Shown here: piece after piece, positions 1-53,826 of the stretch
Position numbering within the stretch: position 1 is the stretch's first letter
Layout: each line of letters opens with the position of its first letter
NCBI GenBank assembly: GCA_030670545.1
Contig: DAOVBM010000006.1
Location: forward strand, 1-53,826
Direction: 5' to 3'
Source: Candidatus Woesearchaeota archaeon
GTDB taxonomy: Archaea; Nanobdellota; Nanobdellia; Woesearchaeales; JAGLGH01
Length of the DNA stretch: 53,826 nucleotides
Program-made: the position numbers and the translations under genes
Notes under the pieces: generated by a model
What the model saw: the letters and a program-made list of their open reading frames with translations, nothing else
Told to the model about the DNA's origin: nothing
Databases searched by the model: none

Positions 1-194
1 TTGATCAAAGGTGGTGTGACACAAGGTCACACTTCGCGGCTTTCAATAAGACTTAATTGCCGCGTAGTGGAGCTTCATGCTCCACCTTGCGTGTCAACCG
101 AGCGTAACCAGTTGACGGGGACGCAGAGCCTTCTAATAACCTCTCCGAAGTTTTGAAGATGCTTGTGCTCTGTTATCTCTGACTTTTTACTTAC
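1..194 (+). repeat. Palindromic MITE-like element, copy A (left end outside window)
   Basis: Right part of the dispersed element described in full at 5312-5484. Positions 1-136 read identically to 40434-40569, so this is the long variant. Its centre holds perfect hairpins: GTGTGAC/GTCACAC (about 14-32), CGCGGC/GCCGCG (about 35-64), GTGGAGC/GCTCCAC (about 67-85) and GTCAAC/GTTGAC (about 94-117). The conserved right arm follows (GATGCTTGTGCTC, then GACTTTTTACTTAC at 181-194). The left terminus is cut off by the window edge, so a target duplication cannot be tested. The DUF5680 gene starts about 135 bases downstream. Confidence 0.85.
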
Positions 195-329
195 TTCAAT
201 CTTAGGAATTTATTAAGGTTTTGGTTTAATTCATAATAATATCCTTTCTGCTTGTATAATTCTGAACATAGATTCTGTATTTGCGCAGAAATCCATTGTT
301 TTAAATATAAGATATTTTTCTTAATGCAT

Positions 330-776
330 ATGAAATTATCTGAATTCCTTGTTAAAGCCAAAATCAATACTTATGCCAGTGCAGGAATAGGTAATAAAAA
401 AATCCTTAAAGATGGCAGCAAGGAAGTAGTCTATGAAAAAGAAGGGTTCAGATATAGAGATAGGTACTATGGATATAATCCATTTGTGGGAGAAGAGATT
501 GTCTGGAAAGATGGAAGATTAATCTGGGTAATGAATTATGATGGAGAGATAACTTCTGAAGAAATAGCTGCTAAACAGGTTTATGGATTCCTAAAAAGAG
601 CGTTGAGGCAGGTTAAAGAAAAATGTCCGTTCAGAGGACCAGCAAGATTAAAACATTCTGATTTTGAATATATCAATGAATATGAAGGGGATATTGAAAG
701 TTTCAGGGGTGTTGAGAGAATTCTTTACAGGGGTCAGGAGATTTATATCCTTTTCTATCATGGTGGAACTGTTTAA
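330..776 (+). CDS. DUF5680 domain protein
   Basis: A 148-residue soluble protein that matches the DUF5680 pattern throughout: an N-terminal FLVKAK..TYAS segment, then YRDRYYG, a GEEIVW motif and WVMNYDG near residues 60-75, and a C-terminal YEGDIESFRG..I segment. In other organisms this domain occurs alone or behind an XRE-type HTH; no HTH is present here, and the biochemical role is unknown. ATGs at 324 and 330 are both possible. I chose 330 because the box TTTAAATATA at about 299-308 lies some 25 bases upstream, as for a leaderless archaeal mRNA. The gene sits between two copies of the dispersed palindromic element (1-194 and 805-977). Confidence 0.7.
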   Translation: MKLSEFLVKAKINTYASAGIGNKKILKDGSKEVVYEKEGFRYRDRYYGYNPFVGEEIVWKDGRLIWVMNYDGEITSEEIAAKQVYGFLKRALRQVKEKCPFRGPARLKHSDFEYINEYEGDIESFRGVERILYRGQEIYILFYHGGTV

Positions 777-804
777 ACAATATGATAGGCTATATCATAA
801 CAAG

Positions 805-977
805 GATGTAAAAAGTCTGCTATTCAAGGAGCACCAGCATCATCCGTCAAAACTTAATCCTTTTCTTTATCCTGCTCGTCGCTGGGGGTTGTCCCTTACG
901 GGGGAGCAGAGCCTTCTAATAACCCATCCCAAGTTTTGAAGATGCTTGTGCTCCATGACATCTGACTTTCTACATAC
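805..977 (+). repeat. Palindromic MITE-like element, copy B
   Basis: Short variant of the family at 5312-5484. The left terminus GGATGTAAAAAGTC pairs imperfectly with the right terminus GACTTTCTACATACC. Inner arms GGAGCACCAGCATC and GATGCTTGTGCTCC pair with one mismatch, and CAAAACT pairs with AGTTTTG. The centre closes with CTGCTC/GAGCAG. I see no clear flanking duplication. Its right end lies about 15 bases before the TATA box of the helicase gene at 1022, so it forms part of that gene's upstream region. Confidence 0.85.
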
Positions 978-991
978 CAAAACCACATACC

Positions 992-1000
992 TTTATATAT
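992..1000 (+). promoter_or_regulatory. TATA box for the Ski2-like helicase gene
   Basis: The sequence TTTATATAT is centred about 26 bases before the ATG at 1022, with no Shine-Dalgarno between them. This fits a leaderless archaeal transcript. It follows directly after repeat copy B. Confidence 0.55.
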
Positions 1001-1021
1001 CTCTATAAATTACATCAATCT

Positions 1022-2944
1022 ATGGAGTTCAAAGGATTTACATTAGACAAGTTTCAGGAAGATGCTGTCCATTCGATAGAGAAGAACAATTCTGTTGTAG
1101 TCAGCGCTGCTACAGGCACTGGCAAGACACTCATTGCAGACTATGCGATTGACAAGTTCATAAAACAGAGTAAGAGAATAATCTATACTGCTCCAATCAA
1201 AGCTCTGTCAAACCAGAAATACAGGGATTTCAAGTCAGACTATGGCGAAGACATGGTGGGCATAATGACTGGTGATGTCGTGATAAACCCCAATGCCCAG
1301 GTTATTGTGATGACAACAGAGATATATAGGAACATGCTTCTTACAAATGATCCATGCATAGAGTATTTAAGCTATGTTATCTTTGACGAGATCCATTTCC
1401 TAAGTGATATAGAGCGCGGCACGATATGGGAAGAGTCTATCATTTTTTCTCCAGACCATATAAGGTTCCTTGCGCTTTCTGCAACAATCCCAAATGCCCA
1501 TGAATTCGCTGAATGGATAAGTTCGATAAAAAATCACAAGGTTGATGTTATAAGATATAACAAACGTGCTGTTCCGCTTAAGCATTACCTGTATGACAAG
1601 GAGCATGGCATAATGGATATACAGAAGATGAAGAATGTAAAAGAGCTTGACAGGTATCCTGATTATAAGTACATAACAGGAAAGAGCAGAAGAAGAAAGC
1701 CATATATTGCGCCTCCGTCGCACATAGACCTGGTTAGGGATCTTCGTGACAGGGAGCTGCTGCCTGCAATATTCTTTACATTTTCCAGGATAGCATGCGA
1801 AAAAAAAGCAAAAGAACTGTCCAAAAAATTTGATTTCACCACCAGAAGAGAAAAAGCTGAGATTATCGCAATATTCAACAACCTTCTTGATCCAAATATA
1901 AAGTGTATGGATTCTGTAAGATTCATGAAAGAGATTGTCTCAAAAGGTGTAGCTGTGCATCATGCAGGAATCCTGCCTAACCTTAAGGAGATTGTCGAAA
2001 GCCTTTTCGGAGCTGGTCTGATCAGGGTATTATATGCGACAGAGACATTTGCAGTGGGAATAAACATGCCTGCAAGGACAGTATGCTTCAATACACTGAC
2101 AAAATATGACGGAGTCAGTTTCAGGTATCTTTATTCAAAAGAATATTTCCAGCTTGCAGGAAGAGCTGGAAGAAGAGGGATTGACAAGGTCGGCTATGCA
2201 ATCGCAATATTTGACAGGCAGAAAGATGATATAAATAAGATTGAGAAATTCACTTCAAAAGATGTTGACCCTATAATCTCTCAATTCAGGCTTACAATAA
2301 ATACAGTGCTGAATCTTGTTGACAAGCACAGCTGGGAAGATATCCAGAGGATACTGAAGAGCAATTTTGACTATTTCCTCAGGAAGAAGGGCCAGAAGCA
2401 GGTAAGGATAATGGCGACATACAACAGGCTTCTTAAGAAATTAACAGCTATGGGCTATATCTTTGACAATCAGCTTACAGAAAAAGGGAGATTCGCAACA
2501 AGAATCTATGCAAACGAGCTGCTTATAAGCGAGATATTCTTCAATAAGATCTATGAGAGATTAAGCGTGACTGAGCTCAATATAATGATAGCTGCAATCA
2601 ATTATGAGAAAAGAAGAGGTGTGAAGTTTGAAAAACTCATGGACAAGACCCATGTGAAGAACATCATGCGCGCGATGTCAAGGAGTAATTATGTGATTAA
2701 GCATATTGACTCGAATGATGTTACGCATATGACCTTAATTGTTAAGCACTGGACAGAAGGAGGAGATTTTGGAGGCCTTCTTGAGCTATCATCATTGGCA
2801 GAAGGAGATTATATCAGGATGTTCAGGCAGATAATAGACATGCTGAGGCAGATAAGGCATTCAACATCAGATTACGAGCTTCTCGATAAGGTGAATAAGT
2901 GCATATCAGCAATACAAAGAGATGTTGTTGCAGTCAGTTTTTAG
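1022..2944 (+). CDS. Ski2/Mtr4-like DExH-box helicase
   Basis: A 640-residue superfamily 2 helicase with both RecA domains: motif I ATGTGKT (near residue 31), Ia TAPIKALSNQKY, II DEIH (near 122), III SATIPN (near 153), a late V/VI region with TETFAVGINMPART and QLAGRAGRRG (near 340-390), then a helical C-terminal region. The DEIH box and the GRAGRRG form of motif VI are typical of the Ski2/Mtr4/Hel308 group, which unwinds RNA or branched DNA using ATP. The missing arch domain and moderate length argue for an archaeal Ski2-like enzyme rather than Hel308, but its substrate (RNA decay or DNA repair) cannot be settled from sequence. It ends with TAG, showing that TAG is an ordinary stop in this genome. 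The TATA box lies at 992-1000. Confidence 0.85.
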   Translation: MEFKGFTLDKFQEDAVHSIEKNNSVVVSAATGTGKTLIADYAIDKFIKQSKRIIYTAPIKALSNQKYRDFKSDYGEDMVGIMTGDVVINPNAQVIVMTTEIYRNMLLTNDPCIEYLSYVIFDEIHFLSDIERGTIWEESIIFSPDHIRFLALSATIPNAHEFAEWISSIKNHKVDVIRYNKRAVPLKHYLYDKEHGIMDIQKMKNVKELDRYPDYKYITGKSRRRKPYIAPPSHIDLVRDLRDRELLPAIFFTFSRIACEKKAKELSKKFDFTTRREKAEIIAIFNNLLDPNIKCMDSVRFMKEIVSKGVAVHHAGILPNLKEIVESLFGAGLIRVLYATETFAVGINMPARTVCFNTLTKYDGVSFRYLYSKEYFQLAGRAGRRGIDKVGYAIAIFDRQKDDINKIEKFTSKDVDPIISQFRLTINTVLNLVDKHSWEDIQRILKSNFDYFLRKKGQKQVRIMATYNRLLKKLTAMGYIFDNQLTEKGRFATRIYANELLISEIFFNKIYERLSVTELNIMIAAINYEKRRGVKFEKLMDKTHVKNIMRAMSRSNYVIKHIDSNDVTHMTLIVKHWTEGGDFGGLLELSSLAEGDYIRMFRQIIDMLRQIRHSTSDYELLDKVNKCISAIQRDVVAVSF

Positions 2945-3047
2945 TCAATATAATCATTCTGTTTTAAATATTGTACCACTTCATTGAAGAATTTCATTAT
3001 CTCTGGAAAACCAAGATTTTATATATCTTCTTTTATTCTTCCCATCT

Positions 3048-3785
3048 ATGGTAAACTATTGGAAGATCGTCAACAGGCTGATAAGGGACTCTGATATACT
3101 TCTTGAGGTGCTCGATGCAAGGCTTGTAGACGAGACTCGGAATCCAGAGCTTGAAAAAAAAATAGATCTCGCAGGAAAAAAACTGATCTATGTCATCAAT
3201 AAGGCAGACCTGGTTGAGAAGAGATCTCTTGACAGGAAAAAAAGACAGATGAAGAACTGCGTATTTGTATCTTCTGTTAAGCATTATGGATCAAAGATAT
3301 TAAGAGAGCTTATCCTCCGTCTTGCTGACAAGGAGCTTGTGACAGTCGGTGTTGTCGGCTACCCGAATACAGGCAAGAGTTCTGTAATAAATATGCTTAA
3401 AGGCAAAGCTTCTGCCCCTGTATCTTCAACCAGCGGATATACAAAAGGTTTACAAAAAGTAAAAGCAACAAGAAGGATAATGCTCATGGATTCGCCTGGA
3501 GTCGTACCTTTTAGGAGAAATGACGAGACAAAGCTTGCATTGATCGGTTCGCTGAATGCTGCAAGGCTGAAGAATCCTGACATTGATGCAATGGCATTGA
3601 TAGATAGCCTTGAAGGAGCTGTGGAAATACATTATGAAGTGGAGCCAGGAGAGGACAGCGAAGAAAGCCTTGAAAGGATAGCGATAAAGAAGAAAAAGCT
3701 TCTGAAAGGCGACAAGCCTGATGTGATGACTGTAGCAAGAATGATGATACAGGACTGGCAGAAAGGGAAGATAAGGATTTTATAA
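3048..3785 (+). CDS. Circularly permuted GTPase, YlqF/RbgA/Nog2-like
   Basis: The 245-residue protein has GTPase motifs in permuted order G4-G5-G1-G2-G3: NKAD near residue 51, a VSS G5-like segment near 74, the P-loop GYPNTGKSS near 104-112, a TSGYTKG region near 130, and DSPG near 147. This order defines the YlqF/RbgA/YawG class, whose members act as GTP-dependent assembly factors for the large ribosomal subunit. An acidic/basic C-terminal helical region follows, as in family members. The TATA-like TTTATATAT at about 3017-3026 lies some 25 bases before the ATG, so the message is probably leaderless. It runs in the same direction as the helicase upstream, with its own promoter. Confidence 0.88.
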   Translation: MVNYWKIVNRLIRDSDILLEVLDARLVDETRNPELEKKIDLAGKKLIYVINKADLVEKRSLDRKKRQMKNCVFVSSVKHYGSKILRELILRLADKELVTVGVVGYPNTGKSSVINMLKGKASAPVSSTSGYTKGLQKVKATRRIMLMDSPGVVPFRRNDETKLALIGSLNAARLKNPDIDAMALIDSLEGAVEIHYEVEPGEDSEESLERIAIKKKKLLKGDKPDVMTVARMMIQDWQKGKIRIL

Positions 3786-3855
3786 TTAACACTTTACTAT
3801 TCTTAAGAAGCAATAACCATAACCTTTAAAAACTTCCTTGTTTTTAGAATTTCTT

Positions 3856-5235
3856 ATGAAACTATGGGGGGATAAGATGAAATTAAATCTATTTGAGTGC
3901 AGTAAAGATCAAATTAAGCAGTTAGATGAAATTATCAAAAGTTTTCCAGGTTCAAGGATGAATGAAAGGACATTTAATGAAATTATGAAACCAGTGAACA
4001 TTTCTTTTTCTGTTGAAGAAGGATCAAGGCTTTTATCCCATGTTATTTGTGAATCTTTTGATTCATATACGCAGCAAAGCCAGCGTTATGTCGCTATGGG
4101 TGATGGTTCATTTGTAACTCCGAGTGAAATAGTGGACACAGAATTTGAAGATAAATATAAAAGCTTAATGTCCAGCATATTCTCTTTCTATAATGAGATG
4201 ACCCGGGAAAAGGAGGGTGAGCTTAGAGGGAGAGGTTCTGGACCTGAGAAATATGTGCATGGAATTCCTATTGAAGACGGTCGATACATCCTGCCTATTG
4301 CCACAACAACAAATATTCTGGTGACTATGTCTGGTGAAAAGGCAATAAACTTTGCAAGACTGCTAAAAGAACACCCCCAGCGGGAAGTATATACTCTTGC
4401 ATATGATTTCATAAATTCTTTTGAAATGGAAGAATTTAAGAATGTATTAGATTTCTTAAGCAACAAAAATCTTAGAGATCCTGAGATAATTTATACACGT
4501 TTTAAGCCAATGTTTGATCAGATTAGCAAAGATGAAGTTATTTTATTTGATAGATTCCAAAATCCTGTCCATAGGGTTGCTTTAGGTGGAGTAACTTCAA
4601 CGCATTCAAAGCCCCCATCTGTTGTTTACGCAAAATGGAGTCCTGAGGAAGCAGATGCCAGAGCTGAGAAAATTTCAAACAAGGTTTTAGGTTATAATCA
4701 TGAGTCAATCGCAGAACATGCAAGAGCAAGTTTTGGCACTCAACAATCTTTAACAAGTTATCATCAATGGGAAAGGCATAGATTAAAAAGTGAAGTCCGT
4801 GAGCCTTTTGAAAAAATACCTGTTGACAGAGATGTATTTGTGCCGCCTACAGTTGCTGCGAACAGTGAAATGTATGAAAGATTCAGGCAGACAGTCTATG
4901 AAACAAAGATTTTAAGAAAGGAATTGATAGATGCAGGTTTGGATGCAGCAGCAAGCTATCTCCTGTTTAATGCAGACGGAGTAAACGTAGTCACTGGATC
5001 TAATGCAAGGAATGATAAGGCAATACTTGAACAAAGGACATGCAACTGCGCACAGTGGGAAATAAGAGACAGGGCAGTCGCAATACAAGAAATTTTGAGA
5101 GAGAACCTGCCATATACGTATGATCGGGCAGGTCCTAGATGCACAAAAGGCAAATGTCCTGAGGGAGAGTTAACCTGCGGCCAGACAATCCAGATGAGAG
5201 AGCGATACGGTTATTTTGGCGCAGCTAAGAAATAA
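3856..5235 (+). CDS. thyX: FAD-dependent thymidylate synthase, long tandem form
   Basis: At 459 residues this is about twice the size of a usual ThyX (220-250) and contains two ThyX-like halves. The first half has SQRY near residue 75 and a RYILPIATTTN segment near 140, with degenerate active-site positions. The second half has HESIAEHA, then ERHRLKSEV (the RHRxxS signature) near 310-318, and EQRTCNCAQWEIRDRA near 395-410. The last 50 residues carry a Cys cluster (CTKGKCPEGELTC) that could bind metal. ThyX makes dTMP from dUMP with methylene-tetrahydrofolate, FAD and NADPH. Long tandem ThyX proteins are known, for example in Chlamydia. An ATG at 3877 preceded by GGGGGGAT is an alternative start; 3856 fits the box CTTTAAAAA near 3823. 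Confidence 0.85.
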   Translation: MKLWGDKMKLNLFECSKDQIKQLDEIIKSFPGSRMNERTFNEIMKPVNISFSVEEGSRLLSHVICESFDSYTQQSQRYVAMGDGSFVTPSEIVDTEFEDKYKSLMSSIFSFYNEMTREKEGELRGRGSGPEKYVHGIPIEDGRYILPIATTTNILVTMSGEKAINFARLLKEHPQREVYTLAYDFINSFEMEEFKNVLDFLSNKNLRDPEIIYTRFKPMFDQISKDEVILFDRFQNPVHRVALGGVTSTHSKPPSVVYAKWSPEEADARAEKISNKVLGYNHESIAEHARASFGTQQSLTSYHQWERHRLKSEVREPFEKIPVDRDVFVPPTVAANSEMYERFRQTVYETKILRKELIDAGLDAAASYLLFNADGVNVVTGSNARNDKAILEQRTCNCAQWEIRDRAVAIQEILRENLPYTYDRAGPRCTKGKCPEGELTCGQTIQMRERYGYFGAAKK

Positions 5236-5311
5236 TATTGATGCTAAACCTCATAAAGGATTGCAAGGCAATTTTTGATGGTATTGGTATCCGCAGGCAG
5301 TTCCAAAACAA

Positions 5312-5484
5312 TAAGTAAAAAGTCTGCTACTCAAGGAGCACCAGCATCATCAGGTCAAAACTCCATTGATTTCCCCTCCTGCTCGTCGCGAGGGGTCGCT
5401 CCATTCGGGAACGCAGAGCCCTCTAAAGATACATCTAGAGTTTTGAAGATGCTTGTGCTCTGTTATATCTGACTTTTTACTTAC
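5312..5484 (+). repeat. Palindromic MITE-like element, copy C (type copy)
   Basis: This 173-bp element begins TAAGTAAAAAGTC (5312-5324) and ends GACTTTTTACTTAC (5471-5484), perfect 13-base inverted termini. Inside, GGAGCACCAGCATC pairs with GATGCTTGTGCTC and CAAAACT with AGTTTTG; the core holds CTGC/GCAG and GC-rich stems. CCAAAACAA occurs immediately left (5303-5311) and right (5485-5493), a perfect 9-base duplication expected from staggered transposon insertion. There is no coding potential. Copies at 1, 805, 8901, 22438 and 40327 have the same orientation. It behaves like a non-autonomous transposable element; a transcribed structured RNA is an alternative or additional role. Confidence 0.9.
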
Positions 5485-5531
5485 CCAAAACAAAAACATT
5501 TTTATATTATTATTTAAAATTCTTTTTTTAA

Positions 5532-5798
5532 ATGAAATGCGATAACTGCGGCAAGGAAGAGACATGGATTGAAGTAGTTGGTTCTGAGTTCATTTGCAGA
5601 AAATGCATACGCAAGCATAAGATTATGGGTCTTCTTCTGAGGACGCATATGAACACATTCCAGTTTGTTCTTAGGAAATTGAAAATAAATAATTACCATA
5701 AATTCATGAAAATAACAAGAACACAGCTTGAAGAGATTGTTGATTTCAGGAAGATAGGTGTAAAGCTGGATACTACTAATGTTATTGAGCTGGATTGA
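5532..5798 (+). CDS. Small zinc-ribbon protein
   Basis: An 88-residue protein opening with CDNC and CRKC (about residues 3-6 and 22-25), a four-cysteine zinc-ribbon knuckle, followed by a basic helical region and a short acidic C-terminus. I do not recognise the family beyond the metal-binding ribbon; such proteins often bind nucleic acid or act as transcription or translation accessory factors. The box TTTATATTA near 5501-5509 lies about 25 bases before the ATG, and a T-rich initiator precedes it. Repeat copy C ends 48 bases upstream, so the promoter abuts the element. Confidence 0.65.
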   Translation: MKCDNCGKEETWIEVVGSEFICRKCIRKHKIMGLLLRTHMNTFQFVLRKLKINNYHKFMKITRTQLEEIVDFRKIGVKLDTTNVIELD

Positions 5799-5824
5799 TT
5801 GTCTGGATAAATCAAGGGATATAT

Positions 5825-5983
5825 CTATAATCCAAGCTCCTTTTTTACTTGTTCATGCGTATAGAACTTCCCTTCTTTAAATTCCTTTTCAGCTTGTAGT
5901 ATCTGCTTCTTTATTTCTGGAGAGTCTTCAATAAGATTGCCTATAACTTTGCCATAGCTCTTTTTATCATTTTTTATTTTCAC
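5825..5983 (-). CDS. Antitoxin-like 52-residue protein
   Basis: A 52-residue reading frame starting with GTG at 5983, which overlaps the stop of the 175-residue gene as GTGA, a translationally coupled junction. The C-terminal half (EKEFKEGKFYTHEQVKKELGL) resembles the C-terminus of RelB/Phd-type antitoxins, where a helix binds the toxin, and the N-terminal part is short and basic. This suggests a two-gene module in which the larger upstream gene would be the partner. Its position as second gene differs from the usual antitoxin-first order. Resemblance of so short a peptide is weak evidence, and the partner is not a recognised toxin. Confidence 0.5.
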   Translation of the reverse strand: MKIKNDKKSYGKVIGNLIEDSPEIKKQILQAEKEFKEGKFYTHEQVKKELGL

Positions 5984-6507
5984 AGTAATCTGTTAATAGG
6001 GCCATAATCTTTTCTGTTAGGCCATTCACCCTCATTTTTTTGTTTTATTTTTCCTCCAAATAGATGGGTATCTGTATTAATAGATGCGGCATTAACCAAT
6101 GTGGCTAAATTTGAAAACATTTCCTTTTCACATGCTTCATCAATAATAAAATCATAGCCTTTATAGAAATATACTCCTGTTGAATCAAAATATCCTCTTG
6201 TAAGGGTAGTCATTAAAGAATCCTCTTTAGAGTTCATCCAGCATTCAAGTTCAAACCATTTTGCATGTGAATATGTTACTTTTTCGGAAGCTAAGTATAA
6301 TGTATTATCTTTGATTGCAAACATCCTTCTTGAGGCATGAAATGATTTGACATTTGAACTAGAGGAATCAATCCCATATCTTTGGTCATATGCTTTTTCG
6401 TCCATATCTAGTGAAAGTGAATAGCCTTTTATTAATCTTTTGCTAGTTTCTCCCATCACTTTTATAAATCCTCTTCTATTCTTTATGTATGATGGAAAAG
6501 CTTCCAA
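5980..6507 (-). CDS. Unrecognised 175-residue protein, partner of the antitoxin-like gene
   Basis: A soluble protein with mixed alpha/beta composition, many aromatic residues and no recognised motif. A central AKWFELECW..SKEDSL segment and FYKGYDFIIDEA are the most distinctive parts. It is coupled by a GTGA overlap to the 52-residue antitoxin-like gene. Its first codons (ATG at 6507) overlap the start of the divergent Hel308-like reading frame by 19 bases. A later ATG at 6456 would remove that overlap, but the intervening sequence reads like coding DNA. The pair occupies exactly the place where the missing first RecA domain of the neighbouring helicase would be, so it may have arrived by replacement. 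Confidence 0.55.
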   Translation of the reverse strand: MEAFPSYIKNRRGFIKVMGETSKRLIKGYSLSLDMDEKAYDQRYGIDSSSSNVKSFHASRRMFAIKDNTLYLASEKVTYSHAKWFELECWMNSKEDSLMTTLTRGYFDSTGVYFYKGYDFIIDEACEKEMFSNLATLVNAASINTDTHLFGGKIKQKNEGEWPNRKDYGPINRLL

Positions 6508-8777
6508 TAAAGCAGATAACCTCAGACCCTACTATAAACATAGCATTAGATACATTAGAAAAAGGCAAGCAGGCTCTGGTGTTTGCAAATACAAAAAGGA
6601 GCGCTGAAAAAGCTGCAGAAGATATTAGCAAAAAGGTAAAGCCACCATCTGCTGATATACCTGTCCTTGAAAAGCTTTCAGAAAAAGCATTGAAATCACT
6701 TAGCAGGCCTACTAAGCAGTGCCATCGCCTTGCAAGATGCATAAAAAAAGGGATTGCTTTCCATCATGCTGGCTTGATTACTGCGCAAAGAGATATTGTT
6801 GAGACTGGGTTTAAAGACAGAATAATAAAGATAATATGCTGCACGCCAACTTTGGCAGCAGGATTGGATTTGCCAGCATTCCGAACAATCCTCAAAGATC
6901 TTAGGAGATTCGGAATTCACGGTCTGAAGTATATCCCTACATTAGAATACCTTCAGATGGCTGGCAGGGCAGGAAGGCCGAGATATGATAAGTGGGGGGA
7001 AGCGATAGCAATATGCAAATCTCCTGTAGAAAAGGATGAGATTATTGAAAGATATATCTATGGAAAGCCAGAGGATATCTATTCAAAGCTTGCAGTAGAG
7101 CCTGTGCTAAGGACATATCTTCTCTCATTAATAGCCGGAAATTTCGTAAGGACAAAGAAGCAGATAATAGATTTCTTTGAAAAGACATTTTGGGCATACC
7201 AGTTCCAGGATATGGCGCGTCTGAATGAGATTATCGCAAGGATGCTTGCCAGGCTTGAAGAGTGGAAGTTTTTGAGTTCATTGAGCTCATCTGGATCGCA
7301 GAACAATGCTGGTCAGCAGGATTTCATTTCTGCTGCAGACCTGCAAAAAGCAGTGAAAAATGAAGAAGAGCAGGGCATAAGATACACAGCAACTCCTGCA
7401 GGAAAAAGGGTTGCAGAAATATATATTGATCCTTTGACAGCGCATGAGATAATAGAATGCCTAAAGACAGCTATTGCCAAACCAATTCACGCTTTCTCAT
7501 TCCTCCAGATGGTATCCAGCGCTCTTGAGATAAGGCCGCAGTTGAAAGTAAGGATAAAAGAGCAGGAAGAAATACAGGAAGAGCTCTTGAAGTATGGAAG
7601 CTGTCTTCTTGCAGATGAGCCTTCAATGTTTGACGAATCTTATAGTGATTTTCTTAATTCAGTCAAGACAGCGCTTTTTTTCAATGACTGGATAGAGGAG
7701 AAGGATGAAGAATTCCTCCTTGAGAAGTATAAAATAACCCCTGGTGAGATAAGAGTTAAGCTTGGCACTGCTGACTGGCTGCTCTATGCATCTGCAGAGC
7801 TTGCAAGGCTGAGTCATTTCCAGCCTCTTATCAAGGAAATAAACAAGCTGAGGCTCAGGATAAAGCACGGAGCTAAAGAAGAGCTTCTCACATTGCTTAA
7901 GCTGAAGAGGATTGGAAGAGTCAGGGCAAGAAAGATGTTTAACAATAAGATAAAGATAATCAGTGATGTAAAAGAAGCATCCATAACTACATTAGTCCAG
8001 CTAATCGGAAGGGCAGCAGCGATAAGTGTAAAAGAGCAGGTAGGAGTGCATATAGATAAGGAAAAAGTGCCGAAAGGAAAAAGAGTAGGCCAGCTTAGCC
8101 TTGAGAAATACCAGCAAAAAACAAAAAGCAAAAAAACAGATGGAAAGAAAATGAAACAAGTAATTACAAGGGATAACTCAATAACCTTATTCAATGAAAA
8201 ATACCAGGAGCATTACCATTCCCACACAGTTGGAGCTATAGAAGAGGCTTTTGTGAAGTTTGCAAAGCCTTGTAAGGTAAGGGATGGGATTAAAATACTT
8301 GATGTCTGTTTTGGATTAGGATATAATTCTCTTGCTGCTATCAGTTTTTCAAAAAAGTTAGAGATTATCGGATTAGAAAATGATAAAAATATATTAGAAA
8401 AGATTTCAGAGATTGAAGTCCCTGAAAGATATAAAGAAGATTATAAGATAATAAAACAAGCAGCCAAAGTCCTGAAATATGATGGGCAGAATCTGAAGAT
8501 AAAAATAATCCCTGGAGATGCAAGAGAAACAATAAAACAGGCAGGCAGCGAATTTGATGCAGTGTTCCTTGACCCATTCTCTCCTAAAAGATGCCCTGAG
8601 TTATGGACCAGAGAATTCTTTGATGATATATACAGGATAATGAACAAAGGAGCTGTACTTGCAACTTATTCCTGCGCAACTATTGTAAGAAAGAACCTGA
8701 AAGAAGCAGGATTTATTGTAAAAGACGGCCCAATATTCGGCAGGAAAAGCCCTGCCACGATAGCTATAAAGGAATAA
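6489..8777 (+). CDS. Hel308-like helicase lacking RecA1, fused to an MnmC-like methyltransferase
   Basis: The 762-residue frame opens at helicase motif IV (ALVFANTKRSAEKAA, about residues 28-42), continues with CTPTLAAGLDLPA and QMAGRAGRP (V, VI; near 118-165), a winged-helix region and a helix-hairpin-helix (LKRIGRVRARKMF), the order seen in Hel308. Motif I, DEAH and the rest of RecA1 are absent, so ATP hydrolysis is not expected from this chain alone. From about residue 555 the sequence changes to an MnmC/DUF752-type SAM methyltransferase: TLFNEKYQEHYHS, LDVCFGLGYNS, and VFLDPFSPKRCPELWT. ATG at 8151 could start that domain separately. A TTTATAAAT box near 6461-6469 precedes the first ATG. 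An in-frame stop at 6465 rules out a longer N-terminus in this frame. Confidence 0.75.
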   Translation: MMEKLPIKQITSDPTINIALDTLEKGKQALVFANTKRSAEKAAEDISKKVKPPSADIPVLEKLSEKALKSLSRPTKQCHRLARCIKKGIAFHHAGLITAQRDIVETGFKDRIIKIICCTPTLAAGLDLPAFRTILKDLRRFGIHGLKYIPTLEYLQMAGRAGRPRYDKWGEAIAICKSPVEKDEIIERYIYGKPEDIYSKLAVEPVLRTYLLSLIAGNFVRTKKQIIDFFEKTFWAYQFQDMARLNEIIARMLARLEEWKFLSSLSSSGSQNNAGQQDFISAADLQKAVKNEEEQGIRYTATPAGKRVAEIYIDPLTAHEIIECLKTAIAKPIHAFSFLQMVSSALEIRPQLKVRIKEQEEIQEELLKYGSCLLADEPSMFDESYSDFLNSVKTALFFNDWIEEKDEEFLLEKYKITPGEIRVKLGTADWLLYASAELARLSHFQPLIKEINKLRLRIKHGAKEELLTLLKLKRIGRVRARKMFNNKIKIISDVKEASITTLVQLIGRAAAISVKEQVGVHIDKEKVPKGKRVGQLSLEKYQQKTKSKKTDGKKMKQVITRDNSITLFNEKYQEHYHSHTVGAIEEAFVKFAKPCKVRDGIKILDVCFGLGYNSLAAISFSKKLEIIGLENDKNILEKISEIEVPERYKEDYKIIKQAAKVLKYDGQNLKIKIIPGDARETIKQAGSEFDAVFLDPFSPKRCPELWTREFFDDIYRIMNKGAVLATYSCATIVRKNLKEAGFIVKDGPIFGRKSPATIAIKE

Positions 8778-8778
8778 A

Positions 8779-8852
8779 CGCCCCTGCCGGGATTTGAACC
8801 CGGGTAGCAGCCTCCGCAAGGCTGTATCATATCCAGACTAGACCACAGGGGC
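8779..8852 (-). tRNA. tRNA-Arg (anticodon GCG)
   Basis: On the minus strand a 74-base cloverleaf: acceptor GCCCCTG/CAGGGGC with a G discriminator, D arm GGTCTAG..GGATATGAT, anticodon stem CAGCC/GGCTG around the 7-base loop TTGCGGA, and T arm CCGGG/CCCGG with loop TTCAAAT. With U33 fixed, the anticodon is GCG, which reads CGC/CGU arginine codons. No intron and no encoded CCA are present. The 3' end lies one base beyond the stop of the convergent helicase fusion gene. The D arm resembles tRNA-Pro, so an automated scan should confirm identity. Confidence 0.88.
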
Positions 8853-8900
8853 AATAGAATTAGTTAATTAGCCTGAGTTTAAAAATCATTCTAGAAATAG

Positions 8901-9123
8901 TAAGTAAAAAGTCTGCTACTCAAGGAGCACCAGCATCATCAGGTCAAAACTCCATTGATTTTCCCTCCTGCTCGTCGCGAGGGGTCGCTCCATTCGGGAA
9001 CGCAGAGCCCTCTAAAAACACATCTAGAGTAGTTGGAGAGCAAAGCTCTCTAACTTCTTAATGAGCTACGCTCATCAAGATTTGAAGATGCTTGTGCTCC
9101 GTTATATCTGACTTTTTACTTAC
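8901..9123 (+). repeat. Palindromic MITE-like element, copy D with extra hairpins
   Basis: Same family and orientation as 5312-5484, with perfect 13-base inverted termini (8901-8913 and 9110-9122). The flanks share TAGAAAT (8892-8898 and 9124-9130), consistent with an 8-9 base target duplication that has partly decayed. Relative to copy C, about 50 extra bases sit in the right half, forming two perfect hairpins: GTTGGAGAGC/GCTCTCTAAC and ATGAGC/GCTCAT (about 9029-9080). It lies between tRNA-Arg and the nitroreductase gene. Confidence 0.9.
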
Positions 9124-9145
9124 TAGAAATTACCAACCATTAATC

Positions 9146-9784
9146 TTATTCTTTTTTTAGTTTCTTATGCATCTTTTCGATAATTTCTTTAGTCTTATCA
9201 ACAGCCTTGCGTACACTCTTGCTGGTATATCCAAGAGTAATATCAATATCCTTGATCCTGTTGTTATATTTCTCAAGGAAAGCCATCTTTTCAAGTATAT
9301 GTTTTGTCGGCATGTTAGGTTTTTCTGCAGCATATCCTATTGCTATCACCATCTGCGGCCTTGCTTCAGCAGGGATGCCGCATACTGTTGAGAGCATGTC
9401 CTCCTCGAAAGCTCCTACCCAGCAGCTTCCAAGGTCAAGTGCTGTGGCTGCAAGCAACATGTTTTCTGCAGCAGCTGAGCAGTTCTGGATGTTATACAGC
9501 CTTTCGCCCCTCAGGCCATAGAATTTAGAGCTTTTTTCTGACTGGGCGCACACGACTATAAGCACAGGAGCAGCAGACATCCACATCTGCCTAAGGCATG
9601 CTTCTGCAACTGCCTTTTTATTTCCAGGATCATTGACTATGATAAAACCCCAGTTCTGAAGATTTCCTGCTGATGGCGCTAATCTGCCAGCATTAAGTAT
9701 CTTGCCTATCTTTTCCATCTCGACAGGAACATCAAGGAATCTCCTTACTGATCGCCTTTTTTGTATACATTCAAAAGCATCCAT
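9146..9784 (-). CDS. Nitroreductase-family FMN oxidoreductase
   Basis: A 212-residue protein opening with the family hallmark RRSVRRF (about residues 9-15), then LAPSAGNLQNWGFIIV (35-50), AAENMLLAATALDLGSCWVGAF (about 105-126) and a GYAAEKP segment, all typical FMN contacts of the nitroreductase fold. Members are homodimeric flavoproteins that reduce nitro compounds, quinones or flavins with NAD(P)H; the physiological substrate cannot be assigned. The C-terminus carries about 30 extra lysine-rich residues predicted to be helical. The box AATATAAATA near 9809-9818 lies about 25 bases before the ATG, so it is probably leaderless and monocistronic. Confidence 0.88.
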   Translation of the reverse strand: MDAFECIQKRRSVRRFLDVPVEMEKIGKILNAGRLAPSAGNLQNWGFIIVNDPGNKKAVAEACLRQMWMSAAPVLIVVCAQSEKSSKFYGLRGERLYNIQNCSAAAENMLLAATALDLGSCWVGAFEEDMLSTVCGIPAEARPQMVIAIGYAAEKPNMPTKHILEKMAFLEKYNNRIKDIDITLGYTSKSVRKAVDKTKEIIEKMHKKLKKE

Positions 9785-9903
9785 AAATTATTATTTTTAT
9801 GTCACTAGTATTTATATTTTTGTGTTGAATTCCTTCAATGTTCCATTTCTCACAACCAGATAAAAAGCAACCCTGTTGAATTACATGTAGTTCATCATCT
9901 TGT

Positions 9904-12558
9904 TTAACTAACAATATAAAATTCCTGATACTTGTGATGATAAGGAGAATATGAGAAATCATAGTTATGCTTTAATTTTATCTTTGGATAATTCATGGAA
10001 GAAATTGCGGATTGAATTGAGCCTCTGTTTGAGTGGATTATTGAGTTTGTTGATATCAGCAGATTCTGGTATTTAAGAATTTTGACCATAAGCATGGAAA
10101 ACTGTATTATTTTTGCATACAGGTGCTGCAGTGACACTGAAGATAACATTGAATTTGACGGCTGGATTGATGCTGTAAGATAATACTTCCCATCCTCCTT
10201 AATTGTCCTGTATATTACACCGCCGCATGCATTATCTTCTTCATCAAATATGATCATCTGCCACATGTCTTCTGAGTTCCATAGCTTATCATCAGGAGCT
10301 ATGCACAATCCCATGTTAAACATTGAGCATGAGTGCAGCTTTCTTTTTGACAGGACAAATCTGAAAGGCTTTCCAAACAGGGATTTTCCTTCTCTTTTGA
10401 ATTCAAATTTTTCAATCTCTTTTTGCATCACAGCATATTTTTCCCCGTAAAGCTCATTGAATATCTTTTGGATTATGCTTTTTTCAATCACATTTGCAGA
10501 CAAGGAATTGAGCCATGAATTGATTTCATCTGCTGTTATATTCATCTTCCATTCTATCTTATCTGCATATAACCCGTTCTTTTCCAATATTGATTTTATC
10601 CTCTTTTCCTTGCTTTCAGCTTTGGACTTCCACAGCCCAAACAAAGTCTTTGCCAATCTCCTGTAATCTGCTTTTGAGCTTCCTAATAAAGCATTAAATT
10701 TCTGTGGATATGCCTGCTGGGCTTTTGAAAGCAGAGAAAAGATTAGGTCATTTTTCAGCCTGTCTCCTATGAATTCTTTGTATTTTATCAGAGTTTCATG
10801 GTTTGCATTGAAATCAGGCAGAGAATTCCCATTATTGACATCAAAGGTATAGATATATCTGAGATACTCTTTCTGCTTTTTCCTTAATGTTCCTTCCCTG
10901 TATTCTGCTATCAGATTCATGCCTAATTGCACAGGATTAATATCTATCCTTTTCCTGTTTATTTCATTTACTGCTTCAACAAGATTATTCCATGATGATG
11001 TGTCAAGCTCGCCTTTAAGCACATAGCTTCCTTTTGAAATGCTTACTTTCTTCCTGCTTATTTTGTTTAGTGCAGATGGTATATCTTGCTGCCTGTCCTG
11101 CCGATTATCCAGTATTTCTTTGTATTTGCTCCTTTCTATAGTCACTTCAGGGCTGAACACTGAGTATAATACTCCAATGACTAAATTCTTATTATAATCT
11201 CTTGTCAATACACCATCGACTATATCTTTTTTCACCTGCCTTATATCTTTAAACAGGTTCTCATAATGCAGATGCTTGTCAGTAAGATTACCTTTGTAAA
11301 TATTCCTGAATTCAACATATAGCTCAAGTAGATATGATGGAGCAGACCTCATGAATTCTTTTATGATATCTGCTTCTTTTGACAGCGGCTTTTCGATTGC
11401 TCCATGTTTAATGCCTGCAATGATTATATGGACAAAAATGTCATTTGCTCTTGTTGATTTCTTTTCAACTATGAATCTAAGCAGTTCAAGGTCATCTTTT
11501 GTTTGCAATGCATCCATACCTATCTTGCCAAAGCTTTCAAAGCAAAGGAATGCGCTACCTTTCTGCGCTTTTACTGTGGGTATTATAAGCTCATCAAAGA
11601 GGTCAGGTCCAAAGTGAGTAAATAAAGGTTCTAAATTCTCAAATCTTATGAATATTTGCTCTTCAGTTCCTTTGCAATATTTGCAAATCTCAATAAATCT
11701 TTGAGTAATGATTGGCCATGTCCCCTCATTTATTATGTCTTTGACAGCTGGCAGACCATAGAAAAACAAATTGCTTGCATTTTTACCTGTTACTTTTGCC
11801 ATTTCAACTAATCCTGGCCATGTCCCCTCATTTATTATGTCTTTGACAGCTGACAGACCGTATCTGAACAAATCGTCTGCATTTTCACCTGCTACTTTTG
11901 CCATTTCAACTAATCCAGACCAGCTTTTTTCGTTTATAATACCTGCTTTTTGAACAGCTGGCAGACCGTATGCGAACAAAAAGTATACATTCTTATCTGC
12001 TGCTTTTGCCATTTCTATTAATCCTGGCCAGGTTTTTTCATTTATGATGTTCTTAACAGCTGGCAGACCATATCTAAACAATTCGTTTACATCTCTACCT
12101 GCTGCTTTTGTCATTTCTTTTGTACCATGCCAGTGTGTTATAAGAAATTCTGCTAAATCAGGATATTCACCAACATCAAACTTCCATTCTTGAAGTTGTT
12201 TAAGCCTTTTTTTACTTTCACCGGATTTTAATATTCTGCTTTTTAGCAGATTTTTTAGCTGAGTGATTAAATTATTGACAATCTCAGCTTCTTTCTTCTC
12301 TGTGCCAGAAGCTCCCTGCTTTAGCATGGCTTCTAAATCATTGTGAAGTGTCTTTAGAATATATATAGCATTTTCAAAAATTTCAGGAACATCTTTATAC
12401 TGCTTATGAAGATTGACAAGATCATAAATCAATTGCTCGTCAATCTTTTCAAGTGACTTAATTTTATCCTTATGCCAGACCCAATCTGTTGGAACAAGTC
12501 CTAACTCATCTAATTCCTTAATATGCTGCGCTAATATTTGATTGATTTCTTTAGGCAT
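9904..12558 (-). CDS. Large protein with four 34-36-residue tandem repeats; function unknown
   Basis: An 884-residue soluble protein. After a helical N-terminal region (about residues 1-140) come four tandem repeats of 34-36 residues with consensus W-x-G-L-V-E-M-A-K-x-A-G-x-N-A-x-x-L-F-x-Y-G-L-P-A-V-x, each ending INE..W; the last two are nearly identical in DNA, pointing to recent duplication. A mixed helical middle follows. The C-terminal 180 residues contain HSCSMFNMGLCIAPDD, a GGVIYRTI strand and a SNRGSI segment that look like a separate globular, possibly enzymatic, domain. I do not recognise the family. I chose the ATG at 12558 because TTTTATAAAA at about 12576-12585 sits some 22 bases upstream; 12594 is a longer alternative. 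Confidence 0.75.
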   Translation of the reverse strand: MPKEINQILAQHIKELDELGLVPTDWVWHKDKIKSLEKIDEQLIYDLVNLHKQYKDVPEIFENAIYILKTLHNDLEAMLKQGASGTEKKEAEIVNNLITQLKNLLKSRILKSGESKKRLKQLQEWKFDVGEYPDLAEFLITHWHGTKEMTKAAGRDVNELFRYGLPAVKNIINEKTWPGLIEMAKAADKNVYFLFAYGLPAVQKAGIINEKSWSGLVEMAKVAGENADDLFRYGLSAVKDIINEGTWPGLVEMAKVTGKNASNLFFYGLPAVKDIINEGTWPIITQRFIEICKYCKGTEEQIFIRFENLEPLFTHFGPDLFDELIIPTVKAQKGSAFLCFESFGKIGMDALQTKDDLELLRFIVEKKSTRANDIFVHIIIAGIKHGAIEKPLSKEADIIKEFMRSAPSYLLELYVEFRNIYKGNLTDKHLHYENLFKDIRQVKKDIVDGVLTRDYNKNLVIGVLYSVFSPEVTIERSKYKEILDNRQDRQQDIPSALNKISRKKVSISKGSYVLKGELDTSSWNNLVEAVNEINRKRIDINPVQLGMNLIAEYREGTLRKKQKEYLRYIYTFDVNNGNSLPDFNANHETLIKYKEFIGDRLKNDLIFSLLSKAQQAYPQKFNALLGSSKADYRRLAKTLFGLWKSKAESKEKRIKSILEKNGLYADKIEWKMNITADEINSWLNSLSANVIEKSIIQKIFNELYGEKYAVMQKEIEKFEFKREGKSLFGKPFRFVLSKRKLHSCSMFNMGLCIAPDDKLWNSEDMWQMIIFDEEDNACGGVIYRTIKEDGKYYLTASIQPSNSMLSSVSLQHLYAKIIQFSMLMVKILKYQNLLISTNSIIHSNRGSIQSAISSMNYPKIKLKHNYDFSYSPYHHKYQEFYIVS

Positions 12559-12680
12559 GAATAATAATCTTCTGATTTTATAAAATAATGCCATTGATAA
12601 TTAATTTATCTGGAATTTATTTAAATGTTTTTATTTCCAAGGGATATATTTTTATATGATTAGTTTTTATATCCTATTGT

Positions 12681-13928
12681 ATGAATCATAGACACATAAA
12701 TAAGAGATTCCTGCTGCAATTATCCTGTTTAATACTTTTAATTATATTCTCTTGCGCTGTATATGGGATAGGAGTAAGCCCGAGTTCAATGACTCTTGCT
12801 TATGAGCCTGGAGATACAAGGACAATAGAGTTCTTTGGTGAGAACAGGAATAGTGATGATGCGCATGTCAGGCTTTTCATTGCTGGGCCTCTTGAGAACT
12901 ATACATATTTAAGTGAAACAGAAAGTGTTATTCCTGGCAGCAGCAAAAAGAGATTCAATTTAAGAATAACATATCCTGAGTCTATGGCTCCAGGGACTTA
13001 TTCTTCAAGCCTTTATATTGAAGAGATAACTCCTCCAGAAGAATTCCTTAAAACCGGGGCAGCTTTTGGCGCAAAAGGGGCTGTAATCATGCATATTAAT
13101 GTCAAAGTGCCTTATACAGGAAGGTATCTTGAAGTCAAGTTCCCACCTATGGGATCAGTTATGCCTGGCCAGATGCTTTTTTTTACTCTTAATGCATATA
13201 ACTATGGGGGTGAGAGCATAAAGGACATAAGCAGCATATTTACTATACTCTCGCCTGATTCATCTGAATATGCCCACATAAGTACAACAAAGATAGAAAC
13301 GCTTAATCCCATGGATGCAGGTGAATTAAGAGGGTATTGGCAGGTGCCTATAGATGCAGCCCATGGAAAATATATTATCTCTGCCATGGTTGATTATGAC
13401 GGAGACAAGCCTGCTGCAGACAAGCAGCATTTCAGGATAGGTGATGAGTTTATTGATATCACAGGCATAAAATCGCTGAATATAAAGCCAAATAATATAG
13501 GAAAATTCCTTATAGACATAAAAAGCGAATGGGGCCAGGAGATACCTGATGTATATGCAGATGTAGTAATCCTATATGACAGCAATACAGTAGAAGTGAT
13601 AAGGACAAGTTCTCTTGCTGTCCCTGCTTTTGCAAAAGAGAGCCTTACTGCATATTGGGAGATTGGAGAAAAAATCGAGGCAGAGTATGAAGCAAGAATA
13701 ATCCTTTATTTTGGAGATAAGACCGTAGAGAAGATGATATCTTTTGGCCCGCAGAAGGAGGCAAAGCTTGAGAGGCCGGTTTATCCTGAAGGCTCAGCAT
13801 TCATCTTCTGGATTGTTTCAGCAGCAATATTGACCATTGTAATCCTGGCCTGTGTTGTATTGTTGACTAGGCTGGCAGGCCGGCCAAAGAAGACAGTGAA
13901 GAAAGTCAGGAGAGCCAGAAGAAAATGA
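12681..13928 (+). CDS. Secreted, C-terminally anchored Ig-like surface protein
   Basis: A 415-residue protein with an N-terminal signal peptide (hydrophobic core about residues 10-28), a long beta-rich ectodomain of several Ig-like/NPCBM-type sandwiches (about 30-370), and one C-terminal membrane helix (FIFWIVSAAILTIVILACVV, about 374-393) followed by a lysine/arginine tail, so the bulk faces outside. It belongs to the broad group of archaeal S-layer-like or adhesin-like proteins; no enzymatic motif is seen. It is the first gene of a three-gene unit (next start 22 bases on). The TATA-like TTTTTATATG near 12650-12659 lies about 25 bases before the ATG. Confidence 0.75.
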   Translation: MNHRHINKRFLLQLSCLILLIIFSCAVYGIGVSPSSMTLAYEPGDTRTIEFFGENRNSDDAHVRLFIAGPLENYTYLSETESVIPGSSKKRFNLRITYPESMAPGTYSSSLYIEEITPPEEFLKTGAAFGAKGAVIMHINVKVPYTGRYLEVKFPPMGSVMPGQMLFFTLNAYNYGGESIKDISSIFTILSPDSSEYAHISTTKIETLNPMDAGELRGYWQVPIDAAHGKYIISAMVDYDGDKPAADKQHFRIGDEFIDITGIKSLNIKPNNIGKFLIDIKSEWGQEIPDVYADVVILYDSNTVEVIRTSSLAVPAFAKESLTAYWEIGEKIEAEYEARIILYFGDKTVEKMISFGPQKEAKLERPVYPEGSAFIFWIVSAAILTIVILACVVLLTRLAGRPKKTVKKVRRARRK

Positions 13929-13950
13929 TAATGTCCTGGAGGGATGAGAA

Positions 13951-14364
13951 TTGAGAGCTGGAAGATTTTGGCTTATTTTAGTGTTCGCAATTGTAATCAG
14001 TTTTGGGTTTGCATTCCTGATATTTAAGACATCTATGGTGGCTGATACTTACTCATTTGACATGTATCTGGAGGTAGGGAACACGACTTCCATAAATGTT
14101 GATACAGATTCAATCTATTTTGCTGGAGTCAGGCCAGGGAACAGCGCGACAAAGATGATAAGGATTGCAAATGATGGCATAAGGAGAAAGGTTGCGCTTG
14201 AAGCAGAGGGCGAATTTACAGACTGGCTTAGTTATGAAAAAACTGAAGTCATGGAAGCAAATCAGGAGAAAGAGGTTGCAATTACTGTAAATGTTCCTGA
14301 TGATGCAGAATATGGAAATTATAAGGGAAAGCTGGAGGTCTGTTTTTACAGATGGCAAAGATAA
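13951..14364 (+). CDS. Membrane-anchored beta-sandwich protein, second gene of surface operon
   Basis: A 137-residue protein with one N-terminal membrane helix (about residues 6-24) and an external Ig-like beta domain. I take TTG at 13951 as the start: an in-frame TGA lies just upstream at 13945, and a strong Shine-Dalgarno GGAGGG sits at 13938-13943, seven bases before the TTG. The ATG at 13944 is in another frame. It overlaps the next gene by 13 bases, so the two are translationally coupled. The ectodomain ends abruptly at CFYRWQR, and the final strand reads as though a longer protein had been shortened, so a frameshift-truncated ancestor is possible. Confidence 0.65.
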   Translation: MRAGRFWLILVFAIVISFGFAFLIFKTSMVADTYSFDMYLEVGNTTSINVDTDSIYFAGVRPGNSATKMIRIANDGIRRKVALEAEGEFTDWLSYEKTEVMEANQEKEVAITVNVPDDAEYGNYKGKLEVCFYRWQR

Positions 14365-15194
14365 CAAATAATGAGATATTTGGGCTTATCATTGTTTTAG
14401 TTATTTGCCAGTCTTTGCTGCTTGTCTCTCTGTTCTCACCTGATATAAGGGGCATAACTGGATTATCAGTTGCCGGCTCAGGAACAATAGAACTTACAGT
14501 CAGGAATGATGCTCCTTTGCTTACGACAATTCCTGACCAGCAGTGGCAGCAGGATGAATCAATAACAATAAATCTTTATGATTATTTCTCAGACCCAGAG
14601 AATATTCCTCTGCAATTCTCTAATTCCCAGATAAGCAATATAATGATAGATATCAGTCAGTCAACAGGATTTGCAAAACTTACTCCTGACAATGGATGGA
14701 TTGGAATAAGGCATATAATATTCTATGCATCAGACGGTCCTAACAGCAGGGCTAGCAACAACATCACTCTTACTGTAAACCCAATTTCGCCAGGAAAACC
14801 TCCTGCGCCTTTGGATGACAGCCGTGTAATAGGATGCCACTACAGGTGGGAGTGCCAGCCATGGACTGGATGCCTTCCTGAAGGTGTGCAGAAAAGAAGC
14901 TGTCTGAACCTTGGAAACTGCCCTGAAAACTACAAGCCTCCTGTTGTAACAAGGTCTTGTGATTATGTTAGGAGCCTGTCTTCAGTGCCTGTTGCAGAGC
15001 AGCAGCCAGAAGAGGAAAAGCCTTATGAAGTTAAGCCAGAAGAAGAGATTCCTGCAGCAGTGACAATCCCGGCTGAAAAAGAAGTAAGAGAAAAAATAAT
15101 ATTTGATATATCAGACTTACTGTTTATTCTTGCATTGATGTTTGCAATATTAGCTGTCTTTATTGCAACATCTGGAAGATTTTATAGGCGGTAA
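14352..15194 (+). CDS. Two-helix surface protein with cadherin-like and TSP1-like segments
   Basis: A 280-residue protein: N-terminal membrane helix (about residues 9-30), a cadherin-like/putative Ig domain with IPDQQW..D..ITINLYDYFSDPE (about 58-85), a thrombospondin type 1-like Cys motif (CHYRWECQPWTGC and then QKRSC..LGNCP, about 160-195), an acidic Pro/Glu-rich linker and a C-terminal membrane helix (about 252-272). The WxCxxWxxC pattern recurs in DPANN surface proteins. Together with the two preceding genes it probably forms an envelope or attachment complex. It overlaps the previous gene by 13 bases. Confidence 0.72.
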   Translation: MAKITNNEIFGLIIVLVICQSLLLVSLFSPDIRGITGLSVAGSGTIELTVRNDAPLLTTIPDQQWQQDESITINLYDYFSDPENIPLQFSNSQISNIMIDISQSTGFAKLTPDNGWIGIRHIIFYASDGPNSRASNNITLTVNPISPGKPPAPLDDSRVIGCHYRWECQPWTGCLPEGVQKRSCLNLGNCPENYKPPVVTRSCDYVRSLSSVPVAEQQPEEEKPYEVKPEEEIPAAVTIPAEKEVREKIIFDISDLLFILALMFAILAVFIATSGRFYRR

Positions 15195-15210
15195 TATATC
15201 CTATATTGGC

Positions 15211-15687
15211 TTACACGCCTGCTTTCTTATCTTCAGCAACATTTGGCTCATCAATTACTTCTTCTTCTGCGCCAAGCTCATTGATAAGCTCTTCTTCCAT
15301 TTTCTCATCTTCAGTCAGAATATGGCTGCCCTTATCAGAAGAAGGAGGATTGTTCAGCAGCTCTTCTTCAACTGCTTCATCTACTGTCTCTGCTGAATCT
15401 GTGCCTATTACTTCTATTGTTCCGAACTTTCCTGTAGAAAGCTGAAGCTCTCCCTGCCATTCGTTTACCCAGCCGTTCTTGATATGGACCTTGTCTCCCT
15501 GGTTTACTTTATCAATATCTTCATTCCATAGTGTAAGGCTGATTGTTCCTGTCTCGTCTTTTCCCTTGCAGTTGCACACTCTTCCTGCATTGCCGAATTT
15601 CTGGAACTCTCTTACATCGCCTTTCTCTACTATCTCTATTATCATATCAACATTTCCCTGCCTTGCTTCTAAATCTTTTATTGCCAT
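15211..15687 (-). CDS. OB-fold single-stranded DNA-binding protein, RPA/SOSS-B-like
   Basis: A 158-residue protein whose first 95 residues form one OB fold: KDLEARQGNVDMIIEI at the start, then VCNCKGKDETGTISLTLWN, a GDKVHIKNGWV strand and a QLSTGKFGTIEVI ending, close to archaeal RPA-like and human SSB1 (SOSS-B) proteins. The remaining 60 residues are very acidic (EEE-rich), as in SSB tails that recruit partners. It probably protects ssDNA in replication and repair. Start: ATG 15687 has AGGAG about nine bases upstream; a TTG at 15696 would sit too close. It lies downstream of glyS, and a hairpin-rich repeat fills the gap between them. Confidence 0.82.
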   Translation of the reverse strand: MAIKDLEARQGNVDMIIEIVEKGDVREFQKFGNAGRVCNCKGKDETGTISLTLWNEDIDKVNQGDKVHIKNGWVNEWQGELQLSTGKFGTIEVIGTDSAETVDEAVEEELLNNPPSSDKGSHILTEDEKMEEELINELGAEEEVIDEPNVAEDKKAGV

Positions 15688-15713
15688 TGTTATCAACTCC
15701 TATTATTATATGT

Positions 15714-15885
15714 TTATCGAAAATTTCGCAAGAAATTTTATTGGGGTTTAATACCCCTCACTTCAGTGCGAAATTTTGGATTCCAAAAATTTGATAATCT
15801 ATAATGCAAATCCGTAATACTCCACCATTTATGGTGGGGATAGGATTTGCGATCAATAAATTGTCAAATTTTCGTTATAATTATG
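15714..15885. repeat. Second palindromic repeat family, full copy
   Basis: A hairpin-dense element between the ssDNA-binding protein gene and glyS, ending just inside the glyS stop. Its outer arms are inverted repeats (CGAAAATTT at 15718-15726 against AAATTTTCG near 15868-15876). Inside are AATTTCGCA/TGCGAAATT, GGGGTTTAATACCCC, GCAAATCC/GGATTTGC and CCACCATTTATGGTGG. Positions 15714-15759 are identical over 46 bases to 30297-30342. It has no coding content. It resembles a palindromic mobile element or an RNA structure or terminator upstream of the minus-strand gene. Confidence 0.75.
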
Positions 15886-17434
15886 CTTTCTTTTTCTCTT
15901 CAACAAGCCTGCCTGCTTTTTCAAAATCAATCTCCTTATTCAACAGTTTGCTGATAGTATCCCTGAGATCATCAATCTTTACCCTTATCTGCTTTGTCGT
16001 GTCCCTATCCCTCACAGTCACGCAATTATCATCCCTTGATTCAAAATCAACAGTTATGCAGTAAGGAATACCAATCTCATCTGCCCTGGCATATCTCCTT
16101 CCAACACTCCCAGACTTATCATACTGCACAACAAGATTATCCTTAAGCATCAGGTATATCTTTCTTGCATCATCATTTAGCTTATTGACTAGAGGAAACA
16201 CCCCTACCTTTACAGGAGCAATTTTTGGATCAAGCTTAAGCACAATATTTCCTCTTTTCTTGTCATCTTCATAAGCATCAAACATAAGCACGAGGAATAC
16301 TCTGTCCACGCCAAAAGAAGGCTCAGCTATGACATGAGGGATTATCTTCTTCTTGGATTCTTCATCATACAATGAAAGGTCCTGCTTGCTGTGCTCTATA
16401 TGCTGTTTTAGGTCAAAGTCAGTCCTGTTTGCTATTCCTGTCAGCTCTTTCCAGCCAAATGGGAAATTGTATTCAAAATCCCATGTGTCAAGAGCATAAT
16501 GGCTTTTTTCTGTTGCAATATGCTGCCTTATCCTAAGATTGTCAGGATTTGCTCCAAGGTCTGTGAACCATTTGTTGCTGATAGCAAGCCAATATGCATG
16601 CCATTGTGTCTTTATTATTCCTTTTTCAAGCAACTCTTTCATACTTGCTTTTTTTTCAGGCTCATTCTCTCCTTCTTTCTCCTGCATTTTTGCATCTATA
16701 TACTGTACCTCATAATCAAGTGCTTCATCAATATAAGGGCATTTGTCATATGCATCTGGATGGACAAAATATTCTATTTCCATTTGTTCAAATTCCCTGC
16801 ATCTGAACAGGAATCCTCTTGGAGATATCTCATTCCTGAAAGCCTTTCCTATCTGCGCAATACCAAAAGGCAGCTTCATTCTTGCATTTTCGACAACAAG
16901 CTTGAAATTGGTAAATATTAACTGGGCTGTCTCAGGCCTTAGGTAAGCTGTATTTTCCTTCTCTTCTTCAGGCCCTACTTGTGTTGAGAACATGAGGTTG
17001 AAATCTTTTGCAGGAAGGAATTTTGACTTGCATTTAGGGCATACAAGCTTGTTCTCAGCAAAGATAGCATTTATGGTCTCTGCCTTCACCCCGTCAGCAG
17101 GAAAATTGAGATTCTCTTCTATGAACTGATCAGCCCGCACTTTATTCCTGCACTTGTCATTTGAACATGCCACCATTATGTCTGCAAAGCAGCCCACATG
17201 GCCTGATGCTTCCCAGACTTTAGGATTAGTTATTATAGAACCGTCAATCCCTACAATATCTTCTCTTGACTGCACAAAAGTCTTCCACCAGTTCTGCTTT
17301 ATATTCTTCTTCATATCTGCGCCATAAGGGCCATAGTCAAAGAATCCTGCTAATCCACCGTATATCTCTGCTGTGGGGTATATAAAACCTTTTCTCTTGC
17401 AAAATGCAGCCATATCATCTATATTAATCGTCAT
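15881..17434 (-). CDS. glyS: Glycyl-tRNA synthetase, archaeal/eukaryotic class II type
   Basis: A 517-residue class II aminoacyl-tRNA synthetase of the dimeric alpha-2 type. It starts with a GFIYPTAEIYGGLAGFFDYGP motif 1 region and has a zinc-like Cys pattern in the insertion (CSNDKCRNK near 90, CPKCKSKF near 137), motif 2 FRNEISPRGFLFRCREFEQME (about 195-215), motif 3 EPSFGVDRVFL (about 355-365) and a C-terminal anticodon-binding domain from about residue 395 (APVKVGVFPL). It charges tRNA-Gly with glycine; a tRNA-Gly lies at 25178-25291. The box GTTTAAAAAT at about 17457-17466 precedes the ATG by about 26 bases. Confidence 0.95.
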   Translation of the reverse strand: MTINIDDMAAFCKRKGFIYPTAEIYGGLAGFFDYGPYGADMKKNIKQNWWKTFVQSREDIVGIDGSIITNPKVWEASGHVGCFADIMVACSNDKCRNKVRADQFIEENLNFPADGVKAETINAIFAENKLVCPKCKSKFLPAKDFNLMFSTQVGPEEEKENTAYLRPETAQLIFTNFKLVVENARMKLPFGIAQIGKAFRNEISPRGFLFRCREFEQMEIEYFVHPDAYDKCPYIDEALDYEVQYIDAKMQEKEGENEPEKKASMKELLEKGIIKTQWHAYWLAISNKWFTDLGANPDNLRIRQHIATEKSHYALDTWDFEYNFPFGWKELTGIANRTDFDLKQHIEHSKQDLSLYDEESKKKIIPHVIAEPSFGVDRVFLVLMFDAYEDDKKRGNIVLKLDPKIAPVKVGVFPLVNKLNDDARKIYLMLKDNLVVQYDKSGSVGRRYARADEIGIPYCITVDFESRDDNCVTVRDRDTTKQIRVKIDDLRDTISKLLNKEIDFEKAGRLVEEKKKA

Positions 17435-17547
17435 GTGCCTTATGGAAAATAGTGGAGTTTAAAAATGTTGTTATAGGATTTTATGCTGTTTTGAGAGGTT
17501 TATGTTGGAACAGAAAAATATAAATACTTTAAAATTATATAGCCTAT

Positions 17548-17556
17548 GAGGTGATC
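17548..17556 (+). promoter_or_regulatory. Strong Shine-Dalgarno site
   Basis: GAGGTGATC is fully complementary to the usual 3' end of archaeal 16S rRNA and lies three bases before ATG 17560, overlapping an upstream GTG at 17551. It indicates initiation at 17560 on a leadered mRNA; AATATAAATA near 17515-17524 would be the TATA box. Confidence 0.6.
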
Positions 17557-17559
17557 ACT

Positions 17560-18288
17560 ATGAAAAAAATAATTACTCTTTTAATAGTTTTTGTATTTGC
17601 AGCTTCATTAGTTTATGCTGTAAATCAGAAGGGGATTCATGAGCCAGGTACAGGCCTTGAACAAAATGCATCCGAGGACCAAGACATACAGGCGCTAGGA
17701 GAAGGTAAGCCAGTACAGATAAAGCAAGAGACACAAAATGAAGCTGGAGACAATGCAATAGTCCAGCAAAGACAGCAGATAAAGGCTCAAACAGTAACAG
17801 AAGCAAAGCAGATGATTCAGCAAACACAGAATGCAATGAATATGGAGCTGCAAAGCAAAGGAAAAGATGAGCAGAAAGTTTATCAGAACCAGAATCAGGT
17901 AAGATTAGCTGTCCATTCATTGCTGGCAATGGAGGATTTGGTTGGCGGCATTGGTCCGCAGGTATCCCAGGTTGCAAGGCAGTTCAACAATTCTGTGCAA
18001 GCCACAATAAGGGCTGAAGAAATTGTACAGTCAAGAAGCAAATTTATGAGGTTTTTCGCAGGCGGCGATGAAAACGCAGCAGATGAAATCATCCAGGAAG
18101 TAAGTCAGAATAAAGAAAGGCTTCAGGAACTAAAGCAGTTGAAGGACAAATGCGAGGATTGCACTGAAGATGTTCAAGTGATGATGCAGGAACAAATCCA
18201 GAATATGGAGCTGGAACAAAACAGGCTGCAGGAACTGGCACAGAACGAAAAGAAGAGCAAAGGTATCTTTGGCTGGCTTTGGGAATAA
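17560..18288 (+). CDS. Secreted glutamine-rich helical protein
   Basis: A 242-residue protein with a clear signal peptide (about residues 1-21, cleaved near VYA), then a long hydrophilic region exceptionally rich in Gln, Glu and Lys and predicted to be almost wholly helical or coiled-coil. Its central part (about 110-150) has a more hydrophobic LLAMEDLVGGIGPQVSQVA segment. Two close cysteines (CEDC, about 196-199) could form a disulfide outside the cell. Similar Gln-rich exported proteins occur in DPANN genomes without known function. The start at ATG 17560 rests on the Shine-Dalgarno GAGGTGATC. A T-rich stretch follows the stop. Confidence 0.7.
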   Translation: MKKIITLLIVFVFAASLVYAVNQKGIHEPGTGLEQNASEDQDIQALGEGKPVQIKQETQNEAGDNAIVQQRQQIKAQTVTEAKQMIQQTQNAMNMELQSKGKDEQKVYQNQNQVRLAVHSLLAMEDLVGGIGPQVSQVARQFNNSVQATIRAEEIVQSRSKFMRFFAGGDENAADEIIQEVSQNKERLQELKQLKDKCEDCTEDVQVMMQEQIQNMELEQNRLQELAQNEKKSKGIFGWLWE

Positions 18289-18309
18289 ATTTTTTATTTT
18301 ATTTTTTTG
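18287..18309 (+). terminator. T-rich tract between convergent genes
   Basis: Immediately after the stop at 18288 come three runs of five to seven T separated by single A residues. Archaeal RNA polymerase terminates at such T-runs without a required hairpin. The converging gene ends at 18321. Confidence 0.4.
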
Positions 18310-18320
18310 AATTATATAAC

Positions 18321-18722
18321 TCAATAATCCTTTATCAGCATTGCAAGCTTATCTTCTTGCGGTGATTCTTTATTCCTAATTTTAACTAAAATAATATCTT
18401 TAAGATTATACAATGCAGTATATGACCATTCAGAAGGGCCCTCTTCTTTTACAAGCTTGCTCTGCCTGGGTTCATATTTTGCAAGTTCTTCAACTAAATG
18501 CTCAAAAGGATTTTTGATATTGCCTTTAAGGTATCCTTGCTGGATATCTTCAATAATATCTATTATTTCATGAATCCCATTATGAATTGCGTTTATTGGA
18601 TAAGTGAAGTTCCCATCATATAAACCTGACTCTTCAGATATCCTGTCACGACACTTTTGAGCCATAGATTCAAGGCTTCCTATAAGTATCTCTGAATAAA
18701 GCTTATAATCTTTTCCTTCCAT
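18321..18722 (-). CDS. Unrecognised 133-residue helical protein
   Basis: A soluble, mostly helical acidic/basic protein with no motif I recognise. Positions 40-66 (YPINAIHNGIHEIIDIIEDI) form a strong amphipathic helix, somewhat like a four-helix bundle of HEPN or DUF86 type, but the diagnostic RxxxxH motif is missing. It lies just downstream, on the same strand, of the diguanylate cyclase gene (60-base gap) and might be co-transcribed with it. Low-complexity artefact is unlikely because the frame is open and the codon pattern resembles neighbouring genes. Confidence 0.55.
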   Translation of the reverse strand: MEGKDYKLYSEILIGSLESMAQKCRDRISEESGLYDGNFTYPINAIHNGIHEIIDIIEDIQQGYLKGNIKNPFEHLVEELAKYEPRQSKLVKEEGPSEWSYTALYNLKDIILVKIRNKESPQEDKLAMLIKDY

Positions 18723-18782
18723 AGATTAATAAGAATGAATCAGCATTTATAAATGTTTCGGGATTTTACTACTTTGGAGGAG

Positions 18783-20342
18783 TTATCGTAGAAGGACATA
18801 CCTGCCTTTCCTGCTGAAAACTATGCAATTTCTGCCTGCTTTTTTGGCTTTATAGAGCCGCCGGTCAGCTCTTTTTAGTAATATATCTGTTACTATCTTT
18901 ATTTTCTTAGGGTCCAGCCTCAGCCTTTCAATTATGTCTTCAGGATACATTGCCAGCCCAATGCTTATCGTAATATTGGGAATAGGTTCTATTGGCTTGA
19001 CTTTTTGTCTTGCATTTATTTCTTCCATAAGCGCCAGTGACTGTTCCTCAACAGTTTTTCTTATTCTATTAGCCATATCTATTGAAATAGCTTTAGCAGT
19101 GGCTTTATTCAACTTTGCCATCTCTTCTTTAGTTGGGCGCAACAGGACTACAAATTCTTCTCCGCCCCATCTGATAACAATATCTGATTCTCGCTTTGCT
19201 ACAGACCTTATATAAGCTGCAACATTCTTAAGAACATCATCCCCAATATCATGGCCGTATGTGTCATTAAACTTCTTAAAATGATCTATATCCATGATCA
19301 AAAGCGTGAAATATAAAGGCTCCTTAGTTCGTATTGCAGTATCCAAAATTTCTTTAATCCTTTTTTTGAAGTAATAGCGGTTGTTTAATTTAGTCAGTTG
19401 GTCTGTGAATGCAAGTTTCTTGAGAACCTTGACAGCAAAACTCTTTTCTTCCCCTGCTATTCCTGCGCGATACATAGCTTTATCAAGGAATTTCGCTGCT
19501 TTATCCGGAAGCATCCCAGAGGTCCTAAGCGAGGAATAATAAAAAGTATATTCTTCCGGCTTGCTGAATGTTTGAATGTCCTGTTTGATGTCATCAATTG
19601 TTATAGCGCTTTCCTTGGAATAGCGCTTTCCAAGTCTTGTTGCGCGCCGCGTATCTCTGACAAGTTTGTATAAGGGTTCATGAATCACCTCTTTCTCTGC
19701 CTTCAATAGCCTTTCTATGTTTTTATGATGATTCTGTAGATTAAAACACCAGCTGTCAATGTCTGTGGATATGATCTTATCCTCATTAATTTTATCCTTT
19801 ATATCCCTTAATAGTTCCAGCTCTGCCCTCACAGTTTCAGCCTGTGAAGCAAGAATTTTTCTGAAGTCGTTAATCCTCTTCTCAAATTCACTAACCAAAT
19901 CTCTTTCTGTTTTCTCGAGAGCGACTATCTTGGCTAATTGCTGAACAAGCTTGTTTGCAGCGTTTGTATCCATATCTCTCAATGATTTGTATATGTGCAA
20001 TTCTTCATCAATTTCCTTCTGTATGGCTGTTTCTTCTTCTTTTGTAAGATCTTCAATGATCTCTGGAATCTTTAATGAAGAGAATGCTGTATTAAGCGCT
20101 GACAACAGCTTGTTTATATTATCAAGAACAGAATCTCTGGCAGAACTCAATTTCTCTTTATCCTTAAAGCGGTTTCCCAGCTGTTTTTTTAAATTTCCCA
20201 GCTCTTTTACTATTTCCCTTACCTGCTTTTTATGCCTATAAAGAATTCCAATTCTGCGCTCAAAATCAGCAAGGGCATTCTTTTCCTTTTTTGTGAGCTT
20301 TTTTAATCCTGAAAATACCTGCTGGATAGTTTTTATGCTCAT
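18783..20342 (-). CDS. Diguanylate cyclase with long coiled-coil sensor region
   Basis: A 519-residue protein. About residues 1-305 are helical coiled-coil with no membrane segment; residues 308-515 form a full GGDEF domain. The entry DQLTKLNNR (about 314-322), MDIDHFKKFNDTYGHDIGDD (about 350-369, metal ligand and guanine-base residues), and the active GGEEF at about 393-397 are present. The inhibitory I-site RxxD appears as RESD at about 384-387, five residues before GGEEF. Active-site integrity predicts synthesis of cyclic di-GMP from two GTP with product feedback. GGDEF enzymes are rare in archaea. No PilZ or EAL domain is visible in the window, so the receptor is unknown. Confidence 0.92.
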   Translation of the reverse strand: MSIKTIQQVFSGLKKLTKKEKNALADFERRIGILYRHKKQVREIVKELGNLKKQLGNRFKDKEKLSSARDSVLDNINKLLSALNTAFSSLKIPEIIEDLTKEEETAIQKEIDEELHIYKSLRDMDTNAANKLVQQLAKIVALEKTERDLVSEFEKRINDFRKILASQAETVRAELELLRDIKDKINEDKIISTDIDSWCFNLQNHHKNIERLLKAEKEVIHEPLYKLVRDTRRATRLGKRYSKESAITIDDIKQDIQTFSKPEEYTFYYSSLRTSGMLPDKAAKFLDKAMYRAGIAGEEKSFAVKVLKKLAFTDQLTKLNNRYYFKKRIKEILDTAIRTKEPLYFTLLIMDIDHFKKFNDTYGHDIGDDVLKNVAAYIRSVAKRESDIVIRWGGEEFVVLLRPTKEEMAKLNKATAKAISIDMANRIRKTVEEQSLALMEEINARQKVKPIEPIPNITISIGLAMYPEDIIERLRLDPKKIKIVTDILLKRADRRLYKAKKAGRNCIVFSRKGRYVLLR

Positions 20343-20418
20343 TTTTGTATCTATTTGAATACTTCTATATAATTTTTTGGTTATGATATTTGTCTCAGCC
20401 TATTTTTTGCATAAGAAT

Positions 20419-21639
20419 TCATTTTCTAAGCCAGGATACCTCTTCCTTATCAAGCCCAATCTCTTCTGTTATCGCATCTGCCATATCTTTGTTATTCTTG
20501 AATATGACCCGGAGATAATCAATATTCTTTATCATCTCCCTGGTTGATGTATGGGTATGCATAGCAATCTTCTGGCTAATAGCTTTCTTCTTCATGTTTT
20601 TCTGTTTTGCCCACCACATCTTGAGTATCCTGCCAGTAGGCTTATACTGGACAAATTTCCTGTACTTCTCGTCTTTAGAGACAGCTACTCCTGCGCTTAT
20701 AAGGGCATTTATATATACAAGAAATCGCCAGTGCTGCCATCTTTTTATCCTTCTTCTGAAGACATCAGCACGGCTCAGCATGTCATATGCCCTTGCAAGG
20801 TCTTCTGGCTTATCATATTCTTTAGGAAGGTTCTCATCAATCCATAGCATTGCAGTATCAAGATCCTCATCCACATTGTCCAATGCTGTTATAGTGATAT
20901 TGGGATCTGTGCTCTTGAAGATTTTCATCAGAGCCTCGATTATAGTGTCAGTCTGGTTGCGCTCTCCAAGATCATCAATAGCTTTTTTTGTTATCTTTCC
21001 TTGTCTGATGAATATTGTCTGTAGGTCATTTATTGCTGCCCTCATGTCGCCTGCGCATCTTCTTCCTAAAGTTATCAGCGAGCCTTCCTCTGTTTCTATA
21101 TTCTCCTTCTTGCATATTTTCGTCAGTACCTGTGCAACATCCTTATGCGATAATGGAGAGAATTCGACCAACTGTGCATTTTTCCTCAGGCTGTTGAATT
21201 TTTTGTCCCATGGATTCTGCGCTGTGAGGAATATAGGGTATGCAGAATCTTTTATGATCTGGACAACTGCAGGTATGCCTCCTCTGTCTTTTGTTCCTGA
21301 CAGTCCGTCAATCTCATCCAGAAGTATTATCTTCCCTTTTGAAAACAGGCTCATTTGCCTTGCGGCAGAGCCTACTATTTTTATTATCTGTTCCTTGTTA
21401 CGCACATCGCCTGCATTGACTTCGATTATCTCAAGACCAACCTCATTTGCTAGCGCATGGACAGAGGCAGTCTTCCCTGTGCCGCTGGGGCCATGAAGAA
21501 GCACAGCCTTTTTCTTCTGTTTTCTGAAATCACCAGCAAACTCCCTCATCTGCTCAATAGCAGAATCCTGTCCTGTAACATCACCAAGCTTTGATGGAAT
21601 ATATTTTCGAATCCATGGAATTAGATTATCTGGCTTCAT
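20419..21639 (-). CDS. rfcL: Replication factor C large subunit
   Basis: A 406-residue clamp-loader ATPase: a YIPSKLGDVTGQD start, Walker A GPSGTGKT (about residues 50-57), Walker B LLDEIDGL (about 106-113), sensor 1 region TAQNPWDKKFNSLRKNAQLVEF (about 139-160), and GDMRAAINDLQ sensor 2 region (about 198-208). This is the large (Rfc1-like) subunit, which with RfcS loads PCNA at primer ends. It is shorter than many archaeal RfcL proteins (about 480-500) and ends in EVSWLRK without an obvious PCNA-interacting (PIP) box. The membrane protein gene ends 23 bases upstream, so the two are probably co-transcribed. Confidence 0.92.
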   Translation of the reverse strand: MKPDNLIPWIRKYIPSKLGDVTGQDSAIEQMREFAGDFRKQKKKAVLLHGPSGTGKTASVHALANEVGLEIIEVNAGDVRNKEQIIKIVGSAARQMSLFSKGKIILLDEIDGLSGTKDRGGIPAVVQIIKDSAYPIFLTAQNPWDKKFNSLRKNAQLVEFSPLSHKDVAQVLTKICKKENIETEEGSLITLGRRCAGDMRAAINDLQTIFIRQGKITKKAIDDLGERNQTDTIIEALMKIFKSTDPNITITALDNVDEDLDTAMLWIDENLPKEYDKPEDLARAYDMLSRADVFRRRIKRWQHWRFLVYINALISAGVAVSKDEKYRKFVQYKPTGRILKMWWAKQKNMKKKAISQKIAMHTHTSTREMIKNIDYLRVIFKNNKDMADAITEEIGLDKEEVSWLRK

Positions 21640-21662
21640 TTTAAATGCATTAATGCTTAAAT

Positions 21663-22391
21663 TTATTCTTCTTCCTTACTTTTTTTCTTCTCGATATCTT
21701 CTTCATGTTCTGCTTCTATTATCAGATCATCAAAGTCCTCCATTTTCATGTAATTTGAAGGCAGAATATTTTCTTCTTTCTTTTTTTCCTTTTTTAGGAT
21801 CTTTAATTTTGGCAGCCTGAAAGAGAATATTCCATATCCTGATGCTGTATATTCAACAAGCACAAAAATAATCTGGACAACTACAAATCCCATTACTATG
21901 CTTTTTATGTTTGCATTCCAATCAAATCTTGCAGCAAGATTATAGAAGAATATGAACTCCAATGCTATTATGATAGCAAGGAATGTGATGAGCCTTCCAT
22001 TTGCAATGTCATCCTTTAATGATTTCAATGTCAGCTTGTGTTCCATCCTTATTATGTGATACATCTGCTTTATGTCTTTTGCATTATCTCCAAATTTATG
22101 CACACCCTTGTTGAAATAACTTGACATGATTATAAGGTATATTACAATCGCAGCAACTGAGACAATTACAGGTATAAGATAATCCTTGCTTATGAGATGC
22201 GTTATATAGAAAACTATGGCTGGTATAAGTATGAGCGCAGTGAGATAATTGATAGATACAAGTATGAGTTTAACAGATGAGAATATCAGCTTTGCAGCGC
22301 TCTTGATAATCCTGCCATACCTGCCTCCCAATAACTTCATCAGTATCTTAAGCTGTACAAGATTTCTTAACCATCCTATTAGTTCCACCAT
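21663..22391 (-). CDS. Membrane protein of unknown function, next to rfcL
   Basis: A 242-residue protein with about four membrane helices (roughly residues 50-68, 72-91, 134-152 and 162-182), basic cytoplasmic stretches around them and a strongly charged C-terminal tail (KKEKKKEEN, then EEE-rich). No transporter or enzyme motif is seen. It starts upstream of rfcL with a 23-base gap on the same strand, which indicates shared transcription rather than shared function. The TATA-like stretch is unclear because repeat copy E lies just upstream. Confidence 0.65.
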   Translation of the reverse strand: MVELIGWLRNLVQLKILMKLLGGRYGRIIKSAAKLIFSSVKLILVSINYLTALILIPAIVFYITHLISKDYLIPVIVSVAAIVIYLIIMSSYFNKGVHKFGDNAKDIKQMYHIIRMEHKLTLKSLKDDIANGRLITFLAIIIALEFIFFYNLAARFDWNANIKSIVMGFVVVQIIFVLVEYTASGYGIFSFRLPKLKILKKEKKKEENILPSNYMKMEDFDDLIIEAEHEEDIEKKKSKEEE

Positions 22392-22437
22392 ATATGTATG
22401 TAATGATATTGGTGTTTATAATCTTTTCTTTTTCTGG

Positions 22438-22610
22438 TAAGTAAAAAGTCTGCAATTCAAGGAGCACTAGCATCATCAGGTCAAAACTCCTTCAATAATT
22501 ACATCCTGCTCGTCGCAGGGGGAAGCCCCATCCGGGGACGCAGAGCCCTCTAAAAACACATCAAGAGTTTTGAAGATGCTTGTGCTCCGTGACATCTGAT
22601 TTTTACTTAC
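22438..22610 (+). repeat. Palindromic MITE-like element, copy E
   Basis: A 173-base copy of the family, same orientation. The left terminus TAAGTAAAAAGTC pairs with GATTTTTACTTA on the right with one base missing. TTTTTCTG occurs directly on both sides (22429-22436 and 22611-22618), an 8-base duplication that supports insertion by transposition. The core stem here is GGGGGAAGCCCCATCCGGGG. It lies between the divergent membrane-protein gene and the HTH-CBS regulator gene. Confidence 0.9.
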
Positions 22611-22729
22611 TTTTTCTGCCCCAGAATCCAAGTGTATTGTCCATAAAAAATAAGGCTTAATCCTGTTTGTGGACAATAATATTTATCTTATAATCTTTTC
22701 AGCCAACTTTTAATGAATTATTCCAAAAA

Positions 22730-22757
22730 TAATATATATCATTGTAGATTATTCTAC
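22730..22757 (+). promoter_or_regulatory. TATA box and palindromic operator of the HTH-CBS gene
   Basis: The TATA-like TAATATATAT at 22730-22739 is followed by the perfect inverted repeat GTAGA-TTAT-TCTAC at 22744-22757, which covers the expected transcription start just before ATG 22761. The palindrome in front of an XRE-type regulator is a natural site for autorepression. Binding is inferred. Confidence 0.55.
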
Positions 22758-22760
22758 GAT

Positions 22761-23294
22761 ATGGAAATCCAAAACATAAAGAAAGTAAGGAAACAGCTTG
22801 GCCTGACACAGTCTGGCCTTGCGAAAGAATCCAACGTTTCGCAGAGCCTTATAGCAAAGATAGAGTCTGGCAATCTAGATCCTGCTTATTCAAATGCAAA
22901 AAAAATATTTAAAGCGCTTAATACAATCTCTGAGAAGATTGAAATGAAGGCTGATGATATTGCGCAGCCGAGGATAATATCAGTCAGGCCTGATTCAGAT
23001 ATAAAATCAGCGATAAGGCTTATGAAAAAGCATAATATCTCCCAGCTGCCTGTTGTTGAGGACAATAATGCAGTAGGCATGCTATCTGAGTCCATAATAC
23101 TTGATGCTGTTATGGATAATAAAAAAGGGTGCATAAGGGAGATAATGAAAGATTCGCCGCCAGTCATATCAGGCACAGCCAGTGTACAGGTAGTATCAGG
23201 ACTCCTTAAGTTTTTTCCTATTGTCCTTGTATCAAAGAAAGGCAGGCTGAATGGAGTGATTACAAAATCCGACCTTCTCGAGAAACTTCGTTGA
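22761..23294 (+). CDS. XRE-type HTH regulator with two CBS domains
   Basis: A 177-residue transcription regulator: an XRE/Cro-type HTH (about residues 1-55; IKKVRKQLGLTQSGLAKESNVSQSLIAKIESG) joined to a pair of CBS motifs (about 68-177; ISVRPDSDIKSAIRLMKKHNISQLPVVED and the second ending GVITKSDLLEKL). CBS pairs usually bind adenine nucleotides or SAM, so the protein may couple DNA binding to energy or metabolite state. This domain order is common in Euryarchaeota and DPANN. The ATG at 22761 is preferred over 22713 because the palindrome GTAGATTATTCTAC and the TATA box lie directly before it. Confidence 0.88.
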   Translation: MEIQNIKKVRKQLGLTQSGLAKESNVSQSLIAKIESGNLDPAYSNAKKIFKALNTISEKIEMKADDIAQPRIISVRPDSDIKSAIRLMKKHNISQLPVVEDNNAVGMLSESIILDAVMDNKKGCIREIMKDSPPVISGTASVQVVSGLLKFFPIVLVSKKGRLNGVITKSDLLEKLR

Positions 23295-23321
23295 GAAAAA
23301 TTTCCATAGAATATCTTTTTT

Positions 23322-24452
23322 TCACTGCAGGCTTTCAATGGCTTTCCTTATCTCTATCTCAGTCTTTTCCCAGTTGAACTTCTTTTCTATTGTCTTTCTT
23401 GCGTTTCTTCCAAGCTTATCCCTTACTTCAGGGTTTTCTATCAGCCGCTTGAGCTTCAGTCTTAGCACAATCTCATTCCCTGTTGGAAAGAATGAGCCAT
23501 TGAATTTGTCTTTGATATACTTCCTGACCAGCCCGACTTTTGTGGAAAGCACAGCGCATCCGCAGCTCATAGCTTCAAGAGTAGAAAGAGATGTTGTCTC
23601 AGTAAGGGAAGGCAGCACATATATGTCCATTGCCTGAACAAATGGCACAACATTATCTACTGATTTTATATGCTTGATGTTCATGGCTGACTTAAATAGG
23701 GATTCTATCTCTGCAAGTCCTGAACCCACAATAAGCAGGGTTATATTCTCAAAATCCTTCTGCAGCTTAATGAAAGTGTTATAAAGTGTCATAAGGCCTT
23801 TTTCCCTTCCTATCCTTCCATGGAAGCCGATTACTGTATGGTTAGGGTCTATTCCTACCCTTTTTTTTGCTTCTTCCTTGTTCTCAGGAGGTACAAACTT
23901 CTCTGTATCTATCCCCATATAGGCTACTCTTTTTGGAGGGGATATCCTTTTTGATTTGAGTATCCTTGCAACCTCTTTTGAAGGCACAAGTATAAGGGTT
24001 GCCTTGTTGTATAGCCACCGTGCTATAATTTTCACAAGGTTTGTGATTATTAATGAAAGATAAGGCCTTGATATGCTTCTTGAAGCAAGCTCCCAGTCTA
24101 AGGAATGGACATAAGAAATGATTGGAATTCTCTTTTTCTTTGCATAATATATTGCAAGCATTCCAATAGGCCCTATTGTCTGAGACCATACAATGTCGCT
24201 CTTTGTCACAAGCTCCTTTATCTTCTTTCTCTTTAACCTGGCAAATGTATAATCCCCTAGCTTAAGCCATGATAATGGAATCCTCACTACTTCTTCTTTG
24301 TCTGCCATTTTCTTGCTGCCAGGGAAATCAGGGGCTACGACAGTTATATCATAGTCATCTTCCAGCATTGGTATTACCTCTGACAAAAATCTTGCAATGC
24401 CATCCCATCTTGGAAGGTAGCAGTCAGTTGCAATCAAAAGTCTCTTTTTCAT
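23322..24452 (-). CDS. GT4-family glycosyltransferase
   Basis: A 376-residue GT-B fold retaining glycosyltransferase. The N-terminal LPRWDGIARFLSEV segment matches acceptor-side domains; the C-terminal half has GFHGRIGREKGL (about 210-221), LLIVGSG and the donor-binding motif PSLTETTSLSTLEAMSCG (about 286-303). No membrane helix is evident. Substrates are nucleotide-sugars; the acceptor cannot be read from sequence. Its ATG overlaps the stop of the upstream deacetylase gene by four bases (ATGA), so the pair is translationally coupled, the same two activities that start mycothiol, bacillithiol and GPI-type pathways. Confidence 0.88.
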   Translation of the reverse strand: MKKRLLIATDCYLPRWDGIARFLSEVIPMLEDDYDITVVAPDFPGSKKMADKEEVVRIPLSWLKLGDYTFARLKRKKIKELVTKSDIVWSQTIGPIGMLAIYYAKKKRIPIISYVHSLDWELASRSISRPYLSLIITNLVKIIARWLYNKATLILVPSKEVARILKSKRISPPKRVAYMGIDTEKFVPPENKEEAKKRVGIDPNHTVIGFHGRIGREKGLMTLYNTFIKLQKDFENITLLIVGSGLAEIESLFKSAMNIKHIKSVDNVVPFVQAMDIYVLPSLTETTSLSTLEAMSCGCAVLSTKVGLVRKYIKDKFNGSFFPTGNEIVLRLKLKRLIENPEVRDKLGRNARKTIEKKFNWEKTEIEIRKAIESLQ

Positions 24453-25111
24453 CTTATTTTATAGAAAACCTCTGCATACTTCACTCCATTATTCATCCCA
24501 TTAATTATAGCCTTAAGATAAAGGCTCCACATCAGGATCATTATTGTAAGTTTCTGGCTCTTATGCACCCTGAAAGCCCTGACCTTTTGTTTGAATGTCT
24601 TTGTTATGTCAACAACAAGCTTTGGTGCATTCCTTTTCCTGATATTTACCAATGTCCATACATCATATGAATACACATCACCGCTGTAGCTAATATCTTC
24701 GAGTATAGAATCCACTATCCTGTATACTGCCTGATGGTCAGGATGAGGATCATCAATAGAATGCGTAAATATCTTTGATGGACTATATTCGCTTATAAGT
24801 TTCTGGATTTTAAGGTATATTTTTTTTTCTCTTGCTTCAGACAGCAGACTGCCTTCTTTCAGGCCTAAGTATATTACCTTTTCTTCGCCAAGTATGTTCT
24901 GCGCCCTGTGCGATTCTTCTACTCTTGTCTCTATTATTACCTTCTGCTTCAGATGAGGGTGCGACATCTCCCCGTATGAAAATATTACTGTGATTACTCT
25001 TTTTCCTTCATTAGCATACTTTGCTATAGATCCTCCTGCGCCTACTATATTGTCATCATTATGCGCGCAGAACAACATGACACATTCATTTTCCCTGTTT
25101 TTCTCTGCCAT
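24449..25111 (-). CDS. PIG-L/LmbE-family N-acetylglucosaminyl deacetylase
   Basis: A 220-residue zinc hydrolase of the LmbE fold. The metal-binding entry AHNDDNIVGAGG (about residues 16-27, a variant of AHPDDE) and the second motif DPHPDHQAV (about 119-127) are intact apart from N for P and N for E in the first motif. Related enzymes remove acetyl from N-acetylglucosamine-linked lipids or thiols. It is the first gene of a coupled pair with the GT4 enzyme. The substitution of the usual Glu by Asn in AHxDD(N) could alter metal binding or activity and should be noted. Confidence 0.85.
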   Translation of the reverse strand: MAEKNRENECVMLFCAHNDDNIVGAGGSIAKYANEGKRVITVIFSYGEMSHPHLKQKVIIETRVEESHRAQNILGEEKVIYLGLKEGSLLSEAREKKIYLKIQKLISEYSPSKIFTHSIDDPHPDHQAVYRIVDSILEDISYSGDVYSYDVWTLVNIRKRNAPKLVVDITKTFKQKVRAFRVHKSQKLTIMILMWSLYLKAIINGMNNGVKYAEVFYKIR

Positions 25112-25177
25112 AATATGATGTAATTGGTGTAGGGATTAATAAGTGTTTCTATAAGAAATTTTTGTTAAAGGATCTGA

Positions 25178-25291
25178 TGCGCCGGCCGGGATTCGAACCC
25201 GGATCAAAGGCTGTCTTTGCGAAACAAAGATCCATATGGTCTCTGGTCATCGCATGGAAGGCCTCTATCCTAGCCGTTAGACTACCGGCGC
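25178..25291 (-). tRNA. tRNA-Gly (anticodon UCC) with a 42-base intron
   Basis: On the minus strand, acceptor GCGCCGG/CCGGCGC with A discriminator and T arm CCGGG/CCCGG with loop TTCGAAT are clear. The anticodon stem GAGGC/GCCTT encloses the loop CTTCCA plus one base after an insertion. The intron (25213-25254) begins after position 37. Its ends form a bulge-helix-bulge: CUU pairs with AAG next to the exon, and GCGA pairs with UCGC inside, leaving 3-base bulges CAU and ACA. Splicing by the archaeal endonuclease gives a 72-base tRNA reading GGA. No CCA is encoded. Confidence 0.88.
25213..25254 (-). other. tRNA-Gly intron at canonical position 37/38
   Basis: A 42-base insertion bounded by a bulge-helix-bulge motif; the internal stem GCGA/UCGC lies close to its ends. 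Placement after position 37 is the standard archaeal site. Boundaries are by pairing and could shift by one base. Confidence 0.72.
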
Positions 25292-25379
25292 GTGTGAGGT
25301 AATGGAGTATATAGTGGTTTATAAAGTTTACTGAAAAAATAGATAACTTATTGAGCAAGATTTAGATATCAGCAATCAT

Positions 25380-27266
25380 TCATTTAACAAGAAGTATCCT
25401 GACATTCTCCCTTTTCTTCAATGCCATGAACAGGATCTTTCCTATCCTGTTGTTCTTTTTTATCTTTATGACTCCGCTTTTGCCTACCTTTGCAGACAAT
25501 AACAGGTCATCATCAATGTATATGTTGCAGTCCTTGTTCTGGGACTTTGTAGGAAGCTTGAACATGATTGAGCTTTTTGTGAACTGCATATCATACTTAA
25601 TCTCTCCATCTTTTTTTACCATATTCTCATGCTTCAGTTCCTGAACATCTATGCTTATGCCTAATTCTGATTCAATCTCTCCGATTCTCTTCCCTTGCTT
25701 TCCGATAATCTTTGATATCTCCTTTTCAGGCACATAGACTGCGCATTTATTGTCAGATATGACTTCCACTTCAACATGTTCAGAAAATTGACTGAAATAA
25801 TCTTTTATTGATTTTGCAGCAAGCTTCTGGCTTGGAGTTTTTCCAGCATCTCCTTTTACTGGAATTACGACAGTCTCTTCTCCATAGCTGTAAAGCTCAA
25901 ACTCCTGCTTGTTTGTCTCAAAATCATTGACAACAACAACAGGCCTTGCAAGGTCAGCTTCAGTCATGCCTGCAGGAACCTTAACAGTCATCTCAAGGTT
26001 CAGAACCTTCTCAACTTCACCATTCTTTATGAAAATCACAGTATCAATTACCTGAGGGATTACACCCAATTCTATCCTGCCTACAAATCTTTGTATAGCA
26101 TCAATTGGATTGGTTGCATGCACAACTCCTGCCAGTCCGATACCTGCCAGCCTTAAGTCAGCAAAAAGTAGGAAATCTGCTGTGTTCCTCATCTCATCAA
26201 ACATTGTATTATCAGGTCTTGATAACAGAAGTATGTCATGTACTTCCTGCGCATCGCCGTGGCTAATTGCCAGTTGTGTGACACTCTCAGGCAGGACCAT
26301 ATCCCTTGGAGCCTCGATTGTCTTCACAATCTTCCCCTGTTCTGCATAGAACTTAGCAAGCGCCTGGGCAAATGTTGATTTTCCCATGCCTGGGGATCCT
26401 GCAATAAGTATCCCCTCAGCCTGCTCCTTTATCCTTTTGCTCAGCTTTTCTGAAAGCTTATAGTCTGCAAGTTCAAGCATTTTCACAGGCTTTACTACAG
26501 TAATTTCATGGCCGTCAGAAAAAGGTGTCCTCAATATGACAATCCTGTAAAAGCCTAGCTGGACAATTGTGGACCCAGGCCTTTCAATTTCAATAAAAGA
26601 ATCACGCCTTATTCCAGCTTCCTCAATTATCTCTGTAGCTATATCCTTTATCTCATCAGTATTTAGTTTTGATTCTCTTATGCATACAAAATCCCATTTT
26701 CCAGGCATGCCTTTTTTTGCATAAGGTTTTATCCCTTCCCTCAGGTGCACGCTCATTGTTGTCTCATCAAAGAATCCTTCAATCTTCAGCGTTTTTCTTG
26801 CTTTAACAAACTCGACAAACATGCAGCTTATTCCCTTTGCTTTTGCGACCTTTGCCTGTATCTTGTCTGCTGTGATAAGGGTTGCGCCAATCTCATATGC
26901 CAGCTCCCTTATCAGGGCATCAATCTCGCCAAGTGTTGCGTATTTGATCTCAACAGCAGAAGGCCTCTTGCCAGAGAACTCAAGTTCAAACCCCATCTCT
27001 GCTGAAAGCTGCTTAAGTTTCTCTATCTCATCAATCCCCAGGAATCCGATTGCCTTGTCCTGGTTTGCCTGGTGCTCAAGCTCAGCCACAACTGCTTCAT
27101 GTATGACAACCTTTTGGACAATTATATTTTTGTTCTTCAGTTTAGTTGAGATTATCTTTTCAATTATCACAGAAGTATCTGGGACTATTATCTCAACGAT
27201 ATCCTTGTTTTTATTCCCAGTGTTCCCATCATTCCCAACAGTATTTTTCAGGTTATTTTTTGCCAT
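25380..27266 (-). CDS. PIN domain-ATPase-KH protein, COG1855 type
   Basis: A 628-residue protein found almost only in archaea. A PIN-fold nuclease domain leads (about residues 25-140; VPDTSVIIEKI, then LITADKIQAKVAK), followed by a VirB11/PilT-like ATPase (about 240-480; Walker A GSPGMGKSTFAQALAKF, and MFDEMRNTADFLLFADLRLAGIG) and a C-terminal KH-type RNA-binding region (about 515-560; KEISKIIGKQGKRIGEIE). The combination suggests an ATP-driven RNA-processing enzyme; function is not established. I start at ATG 27266, since an ATTTAAATA box lies near 27290. The longer start at 27329 would overlap the cation transporter gene. Confidence 0.9.
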   Translation of the reverse strand: MAKNNLKNTVGNDGNTGNKNKDIVEIIVPDTSVIIEKIISTKLKNKNIIVQKVVIHEAVVAELEHQANQDKAIGFLGIDEIEKLKQLSAEMGFELEFSGKRPSAVEIKYATLGEIDALIRELAYEIGATLITADKIQAKVAKAKGISCMFVEFVKARKTLKIEGFFDETTMSVHLREGIKPYAKKGMPGKWDFVCIRESKLNTDEIKDIATEIIEEAGIRRDSFIEIERPGSTIVQLGFYRIVILRTPFSDGHEITVVKPVKMLELADYKLSEKLSKRIKEQAEGILIAGSPGMGKSTFAQALAKFYAEQGKIVKTIEAPRDMVLPESVTQLAISHGDAQEVHDILLLSRPDNTMFDEMRNTADFLLFADLRLAGIGLAGVVHATNPIDAIQRFVGRIELGVIPQVIDTVIFIKNGEVEKVLNLEMTVKVPAGMTEADLARPVVVVNDFETNKQEFELYSYGEETVVIPVKGDAGKTPSQKLAAKSIKDYFSQFSEHVEVEVISDNKCAVYVPEKEISKIIGKQGKRIGEIESELGISIDVQELKHENMVKKDGEIKYDMQFTKSSIMFKLPTKSQNKDCNIYIDDDLLLSAKVGKSGVIKIKKNNRIGKILFMALKKRENVRILLVK

Positions 27267-27306
27267 GCTATCCTTATTGTTAGGTTGATATTTAAATAGG
27301 TTTGCA

Positions 27307-28158
27307 TCACAAAGGATCGATATGAACAAACGCCCTTTCTACATCATCAAGCGACTGCACAGCCTTTTGCACTTTTTTTTCTATATCATGCGCCTGGACA
27401 AGTTTTAGGTTCTTGTCAAGTTCTGCATGTATCTCAACATTAAGCAGCAGCCCTATGTAATGCGCTTTTACATCATGCACTCCAATTACGCCTTTCACAG
27501 AAATAGCCTTTTCCTTTATCTTCTCAAGAAGCTCTGGTTCAGGAGCCTCTCCCATAAGGTATTTCAGGTTCCTTAGGCCTATCTTCCATCCTGACTTTAT
27601 TATATATGCTGCAACCAGCAGCGCTAATATAGGGTCTATTATCCCATATCCCATCCTTATGCCTATAAATCCAAGGATGATTGCAGATGAAAGGATTATA
27701 TCATTCATGTGATCTACTGCCATGGCTCTCAATGCTTCGCTTCTTGTTGTCTTTATTGCATATTTTGTATAGTATAATAGGATGGCCTTGACAATGATTA
27801 CAATAAAATATACTATTATCACACTGGTCGATATATTAAGCACAGCATGGTTAAATATCCTTGAAAAAGAGCTGTGGATAATCTCAATCCCTATTATTGT
27901 TATAAGCATAGCTATGAACATCGCAGCTATCGGCTCTGCCCTGTGATGGCCGAATGGATGGTCCTTATCAGCATGCTTTGCAGCAATCTTCATGCAGCAG
28001 AACGTTATGATAGAAGTAATGGAATCCATAAAAGAATTCATGGCATCAGATATTGCTGCAATGCTATTTGTCATGAGTCCTATGGCTAGCTTGAATATGA
28101 ACAGGAAGATGTTTCCTGCAATGCTGAGTATGTTTGCTTTTTTTGCTTCAGGTTTCAT
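27307..28158 (-). CDS. Cation diffusion facilitator (CDF) metal transporter
   Basis: A 283-residue integral membrane protein with six helices in the first 200 residues and a cytoplasmic ferredoxin-like tail. The metal site is formed by SDAMNSFMD in the second helix (about residues 37-45) and VDHMNDI in the fifth (about 148-154), an HxxxD/DxxxD arrangement typical of zinc, manganese or iron efflux by proton antiport. A further DHPFGHHR loop (about 64-71) follows the second helix. It starts two bases after the stop of the transglutaminase gene, so the two are one transcription unit. Confidence 0.9.
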   Translation of the reverse strand: MKPEAKKANILSIAGNIFLFIFKLAIGLMTNSIAAISDAMNSFMDSITSIITFCCMKIAAKHADKDHPFGHHRAEPIAAMFIAMLITIIGIEIIHSSFSRIFNHAVLNISTSVIIVYFIVIIVKAILLYYTKYAIKTTRSEALRAMAVDHMNDIILSSAIILGFIGIRMGYGIIDPILALLVAAYIIKSGWKIGLRNLKYLMGEAPEPELLEKIKEKAISVKGVIGVHDVKAHYIGLLLNVEIHAELDKNLKLVQAHDIEKKVQKAVQSLDDVERAFVHIDPL

Positions 28159-28160
28159 CT

Positions 28161-30227
28161 TTACATCCTTTCTAAAATGCCTTGTACATAAAAGCTTATT
28201 CTTCTTGCTATTGAGTTTATCTTTATCAGGATACTCTGCGCCAGGCTGACATCAGAAAGCTCAATAAGGGCATCCTGCTCTCCTGAATAATCTCTTCCTT
28301 TTGCATCATGATACTCAATGCTTATGCTTATCCTGTTGCTTCCTATATCAAGCATCTTTGAGTTCATGTTTATCACAAATTCCTGATCTGCTTCAAGTTT
28401 CTCAATATCCCAGCTCTTTTCCATACCTTCTGCCCTGATATTTACAGACACATTCTCAGGGATTGACCTTGACTCTTTGATAAGCGTGAAATTCAGGTTG
28501 AAATTCTTATTATAACCTATGCTTTTGGGATATGAAATATTGGAGATTCTTATTAAAGGCTTGTCCAGTATATCATATTCCACTATTGCGAGTTTTGAAA
28601 TGTCATTGTTTCCTGCAGTCACTGTCTTCTGCTGCTTTCCTGTTATCATGCTTTCCAGCAGGAATCTTGCTTCTGCTTCCTGATTTATGCTTATATCATG
28701 ATATATGCATCCCTTGTCCATGCATATGCTTACATTTGACAGTATGGTATTGCCTGTATTCTTGAGCCAGCACAGCACATATGCATCATCTCCAGCATAG
28801 ATTGTCTCTTTGTCTGTTCTGCACTCCATAGACACATCCATAGAATATCTTTTTTCTTCCTCTTCCTTCCTCTGGCTCAGGATATTCTCTATCCTTTCAA
28901 GCGATATCACAGTATGCTCATGGTATGAGCTGAATTCTGTATCTGCTGTCGCGTTCCGTGAACTTATTATCTTTATTGGAAACCTGTACAGCAGCGAAGA
29001 ATCAAGGCCATCTTCAACCTTCATGATCCAGTATACTGTCTTGTTTTCATAAGGCCTGAGCGCAATTGAATTTCCTTTTTCTCTTATTATCTTTACCTCT
29101 TTCGGCTTTGATACATACAGCTCTGTTGCAGTATAATAATCTGCAAGGTTTGACACTTTAACTTCAACAAGCTGATATGATCCAAACCCTATGGCTTTTT
29201 TAAGGACATCCACTTCCAGCCTGACAGGTGAAGCGATTCTTCTTCCAGTTTCGTACGCATCCACTGACACCTCAAGCTGCTGTGTCTTTATGTCTATATT
29301 TCTTGCTTTCCATTCAAATTTTGTAGTAGCATCATCAGGATCAGGGGAAGATCTAAGCGCAATATGGCTTGGATCAATAAATCCAATCTGACCATAAGTA
29401 GGGTCAAAAGGTATCCAGCCCTTGCCAGGGAAATAGACCTCTGCCCAGCCATGCGGCCCCCATCTCTGGTCAAATAGATCTGAATTTGTATAGGCAATCC
29501 CTGCTATGAATCTTGCAGGAATCCCAAGAGACCTTGCCATTGCAATGAACAGTGAAGTAAGTTCGTCGCACACTCCCTGTCTGTTTTCAAGTGTCCAGCT
29601 TGCGCTTTGTGATATAGATTCAGTCATTGTGCTGAGATTATACACAATGTTCTCTTTTGTCCATGCTGAGAGCTTGTGCATGATTATATATAGGTCATCC
29701 TCTCCTGCAGCAAGGCTTGATGCAAGAGCAATTATGTCAGGGTCATGCGAATCTATGTGCTTTGTCGTAAGAATATAATCTCTGGCTTCTGCAGGTATCT
29801 CCTGCTTCAATGGATAATGTATCTTGCTCTTTACTTTTATAATTTTGTTCCTGACCTCAATATCAGCCTCATAGCTGTACCTTATATCCTGGGCAGGAGG
29901 GTCTCTCCATTCAAAGAATATGGAATCTTCGCTTATCTGCGCATCCGGATCAGTTGAAATGGAATTCACTTTCTGCATAAAATTATCCCTTGGGAAAAAA
30001 AGCATGCTTGCCCTGATATAATCAATCTCATAAGATTGGGATGCAGCTTCTATCTCCAAGCCAGATGATATGGAAAGGTTCATCTTTATATATTCCTTAT
30101 CACTATAAAATTCCATTTCTTCTTCTGATAAGGCGTATGATGAGGATAATATAATGAATACAGTAACAGCTAACACAAGACCAACCTTATAGAAATCAAT
30201 CTTGCGCTTTTTTGCAGCTTTTTCCAT
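28161..30227 (-). CDS. Membrane-anchored transglutaminase-like protease-fold protein
   Basis: A 688-residue protein with one N-terminal membrane helix (about residues 14-33), an extracellular transglutaminase-like core and a long beta-rich C-terminus of Ig-like domains. The catalytic triad is readable: Cys in NRQGVCDELTSLF (about 215-228), His in WGPHGWAEVYFP (about 250-261) and Asp in WIPFDPTYGQIG (about 266-277). Such domains act as cysteine proteases, cross-linkers or peptidases outside the cell. The closing region ends with QGILERM. ATG 30227 is preferred because ATTAAATAT near 30255 precedes it; the longer frame would need a TTG start at 30275. Confidence 0.82.
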   Translation of the reverse strand: MEKAAKKRKIDFYKVGLVLAVTVFIILSSSYALSEEEMEFYSDKEYIKMNLSISSGLEIEAASQSYEIDYIRASMLFFPRDNFMQKVNSISTDPDAQISEDSIFFEWRDPPAQDIRYSYEADIEVRNKIIKVKSKIHYPLKQEIPAEARDYILTTKHIDSHDPDIIALASSLAAGEDDLYIIMHKLSAWTKENIVYNLSTMTESISQSASWTLENRQGVCDELTSLFIAMARSLGIPARFIAGIAYTNSDLFDQRWGPHGWAEVYFPGKGWIPFDPTYGQIGFIDPSHIALRSSPDPDDATTKFEWKARNIDIKTQQLEVSVDAYETGRRIASPVRLEVDVLKKAIGFGSYQLVEVKVSNLADYYTATELYVSKPKEVKIIREKGNSIALRPYENKTVYWIMKVEDGLDSSLLYRFPIKIISSRNATADTEFSSYHEHTVISLERIENILSQRKEEEEKRYSMDVSMECRTDKETIYAGDDAYVLCWLKNTGNTILSNVSICMDKGCIYHDISINQEAEARFLLESMITGKQQKTVTAGNNDISKLAIVEYDILDKPLIRISNISYPKSIGYNKNFNLNFTLIKESRSIPENVSVNIRAEGMEKSWDIEKLEADQEFVINMNSKMLDIGSNRISISIEYHDAKGRDYSGEQDALIELSDVSLAQSILIKINSIARRISFYVQGILERM

Positions 30228-30296
30228 CCTAAATACGTTTTTGGCTTCTTGATATTTAATCCTTTTGGTTAACAATAAAATCTCTGCGCAGACTCC

Positions 30297-30342
30297 TTAT
30301 CGAAAATTTCGCAAGAAATTTTATTGGGGTTTAATACCCCTC
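30297..30342. repeat. Second palindromic repeat family, short copy
   Basis: Forty-six bases identical to 15714-15759, containing the hairpins AATTTCGCAAGAAATT and GGGGTTTAATACCCC, followed by unrelated AT-rich DNA. It lies 70 bases upstream of the transglutaminase gene and 49 upstream of the divergent small gene at 30391. In both cases in this window the shared block lies directly 5' of a minus-strand gene. Confidence 0.75.
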
Positions 30343-30390
30343 GATTTTAACAGAAAATTATATATAATACATTAATTTTTATATTATATA

Positions 30391-30621
30391 ATGGATGATA
30401 ATTACCAAAAAGGGAATTCTGGATCAAAGCCATATTATGCAATAGACCACAAAACCGGAAAGATAATCCCTGTATACCTTCCTGTTGATGCAGTGGCAGC
30501 AGAAGCAAAGCCTGGCTCAAAAGCAGGCAACCCATTGATTGACGAGATAAATGAGCAATTGAGGGAAGAAGGGTTTATAGAAAAACTGAAAAATCTGTAT
30601 AAGATTGATAAAACTCCCTGA
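30391..30621 (+). CDS. Small hypothetical protein
   Basis: A 76-residue soluble protein starting MDDNYQKGNS, with a YYAIDHKTGKIIPVYLP beta segment (residues 15-31), a Pro/Ala-rich turn and a C-terminal helix. No family is recognised. TTATATATAA at 30358-30367 lies about 24 bases before ATG, giving a leaderless start. It ends two bases before the stop of the convergent trxB, so 3' ends meet without a spacer. Confidence 0.6.
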   Translation: MDDNYQKGNSGSKPYYAIDHKTGKIIPVYLPVDAVAAEAKPGSKAGNPLIDEINEQLREEGFIEKLKNLYKIDKTP

Positions 30622-30623
30622 TG

Positions 30624-31535
30624 CTATTTCTTATACCTGTGCCTTGCTGCAGCAAGCAGGGCTGTGCATCCCTGTCCTCCTGCAATGATATACTGGTATT
30701 CATGTATGTCTGTAACATCTCCTGCTGCATATATTCCTTTCACGCTTGTCTCGCAGTGCTTTGACACTTTTATATGGCCATGGTCATCTATCTCAAGCAA
30801 TTTTTTAACAAAGTCTGAATTAGGGGCCCTTCCAATCTCTACAAATATCCCCTCGCACTTAAGCTCTTTGGCCTCTCCATCCTGTTCATACCTCAACCCC
30901 TTTGCCATATTGTCCCCAAATATCTCTGTTGTCTTTGCATTATTGATGATCTTCACTTTCTCCTTTCCAACAACCTTTTCCATAAGATACTCATGTCCCC
31001 TTATCTCATCTCCTATATTCACAATATATATCCTGTTTGCTATCCTCATGAGAAAATCAGCAGATTCAAGCGCAGAATCTCCTCCTCCTATCACAGCAAC
31101 ATCCTTATTCTTGAACAATGGGCCGTCGCATATTGCGCAGTATGTCACACCTTTATTTGTAAATTTCACTTCTCCTGGAACATTCAGCTTTCTTGCCCTT
31201 GCTCCTGAAGCAATTATTACTGTCTCTGTCTTATATTCATCCTTATCTGTCTTTACAATAAACAAGTCATCAGCTTTCTCTATCTTCTCAACACCCCCAT
31301 ATTGTATCTTGATTCCATTAAAATCAAGCTGCTCCTTCAATGTCTTTGCAAACTCCATGCCAGTTGTATGCCTGAATCCAGGATAATTCTCCACTTCCCC
31401 GCTGACATTCATCTGCCCACCGTAATCCCTGGATATAAGCAGAAATCTCATCCTCTTTCTCGAAGCATATATCGCTGCAGTAATCCCTGCAATCCCTGCT
31501 CCGATTATGATTGTCTCATAAGTCTTTTCTTGCAT
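30624..31535 (-). CDS. trxB: Thioredoxin-disulfide reductase
   Basis: A 303-residue flavoprotein: FAD-binding GAGIAGITAAIYASRKR near the start (about 12-28), the redox pair CAICDG (about 132-137), NAD(P)-binding GGGDSALESADFL (about 150-162), and a final FAD segment GIYAAGDVTD (about 265-274). It transfers electrons from NAD(P)H to thioredoxin, maintaining the cytoplasmic thiol pool. The class (low-molecular-weight TrxB) and length are typical. No thioredoxin gene lies nearby in this window. Confidence 0.94.
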   Translation of the reverse strand: MQEKTYETIIIGAGIAGITAAIYASRKRMRFLLISRDYGGQMNVSGEVENYPGFRHTTGMEFAKTLKEQLDFNGIKIQYGGVEKIEKADDLFIVKTDKDEYKTETVIIASGARARKLNVPGEVKFTNKGVTYCAICDGPLFKNKDVAVIGGGDSALESADFLMRIANRIYIVNIGDEIRGHEYLMEKVVGKEKVKIINNAKTTEIFGDNMAKGLRYEQDGEAKELKCEGIFVEIGRAPNSDFVKKLLEIDDHGHIKVSKHCETSVKGIYAAGDVTDIHEYQYIIAGGQGCTALLAAARHRYKK

Positions 31536-31767
31536 GCTTAAAGAATCAGCATAATTTGTATATAAATATTTGGTTTAATGCAATATATTAGCTTATTAGG
31601 AAACAGTAGCATCTTTAAGCCAAAATGCAGGTTTCAAATCTCTTCTGGTTTTTTCTTTTCTTTTGCGCAGCTAATGGTCACTAAAACCCAATGGGGTTTT
31701 AAGGCAAAGACCTGATTAGAATTGATTTGAATCACAGGAACATTTAATACAATTATCAACAAACTTA

Positions 31768-31815
31768 TTTTGATGATGCTTGTGCTCCTTTATATATGAC
31801 TAAATAGATACTTTA
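31768..31815 (+). repeat. Degenerate right end of the MITE-like family
   Basis: GATGATGCTTGTGCTCC followed by TTTATATATGACTAAATAGATAC corresponds to the right arm of copy F (40594-40625), with the variant end TATATAACTAAATA in place of the usual TCTGACTTTTTACTT. The rest of the element is not recognisable in 31600-31767, apart from a small AAAACCC/GGGGTTTT hairpin. It is a remnant or a 3' half of an older copy. Confidence 0.55.
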
Positions 31816-31822
31816 AATCAAT

Positions 31823-32329
31823 TCAATCCATGCACTTCAGGAAATAGCCGATAAATATGTCTTTTGGCACATCAATCCCTGCGTTGACAAATGCTTTGGC
31901 AAGCTCAAGCCCGACTTCTTCCTCTTCTCCCTGCGCGCTGAAGTCTTTCAATGCCTTGATTGTATGCGAGCACATGAACCCATCATTTATCTTGACAACA
32001 ACCTTCCTTTTTTCGTTTGTCAATGAGCAATCCCCATAATCAAAGTTTATCTTGTATCCATTGCTGTCATGGCGTGCAAGCTCATAACCTAATAGATCCT
32101 CCACAATCTTTTCTTTCCCGCTCTCCTCAAGATAATCCTCTGGTTCGTATATATTATAGAAATCAAAAAAGCTTATATCTTTCATCCCCTCTTTTAATAC
32201 AGGTTTTATGACTCTTCCTAGATATCCTATCACTTTCTGCTTTGACTGTTTTCTTGTCTTTAGCCATCTATTCTTTATCAGGTAGGCATACTCATTTCCT
32301 TTGATATTCTTTGTTCTTATAAAGCTCAT
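31823..32329 (-). CDS. Conserved hypothetical protein
   Basis: A 168-residue soluble protein. The first 45 residues (MSFIRTKNIKGNEYAYLI and NRWLK, ending KVIGYLGRV) resemble the N-terminal strand pair that precedes some IS4-type transposases and is also found in free-standing archaeal proteins. The middle is acidic and the C-terminal helix contains EEEEVGLELAKAFVNAGI. No catalytic DDE residues are present, so it is not a transposase by itself. The flanks lack a promoter I can recognise beyond an AAATATGATAG tract near 32350. Confidence 0.6.
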   Translation of the reverse strand: MSFIRTKNIKGNEYAYLIKNRWLKTRKQSKQKVIGYLGRVIKPVLKEGMKDISFFDFYNIYEPEDYLEESGKEKIVEDLLGYELARHDSNGYKINFDYGDCSLTNEKRKVVVKINDGFMCSHTIKALKDFSAQGEEEEVGLELAKAFVNAGIDVPKDIFIGYFLKCMD

Positions 32330-32507
32330 GCCTTTAGGTTAGGCACTATCATATTTAAACTTTACTAAAATCAAAAACCTCTTGAAATCAAAGAAAAAAG
32401 CGATTTCCAGCCTTATCATCCACCAGATGTTCACACGAAAAAAAGCAGAAAGCCTTGCCCTTTAGGGAGAGGATGAATGCTATGGCATTTTTGCTTTTTT
32501 TGTGTCC

Positions 32508-32580
32508 TAGAAATCCGTCTTGAAAATCCGGCGCAAGCCCAGTTCTTTAGGGCTGGGTAAGTAGGATTTTAGGATTTCTA
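32508..32580. repeat. Nested palindrome with IS605-like terminal hairpin
   Basis: TAGAAATCC at 32508-32516 and AAAATCC at 32523-32529 pair with GGATTTT at 32564-32570 and GGATTTCTA at 32572-32580, closing around AGCCCAG-TTCTTTAG-GGCTGGG. The inner hairpin with its TTCTTTAG loop resembles the right-end hairpin of IS200/IS605-type elements. The AMMECR1 stop codon lies in the right arm. No tnpA or tnpB remains, so it is a solo end, an independent palindromic element, or a terminator. Confidence 0.5.
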
Positions 32581-33180
32581 TGACATTGGAGATAGCGGCG
32601 TGTCAATGACTTTGCCGTCCTTTTCAGAGAATATCTGCGCAGAGAACCTGTATACCTTGCAGCTGTCCCTTTGCCATGCATCTTTGTCAAGCCCTGCTTT
32701 CATGCAAGTATGCTCAAGTAGCTGCTTCTCATTCCATCCCCATTCAACAGCAACCTGCGGCAGAAGGCATCCTGAAAGGCAGCCATTATCCACTATAAGC
32801 CCATCTCTGTTTACTTTTATCTCTTTTATGAGCTCTTCAGGCCTGCGCTTCATGATCTCTTCAGGCACAGTAAGAACTGATACCTCTACTTCAATATTTT
32901 TGTACTCTCCATAATCCAGCGGAGAGAATCTGGGATCTTTGAAAGCAGCGCACCTGCTTGCTTTTATAATCGCCTCATACAGCCTGAATCTTGGTTCAAT
33001 AAATCCTATGCATCCTCTCAGCTCATTGTTCAGGTGCAATGTGACAAAAGCGCCTCTCTTTTCCCCAAACCTTGTTATTAACTTATCATTAACATTAAGC
33101 TCTTTTTCATCAAAAGAAGATTCGATAGAATTCCGTGCAAGGCCAATGAGAGATTTTCCGTCTTCTATAGTAAATGCCAT
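32578..33180 (-). CDS. AMMECR1 domain protein
   Basis: A 200-residue protein of the AMMECR1 family. The signature LRGCIGFIEP occurs at about residues 55-64, FKDPRFSPLD at about 80-90, and the VEVSVLTVPEEI segment at about 100-111. The C-terminal DNGCLSGCLLPQVAVEWGW stretch is typical. The fold is known from archaeal structures, but the biochemical function is unknown. It starts 41 bases downstream of rpo11 on the same strand and may be expressed with it. Confidence 0.9.
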   Translation of the reverse strand: MAFTIEDGKSLIGLARNSIESSFDEKELNVNDKLITRFGEKRGAFVTLHLNNELRGCIGFIEPRFRLYEAIIKASRCAAFKDPRFSPLDYGEYKNIEVEVSVLTVPEEIMKRRPEELIKEIKVNRDGLIVDNGCLSGCLLPQVAVEWGWNEKQLLEHTCMKAGLDKDAWQRDSCKVYRFSAQIFSEKDGKVIDTPLSPMS

Positions 33181-33221
33181 CTTGTAATATTAGAAATAAA
33201 ATATGCATAAGCATCAAAATA

Positions 33222-33500
33222 TCATTTGAGCTCTTTTGCAGCGCTCTTCTTCAGCTTGTCTGCATCGTTTGATAGCTTCTTGATTGCCTTTTTTATTGCT
33301 GCTTTTGGGCTGACTTTTCCATTGGTTTCTATTATCATCTCCGGCTCTCCAATAAGGGGATGGTCAATTTTGTATGCAGCAATTTTTACATTCTTGTCCT
33401 GGCTTACAGTATTCTTTATGGCATTGCATATTGTATGTCCGCCTCCTGCAATATTCAGGACAAGCTTGTTTTTTGTTTCCTCGATAACAGTTATTTCCAT
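33222..33500 (-). CDS. rpo11: RNA polymerase subunit L (Rpo11)
   Basis: A 92-residue subunit of the archaeal RNA polymerase. The HTICNAIKNTVSQDKNV helix (residues about 22-38) and AAYKIDHPLIGEPEM (about 41-55) match the dimerisation motif of RpoL/Rpb11, which pairs with Rpo3 during assembly. Length fits the family (about 90-100). It is a core informational gene and one of the clearest archaeal markers in this window. Gene order rpo11-AMMECR1 runs leftwards. Confidence 0.9.
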   Translation of the reverse strand: MEITVIEETKNKLVLNIAGGGHTICNAIKNTVSQDKNVKIAAYKIDHPLIGEPEMIIETNGKVSPKAAIKKAIKKLSNDADKLKKSAAKELK

Positions 33501-33579
33501 TTTAGATTTCCTCGTCGATAATAATCTTGATATTATGTATTAGTCAGGGGAATCAATATTCATTTAAAAATTTATGTAT

Positions 33580-34275
33580 TCATTGCCTCTCGAGCCTGAA
33601 GCAGCTTACTTTTATCCTCTCAATCCTTTTCCTGTGGTGAGCCATAGTCTTCTTCAGTGGAAAATCAAACCTGAATACCTGTGTTATTCTCACTTTTGCA
33701 TCTCTGCAATAGGCTTTTACAAAACCTTCAGTCGAGCTCTTATGGAATGTATATACAACTGGAGCAAGCTCAAGCCCTTTCTCTATGAAAAGCCTGTCAA
33801 TATGTTTTATCCTTGTCCCAAATGGAGGATTCTGCAGCACAGTATCCACTTTAAATCTTTTATCTTTCACTTTCTCATCCTCAATAAAACTGCTTATATC
33901 TCTTACATCCATACACCTGAACACAAACTCCCTGCTTTCTTTTACTGTCTTTTTTAAATAACCCTCACTTTTCAAGAATAAAATGTTATTTTTGGCTGTA
34001 TCTATAGCATCTTTGTCTATGTCTATGAAATATACTCTTTCTGCGCCGAGGATAAGCGCACCCATGCCTAATATTCCTGTACCGCAGCCAAGATCAACTA
34101 TAACACACTTTTCTATATCTCCACTCATAAATGCGCTCCAGAGCACTTCTGCGGCTGTCTCAGAGTCTGTTGTATACTGCTCAACTCTCACTTTTGGCCT
34201 TTGAAATGCCTCTAAACGTGATAATATCATTGCAAGGCCTGATTTTGATATGATTTTTTGCATAGTTTCACTCAC
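33580..34275 (-). CDS. METTL5-type SAM-dependent methyltransferase
   Basis: A 231-residue Rossmann methyltransferase of COG2263. The motifs are VEQYTTDSETAAEVLW (about 31-46), DLGCGTGILGMGA (about 60-72, SAM loop), FIDIDKDAID (about 82-91) and catalytic QNPPFGTRIKHIDRLFIE (about 147-164), then VYTFHKSS. The NPPF tetrad is that of N6-adenine methyltransferases; METTL5 modifies one adenosine in small-subunit rRNA. It therefore probably acts on archaeal 16S rRNA. It sits 79 bases upstream of rpo11 in the same direction. Confidence 0.88.
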   Translation of the reverse strand: MSETMQKIISKSGLAMILSRLEAFQRPKVRVEQYTTDSETAAEVLWSAFMSGDIEKCVIVDLGCGTGILGMGALILGAERVYFIDIDKDAIDTAKNNILFLKSEGYLKKTVKESREFVFRCMDVRDISSFIEDEKVKDKRFKVDTVLQNPPFGTRIKHIDRLFIEKGLELAPVVYTFHKSSTEGFVKAYCRDAKVRITQVFRFDFPLKKTMAHHRKRIERIKVSCFRLERQ

Positions 34276-35100
34276 ATTTTGTTAATATTTTCTCACTTGA
34301 TAAGTAAATCACTCTTAAATCCCTATAATCCTGCTGTAATCATGTTGTCATGAAGGGTATTTTGCGCAAATAAAATCTCACTTTTTGCCTTCTGTTTCAT
34401 GTTTTTTGTTATTTTTGGTCAGATTTTTAATAAATCCTCTGATCAAGCTGAATGTCTTGTCTTGATCTTGGCTCACTTTTTGCGAATTCTTTATGTATTC
34501 ATCTTGCATTCTTTTCCGCATTTTCTGGCTGGGCTGATCTTGATTCTTTCTTTATTTTTATCTGCCTTTCCTTTTTTTTGTCTTTATTATCTGCTTCTTT
34601 TTGTCCTTCTTGCTAACCTAAATATAAACTTTGTCATTCCCACGTTTCATCCGCCTCATTCCCACTTTGGGAATGTTGGGAATGACTTAAACTTCCCTAA
34701 TTCTTATCCCTATTTTTCATTCCTCGTCGCTAAACTACTTTCTTTTCTTCTTCTCATTCCCTTTATATTCCCAATTCATTCCTAACGTTCCCATCATTCC
34801 CAGTTTGGGAATGAACTCTCTTTATCCTCTTTCTCTTTTTTTAGTCGCTATCTCTCCTCTCTTCCCTCTTTCTCATTCCCAACGTTCCCATCATTCCCAG
34901 TTTGGGACTATCCTGTCTCATTCCCTTTTCTGGCTTGTTTCCCTAGCCTTTCTTTGTACTCTTTGTATTCTTGCTCCCTATTCCCTCTTAATTTTCTCCC
35001 TCTCCTTTTTCTTCTCTTGTCTCATTTTGTCATTCCCAACGTTCCCATCATTCCCAAAAAAGCGAAAGATATAAATATCTGGGAATGAAATCTCCCTAAT
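34276..35100. other. 825-base spacer, pyrimidine-rich, with repeated CATTCCC motif
   Basis: Between the METTL5-like gene and the HTH gene the plus strand is strongly pyrimidine-rich. From about 34630 to 35090 it repeats CATTCCC and its reverse GGGAATG many times. A longer unit, CATTCC(C/T)AACGTTCCCATC plus ATTCCCA, occurs near 34773, 34880 and 35032, two of them followed by GTTTGGGA(AT). On the minus strand only short peptides are open, each soon after GGGAATG. A TATA box (GATATAAATAT, near 35068-35078) for the HTH gene lies at its right edge. It looks like a regulatory array or a decayed repetitive gene. Confidence 0.7.
34378..34521 (-). CDS. Possible 47-residue basic peptide or gene remnant
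   Basis: An open frame with start ATG at 34521, ending TGA at 34378. Its C-terminal half SLIRGFIKNLTKNNKKHETEGKK reads like the end of a larger basic protein. Upstream of it the frame is closed by a stop. Codon pattern is A-rich, in line with the purine bias of this strand, which by itself can create open frames. No promoter or ribosome site is clear. I report it as a possible small gene or the decayed tail of one. Confidence 0.25.
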   Translation of the reverse strand: MRKRMQDEYIKNSQKVSQDQDKTFSLIRGFIKNLTKNNKKHETEGKK

Positions 35101-35874
35101 ATGATACTTTTCATGGGTTCAAAACAGCTGGATTCACTGAAACAGAAGATAGGCTCTCTTGATTTTAAGCTATCAAATTCTTTTGAAAATGTAAGGTCTG
35201 ATGTCAATAATCTTTATGCGTGGGTGGACTACCTGAATGCTGTTGTTTTAGGTCAGGGTGAGACTATAAATTCGCAGGCAGGAACTATAGCTGGGATACA
35301 GCATACTCTTGAGAATGTTCCTAAGGACAGGGATGAAATAAGAAGGATTATCGACGAGTATTACTCCTTGCAGCCTTTTGCGCAGAAGCTTAATGAAGTC
35401 ATGGCAAGGATAGATGCGCTTGAATCATCTGGACCAGGGTCACAGCAGATTGCTTCCCTTAAAGCAAAAGTGAACAAGATTATCTACGAGCACCCCCTAA
35501 TGCTTGATGCTGTTGAAGAGCTGAAAGTGAGAGTCAACGCGCTTGGTAAAAAGTCCCTTAGGCAAGTGTCTGCGCAGCCAAAGGCTGAAAAGAGGCAGTA
35601 CACAAGATCCAGGCTCCAGGAGAAGATAATAAAGTCAGTCGCAAGGTCTTCAAAGGAGTATGTTAAAGGCATGATCCTTTCGCTGATACAGAAGTACAGA
35701 GACATAAGCGCTCTGAAGCTGAGGGAAATTATCGTCGAAGAGCAGGGTATAGCATCAAAATCCTCATTCTATAGGATGCTTGAGGAGCTTGAGAGAGAAG
35801 GAATCATAGATATGATCCGCGCAGGAAAGGAGAAGCATTATTTTGCTCTTGAGCAGGCAGCGAGAGTAGTATGA
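35101..35874 (+). CDS. Coiled-coil protein with C-terminal winged helix
   Basis: A 257-residue protein: a long N-terminal coiled-coil (about residues 5-150, with several leucine heptads), a basic linker (KKSLRQVSAQPKAEKRQYTRS) and a C-terminal winged-helix domain (about 185-250; MILSLIQKYRDISALKLREIIVE, then SSFYRMLEELEREGIIDM and GKEKHYFALE). This suggests a dimeric DNA-binding regulator. It has its own TATA box (near 35068-35078) and lies downstream of the CATTCCC array, which may contain its binding sites. Start at ATG 35101 fits a leaderless mRNA; 35113 is an alternative. Confidence 0.7.
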   Translation: MILFMGSKQLDSLKQKIGSLDFKLSNSFENVRSDVNNLYAWVDYLNAVVLGQGETINSQAGTIAGIQHTLENVPKDRDEIRRIIDEYYSLQPFAQKLNEVMARIDALESSGPGSQQIASLKAKVNKIIYEHPLMLDAVEELKVRVNALGKKSLRQVSAQPKAEKRQYTRSRLQEKIIKSVARSSKEYVKGMILSLIQKYRDISALKLREIIVEEQGIASKSSFYRMLEELEREGIIDMIRAGKEKHYFALEQAARVV

Positions 35875-35965
35875 TTTAGGCCATATTCTTATAGAAATAT
35901 ATTTAAACCTTGCTTGTTTTTGGCTGGGTTATAAGATCTTTTGATGAGACATTATCGACTATAAA

Positions 35966-36538
35966 ATGGTATTGAAGAGAATCAGGAAAAAGGAGCAGAG
36001 CAATCTTGCTGATTTTTCTAAAGATTCAGTAAGGGAGATTAACCACCGCCTTAAGAAAGCATTCTCGCAGGTCAGGCAGGAGTTCTCTGACCACCTCACG
36101 TCTATAAACCAGAATACGAATGAGATAGAGTCCAATTACGAGTACCTTTGCGAGCTTGATTCAAAGATAGAGAAGCTTGCTGAAAGGATCGACGAGATAA
36201 GCATGTACATGGGCATCAAAGGCAAGGCAATGGATTATGATATAAAGCCTCTCACAAGGCGTGAGCAGGAAGTGTTCATTGTTTTGTATACACTCGAGGA
36301 TAAATCTTCAATAACATATGCTATTATTGCAAGAAAGATTGCATTAACAGAAAATCTTGTCCAGACATATATCTCAAATATGATATCCAAGGGAATCCCG
36401 ATTATCAAGAAATATACCAGTAATGTAGTTCATCTTAGCCTGGATTCTGGTTTCAGGGCGCTGCAGGCAAAAGAGAATATTGCAGGCATACACAGGAAGA
36501 TTTCTGAAGAGCTACTTGACAAAAAACAGATGTGTTGA
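35966..36538 (+). CDS. Coiled-coil HTH protein, second of the pair
   Basis: A 190-residue protein with an N-terminal coiled-coil (about residues 15-85) and a C-terminal helix-turn-helix (about 95-155; LTRREQEVFIVLYTLED, then TYAIIARKIALTENLVQTYISNMISKGIPIIKKY), resembling a Sigma-70 region 4/MarR-type fold followed by a short helical tail. The layout (coiled-coil then wHTH) mirrors the preceding gene, although sequences differ, so they may form a heteromeric regulator. Ninety-one bases separate them. No close homologue can be named. Confidence 0.65.
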   Translation: MVLKRIRKKEQSNLADFSKDSVREINHRLKKAFSQVRQEFSDHLTSINQNTNEIESNYEYLCELDSKIEKLAERIDEISMYMGIKGKAMDYDIKPLTRREQEVFIVLYTLEDKSSITYAIIARKIALTENLVQTYISNMISKGIPIIKKYTSNVVHLSLDSGFRALQAKENIAGIHRKISEELLDKKQMC

Positions 36539-36915
36539 ATAGATAAAAGTTATAATCTTTGATTAAATCTTTTAGCCAATACTCTGGATTATTAGTTAAT
36601 CTATGAATTATATTTGGAAATCCCTTCAGATGCAAATAAATGCATTTTAAGCGATTTTTGCTGTTTTTAATCCTAAACTCTTTATAACCCTAAAAATCCA
36701 TTAAGAAGCGTGTTTTTGTGAGCCATATTTTGATTGAACTCCTACCTTTTCATTAATCCCATAAATTTATATATAAGTTCGCATTATATACATTATACGA
36801 ACTTTCATTTATAAATGAATCCAAATTTCACAATATTTTTACATAAAGCGAACTTTTTAATGCTGAAAAGTTCGCAGAATCAGTAAAGACATAAAATTAT
36901 TAATCAAGGGTGATC
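36539..36915 (+). other. Spacer upstream of recombinase gene with four AAGTTCGC sites
   Basis: A 377-base AT-rich spacer. Four copies of AAGTTCGC or its complement occur: 36775-36782 facing 36798-36804, and 36848-36857 facing 36866-36875. The latter two form a perfect inverted repeat with an 8-base gap. The upstream 200 bases show no structure beyond AT-rich runs. It holds the promoter (TATA-like ATAAAATTATT near 36892) of the recombinase gene. Confidence 0.65.
36848..36875. promoter_or_regulatory. Perfect 10-8-10 inverted repeat, candidate recombinase core site or operator
   Basis: GCGAACTTTT and AAAAGTTCGC are exact inverse complements separated by TAATGCTG. Arm length near 10-11 and a gap of 6-8 bases is the architecture of Xer/dif-type and phage integrase core sites. 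It lies 41 bases before the tyrosine recombinase start, where attachment sites of integrated elements also often lie. An operator for autoregulation is the main alternative. Confidence 0.5.
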
Positions 36916-37524
36916 ATGGCAAAAAAGAGACCAGAAGCACTGCCCAAATACCTTAATAGGCAGGAGTTGCAGGCAATGCTTGACCAGTGCAAGAGCATCC
37001 GTGATGAGCTTATTCTCCTCTTTATGTACAATACAGGAGCGCGTGTTTCTGAGCTTATAAATTTCAGGATAGAGGATATTGATTTTGAGAACAATACAGC
37101 CTCGATCTTTAGGGGAAAAGGAGCAAAAGACAGGATAGTCAATATCTCAAAGGATTTCGCGCAGTTATTGCGCGCTTTCATAGGAAAAAGGGACAAAGGA
37201 ACCCTTTTTCTGAGCAACTGGGGAAAGCCTTTTACACCACGTGGAATACAGAAAAAAATAAAGGATCTTGCAGCTGCTGCAGGCCTTGCATACGTCGATA
37301 AAATCACCCCTCATGCATTAAGGCACACTCATGCAGTCCATGCGCTGCAGTCAGGTGTAAACATAGTGTCGATAAAAAAGCATTTAGGGCATAAAAACCT
37401 TAAGACAACTATGGTCTATACAGAAATCTCCGACGAGATAGTCAAGAAAGATTTTGAAGATCACGACCCATTCAAGCTAAAAAAAGAGCCTGGCCAGAAG
37501 AGCCTTTCCAGTTACAAGCAGTAA
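36916..37524 (+). CDS. Minimal tyrosine recombinase (catalytic domain only)
   Basis: A 202-residue integrase with the full catalytic set: Arg in TGARVSELI (about residue 43), Lys in GKGAKDR (about 68-74), HxxR in PHALRHTHA (about 133-141), His in LGHKNLKTT (about 159-167) and nucleophile Tyr in MVYTEIS (about 170). It lacks the N-terminal SAM-like core-binding domain of XerA/XerC/D, so the whole protein is the catalytic fold. It may act with a partner or bind only short sites. The upstream AAGTTCGC repeats are candidate targets. ATG 36916 is chosen over GTG 36910; a weak AAGG precedes both. Confidence 0.87.
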   Translation: MAKKRPEALPKYLNRQELQAMLDQCKSIRDELILLFMYNTGARVSELINFRIEDIDFENNTASIFRGKGAKDRIVNISKDFAQLLRAFIGKRDKGTLFLSNWGKPFTPRGIQKKIKDLAAAAGLAYVDKITPHALRHTHAVHALQSGVNIVSIKKHLGHKNLKTTMVYTEISDEIVKKDFEDHDPFKLKKEPGQKSLSSYKQ

Positions 37525-38101
37525 TATTTAATTAAAATTTATGATTAATGATTAAATATTTTATTATATTATAGGAAATACATTTTTGATTAGTCTTATT
37601 TAATCCTCCATTATCTGACATAACTATTAATATCCCCCTATATCCTCATATGCATTCTGACCTAATCATTCCAGAATATACTTAATATATTACAATATTG
37701 AAAATAAATTCTAACTATCAAAAAACTATGCTAAAAGTGAGAGTTTGTGAGTGATGTTCTGTTTAGATAAAAATCTACAAAAAATATGAACACTCACTTT
37801 TTGTTGGTTTTGTGTTGAAATCTGCTTATTAAATTTACAAGGCGTAAGTTAAGGCTGCTATTCACTTAGGCACTATAAAATTAGATGTTCATGTTCCCTC
37901 CATTTGCCTTGATTCTTTTGTTTTCCCGCCTTTCCGGCCTTGTATAGGATAATATTATTGGGACATCGATATTTAACAAAAATGCACATCAGGAAAAGTG
38001 AGGTTCACAATTAGAGTTAGCATATTTATTAGAATAACCGTAATCACTACATAGTGCTAGTATTAAGAATATTTATAAGTGCATTCGAATTCTTCTATTA
38101 T
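37525..38101 (+). other. 577-base non-coding spacer with AAAAGTGAG repeats
   Basis: No convincing gene. AAAAGTGAG occurs at 37733-37741 and 37994-38002, and its complement CTCACTTTT at 37793-37801; the first and the second of these are an inverted pair that could form a stem around 50 bases. The same 9-mer occurs as CTCACTTTT at 34377-34385 and 34472-34480. AT-rich DNA otherwise, with a TATA box (ATATTTATAAG, near 38067-38077) for the downstream gene. Confidence 0.6.
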
Positions 38102-38908
38102 ATGGGACATGATATGGGCTCTTTGATTGGCAAGTTAATTTGTGATAAGGTTTGTTCTCCATATGCAGACCTAAAACCTGAGATAGTCAAGATGAATGTT
38201 CTTGAAAAATACATTTTATTTAGGAAATCGCATAAATTTACCCGCTCAAAAGGTTCTGATATCTTCTCGAATGATTACAATCCAAAATTAAAAACCAATA
38301 AGGTTGATTCTTTTTTTAGGGATAATCCTCTATGTGAAATGTTTATACAATATTTATATGGCTTGCGTCCGATTGAACATTATTCTTCTAAAGAGAGTTA
38401 TCAACATCATAAAAACTATATAACAGGAGATATTTTTGAGGATTACTGCCTGCAGCTTTTTCCACCAATATCTTTTGACTTTATTGTATGCACGCAGAGA
38501 AGAGAATGGCTTATAGTGGCTGATGGTAATAGGGACGTAAAGTTAAGGCACAAAAGATCTTCTAAGGTTTTAAATATCGACTTTAAGTTTAGGCGTAATA
38601 AGGATGACCCATTTGTTAAGCATAAGCAAGTAACTAAATATGGTGATTATAACAAAAGAGAAGAGAATTATTATCTGATTCTTGGTTTTGGCAACCAACC
38701 TTTTAATCCCTATGAGATGTACATATTCCCTATACAATTGTTAACAGAAATAATGAATCAATATAAAGATATACATAAGGCTTCTGATGCCATGATAAAT
38801 TATAGTGACCTGGTTAAGTATCATCCCCTCGGTGATTCATTGAATCTCATACATTACCAGCGTAATTTTGTCACAAATAATTTTTCAATAAAAGAATTTC
38901 ATGAATAA
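38102..38908 (+). CDS. Putative PD-(D/E)XK-type nuclease
   Basis: A 268-residue soluble protein. The candidate core is NYITGDIFEDYCLQLF (about residues 107-122, containing the first Glu), a strand with REWLIVADGNRDVKLR (about 137-152) and the DFK of LNIDFKFRRNK (about 162-172), followed by a YYLILGFG strand. This E...D...DxK spacing is compatible with a PD-(D/E)XK fold, as in restriction or repair nucleases. The family is not recognised, and the call rests on the motif alone. It follows the tyrosine recombinase and converges on srp54. ATG 38102 is preferred for its TATA spacing; 38054 is a longer alternative. Confidence 0.5.
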   Translation: MGHDMGSLIGKLICDKVCSPYADLKPEIVKMNVLEKYILFRKSHKFTRSKGSDIFSNDYNPKLKTNKVDSFFRDNPLCEMFIQYLYGLRPIEHYSSKESYQHHKNYITGDIFEDYCLQLFPPISFDFIVCTQRREWLIVADGNRDVKLRHKRSSKVLNIDFKFRRNKDDPFVKHKQVTKYGDYNKREENYYLILGFGNQPFNPYEMYIFPIQLLTEIMNQYKDIHKASDAMINYSDLVKYHPLGDSLNLIHYQRNFVTNNFSIKEFHE

Positions 38909-38929
38909 AAAATACTTTTCTAGAACTAG

Positions 38930-40279
38930 TCACATACCCATCCCAGGCATGCCACCCATCTGTTTCATGAGCTTGTCCATGTTCTTGCCCTTGCCTTTCA
39001 TCATTTTCACTACTTTCTTTGATTGCTTGTATTGCTTAAGGAGCTCTCTAATCAAAGAAACAGGCTGGCCTGAGCCTTTTGCTATCCTTTCCATCCTTCC
39101 TGATGTTATTATGTCAGGATCTTCAAGCTCTTCTTTTGTGCATGAATTCATCACATACTTCCATTTGCCAAGCTTTTCCTCTTGCACATCAAGCATCTCT
39201 TTAGGCAGCTTAAGCTGGCTGAACCCTGGTACCATCTCTATTACCTTTGACAGGCTTCCCATTTTCTTCATTGCGCTCATCTGTTCATAAAGGTCAAGAA
39301 GGTTGAAATCGCCTTTGAGAAACCTCTTGCCCAGATCCTGCGCTTCTTCTTCAGATATTGCTGCTTTTGCCTTATCAAGCAGGGCTTCCAGATCACCCAT
39401 GCCAAGCAGCCTGCCTACAAAACCCTTTGGATTGAACTGTTCAAGGTCAGTTATTTTTTCTCCGACTCCTATAAATCTTATCGGCGCTCCTACTACTGCG
39501 CATGCTGACAATGCTCCACCGCCTCTTGCAGTGCCGTCCATCTTTGTCGCAATCACTCCTGTGATTCCGCAGCTTTCATGGAACTGTTTTGCCTGCTTCT
39601 CTGCAGCCTGGCCTATATCTCCTGAGATCACAAGGAAATTCTCTTCAGCCTTTACAGCAGAATTAAGATTTTCTATCTCTTTGATAAGATCATCGCTTAA
39701 TGCATCCCTTCCTGCTGTGTCTATTATGACAATGTCAAACTTTTTTATCTCGTCTTCAAAATTCTTGTATATCTTTACAGCATCCTTGAGTTCCCTGTCA
39801 ATAAAGACAGGCACATTTGCCTGCTTCCCAATCTGCGCAATCTGTTCCATAGCAGCAGGCCTGTGAATATCCAGTCCAACGAGAGCGACCTTGTAGCCTC
39901 TGTTTGTGAAGTAATGGGCCAACTTTCCTGCCTGCGTTGTCTTTCCAGAGCCAAATAATCCAATAAGCATTATCTTAAAAGGCTTTCCTGTTATGTCTAT
40001 CTTTTTTGTTTCTCCGCCAAGAAAATTGACAAGCTCATCATACACAATATTTATCAGGTGCTCCTTTTTTGTAAGCCCGCCAGGAGTTTCTTCTTTCAGA
40101 ATCCTTTCTTTGATTGTCTTTGTCAGCTCTAACACAAGCTTTACATTCACATCAGCCTGAAGAAGAGCTCTTTGTATATCTTTCACAAGCTCATTTATCA
40201 GCTTCTCATCCACAAATACAGCTTTTGCTATCTTTGACAGAGTATTTTTCAGTGAATCCCCTAACTTTTCAAGCACCAT
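38930..40279 (-). CDS. srp54: Signal recognition particle SRP54 GTPase
   Basis: A 449-residue protein: N-terminal four-helix domain, GTPase domain with P-loop GLFGSGKTTQAGKLA (about residues 106-120), DTAGRD (about 188-193), TKMDGTARGGGALS (about 245-258), then the methionine-rich M domain that holds the signal peptide and SRP RNA (about 300-449), ending in QMGGMPGMGM. It recognises signal sequences and targets ribosomes to the membrane with FtsY. Length and domain order are typical for the archaeal protein. Repeat copy F starts 48 bases upstream of its start. Confidence 0.95.
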   Translation of the reverse strand: MVLEKLGDSLKNTLSKIAKAVFVDEKLINELVKDIQRALLQADVNVKLVLELTKTIKERILKEETPGGLTKKEHLINIVYDELVNFLGGETKKIDITGKPFKIMLIGLFGSGKTTQAGKLAHYFTNRGYKVALVGLDIHRPAAMEQIAQIGKQANVPVFIDRELKDAVKIYKNFEDEIKKFDIVIIDTAGRDALSDDLIKEIENLNSAVKAEENFLVISGDIGQAAEKQAKQFHESCGITGVIATKMDGTARGGGALSACAVVGAPIRFIGVGEKITDLEQFNPKGFVGRLLGMGDLEALLDKAKAAISEEEAQDLGKRFLKGDFNLLDLYEQMSAMKKMGSLSKVIEMVPGFSQLKLPKEMLDVQEEKLGKWKYVMNSCTKEELEDPDIITSGRMERIAKGSGQPVSLIRELLKQYKQSKKVVKMMKGKGKNMDKLMKQMGGMPGMGM

Positions 40280-40326
40280 TACTATTGAGAATGAGTGGTT
40301 TGTTTATAAAATTTGTTGTTTTTTTG

Positions 40327-40625
40327 TAAGTAAAAAGTCTGCTATTCAAGGAGCACCAGCATCATCAGTCAAAACTTAATCCTATTCCTTATCCTGCTCG
40401 TCGCGGGGGGTTGTCCCCAAACTTTAACAAAGTTTGATCAAAGGTGGTGTGACACAAGGTCACACTTCGCGGCTTTCAATAAGACTTAATTGCCGCGTAG
40501 TGGAGCTTCATGCTCCACCTTGCGTGTCAACCGAGCGTAACCAGTTGACGGGGACGCAGAGCCTTCTAAAAATACTTCATGAGATTTGAAGATGCTTGTG
40601 CTCCGTTATATATAACTAAATAAAT
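40327..40625 (+). repeat. Palindromic MITE-like element, copy F (long variant)
   Basis: A copy of about 299 bases, same orientation as the rest. The left end TAAGTAAAAAGTC (40327-40339) is intact; the right end reads TATATAACTAAATA instead of TCTGACTTTTTACTT, as in the remnant at 31768. The central 136 bases (40434-40569) equal positions 1-136 and form a chain of perfect hairpins including AAACTTTAACAAAGTTT, GTGTGAC/GTCACAC, CGCGGC/GCCGCG, GTGGAGC/GCTCCAC and GTCAAC/GTTGAC, inside a GTCCCC/GGGGAC stem. No target duplication is visible. Confidence 0.85.
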
Positions 40626-40695
40626 ACAGAATTCTGGGCTTGATTAATAATCTTATCAATCATATTTATATATAACTCCATGTTAATCAACTCCA

Positions 40696-42390
40696 ATGAA
40701 AGAAAAACAATACTATAATGAAATAATTGAATACATAAAGAAGAACAAGCCCAATAAGGAGAAACTGGCAAAGCACAAGGTCAGGCTATGTTCTAAGCAC
40801 AAACTAAAGAATATACCTACAGATATAAAGATACTTCTTAATGTTCCTGAGAAGGATATGAGGAAGATAAGGAGATATCTTGTCACAAAACCTACAAGGA
40901 CAATCTCAGGTGTTGCTATTGTTGCTATAATGTCAAAGCCTCATGCATGCCCACACGGCAAATGCAGGATGTGCCCAGGAGGAGTTGATTCTGTTTTTGG
41001 TGATGTGCCGCAAAGCTATACTGGAAAAGAGCCTGCAGCAAGAAGGGCGATAAGGAACAGGTATGATCCCTATCTGCAGGTCATGAACAGGCTTGAGCAG
41101 TATATTGTTACTGGACATATACCAGACAAGGTCGAACTTATTATCATGGGTGGGACATTCCCATCTTACAACAGGATTTATCAGGAGAATTTTGTCAAAT
41201 ATGCGCTGAAAGCAATGAACGATTTCTCAAGATTATTCTTTAAAGTCAAAGGAGGGATTGACATAATAAGATTCAAGCAGTTCTTTGAGCTGCCAGGAGA
41301 CATATATGACACAAAAAGAGAGCAGAGGATCAGAAAAAGTCTTCTTGCATTGAGAAAGAAAGGGAAGCAGAAGTTTGAGACAATACAAAAAGAGAATGAA
41401 ACAGCATACATAAGATGCATTGGCATGACTCAGGAAACAAGGCCTGACTTTGGAATGCTGAAACATGGAAATGAGATGCTCAGGCTGGGTACGACAAGGG
41501 TTGAACTCGGCATCCAGTCAGTCTATGATAGTGCCCTGAAAAAGATTAACAGGAAGCATGGAGTGAAAGAGAATATAAAATCAATAGCTGAATTACGCGA
41601 CCTTGGATTCAAACTCAATTTCCACATGATGCCTGGCCTTCCTGGAGTTAGTCCTGGAAAGGATGTAAAAGGCCTTATCAAATTATTTGAGGACGAGAGA
41701 TATATGCCTGATATGCTCAAGATATACCCCTGTATGGTTCTTAAAGGGACAAAGCTTTACAATGACTGGAAAAAGAAAAAATATAAGCCCCTTACAACAA
41801 AAAGAGCTGCTGAGATGATAGCTGAATTCAAGCAGTATGTGCCTGCATGGTGCAGGATAATGAGAGTGCAGAGAGATATACCTGTGCAGATGAGGGAAGC
41901 TGGTGTTGACAGGACAAATCTCAGGCAGTATGTCCAGCAGGTCATGGAAGAGTACGGCATAGAATGTCAGTGCATAAGGTGCAGAGAGATTGGAAGGGCA
42001 AAAAATAAAATAGGCAAAGTCCATTTTATCATAAGGCATTACAGTGCTTCAGGCGGCAATGAGTTCTTCATAAGCGCAGAAACAAAACATTATATTCTGG
42101 GGTTCTGCAGGCTGAGATTTCCTAAAAGATTTTTGAGAAAAGAGATAACACCAGGCTCTGCATTGATAAGAGAGCTGCATGTTTACGGCGCAGCAGTTTG
42201 GATTGGCAAAAAAGGAAAGAAAAAAGGTCAGCACATAGGCATTGGTAAGAAGCTGATGACGATTGCAGAAGATATATGCCACACATACTATAAAGACAAA
42301 ATTGTAGTGATATCTGGCATTGGTGTGAGAGAGTATTATAAAAAGCTGGGATATAAAAGAGAAGGGCCTTATATGGTCAAGAAGATTTGA
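40696..42390 (+). CDS. elp3: tRNA uridine-34 carboxymethyl synthase Elp3
   Basis: A 564-residue protein with a radical SAM domain (ACPHGKCRMCPGG, about residues 82-94, with the CxxxxCxxC cluster ligands), a MGGTFPS and a HMMPGLPG segment, and a C-terminal GNAT acetyltransferase domain (ELHVYGAAV, then GIGKKLMTIAEDI, about 492-535). Elp3 makes the cm5 group on wobble uridines from acetyl-CoA and SAM-derived radicals. Archaea use it alone, without the other Elongator subunits. The TATA box ATTTATATATAA lies near 40664-40675, about 25 bases before the ATG. Confidence 0.95.
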   Translation: MKEKQYYNEIIEYIKKNKPNKEKLAKHKVRLCSKHKLKNIPTDIKILLNVPEKDMRKIRRYLVTKPTRTISGVAIVAIMSKPHACPHGKCRMCPGGVDSVFGDVPQSYTGKEPAARRAIRNRYDPYLQVMNRLEQYIVTGHIPDKVELIIMGGTFPSYNRIYQENFVKYALKAMNDFSRLFFKVKGGIDIIRFKQFFELPGDIYDTKREQRIRKSLLALRKKGKQKFETIQKENETAYIRCIGMTQETRPDFGMLKHGNEMLRLGTTRVELGIQSVYDSALKKINRKHGVKENIKSIAELRDLGFKLNFHMMPGLPGVSPGKDVKGLIKLFEDERYMPDMLKIYPCMVLKGTKLYNDWKKKKYKPLTTKRAAEMIAEFKQYVPAWCRIMRVQRDIPVQMREAGVDRTNLRQYVQQVMEEYGIECQCIRCREIGRAKNKIGKVHFIIRHYSASGGNEFFISAETKHYILGFCRLRFPKRFLRKEITPGSALIRELHVYGAAVWIGKKGKKKGQHIGIGKKLMTIAEDICHTYYKDKIVVISGIGVREYYKKLGYKREGPYMVKKI

Positions 42391-42434
42391 GTATAGTTAG
42401 AATATAATTCTTTGCTGCCTAAATCAGTAACCTC

Positions 42435-42794
42435 TTAAAAAATAAGCGGTATTCGATCTTGATATTTACGCTTCATTTCAGAAATCTTTTCTCCTATATT
42501 CAATCCAATCTTTTTAGCATGCCATCTGCCATAGTGCAACCATCCACGAGCTGCCTTATTATCTCTTTCCTGATAAAAATGTTCAGCATATTGAAGAGCA
42601 ACATCCACGCCTATACGATGAGAAGCTCTTTCCATGCTACTTATAATCGCCTCAACATTTCCCAAATTGGTTTTATGAGGTTCGTCGCAGAATACCTTAA
42701 CATAAACTTGTAAACCTGCTTGCGCCAATTTAGTGGCGCCATTCTCTGATAATGTATAACAATGGTCAATTCTTGATTTAAGGTCTTTATTCAT
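42435..42794 (-). CDS. Unrecognised 119-residue helical protein
   Basis: A soluble, mainly helical protein with no recognised motif; notable is the NVEAIISSMERASHRIGVDVALQYAEHFYQE segment in two parts. It follows the 114-residue gene by 17 bases, with AGGAGC about 9 bases before its ATG, so the two form an operon read leftwards. It converges with elp3. The codon usage is slightly more AT-rich than that of elp3. An accessory function is inferred from position only. Confidence 0.5.
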   Translation of the reverse strand: MNKDLKSRIDHCYTLSENGATKLAQAGLQVYVKVFCDEPHKTNLGNVEAIISSMERASHRIGVDVALQYAEHFYQERDNKAARGWLHYGRWHAKKIGLNIGEKISEMKRKYQDRIPLIF

Positions 42795-42811
42795 TCTTAT
42801 TTGCTCCTGAG

Positions 42812-43156
42812 TTATTTATTGGGTACTAACGATTGATAATCTTCAACAAACTTGTCAAATCTTTGATCTATTGTTGTTCTTGTTACAAGAAGGTAAGTTG
42901 CAGCTTTTTTGTTTCCAAATCCCGCATCAGGATAAATGCTTTCCACTTCTCCAAGCAGCAATCGATTACTTGAATTATCATCAAAATCATTTTTACCATA
43001 AGAATCTGGCAGAGGGACCCAGAGGGTTTGTTTTTCAATAATAGGTGTGGCAAAGACCATATCTTCTAATTGCACATCTTTATGCTTTGTTCCTTCCTGT
43101 TCTACAACAGCCTCACTGGTGAATATCCTTACTTGATATTTAAATTCATTAGACAT
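42812..43156 (-). CDS. Unrecognised 114-residue protein with strong ribosome site
   Basis: A soluble, beta-rich protein beginning with an YQVRIFTSEAVVEQEGTK strand pair, then an acidic loop and a helical C-terminus. No family is recognised. The start is firm: GGAGGTAAT on the minus strand (43162-43170) lies just before ATG 43156, the clearest Shine-Dalgarno in this part of the window. It is the first gene of the leftward pair, and the second starts 17 bases after its stop. Confidence 0.55.
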   Translation of the reverse strand: MSNEFKYQVRIFTSEAVVEQEGTKHKDVQLEDMVFATPIIEKQTLWVPLPDSYGKNDFDDNSSNRLLLGEVESIYPDAGFGNKKAATYLLVTRTTIDQRFDKFVEDYQSLVPNK

Positions 43157-43280
43157 TTGGATTACCTCCTTTAGTGAATGTGATTATCTGCTGCTTTATA
43201 AATGTTAGGGTAGTATCATTCCTTTAGAGTAGTCATTAATCCTAAAACTTTATAAATGGTGTTGTTTTCTTAATCCTAAA

Positions 43281-43952
43281 ATGGGATTAGAATCATTATT
43301 AAAACCTATAAAGTGGGTTGATGAGCAAATAGTAAAGTGGGTTGATGAACCAATACTTAGGCAGTATACCAAAGCAGCTAAAAAATGGGAAGAAAAGAAC
43401 TGGAACAAATATTCCCTTACAACTGCTTTATCATTAAGCGGTTATATTGCAATGCTGTTACACCCCTCTGACCCTGAAGTTAAAAGACAGATTGAAGAAA
43501 CAGGGATTATGAATCATCTTCCAGCTTTTACTATGGCAGTTGGTTACATGGGTTTATTATTTCATGACGTATGGCATTCATTAGATAATAGATTTAATAA
43601 AAAAACAGAACAAACATCAGGGGCGATTGCAGAAGATAAATTCAATTATCTTACAAAAAAGATACATCAAAGAGCAAGACTGCCTGTGCTAGGTTATGGT
43701 TTATATTGTTTTTACACACTTGGCGCATCACTTGTAGAATCAGGGATAAATATATCAAATGAGAATTCAGCTGCTTTTGTTGTTGGTCTGGCTTTTAGCA
43801 CTCTTGCATCTTCAATGTATATCAAAGATTCAGATCCCAAATTACTAGATAAACAATCATCTTGGAAAAAGGCATATAACCGGATAAAAGAAAAAATAGA
43901 TTCATTAACCCTGCAACCAGTTCCAGTTAAATCTTATTCAACATACACTTAA
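43281..43952 (+). CDS. Membrane protein of unknown function
   Basis: A 223-residue protein with two to four membrane segments (about residues 46-63, 78-96, 133-152 and 161-178), a basic N-terminus that repeats KWVDE twice and a lysine-rich end. It has no recognised catalytic residues. TTTATAAATG (about 43249-43258) lies some 25 bases before the ATG. It stands alone between the leftward pair and the ART-like gene. Similar short membrane proteins often occur in DPANN accessory islands. Confidence 0.5.
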   Translation: MGLESLLKPIKWVDEQIVKWVDEPILRQYTKAAKKWEEKNWNKYSLTTALSLSGYIAMLLHPSDPEVKRQIEETGIMNHLPAFTMAVGYMGLLFHDVWHSLDNRFNKKTEQTSGAIAEDKFNYLTKKIHQRARLPVLGYGLYCFYTLGASLVESGINISNENSAAFVVGLAFSTLASSMYIKDSDPKLLDKQSSWKKAYNRIKEKIDSLTLQPVPVKSYSTYT

Positions 43953-43987
43953 TGAATTTGCAAGTCTTGGGACAAAAGCAAATATCA

Positions 43988-44329
43988 TCAAGGAACATCG
44001 ACAACTTCAAATTCACCTTCCAACAGATAATTAATACAGATGTCATTGATAACTGGATGTTGATGGACTCTACCTCTTACTTTATCTCCATTTATCTTTA
44101 AGACAATAGGATTATTATAAATCGCGCTATACATAGAAGAACGATCTTTAGCGTAATTCTCAGAACCCCCATAACATGTGCTTACAAATACAGACTCACC
44201 AGTATCCATATTGTCATGCCGGTATTTGCCATACTTTTTTAGCTGGTCTGAGAAATATTTTTTACTAGTTCCGTGATAGTAATATTCAGCATTCTCTTCA
44301 TGCTCCAATAACCCCTGATTATTTCTCAT
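43988..44329 (-). CDS. ADP-ribosyltransferase-fold-like protein
   Basis: A 113-residue protein with the pattern of ART/Tpt1-like enzymes: YYYHGTSKKYF (about residues 16-26, the H-G-T entry), SVFVSTCYGGSENYAKDRSSM (about 46-66, the ST..A..YA helix) and a final beta strand with EVVDVP. In this fold the His and a Tyr-rich helix bind NAD. The Glu of bona fide ADP-ribosyltransferases is not certain here. It may be a toxin, an RNA phosphotransferase or a related fold with another role. It has no antitoxin neighbour that I can see. Confidence 0.5.
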   Translation of the reverse strand: MRNNQGLLEHEENAEYYYHGTSKKYFSDQLKKYGKYRHDNMDTGESVFVSTCYGGSENYAKDRSSMYSAIYNNPIVLKINGDKVRGRVHQHPVINDICINYLLEGEFEVVDVP

Positions 44330-44428
44330 CTATCTATTGGGAATATGTTATAGAATATAAATAGTGTTGTTCTATTTGTTATTCGAAAGAGGTAAAGTTT
44401 TTTATACTGGACCATTATTATGATAAAT

Positions 44429-44866
44429 ATGGATATTACTTATATAAATCAGATTAATCTGACTGAAAAAGGGACAGAGAAGAACAGGGAATTTATTGTA
44501 TCGTTGTATGATAATGAAGAACTGGAAGAAGTATCCAGATGGTTCAGTAAACTGGATTGTTCTATATCTATAAGAAGAGAGTCAGATAGAGATATGACAA
44601 TGGATGAATTTGTTAAAGGGATTGGTCCAAACTCATTCATTATACTTCAATTAGCTTCTCCAAATCCTTTTGATATAAAATATTGCGCTTCTTACATATC
44701 AAAAAGCATCAGAAAATCTGCATGGGTCACCTGCCCGTATAATGATAATAATCTTGATGTGATTTTAGGATTATATGGAAAATCATTTGGATGCAGGATT
44801 CAGGATGAACCGAGTCATGAAGGGCTTCTGGCATATTATAAAAATAGAGTGCAGCTTGGTCATTGA
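44429..44866 (+). CDS. Unrecognised 145-residue protein
   Basis: A soluble alpha/beta protein. The stretch EELEEVSRWFSKLDCSISIRRES (in pieces) and the final EPSHEGLLAYYKNR segment are distinctive but match no family I know. The start at ATG 44429 gives 25 bases from the TTTTTTATAC box (about 44398-44407); ATG 44420 is the alternative. The next gene begins one base after its stop, so they are co-transcribed. Confidence 0.5.
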   Translation: MDITYINQINLTEKGTEKNREFIVSLYDNEELEEVSRWFSKLDCSISIRRESDRDMTMDEFVKGIGPNSFIILQLASPNPFDIKYCASYISKSIRKSAWVTCPYNDNNLDVILGLYGKSFGCRIQDEPSHEGLLAYYKNRVQLGH

Positions 44867-44867
44867 A

Positions 44868-45155
44868 ATGAAAGAGCTATATATTCTTGTCCATGAAGAA
44901 GCGACAAAAGAAGACAGAAAAGTACGAAAAGAGATTCAAAGAATCAAAAGAGAAGAAAGGCATATTCTTGTTGATGGAAACCCGACAGTTGTGGATTATG
45001 ACATACCTTAGGGATATAGGCTTTTAGTATGCGGCGCTTATCATGGAAGGCAACCATGGGATCATCGATGCGTAGATGAGCAGATAAAAGCATTGAGAAG
45101 AAAAGGCAATCCCCCAGAGTTATATCTTCCTGCAACAATATCTTTGGATCCATGA
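44868..45155 (+). pseudogene. Gene interrupted by an in-frame TAG
   Basis: ATG 44868 opens a 47-residue frame (MKELYILVHEEATKEDRKV...) that ends with TAG at 45009-45011. The same frame continues for 47 codons to TGA at 45153-45155, encoding GYRLLVCGAYHGRQPWDH, then DEQIKALRRKGNPPELYLP. Both halves read as normal protein, with no frame change. This is best explained by a nonsense mutation in a gene of 95 codons, or by programmed read-through. TAG is an ordinary stop elsewhere in the window (2942-2944), which weakens the amber-decoding alternative. No family is recognised. Confidence 0.6.
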
Positions 45156-45198
45156 GTGAATCGGAACCTTTAAATATTTCTGTTCTTTTGCTTAATCT

Positions 45199-45627
45199 AT
45201 GACAAATCCACATGACCAGAATTTAGAGGATTATCTAAGTAATTTAATTAAAGACGTAGAAAGGGAAAAATTAGCAGGACAGGACATAAATATGTTCAAG
45301 GCAAAGTTAGACGATTATTTTTCAAATATTAAAGGAAATATTATGGAATATAAAAGGTGTTTAAACACATCTGATGTTGAACCTGATTGGAGACAAACTG
45401 AAAGAAGCCCACTTACTTTTAAAAAAATAGGCAGCTTTTCTGTTCTTGTATATGCTTATTTTGATACACAACTTCGCACAGATGAAGGATTTAAACACTT
45501 TGTTGTGCCAATGGAATTTGCATTTGTGGATGATAGCGGGTTATATGTGGCTAGTGGGCAAGTCAAGGATGATAAATTATTTGTCCAGTATGAAACAGTC
45601 TATTTACCTGATCAAAGTATGCAATAA
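45199..45627 (+). CDS. Unrecognised 142-residue protein
   Basis: A soluble protein with a helical N-terminus and a beta-rich C-terminus (SFSVLVYAYFDTQLRTDEGF in two parts, FVVPMEFAFVDDSGLYVASG). No family is recognised. Bases 45275-45303, which code for the AGQDINMFK region, recur with one mismatch at 46314-46342 in non-coding DNA, indicating local duplication. The TATA-like TTTAAATATTTC near 45170-45181 lies about 25 bases upstream of ATG 45199. Confidence 0.55.
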   Translation: MTNPHDQNLEDYLSNLIKDVEREKLAGQDINMFKAKLDDYFSNIKGNIMEYKRCLNTSDVEPDWRQTERSPLTFKKIGSFSVLVYAYFDTQLRTDEGFKHFVVPMEFAFVDDSGLYVASGQVKDDKLFVQYETVYLPDQSMQ

Positions 45628-45743
45628 TTTTTTCTGAATCCAAAACAGATTCCCAGAAAAGCCACCAGATAAACCTCAATGTTACCACTATAAAGAGGCA
45701 TAATACCTTAAGATTTATAAAGTATTGGTGATTCCTTACCTAT

Positions 45744-46289
45744 ATGTTAAATGATATAGTAAGATATACTCAGAAGTTCGAAAGCGAAAAGAAATGGGTA
45801 GATCAAATACTGGCTGAAGGAGGAGACTTTCCAAATGATGGGAAAGTTGACAATGAAATCAGGGATATGGTATATGATATTAACAGGCTGCCGTTTGTAT
45901 CTAGTTTTTGTTCTTGCTCAGGCCATTTCACAACAAGAGAAGATATCTTTAAAAGGGTTGGCCACAGAAACAAAAAGTTATTGATATTGCCAAATGAGGG
46001 TTTGGGTTTCTATTTTGATGGTTATTTAGGCTTAGTATTCAATCCCTCTTCAGAAACAAAGGGATATATCTCTGCAATCAGCCAGATAGTTGAAAAATAT
46101 CCAAACGCATTGATTGATGTCTGGAAGCCAATAATTGATACTGATGAGGCCAAATTACAGGACTTAAGATTTGAAATCAAGTTTGATAATATACAAAAAG
46201 GAGATCCAGCTGTTATCTCTATAAAAGAAGGTACAGAAAGAAGAGATAATGTGATAAGATTAATTGGAGAATTATATCAACTTTCTTGA
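45744..46289 (+). CDS. Unrecognised 181-residue protein with a Cys/His SCSGH motif
   Basis: A soluble alpha/beta protein. VSSFCSCSGHFTTRE (about residues 52-66) resembles the SCSGR entry motif of the wyosine enzyme Tyw3, but the remainder gives no further support. A small C-C-C-H site could bind a metal. TTTATAAAGTA near 45713-45723 lies about 25 bases before ATG 45744. It is the last gene of the small-gene island; the DEAD-box gene follows after 237 bases. Confidence 0.5.
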   Translation: MLNDIVRYTQKFESEKKWVDQILAEGGDFPNDGKVDNEIRDMVYDINRLPFVSSFCSCSGHFTTREDIFKRVGHRNKKLLILPNEGLGFYFDGYLGLVFNPSSETKGYISAISQIVEKYPNALIDVWKPIIDTDEAKLQDLRFEIKFDNIQKGDPAVISIKEGTERRDNVIRLIGELYQLS

Positions 46290-46313
46290 ACTTCATAATT
46301 TTATCGTTAGAGA

Positions 46314-46366
46314 CAGGACAGGACATAAATCTGTTCAAGGCATTCTGCTTTTTTTCGTGTACTAGG
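46314..46366 (+). repeat. Duplicated gene fragment followed by a motif shared with 32484-32510
   Basis: Positions 46314-46342 duplicate 45275-45303 (28 of 29 bases). The sequence GGCATTCTGCTTTTTTTC then GTGTACTAG (46339-46366) matches GGCATTTTTGCTTTTTTT then GTGTCCTAG at 32484-32510 at most positions. The second block is therefore present at two unrelated places. It might be the end of a small transcript or a mobile fragment. Confidence 0.45.
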
Positions 46367-46526
46367 CAGAATCAATGCTTCTATCCATTGCGGCTTGCTA
46401 AATAGTATTTCAGCATGCCTGTTGTAGGAAGCGTTAAATAGCCTTCATTTTTACATACCTTTTTAAATAACTCTCTCCTCTCTTGATTTATATTTAATTA
46501 TGTAAAATATCATATTAGGAGAAAAA

Positions 46527-48053
46527 ATGGAAGAATTCAAAAAATTAGGATTATCAGATAAAACAATTCAAGTCTTGGAAAAGAAAGGTTTTACAGAACC
46601 TACAGCAATTCAAGCTAAAGTAATTCCTTTGCTTTTAGAAGGAAAAAAGGACATAGTCGGTCAATCTCAAACAGGGACTGGAAAAACTGCTGGTTTTGCA
46701 CTCCCAATTATTGAAAAGATTAAAGGGCATAGTTCAACTGTACAAGCTATCATTCTGACACCTACGAGAGAATTAGCTCTTCAGGTAGCAAAAGAAATCA
46801 ATTCATTAAAAGGGGATAAGAATATTAAAGTGCTTCCTGTTTATGGTGGTGCTCCAATTGGACCTCAAAGACAAAAACTTAGAGAAGGTATAGACATTGT
46901 TGTTGGAACACCTGGAAGAGTAATGGATTTACAGAGAAGAAAATCTCTAAGGCTTGATAATATCAAATATGCAGTTCTTGATGAAGCAGATGAGATGCTT
47001 AATATGGGATTTGTTGAAGACATTGAAACTATTTTACAAAATACGCCAAAAGACAAGAATATGCTTTTGTTCTCTGCAACTATGCCAAAACCGATCCTTA
47101 AGATTGCTGAAAAATATATGCGAGAGTATGAATTTATTGAAATAGAAAAAACTCAGATTATAATCAAAACTGTTGAACAAATCTATTATGATATCAATGC
47201 AAAAGACAGAATCGAAGGTCTTAGAAGGATAATTGACTATTATATTGATTTTCATGGAATTATATTCTGCAATACAAAAACATCTGTTGACACTTTGGCT
47301 AATCAATTAACAAAGATGAACTATAGTGCTGCAGCACTTCACGGAGATATTACTCAAAGTCAAAGAGAAAAAATCCTTCAACAATTTAGAAATGGATCTG
47401 TTAAAATCCTTGTCGCAACAGATGTAGCTGCCAGAGGGATTGACGTAAATGACTTGACACATGTTATCAATTATTCCTTGCCTCAAAGTCCTCAGTTATA
47501 TGTTCATAGAATTGGGCGTACAGGAAGGGCTGGCAAGAAAGGAATCTCTATTACATTTGTGATTCCATCTGAAAGAAGAAAGTTAAATTTTATTGAAAGA
47601 ATCAATAAATGTAAACTTATAAAACAAAAACTTCCTTCAGCAAAAGAAATCATCAAAAACAAAGAAACTCAAATCAAAACCATAATTAAAACAATCGTTG
47701 ATGCAAATGCAGGTAAATCATCAAAATACAATTCAATGGCAGAAGATCTTCTAAAAGGACATCAGCCATGTGAAGTTATCTCCGCGGTTTTAAAATACAG
47801 TTTCAAAAATGAACTTGACTTAAATACCTATAAGGAGATATCTAAACCTACAATGAATTCATCAGATTCAGATAACAATCGTTTTAGAAGAGGTAGAAGA
47901 AGACCACATCGAAGATTTGGCAAAGGACGATTTAAGAACCGATCCTCTGAAGATAGATCTGAGAAAAAAACGAGTTCTGATAAAAGATTTGATAAAAAGA
48001 AAAAAAAGCATGGAAGATCAGAGTTTAGACAAAACAAAAAAAGAAGGAAGTGA
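46527..48053 (+). CDS. DEAD-box RNA helicase
   Basis: A 508-residue SF2 helicase with all motifs: Q motif GFTEPTAIQ (about 26-34), I SQTGTGKT (about 49-56), Ia PTRELALQ, Ib TPGR, II DEAD (about 154-157), III SAT, IV GIIFCNTK, V VATDVAARGID and VI HRIGRTGRAG (about 338-347). The C-terminal 60 residues are extremely rich in Arg, Lys and Ser (RRGRRRPHRRFGKGR), a likely RNA-binding tail. Its resemblance to bacterial DeaD/CshA proteins suggests ancestral transfer. A ribosome site AGGAG lies seven bases before the ATG. Cold or RNA-structure functions are inferred from the family. Confidence 0.93.
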   Translation: MEEFKKLGLSDKTIQVLEKKGFTEPTAIQAKVIPLLLEGKKDIVGQSQTGTGKTAGFALPIIEKIKGHSSTVQAIILTPTRELALQVAKEINSLKGDKNIKVLPVYGGAPIGPQRQKLREGIDIVVGTPGRVMDLQRRKSLRLDNIKYAVLDEADEMLNMGFVEDIETILQNTPKDKNMLLFSATMPKPILKIAEKYMREYEFIEIEKTQIIIKTVEQIYYDINAKDRIEGLRRIIDYYIDFHGIIFCNTKTSVDTLANQLTKMNYSAAALHGDITQSQREKILQQFRNGSVKILVATDVAARGIDVNDLTHVINYSLPQSPQLYVHRIGRTGRAGKKGISITFVIPSERRKLNFIERINKCKLIKQKLPSAKEIIKNKETQIKTIIKTIVDANAGKSSKYNSMAEDLLKGHQPCEVISAVLKYSFKNELDLNTYKEISKPTMNSSDSDNNRFRRGRRRPHRRFGKGRFKNRSSEDRSEKKTSSDKRFDKKKKKHGRSEFRQNKKRRK

Positions 48054-48070
48054 TTGTCTGCTTGTATCCT

Positions 48071-48946
48071 TTAAGTTCTAATGTTTCGCATGTTTTTTCT
48101 TCTATTTTTATTTTCCAGTCTTTTGACTTTCTCAGGTGTTTCCAGGTAATTTTCATTGGTTACTATTGATTTGCCTATGGTTTTTTCTGCATCCATTCTT
48201 GCTCTTCCTGCAACGCCCCCTCCTTTTTTTGCTGCCTCTGAGCATTCTTCAAAATTCTGCGCATCTTTATTTGCTGTCACTTCTGTTGTAATTTTCTCGC
48301 CCAACATGTTAAAAATAAGTTCCATGTCAGTCATGTGGTCTCTTAGATTTTGCCTCTTTAAGCCCTTTAATTCTTTATATTCTCCGATGGTTTTTCCAAA
48401 TGTTGCCTTTGATATCTCATTTGTCAATATCGAAAATTCAACATGCTCATTTACACCTCTCTGTTTCCATTCGTCTGTGAGTTCCTGCCTAATTGCAATG
48501 CCCCTCAGGCGCTTTTCTATCCATTCTTTGGAATATCCTTTTTGTTCATATAATTGCTTCATGCGCTCTTGTGCAAGCTCAGGGCTCTCTATTTCCTGTA
48601 CTCTTTCATAACCAACCTTTGCCAACCATCTTTTGAATGGTTCTGCTTTTTTAGAGGGGATTGATTGGACTATCCTGAACATTGATTCTGTATTTGCGCA
48701 GTCTGTAAGATATTTTTTTCCGTCTGAGGCTGGTAATTTCAGTTGTCGACAAATTGTCGATAACTCAATTCCTTGTTCAGCTTCTCTTTTTTTAAGTCGA
48801 TACCAATAATCTTTAGAATCTTTACTTTCAGTCAAGACACATATAACATCAACAACACTAAAATACCATTCATCATCATGCCATTTCCTTCTGATATCTT
48901 TTCCCTGAAATACAATTAGTGCGTTGTTTGAATTAATTTTGTCCAT
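48071..48946 (-). CDS. DinD/BRO-family antirepressor-like protein
   Basis: A 291-residue protein whose first 110 residues form a BRO-N domain (IRRKWHDDEWYFSVVDVICVLTES, about 18-41; then YWYRLKKREAEQG), with the DinD-type continuation SIPSKKAEPFKRWLAKVGYERVQE (about 95-118) and a C-terminal helical region with KKGGGVAGRARMDAEK. DinD/DNA-damage-inducible D proteins occur in bacteria and some DPANN genomes; BRO domains are virus-derived DNA-binding modules. It is preceded by a 107-base block almost identical to that before the neighbouring ORF6N gene, from 25 bases upstream of its start. Confidence 0.85.
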   Translation of the reverse strand: MDKINSNNALIVFQGKDIRRKWHDDEWYFSVVDVICVLTESKDSKDYWYRLKKREAEQGIELSTICRQLKLPASDGKKYLTDCANTESMFRIVQSIPSKKAEPFKRWLAKVGYERVQEIESPELAQERMKQLYEQKGYSKEWIEKRLRGIAIRQELTDEWKQRGVNEHVEFSILTNEISKATFGKTIGEYKELKGLKRQNLRDHMTDMELIFNMLGEKITTEVTANKDAQNFEECSEAAKKGGGVAGRARMDAEKTIGKSIVTNENYLETPEKVKRLENKNRRKNMRNIRT

Positions 48947-48970
48947 AATTATCCCTCCAGTCTATGTTTT

Positions 48971-49077
48971 CATCAATGAAAAATTTGTAGAATAAATATC
49001 TTACAGCGAGTTGGCAAGTGGCAAGTGATATGATTTCCGGGATTGTTGGAGAATTTTCGGATTAGGGTGTTAATTAT
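48971..49077 (-). repeat. 107-bp leader repeat before the DinD/BRO gene
   Basis: This block equals 50026-50132 at 100 of 107 positions, with no gaps; six of the seven differences fall between 48999 and 49012. It lies 25-131 bases upstream of the start at 48946. It contains tandem TGGCAAG repeats and AT-rich DNA, and no coding frame. The same placement upstream of two related genes indicates a duplicated gene-plus-promoter cassette or a conserved regulatory leader. Confidence 0.8.
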
Positions 49078-49109
49078 TATAGAAAAGCGAAAGAGTAGAT
49101 ACTAATGGT

Positions 49110-50006
49110 TCATTTTAAACCTAATCTCTCCAGCAGCTTAAACGCTTCTTTATCAAACTTTGAGAAAGCAAACCATTTCTTTCCTAAATCCTTAAGCGAT
49201 GCTCCAATATGATATACTTCTTTATCATCAATAATCATAAAACTGTCATGAGAATCTTTAAACTCTTTAATTTCTATCTTTCCATATTGGGAGTTGTATT
49301 TATCCAGATCTAATCTTAATTGTTTTGTGATGATTTTTGTATAAATTACAACACTCACATTATTTCTTCTTTTAGAAAACAATGTTAAAACAGAATCATC
49401 AACGAAATTATCAATTAACACAATTGATTCTTTTGCGTTTCTTATTAAATTAGAAACAAAATTATAAGCATCAAATATTTGTCCGTTATAAAATATTCCT
49501 TGTTTTGGCTTTAATTCTTTGTTCTCAATCGCTTCAAAAACTTTCTCAAAATTTTTGTCTGTTTTCATTTGATATTCTAATTGTTTTCCTTCAACATTAT
49601 ACAGCCTTCTAAATATTTCGGCATTTTTTGAAATAAATTTTCTCATGGCAATAAATGAATTTATAATCTGAATACTGACTTTAATAGCAGTATCACTTCT
49701 TAGAACACCTGAGAGCATGGCAACACCCTGTTCACTAAAAGCAGAAGGTAAATTTCTTCTTCCACCCCAATCTAAACTTGAGGTCACAATTTGTGATTTC
49801 AAGTTTTGATATTCTATTTCAGTTAATTGAAACATGAATTTTTGAGGGAACCTTTCATTATTTCTTTTGACAGCTTGATTTAAAACTCTTGTTTTTACTT
49901 TATAAAGGTCTGCTAAATCACTATCTAATATTACTTGGACTCCTCTGATTGTATAAATCTTGCCCTTTATATCTTCTTGGCTTATGATGATGCTTTTTTT
50001 ATTCAT
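49110..50006 (-). CDS. ORF6N-domain protein with C-terminal restriction-like domain
   Basis: A 298-residue protein. The ORF6N (KilA-N-like) domain occupies about residues 10-100: GVQVILDSDLADLYKVKTRVLNQAVKRN, NNERFPQKFMFQLTEIEY, and LPSAFSEQGVAMLSGVLRS. A coiled linker follows and then a C-terminal region (about 165-298; SIVLIDNFVDDSVLTLFSKR, then SHDSFMIIDDKEVYHIG), which resembles the phospholipase D/restriction-type domain paired with ORF6N in many such proteins. These are phage-derived antirepressor-like genes, frequent in mobile regions. The shared 107-bp leader lies 20-126 bases upstream. Confidence 0.82.
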   Translation of the reverse strand: MNKKSIIISQEDIKGKIYTIRGVQVILDSDLADLYKVKTRVLNQAVKRNNERFPQKFMFQLTEIEYQNLKSQIVTSSLDWGGRRNLPSAFSEQGVAMLSGVLRSDTAIKVSIQIINSFIAMRKFISKNAEIFRRLYNVEGKQLEYQMKTDKNFEKVFEAIENKELKPKQGIFYNGQIFDAYNFVSNLIRNAKESIVLIDNFVDDSVLTLFSKRRNNVSVVIYTKIITKQLRLDLDKYNSQYGKIEIKEFKDSHDSFMIIDDKEVYHIGASLKDLGKKWFAFSKFDKEAFKLLERLGLK

Positions 50007-50025
50007 CTTTATACCTTAAACTTAT

Positions 50026-50132
50026 CATCAATGAAAAATTTGTAGAATAAATAGTTTACACCTATGTGGCAAGTGGCAAGTGATATGATTTCCGGGATTG
50101 TTGGAGAATTTTCGGATTAGGGTATTAATTAT
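50026..50132 (-). repeat. 107-bp leader repeat before the ORF6N gene
   Basis: Second copy of the block at 48971-49077 (100 of 107 identical, ungapped). It lies 20-126 bases upstream of the ORF6N start at 50006. On the minus strand it contains ACTTGCC twice in tandem (around 50068-50082), a possible operator, with the AT-rich gene-proximal end to the right. No coding potential. Confidence 0.8.
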
Positions 50133-50162
50133 ATTCGACAATCATGAGGTGTAATATTACTC

Positions 50163-50546
50163 CTACAAAAGAACTCTTTTAATGTCATCTAATGAAGCAG
50201 GCTTTTTAACATAAATTAATCCTTTCTTAACAAAATCTTCAATCTCTTGTGTTCGATATCCTTCAGTGTGTAAAGCTATTCTAACCTCAGGTTCTTTGCT
50301 AATAAAATTCATTACCAGATTGATTCCTACATCAGCTTTAATCTCTCCACCAGAATCATAAGGTACATTATTGTCTAATATAACAGCAAAATAATCATTT
50401 TGCCTGAATAATCCAATAAATTCTTCCCTGCTTGTTGCAGCTAGCGGATTAAACCCTAATGAACTTATCATCTCAACTAATGTATCCCTATACCTTTGAA
50501 TATCTTCCAGTACAAGTACATTCTTGCTCTCTTTGAGGTAAGCCAT
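50163..50546 (-). CDS. Stand-alone response-regulator receiver protein
   Basis: A 127-residue single REC domain. The acid pocket is E14-D15 (VLVLEDIQ), the phospho-acceptor is D58 in YFAVILDNNVP, the switch residue T94 follows ALHTEG, and K115 lies in YVKKPAS. All conserved receiver residues are present, so phosphorylation by a histidine kinase is expected. There is no output domain and no kinase gene nearby. Such lone receivers signal by protein contact. The start at ATG 50546 has a TATA-like TTTATAAATAT about 25 bases upstream (near 50570). Confidence 0.85.
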   Translation of the reverse strand: MAYLKESKNVLVLEDIQRYRDTLVEMISSLGFNPLAATSREEFIGLFRQNDYFAVILDNNVPYDSGGEIKADVGINLVMNFISKEPEVRIALHTEGYRTQEIEDFVKKGLIYVKKPASLDDIKRVLL

Positions 50547-50648
50547 CTAATTAGAAGAATGTCTGTTAATTTATAAATATACTGCAACTATATGCGAAAA
50601 AGTAATTTTTACATAGCCTTATATACTAACATGCATTCTAATTGATTT

Positions 50649-50984
50649 ATGGCAAGATTTGAACATTCAGGAGAAAGAAAAAGCAAGAGAGATACCAGAG
50701 GCAGGAGAAGTTTTGAAGACAGCTCTAAGGGAAGGAGAGATTCTGGCAGAGAACCTAAGCGTTACAGCAGAAATAGGCGTGATTTTGAGATGACTAAAGT
50801 TACTTGTGCTTCTTGTGGTGATGAATGTGAAGTTCCTTTCAAACCAACTTCAAGCAAGCCTGTCTATTGCAATGATTGTTTTGCAAAAAAAGACAAATTT
50901 AGTTCAGGTAATCCTACTAACAGAGATCTTGACGCAATTAATGAAAAACTTGACAAAATAATGAAAGCTTTAGATATCAAATGA
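50649..50984 (+). CDS. CxxC-x17-CxxC zinc-ribbon protein
   Basis: A 111-residue protein with a very basic, Arg/Ser-rich N-terminus (about residues 1-45), the zinc ribbon CASC-x17-CNDC (about 53-77) and a short acidic helix (about 92-111). The exact 17-residue spacing matches the CxxC-x17-CxxC family common in CPR bacteria and DPANN. Such proteins are thought to bind nucleic acid. Its basic arm resembles the tail of the DEAD-box helicase, so an RNA-related role would fit. TTATATACTAA near 50620 lies about 25 bases upstream. Confidence 0.75.
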   Translation: MARFEHSGERKSKRDTRGRRSFEDSSKGRRDSGREPKRYSRNRRDFEMTKVTCASCGDECEVPFKPTSSKPVYCNDCFAKKDKFSSGNPTNRDLDAINEKLDKIMKALDIK

Positions 50985-51031
50985 ATTGATTGTTTCTTTT
51001 GTTTTACTAAGAATTTAGCATCAGCTCTTTT

Positions 51032-52468
51032 TTACTGGACAATTTCCTTCAACCGATCAACAATCCAAACCATTCCTTCTGTATCCAAGCCACAATACTG
51101 TAATAGATTTTTTCTTATTTCTTCTTTATTCTCTAATTTTGGTCTGATATGGCTGTAAAAATACAACATACTTGCATCACCACCATTTCCAATCTCCAGC
51201 TCTTCATAGCTCTTTCCTGTAACTGCTGGCAATACCTCTTTGATTGAATATGAACCCTTTTGCGACTTATCGTAATAATGGAATGATCTGAAAGGAGCAG
51301 CTAAATCAACAATTCTAGTCAATGCCTGTTCCAGCCATTCTTTGTGTTCTGGGAAATCTTCTGCCAGTTTCTTCATAACATTTATTTCAAATGACTTGTT
51401 ATATACAATAATATCCCCAGTCCCTTCTAAATCTCTTCTCATCTGTTCAAGTAATTTGGGTCTTGGATCATTTCCTTCTGATAAGAATTCTTTGTGTTCA
51501 GTTGAACCATCCTCTTGTTCAATATGTAAAGAATACTGGAATGGAATCTTCTGATAAGGCCGGGATTTATCATAAATAGGGACAGCAGTATCAAAAGTTT
51601 CAAAGTCAAAGTGATACAAAGGATAATTAAGAGATTCCAGGAAATGTTTTATCTGTTCTTTGGAGATTACTGGGCTTTTTTCCAATGATTCCATGATAAT
51701 CTGATCTCTAGGAGTGAGTTTTGTTCCCTCAGGTATATCTTTGATATCTTTAATTCCATCAGCCAGCAGTTTCCAGTAAAGTCTCCAATTAGTGAGTTGC
51801 AAAACATTATATTCAGGCAGAGTTTCAATGCAATCGCTTTTCAGAGGGCATTCATAAGGCTTATTGCATTGCATACAAATATGAATGTCAGGGGGATTTT
51901 CTTGTTTGAGTATATCAAGAAAGATATTTATCTTCTTTTCAATACCATCTATTAAATTTACCTGATCAGTGACTTCATCTTTGGTTATCAATTGTTTAAG
52001 ATTAATTTCACCATCCTTAACATACTCTTTATTCAGATATATCAGAAAAGACTTTTTTACTTTTAGTCCGGATTTTTCCAGGACATATTTTTGAAAGGCT
52101 AAATCAGGAATATGCTGTGGTTTAGATTGAGTAGTTGATTTGATTTCATACAAGTCCCACCCATCTTCATTAGGGATAATTAAGTCAGACCTTACAAATA
52201 GGTCTCCAACCCTGAATCCTGCTTCAAATATGGTCTTTTTTTCTTTTACAAGTTCCTGTGTCTTATCAATATTATCCTGAAACCTGAGTCCATCCAGGTC
52301 AACTCCCTCCTGATAAAGTCTCTTAACATACTCTTCAAATTCATGGCCCTGACTGAATTTATGTTCATCAAAAAGAGATATCTCTGGGAGTTGTTTTCTA
52401 TCAGCGAACCAAAGGAGTCTTGGACATTGCAATCCGTTTAGATATTTTGATTTAGTTAATAGAGACAT
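51032..52468 (-). CDS. DUF2779 nuclease with RecB/Cas4-like N-terminus and exonuclease domain
   Basis: A 478-residue protein. The first 200 residues show a Cas4/RecB-like PD-(D/E)XK layout: LTKSKYLNGLQCPRLLWF (first Cys near 15), FVRSDLIIPNEDGWDLYEIKSTT (DLYEIK near 103-108), and Cys pairs CMQCNKPYECPLKSDC near 198-213 that could hold an iron-sulfur cluster. The DUF2779 part (about 255-478) carries YHFDFETFDTAVP, a DEDD-type entry (DFE), and a NKSFEINVMKKLA segment, then YCGLDTEGM. It is likely a DNA or RNA nuclease. It is followed by a 105-residue gene in the same direction, upstream by nine bases. Confidence 0.85.
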   Translation of the reverse strand: MSLLTKSKYLNGLQCPRLLWFADRKQLPEISLFDEHKFSQGHEFEEYVKRLYQEGVDLDGLRFQDNIDKTQELVKEKKTIFEAGFRVGDLFVRSDLIIPNEDGWDLYEIKSTTQSKPQHIPDLAFQKYVLEKSGLKVKKSFLIYLNKEYVKDGEINLKQLITKDEVTDQVNLIDGIEKKINIFLDILKQENPPDIHICMQCNKPYECPLKSDCIETLPEYNVLQLTNWRLYWKLLADGIKDIKDIPEGTKLTPRDQIIMESLEKSPVISKEQIKHFLESLNYPLYHFDFETFDTAVPIYDKSRPYQKIPFQYSLHIEQEDGSTEHKEFLSEGNDPRPKLLEQMRRDLEGTGDIIVYNKSFEINVMKKLAEDFPEHKEWLEQALTRIVDLAAPFRSFHYYDKSQKGSYSIKEVLPAVTGKSYEELEIGNGGDASMLYFYSHIRPKLENKEEIRKNLLQYCGLDTEGMVWIVDRLKEIVQ

Positions 52469-52477
52469 TTTGATAAT

Positions 52478-52795
52478 TTATCTTTCTGGAATTAAAGGTT
52501 GAATCTCATCAAGATATAGAGCATTCATACGATTAAAATATTTTTGATTATTTGTAAGAACTTTCATAGCCCTATTAAACTCTGCACTGAGCAATCCTTC
52601 TGGACTTTCTATTTCTTGTTTGATCTTTCCTTCAATACACGTTTGTTCTTTAGAACATGCAATATAAACTGTATGAATTACTTTTAATGCTTCATAATCA
52701 AAAGGAGAATAACCTTCATCTACTACAAATTTTCGAATTGAACTATAACCCTTTACTAATTCAAGACCTTTTTCAAGAGTATCTATTCCTTCCAT
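52478..52795 (-). CDS. Unrecognised 105-residue helical protein
   Basis: A soluble helical protein with two Cys (about residues 47 and 53) and no recognised motif. It starts upstream of the DUF2779 nuclease and ends nine bases before it, so it is probably the first gene of a two-gene operon; the nuclease may need it as partner. TTTATATAG at about 52817-52825 lies some 25 bases upstream of ATG 52795. Confidence 0.5.
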   Translation of the reverse strand: MEGIDTLEKGLELVKGYSSIRKFVVDEGYSPFDYEALKVIHTVYIACSKEQTCIEGKIKQEIESPEGLLSAEFNRAMKVLTNNQKYFNRMNALYLDEIQPLIPER

Positions 52796-52844
52796 ATATT
52801 ATGTGTAAATGAATGAATCTATATAAATACTTCTGCTTTAGGTT

Positions 52845-52931
52845 AGTCTCTCTCATAGCAATCTTTCCTCTTCCTTGTTCTAAGGTCGCAATTTGCGACC
52901 TTAAAGAATTATATTCAGAAGCGGTCATTAT
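52845..52931 (-). pseudogene. Fragment of an ORF6N gene
   Basis: On the minus strand, the frame reads MTASEYNSLRSQIATLEQGRGK, matching the ORF6N-protein segment FMFQLTEIEYQNLKSQIV of the gene at 49110-50006 and its usual continuation LRSQIATLEKGRGK in other family members. Sequence before and after does not continue the domain. It is a short relic of a third antirepressor-type gene, at the 3' end of the membrane-protein gene. Confidence 0.6.
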
Positions 52932-53443
52932 TACTGATCCAAATTTTTTAGTATCAAATACAGAAGTTTTACACACCTAGCAATCCGAATCAAAGATAAA
53001 ATTAGAAATGTCAATAACAAAATATTAGTTACACTTTGAATTAGTATAACATAATTGATAGATATCCCTAATATTATAAACTTTGTTGAAAACCTATAAT
53101 TATCAAAAGTATAGATAATAGACATTAAAGAAAAATAAATTAAAGCAGATATTAGAACTATAGATGTAGAAATAAATCTTTCAAATATTTGATTATATAG
53201 TCCTTTATCTTTAATTCTCTTTAATATTTCACTCTTTTCATAATCAAACATAAATAATATTGTAATTGAAGTAATAATAAATCCTAAAAGAGCTCCTGTA
53301 AGCCCAATAAATGGCGTTAGCAATCCATCTGGAGGAGAATTAAAAATATTATTCTCAAAAATTAATGTAATTACTGAGATTACTACTGCAATTAATAAAC
53401 TAAGAAGGAAATCTTTTTTTACTGGATATTTATTCTTACTCAT
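52931..53443 (-). CDS. Four-helix membrane protein of unknown function
   Basis: A 170-residue protein with four predicted membrane segments (about residues 11-29, 41-64, 92-111 and 121-150), a short cytoplasmic loop with DYEKSEILKRIKDKG, and a hydrophobic C-terminus. No motif is recognised. Its ATG overlaps the stop of the upstream gene (53440) by four bases (ATGA), so the two are translationally coupled. It may be a partner or immunity-type membrane protein, but nothing in the sequence shows this. Confidence 0.6.
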   Translation of the reverse strand: MSKNKYPVKKDFLLSLLIAVVISVITLIFENNIFNSPPDGLLTPFIGLTGALLGFIITSITILFMFDYEKSEILKRIKDKGLYNQIFERFISTSIVLISALIYFSLMSIIYTFDNYRFSTKFIILGISINYVILIQSVTNILLLTFLILSLIRIARCVKLLYLILKNLDQ

Positions 53444-53826
53444 TGTAGTATTTTCTCTTTTCTATCATTAAATGCAACAACTATATTTTCGTATAAATCA
53501 TTTTCATTCTTAAGATAATGTTCTTTGCTCATCGGTGTTTCATATTTCAGAATTCGCTTCTTTATATTCATTTCTGGTTGTGCAGTATTATCTGTTACAA
53601 AACAAAACTTGACAAAAAAATCTGAAAAGTTTGTCTGTGATAAATCTGATAACTGATCTACCTTGAATACTGATTTCATGAATTCAATAACTTTCATCTT
53701 ATTATCTTTGGGCCATCGCAAAATTAATTCCAAATCCAAATTTTTTTCCTTTGCTTTCTCTAAAATATCATCAACATAACCGATTTCTTCAATTTTTTCA
53801 TCTGTTAAATTCTTTTTTAGTTTAAT
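53440..53826 (-). CDS. Unrecognised protein, N-terminus outside the window
   Basis: The frame stays open to the right edge; from position 53826 it reads IKLKKNLTDEKIEEIGYVDDI and continues through DLELILRWPKDNKMKVIEF without a stop. A TTG at 53739 is only an internal possible start, so the true start lies beyond the window. The visible 128 residues are soluble and mixed alpha/beta. It is coupled by ATGA to the membrane-protein gene. Confidence 0.6.
   Translation of the reverse strand: MKLKKNLTDEKIEEIGYVDDILEKAKEKNLDLELILRWPKDNKMKVIEFMKSVFKVDQLSDLSQTNFSDFFVKFCFVTDNTAQPEMNIKKRILKYETPMSKEHYLKNENDLYENIVVAFNDRKEKILQ

Follow-up and report, generated by a model that had tools for sequence, protein, structure and literature searches.

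A promoter-upstream miniature transposon of a woesearchaeotal archaeon as a probable scaffold for mobile hairpin cassettes

The short interspersed elements described here, which we call MITE-1, are probably non-autonomous IS66-type transposons that act as modular scaffolds, gaining and exchanging mobile hairpin cassettes. We have analysed a window of 53,826 nucleotides (the whole stretch of DNA under study) from the genome of a DPANN archaeon (G000, 1.48 Mb in 88 contigs, assembly 93% complete), with its sister species G001 as the sole genus-mate genome compared. A sequence-only reading of the window had proposed that these elements grow by whole, perfect hairpins. Size does change in steps of whole hairpins, but the stems contain imperfections, and our verdict is that the copies grow as mobile hairpin cassettes are added to them and exchanged between them, and not by strand-switch copying.

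The element under study, copy D, covers positions 8900 to 9123 of the forward strand (224 nt). Its terminal inverted repeats lie at 8900-8913 (left, forward strand, GTAAGTAAAAAGTC, comparable to the GTAAGTAATAAGTC of an IS66 element discussed below) and at 9110-9123 (right, reverse strand), flanked by a target-site duplication, TAGAAATA at 8892-8899 on the left and TAGAAATT at 9124-9131 on the right, that matches at 7 of 8 positions. Further inside there is an inner inverted repeat, with its left arm (GGAGCACCAGCATC) at 8924-8937 and its right arm at 9087-9100 (both given on the forward strand), for which compensatory AGAGCAG/CTGCTCT variants exist, and a conserved core, GCTC-GTCGCGAGGGGTCGCTCCATTCGGGAACGCA-GAGC (8970-9008, forward strand), which is common to woesearchaeotal MITEs with differing ends. 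Two array hairpins follow on the same strand, H1 (AGTTGGAGAGC/GCTCTCTAACT, 9031-9055), with a mispair G9035.T9051, and H4 (CTTAATGAGC/GCTCATCAAG, 9057-9079), inverted with respect to H1 and with a mispair A9060.C9076. These are the two hairpins that copy D had been said to have gained, and they are indeed absent from copy C, which is 96% identical to copy D over the 136 nt preceding the insert. The TATA box of a tRNA-Arg promoter is found 16 nt beyond the left end (8878-8883, reverse strand), with the tRNA-Arg(gcg) gene downstream of it (8778-8853, reverse strand).

The remaining copies in the window are all on the forward strand. Copies B (804-977; right end 14 nt from the TATA at 992-997), C (5311-5484; exact duplication CCAAAACA, TATA 5501-5506) and E (22437-22611; TATA 22415-22420 on the reverse strand) are short forms, while copy F (40326-40627; TATA 40305-40310 on the reverse strand) carries a 130-nt five-hairpin module, M130, at 40418-40548, inside the CCC/GGG apical loop of its core. 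Copy A (1-194) is cut by the contig start within the same module (remnant 1-115). The chain of at least four hairpins that had been read in copies A and F is thus confirmed as this five-hairpin module. Contigs C4, C15, C17, C49 and C77 of the genome begin or stop within M130, so that the truncation of copy A is an assembly break at a repeat. The right-end fragment of a further, degenerate copy lies at 31769-31818. Other features of the window include an ORF (6489-8777) that fuses an archaeal helicase domain (PF21280) to a methyltransferase (PF05430), a tRNA gene with an insertion of ca. 40 nt (25178-25291; matched by Rfam, missed by ARAGORN and probably intron-bearing) and two repeats unrelated to MITE-1, namely a 120-nt direct repeat (48967-49086 and 50022-50141, 90%) and clustered CATTCCCAACGTTCCCATCATTCCCA repeats (34751-35056).

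Genome-wide, about 70 dispersed, gene-less copies of MITE-1 were found in G000. Among the 69 copies with flanks, comparison of the bases adjoining the ends gave an 8-bp duplication that was exact in 37 and matched at 7 or more positions in 50, where ca. 2.2 would be expected from unrelated flank pairs. This excess indicates that the copies have transposed, each as a unit bounded by inverted ends of the GTAAGTAAAAAGTC type. No ORF overlap was seen in 33 of 34 copies and, with terminal inverted repeats, a duplication of fixed length and many dispersed intergenic copies devoid of genes, the family has the properties of a MITE. A complete IS66 element of 1766 bp, with two perfect 14-bp GTAAGTAATAAGTC ends, was found solely in G209 (C81:2-1767), a genome from another genus and family of the same order. 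Its 435-aa transposase matches Pfam PF03050 (4.6e-37) and the NCBIfam IS66 equivalog NF033517 (7e-63), and its 14-bp end is identical to the left end of a MITE-1 copy in the sister species (L031). On these matching ends we class MITE-1 as an IS66-type MITE. Searches for an IS66 gene in G000 and G001 were negative, and a scan of G000 showed no long terminal-repeat pair around a transposase. The mobilizing enzyme would be an IS66 transposase lost from the genome or missing in its assembly, as we infer from the element of the other genus.

The copies of MITE-1 differ from one another by whole cassettes: arrays of two or four hairpins (the latter 100 nt long), the five hairpins of M130, a module of 56 nt, a second MITE and, as a further type, an IS605-like insert. 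The majority are of the short form, with no extra hairpins; the array is present in 18 and the 130-nt module in eight of the 70 parsed copies. The sequence-only reading had held the pairing to be exact, and this has to be abandoned. The DNA retrieved from the two genus-mates contains 92 distinct 10-bp triloop hairpins with no more than one mismatch; 79 of these are mispaired (G.T or A.C) at position 4, as both hairpins of copy D are, and a single one is perfect. The H1 stems are nearly frozen, with one stem mismatch across 37 units in a search that tolerated one per unit, while their 3-nt loops vary. Within arrays, units of the G.T type (H1/H2) come first and those of the A.C type (H3/H4) last, which makes the array an inverted doublet or quartet of a REPIN-like kind. 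All MITE-1 arrays are found at a single helix junction, which lies in the 3' arm; the idea that insertions are confined to loops was dropped on account of this position.

The arrays, M130 and the second MITE are not restricted to MITE-1. Arrays are found outside it in G000 (L187, L189, L190 and, within a second MITE family, L193 and L195) and in the sister species (L164-L168), in two cases (L164, L165) with one array nested inside the hairpin loop of another, and H1 occurs in G013 (L034) between two genes read as rpoA' and rpoA''. Of 60 related genomes, 12 gave matches to M130, and in two of these (G048 and G052) the module occupies the same loop of a core. This distribution implies that the cassettes were inserted or exchanged and not made on the spot. 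Replication by strand switching (template switching), which would create hairpins de novo and keep their arms identical, had been suggested as their source, and it could produce the terminal repeat variants in which both arms are altered jointly (GTAAGTAAAAAG/CTTTTTACTTAC, GTATGTAGAAAG/CTTTCTACATAC) by copying between arms. We consider it very improbable, as the inserted hairpins recur, as cassettes, at unrelated sites in G000, in the sister species and in other genera, one of them of another family, and as mismatches last in the arms and the fixed mispairs persist, which a copying process that perfects palindromes would remove.

The arrays of MITE-1 are 97% alike, versus 81% for the backbones of their hosts, and when array presence was placed on the backbone tree 17 changes were required versus 16.0 with shuffled labels; this tree was built on about 150 nt, so the missing signal may partly reflect poor resolution. 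The identity gap and the lack of tree signal together suggest that cassettes shift between copies, or disappear, as blocks. A different reading of the same lack of signal would be that a site-specific hairpin transposase inserted arrays separately at the same site of different copies, instead of a single insertion followed by exchange. There is precedent for sites of this sort, in that REPs are documented insertion hot spots (PMC1525189), and a second MITE, MITE-2 (ends CAATGTCATTAAGT), entered the same site of the core twice, with distinct 10-bp duplications (GACGCTCCCT and GAAGCCCCCT), which makes the core an insertion hot spot. However, all MITE-1 arrays are at one junction, and their loops are AAA and TAC in nearly all cases while being variable elsewhere, a uniformity that suggests a single origin within MITE-1. 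We thus regard separate insertion as possible but rather doubtful, and favour block exchange.

No enzyme could be identified for the hairpin arrays. The sole Y1_Tnp found in the genome, which would make them palindromic elements derived from IS200/IS605, is probably not their owner, since its own hairpins differ (TGGTC-TTT-GACCA). Several further hairpin blocks were observed in these genomes. At two loci from isolate nzgw59 (L102, L158), a MITE with the core has an inserted array of another hairpin type in its left arm, and this array resembles the hairpins beside H1 in G013. The window contains two identical 46-nt copies (15714-15759 and 30297-30342) of a stretch that includes GGGGTTTAATACCCC, and a similar hairpin adjoins arrays in the sister species (L165, L166). 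By eye, a tRNA-Glu gene of G050 appears to have a block similar to M130 within its anticodon-loop intron (L208:1430-1640), and blocks similar to this one abut tRNA T-loop sequence at L214 and L209. Small hairpin blocks are also found between direct repeats of about 30 bp, far longer than a transposase duplication, in G019 (L211) and G036 (L213); the repeat at L211 is the 3' end of a tRNA-His.

Fold-back structure is under selection, and here the sequence-only reading was borne out. The fold of the element is far beyond chance (RNA z -8.96, DNA z -7.67; 0 of 200 shuffles), and changes in the stems are compensatory. Double changes affect 7 of 32 predicted pairs among 47 short copies, in arms that also keep some persistent mismatches, and several hairpins of M130 are altered on both stem sides between G000 and G048, members of two families. 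For the core, aligned in 64 copies across genomes, 99.7% of cells are paired, with 107 double-change cells versus 35.9 in shuffles, and the covariation score is 0.433 versus 0.04-0.14 for slid versions. One pyrimidine of the core covaries with two purines (A-T-A or G-C-G at alignment columns 17, 26 and 36, with one exception in 70), which supports two mutually exclusive hairpins, GRG/CYC and YCC/GGR. A purine triplex had been considered for this triple and was dropped in favour of the simpler pair of alternative hairpins. Such strong covariation of stems implies that the folded single strand matters, be it RNA or single-stranded DNA.

One explanation would be a constraint at the RNA level, with the MITE transcribed as a structured RNA and the hairpins kept for stability, processing or regulation. 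The covariation of the core with its two exclusive hairpins would fit, and BOX elements are an expressed precedent (PMC3049150). On the forward strand G.U pairs exceed A.C in the arms (19 versus 10) and also in the apical helices; however, the terminal repeats have no strand bias (16 G.T, 18 A.C), and with a bias in arms and apex and none at the ends this strand test is indecisive. Against an RNA, the array hairpins are oppositely oriented, G.T and then A.C, so that neither strand would give a uniform transcript, copies have no orientation bias towards the neighbouring genes (12 ++ and 13 --), and the element matches no Rfam family at gathering score. Hairpins of single-stranded DNA would covary too. 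We hold the RNA explanation to be unlikely, and prefer to see the hairpins as part of mobile cassettes on a transposon scaffold.

The core extends well beyond this genome. Its exact pattern was found in 68 stretches among 84,980 species genomes, each time in an archaeal record of the group, and in the named genome collection its carriers are Woesearchaeota, Nanoarchaeota or records labelled just "archaeon". Within the order, 63 of 353 genomes, or 49 of 220 genera, matched a covariance model of the core; the other lineages scanned and the IMG/VR viral contigs had none. The MITEs that carry it have unrelated ends. Those with GTATKTG ends have 8-bp duplications in seven of eight elements, while those with GGCT ends have 9-bp duplications (at least 8 of 9 positions matching in 9 of 15) and in no case 8 bp. 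The owner of the GGCT class may be IS5/IS903-like; a DDE_Tnp_1 search had matches in five genomes, with no flanking GGCT end pair seen.

These elements also share a position next to promoters. A TWTAWA box starts 8-18 nt outside one end in 59 of 68 MITE-1 copies, compared with 7-13 of 68 for equal windows further out, and the offset is exactly 14 nt in 33 of 65 and 13-16 nt in 57 of 65. A-rich, BRE-like bases precede the TATA, and an ATG is commonly found at 28-34 nt. All five complete copies of the window have a TATA beyond one end, and copies end upstream of promoters in both orientations. Only one of 34 copies lies in a convergent intergenic region. The same tendency is seen for the GGCT class (TATA at 14-17 nt in 11 of 15, controls 0-4) and in the GTATKTG class (near the end in four of eight, controls 0-1), and in core MITEs of both duplication classes the TATA box lies ca. 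6 bp beyond the duplication. Selection alone could have generated the position if insertions elsewhere were lost, since entry upstream of the BRE spares the promoter, and nearly all copies are indeed intergenic (33 of 34). However, this should give a broad upstream spread and the offset is sharp, with the controls far below it, so we find it improbable that selection acted without targeting. Such targeting would be comparable in effect to that of the Ty elements of yeast, which lie upstream of genes transcribed by Pol III. That end classes with different duplication lengths have a common core and target position was unexpected and is to us the most surprising result; the promoter targeting and the sharing of a core among MITEs both appear to be new. 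A tentative idea, about which we have more doubt than confidence, is that the core, a structure specific to Woesearchaeota and carried by MITEs of at least two transposase classes (8- and 9-bp duplications), and not the transposase, recognizes archaeal promoters, e.g., via TBP/TFB, either as selfish targeting or as a regulatory module that would have recruited different transposases and been decorated with mobile hairpin cassettes.

The scenario that we propose for MITE-1 would be as follows. Copies would have been moved to promoter-upstream sites by an IS66 transposase that the assembly no longer contains. The copies would lengthen when small mobile palindromic elements, i.e., REPIN-like inverted doublets, the 130-nt module and the second MITE, enter them, and the cassettes would then be swapped among copies, or lost, as blocks through recombination, which may be why cassette presence does not track the ancestry of the copies. 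Only cassettes or copies whose single strand folds, with the mispair intact, would remain mobile or tolerated, and this could be what makes length changes look like whole hairpins.

Several known systems are reminiscent of parts of this picture. BOX elements of Streptococcus pneumoniae, organized as boxA-boxB(n)-boxC (PMC3049150), offer a mechanistic analogy, being short and interspersed, with inverted ends, target-site duplications and a strong fold, variable in size by whole internal modules and with other small repeats nested inside them. However, BOX repeats a single boxB module, whereas MITE-1 has several unrelated cassettes at different sites, and most kinds of these also live outside it. 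The arrays resemble REPINs and BIMEs (REP doublets; PMC3116915, PMC3733652) in being inverted doublets of short, imperfect, short-loop hairpins, dispersed outside genes and predicted to fold as single-stranded DNA. They differ in that the units start with ACTT or AGTT and have no common GTAG/CGTC tag (GTAG arises only when an AGTT variant adjoins a host G), in that no RAYT/Y1 gene flanked by the array palindrome was found, and in being archaeal and mostly inside a DDE-type MITE. With the IS66 family and its MITEs the likeness is in the GTAA-type ends, the 8-bp duplication and the same kind of 14-bp ends in the G209 element; MITE-1 differs in that no transposase gene was found in its genome, and by a promoter-upstream target and a core that is also found in MITEs of another end class with 9-bp duplications. 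Correia elements (NEMIS) also have short and long versions, of 107 and 155 bp, that differ by a defined internal block (PMC2229807), but it is a single block, and a series of hairpin cassettes sharing a conserved mispair is lacking. Finally, REPs are palindromic targets for IS (PMC1525189) much as the core is for MITE-2, although REPs receive whole IS and MITE-1 receives palindromic cassettes and another MITE. The general modular kind is therefore known (BOX, REPIN, Correia), while an archaeal composite that combines a shared core with a fixed target upstream of promoters appears to be new. A full-text search for DPANN and miniature inverted-repeat elements found no paper in the collection searched.

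Little has been described of the mobile elements of DPANN archaea, and MITE-1 provides a concrete system that can be counted and that allows dispersed copies, shared cassettes, covariation and insertion sites to be studied side by side. From the fixed mispair of the array hairpins we would predict a protein that recognizes a folded strand, either of DNA or of RNA, and the position of the copies makes MITE-1 a case in which DNA transposition close to promoters can be tested in archaea.
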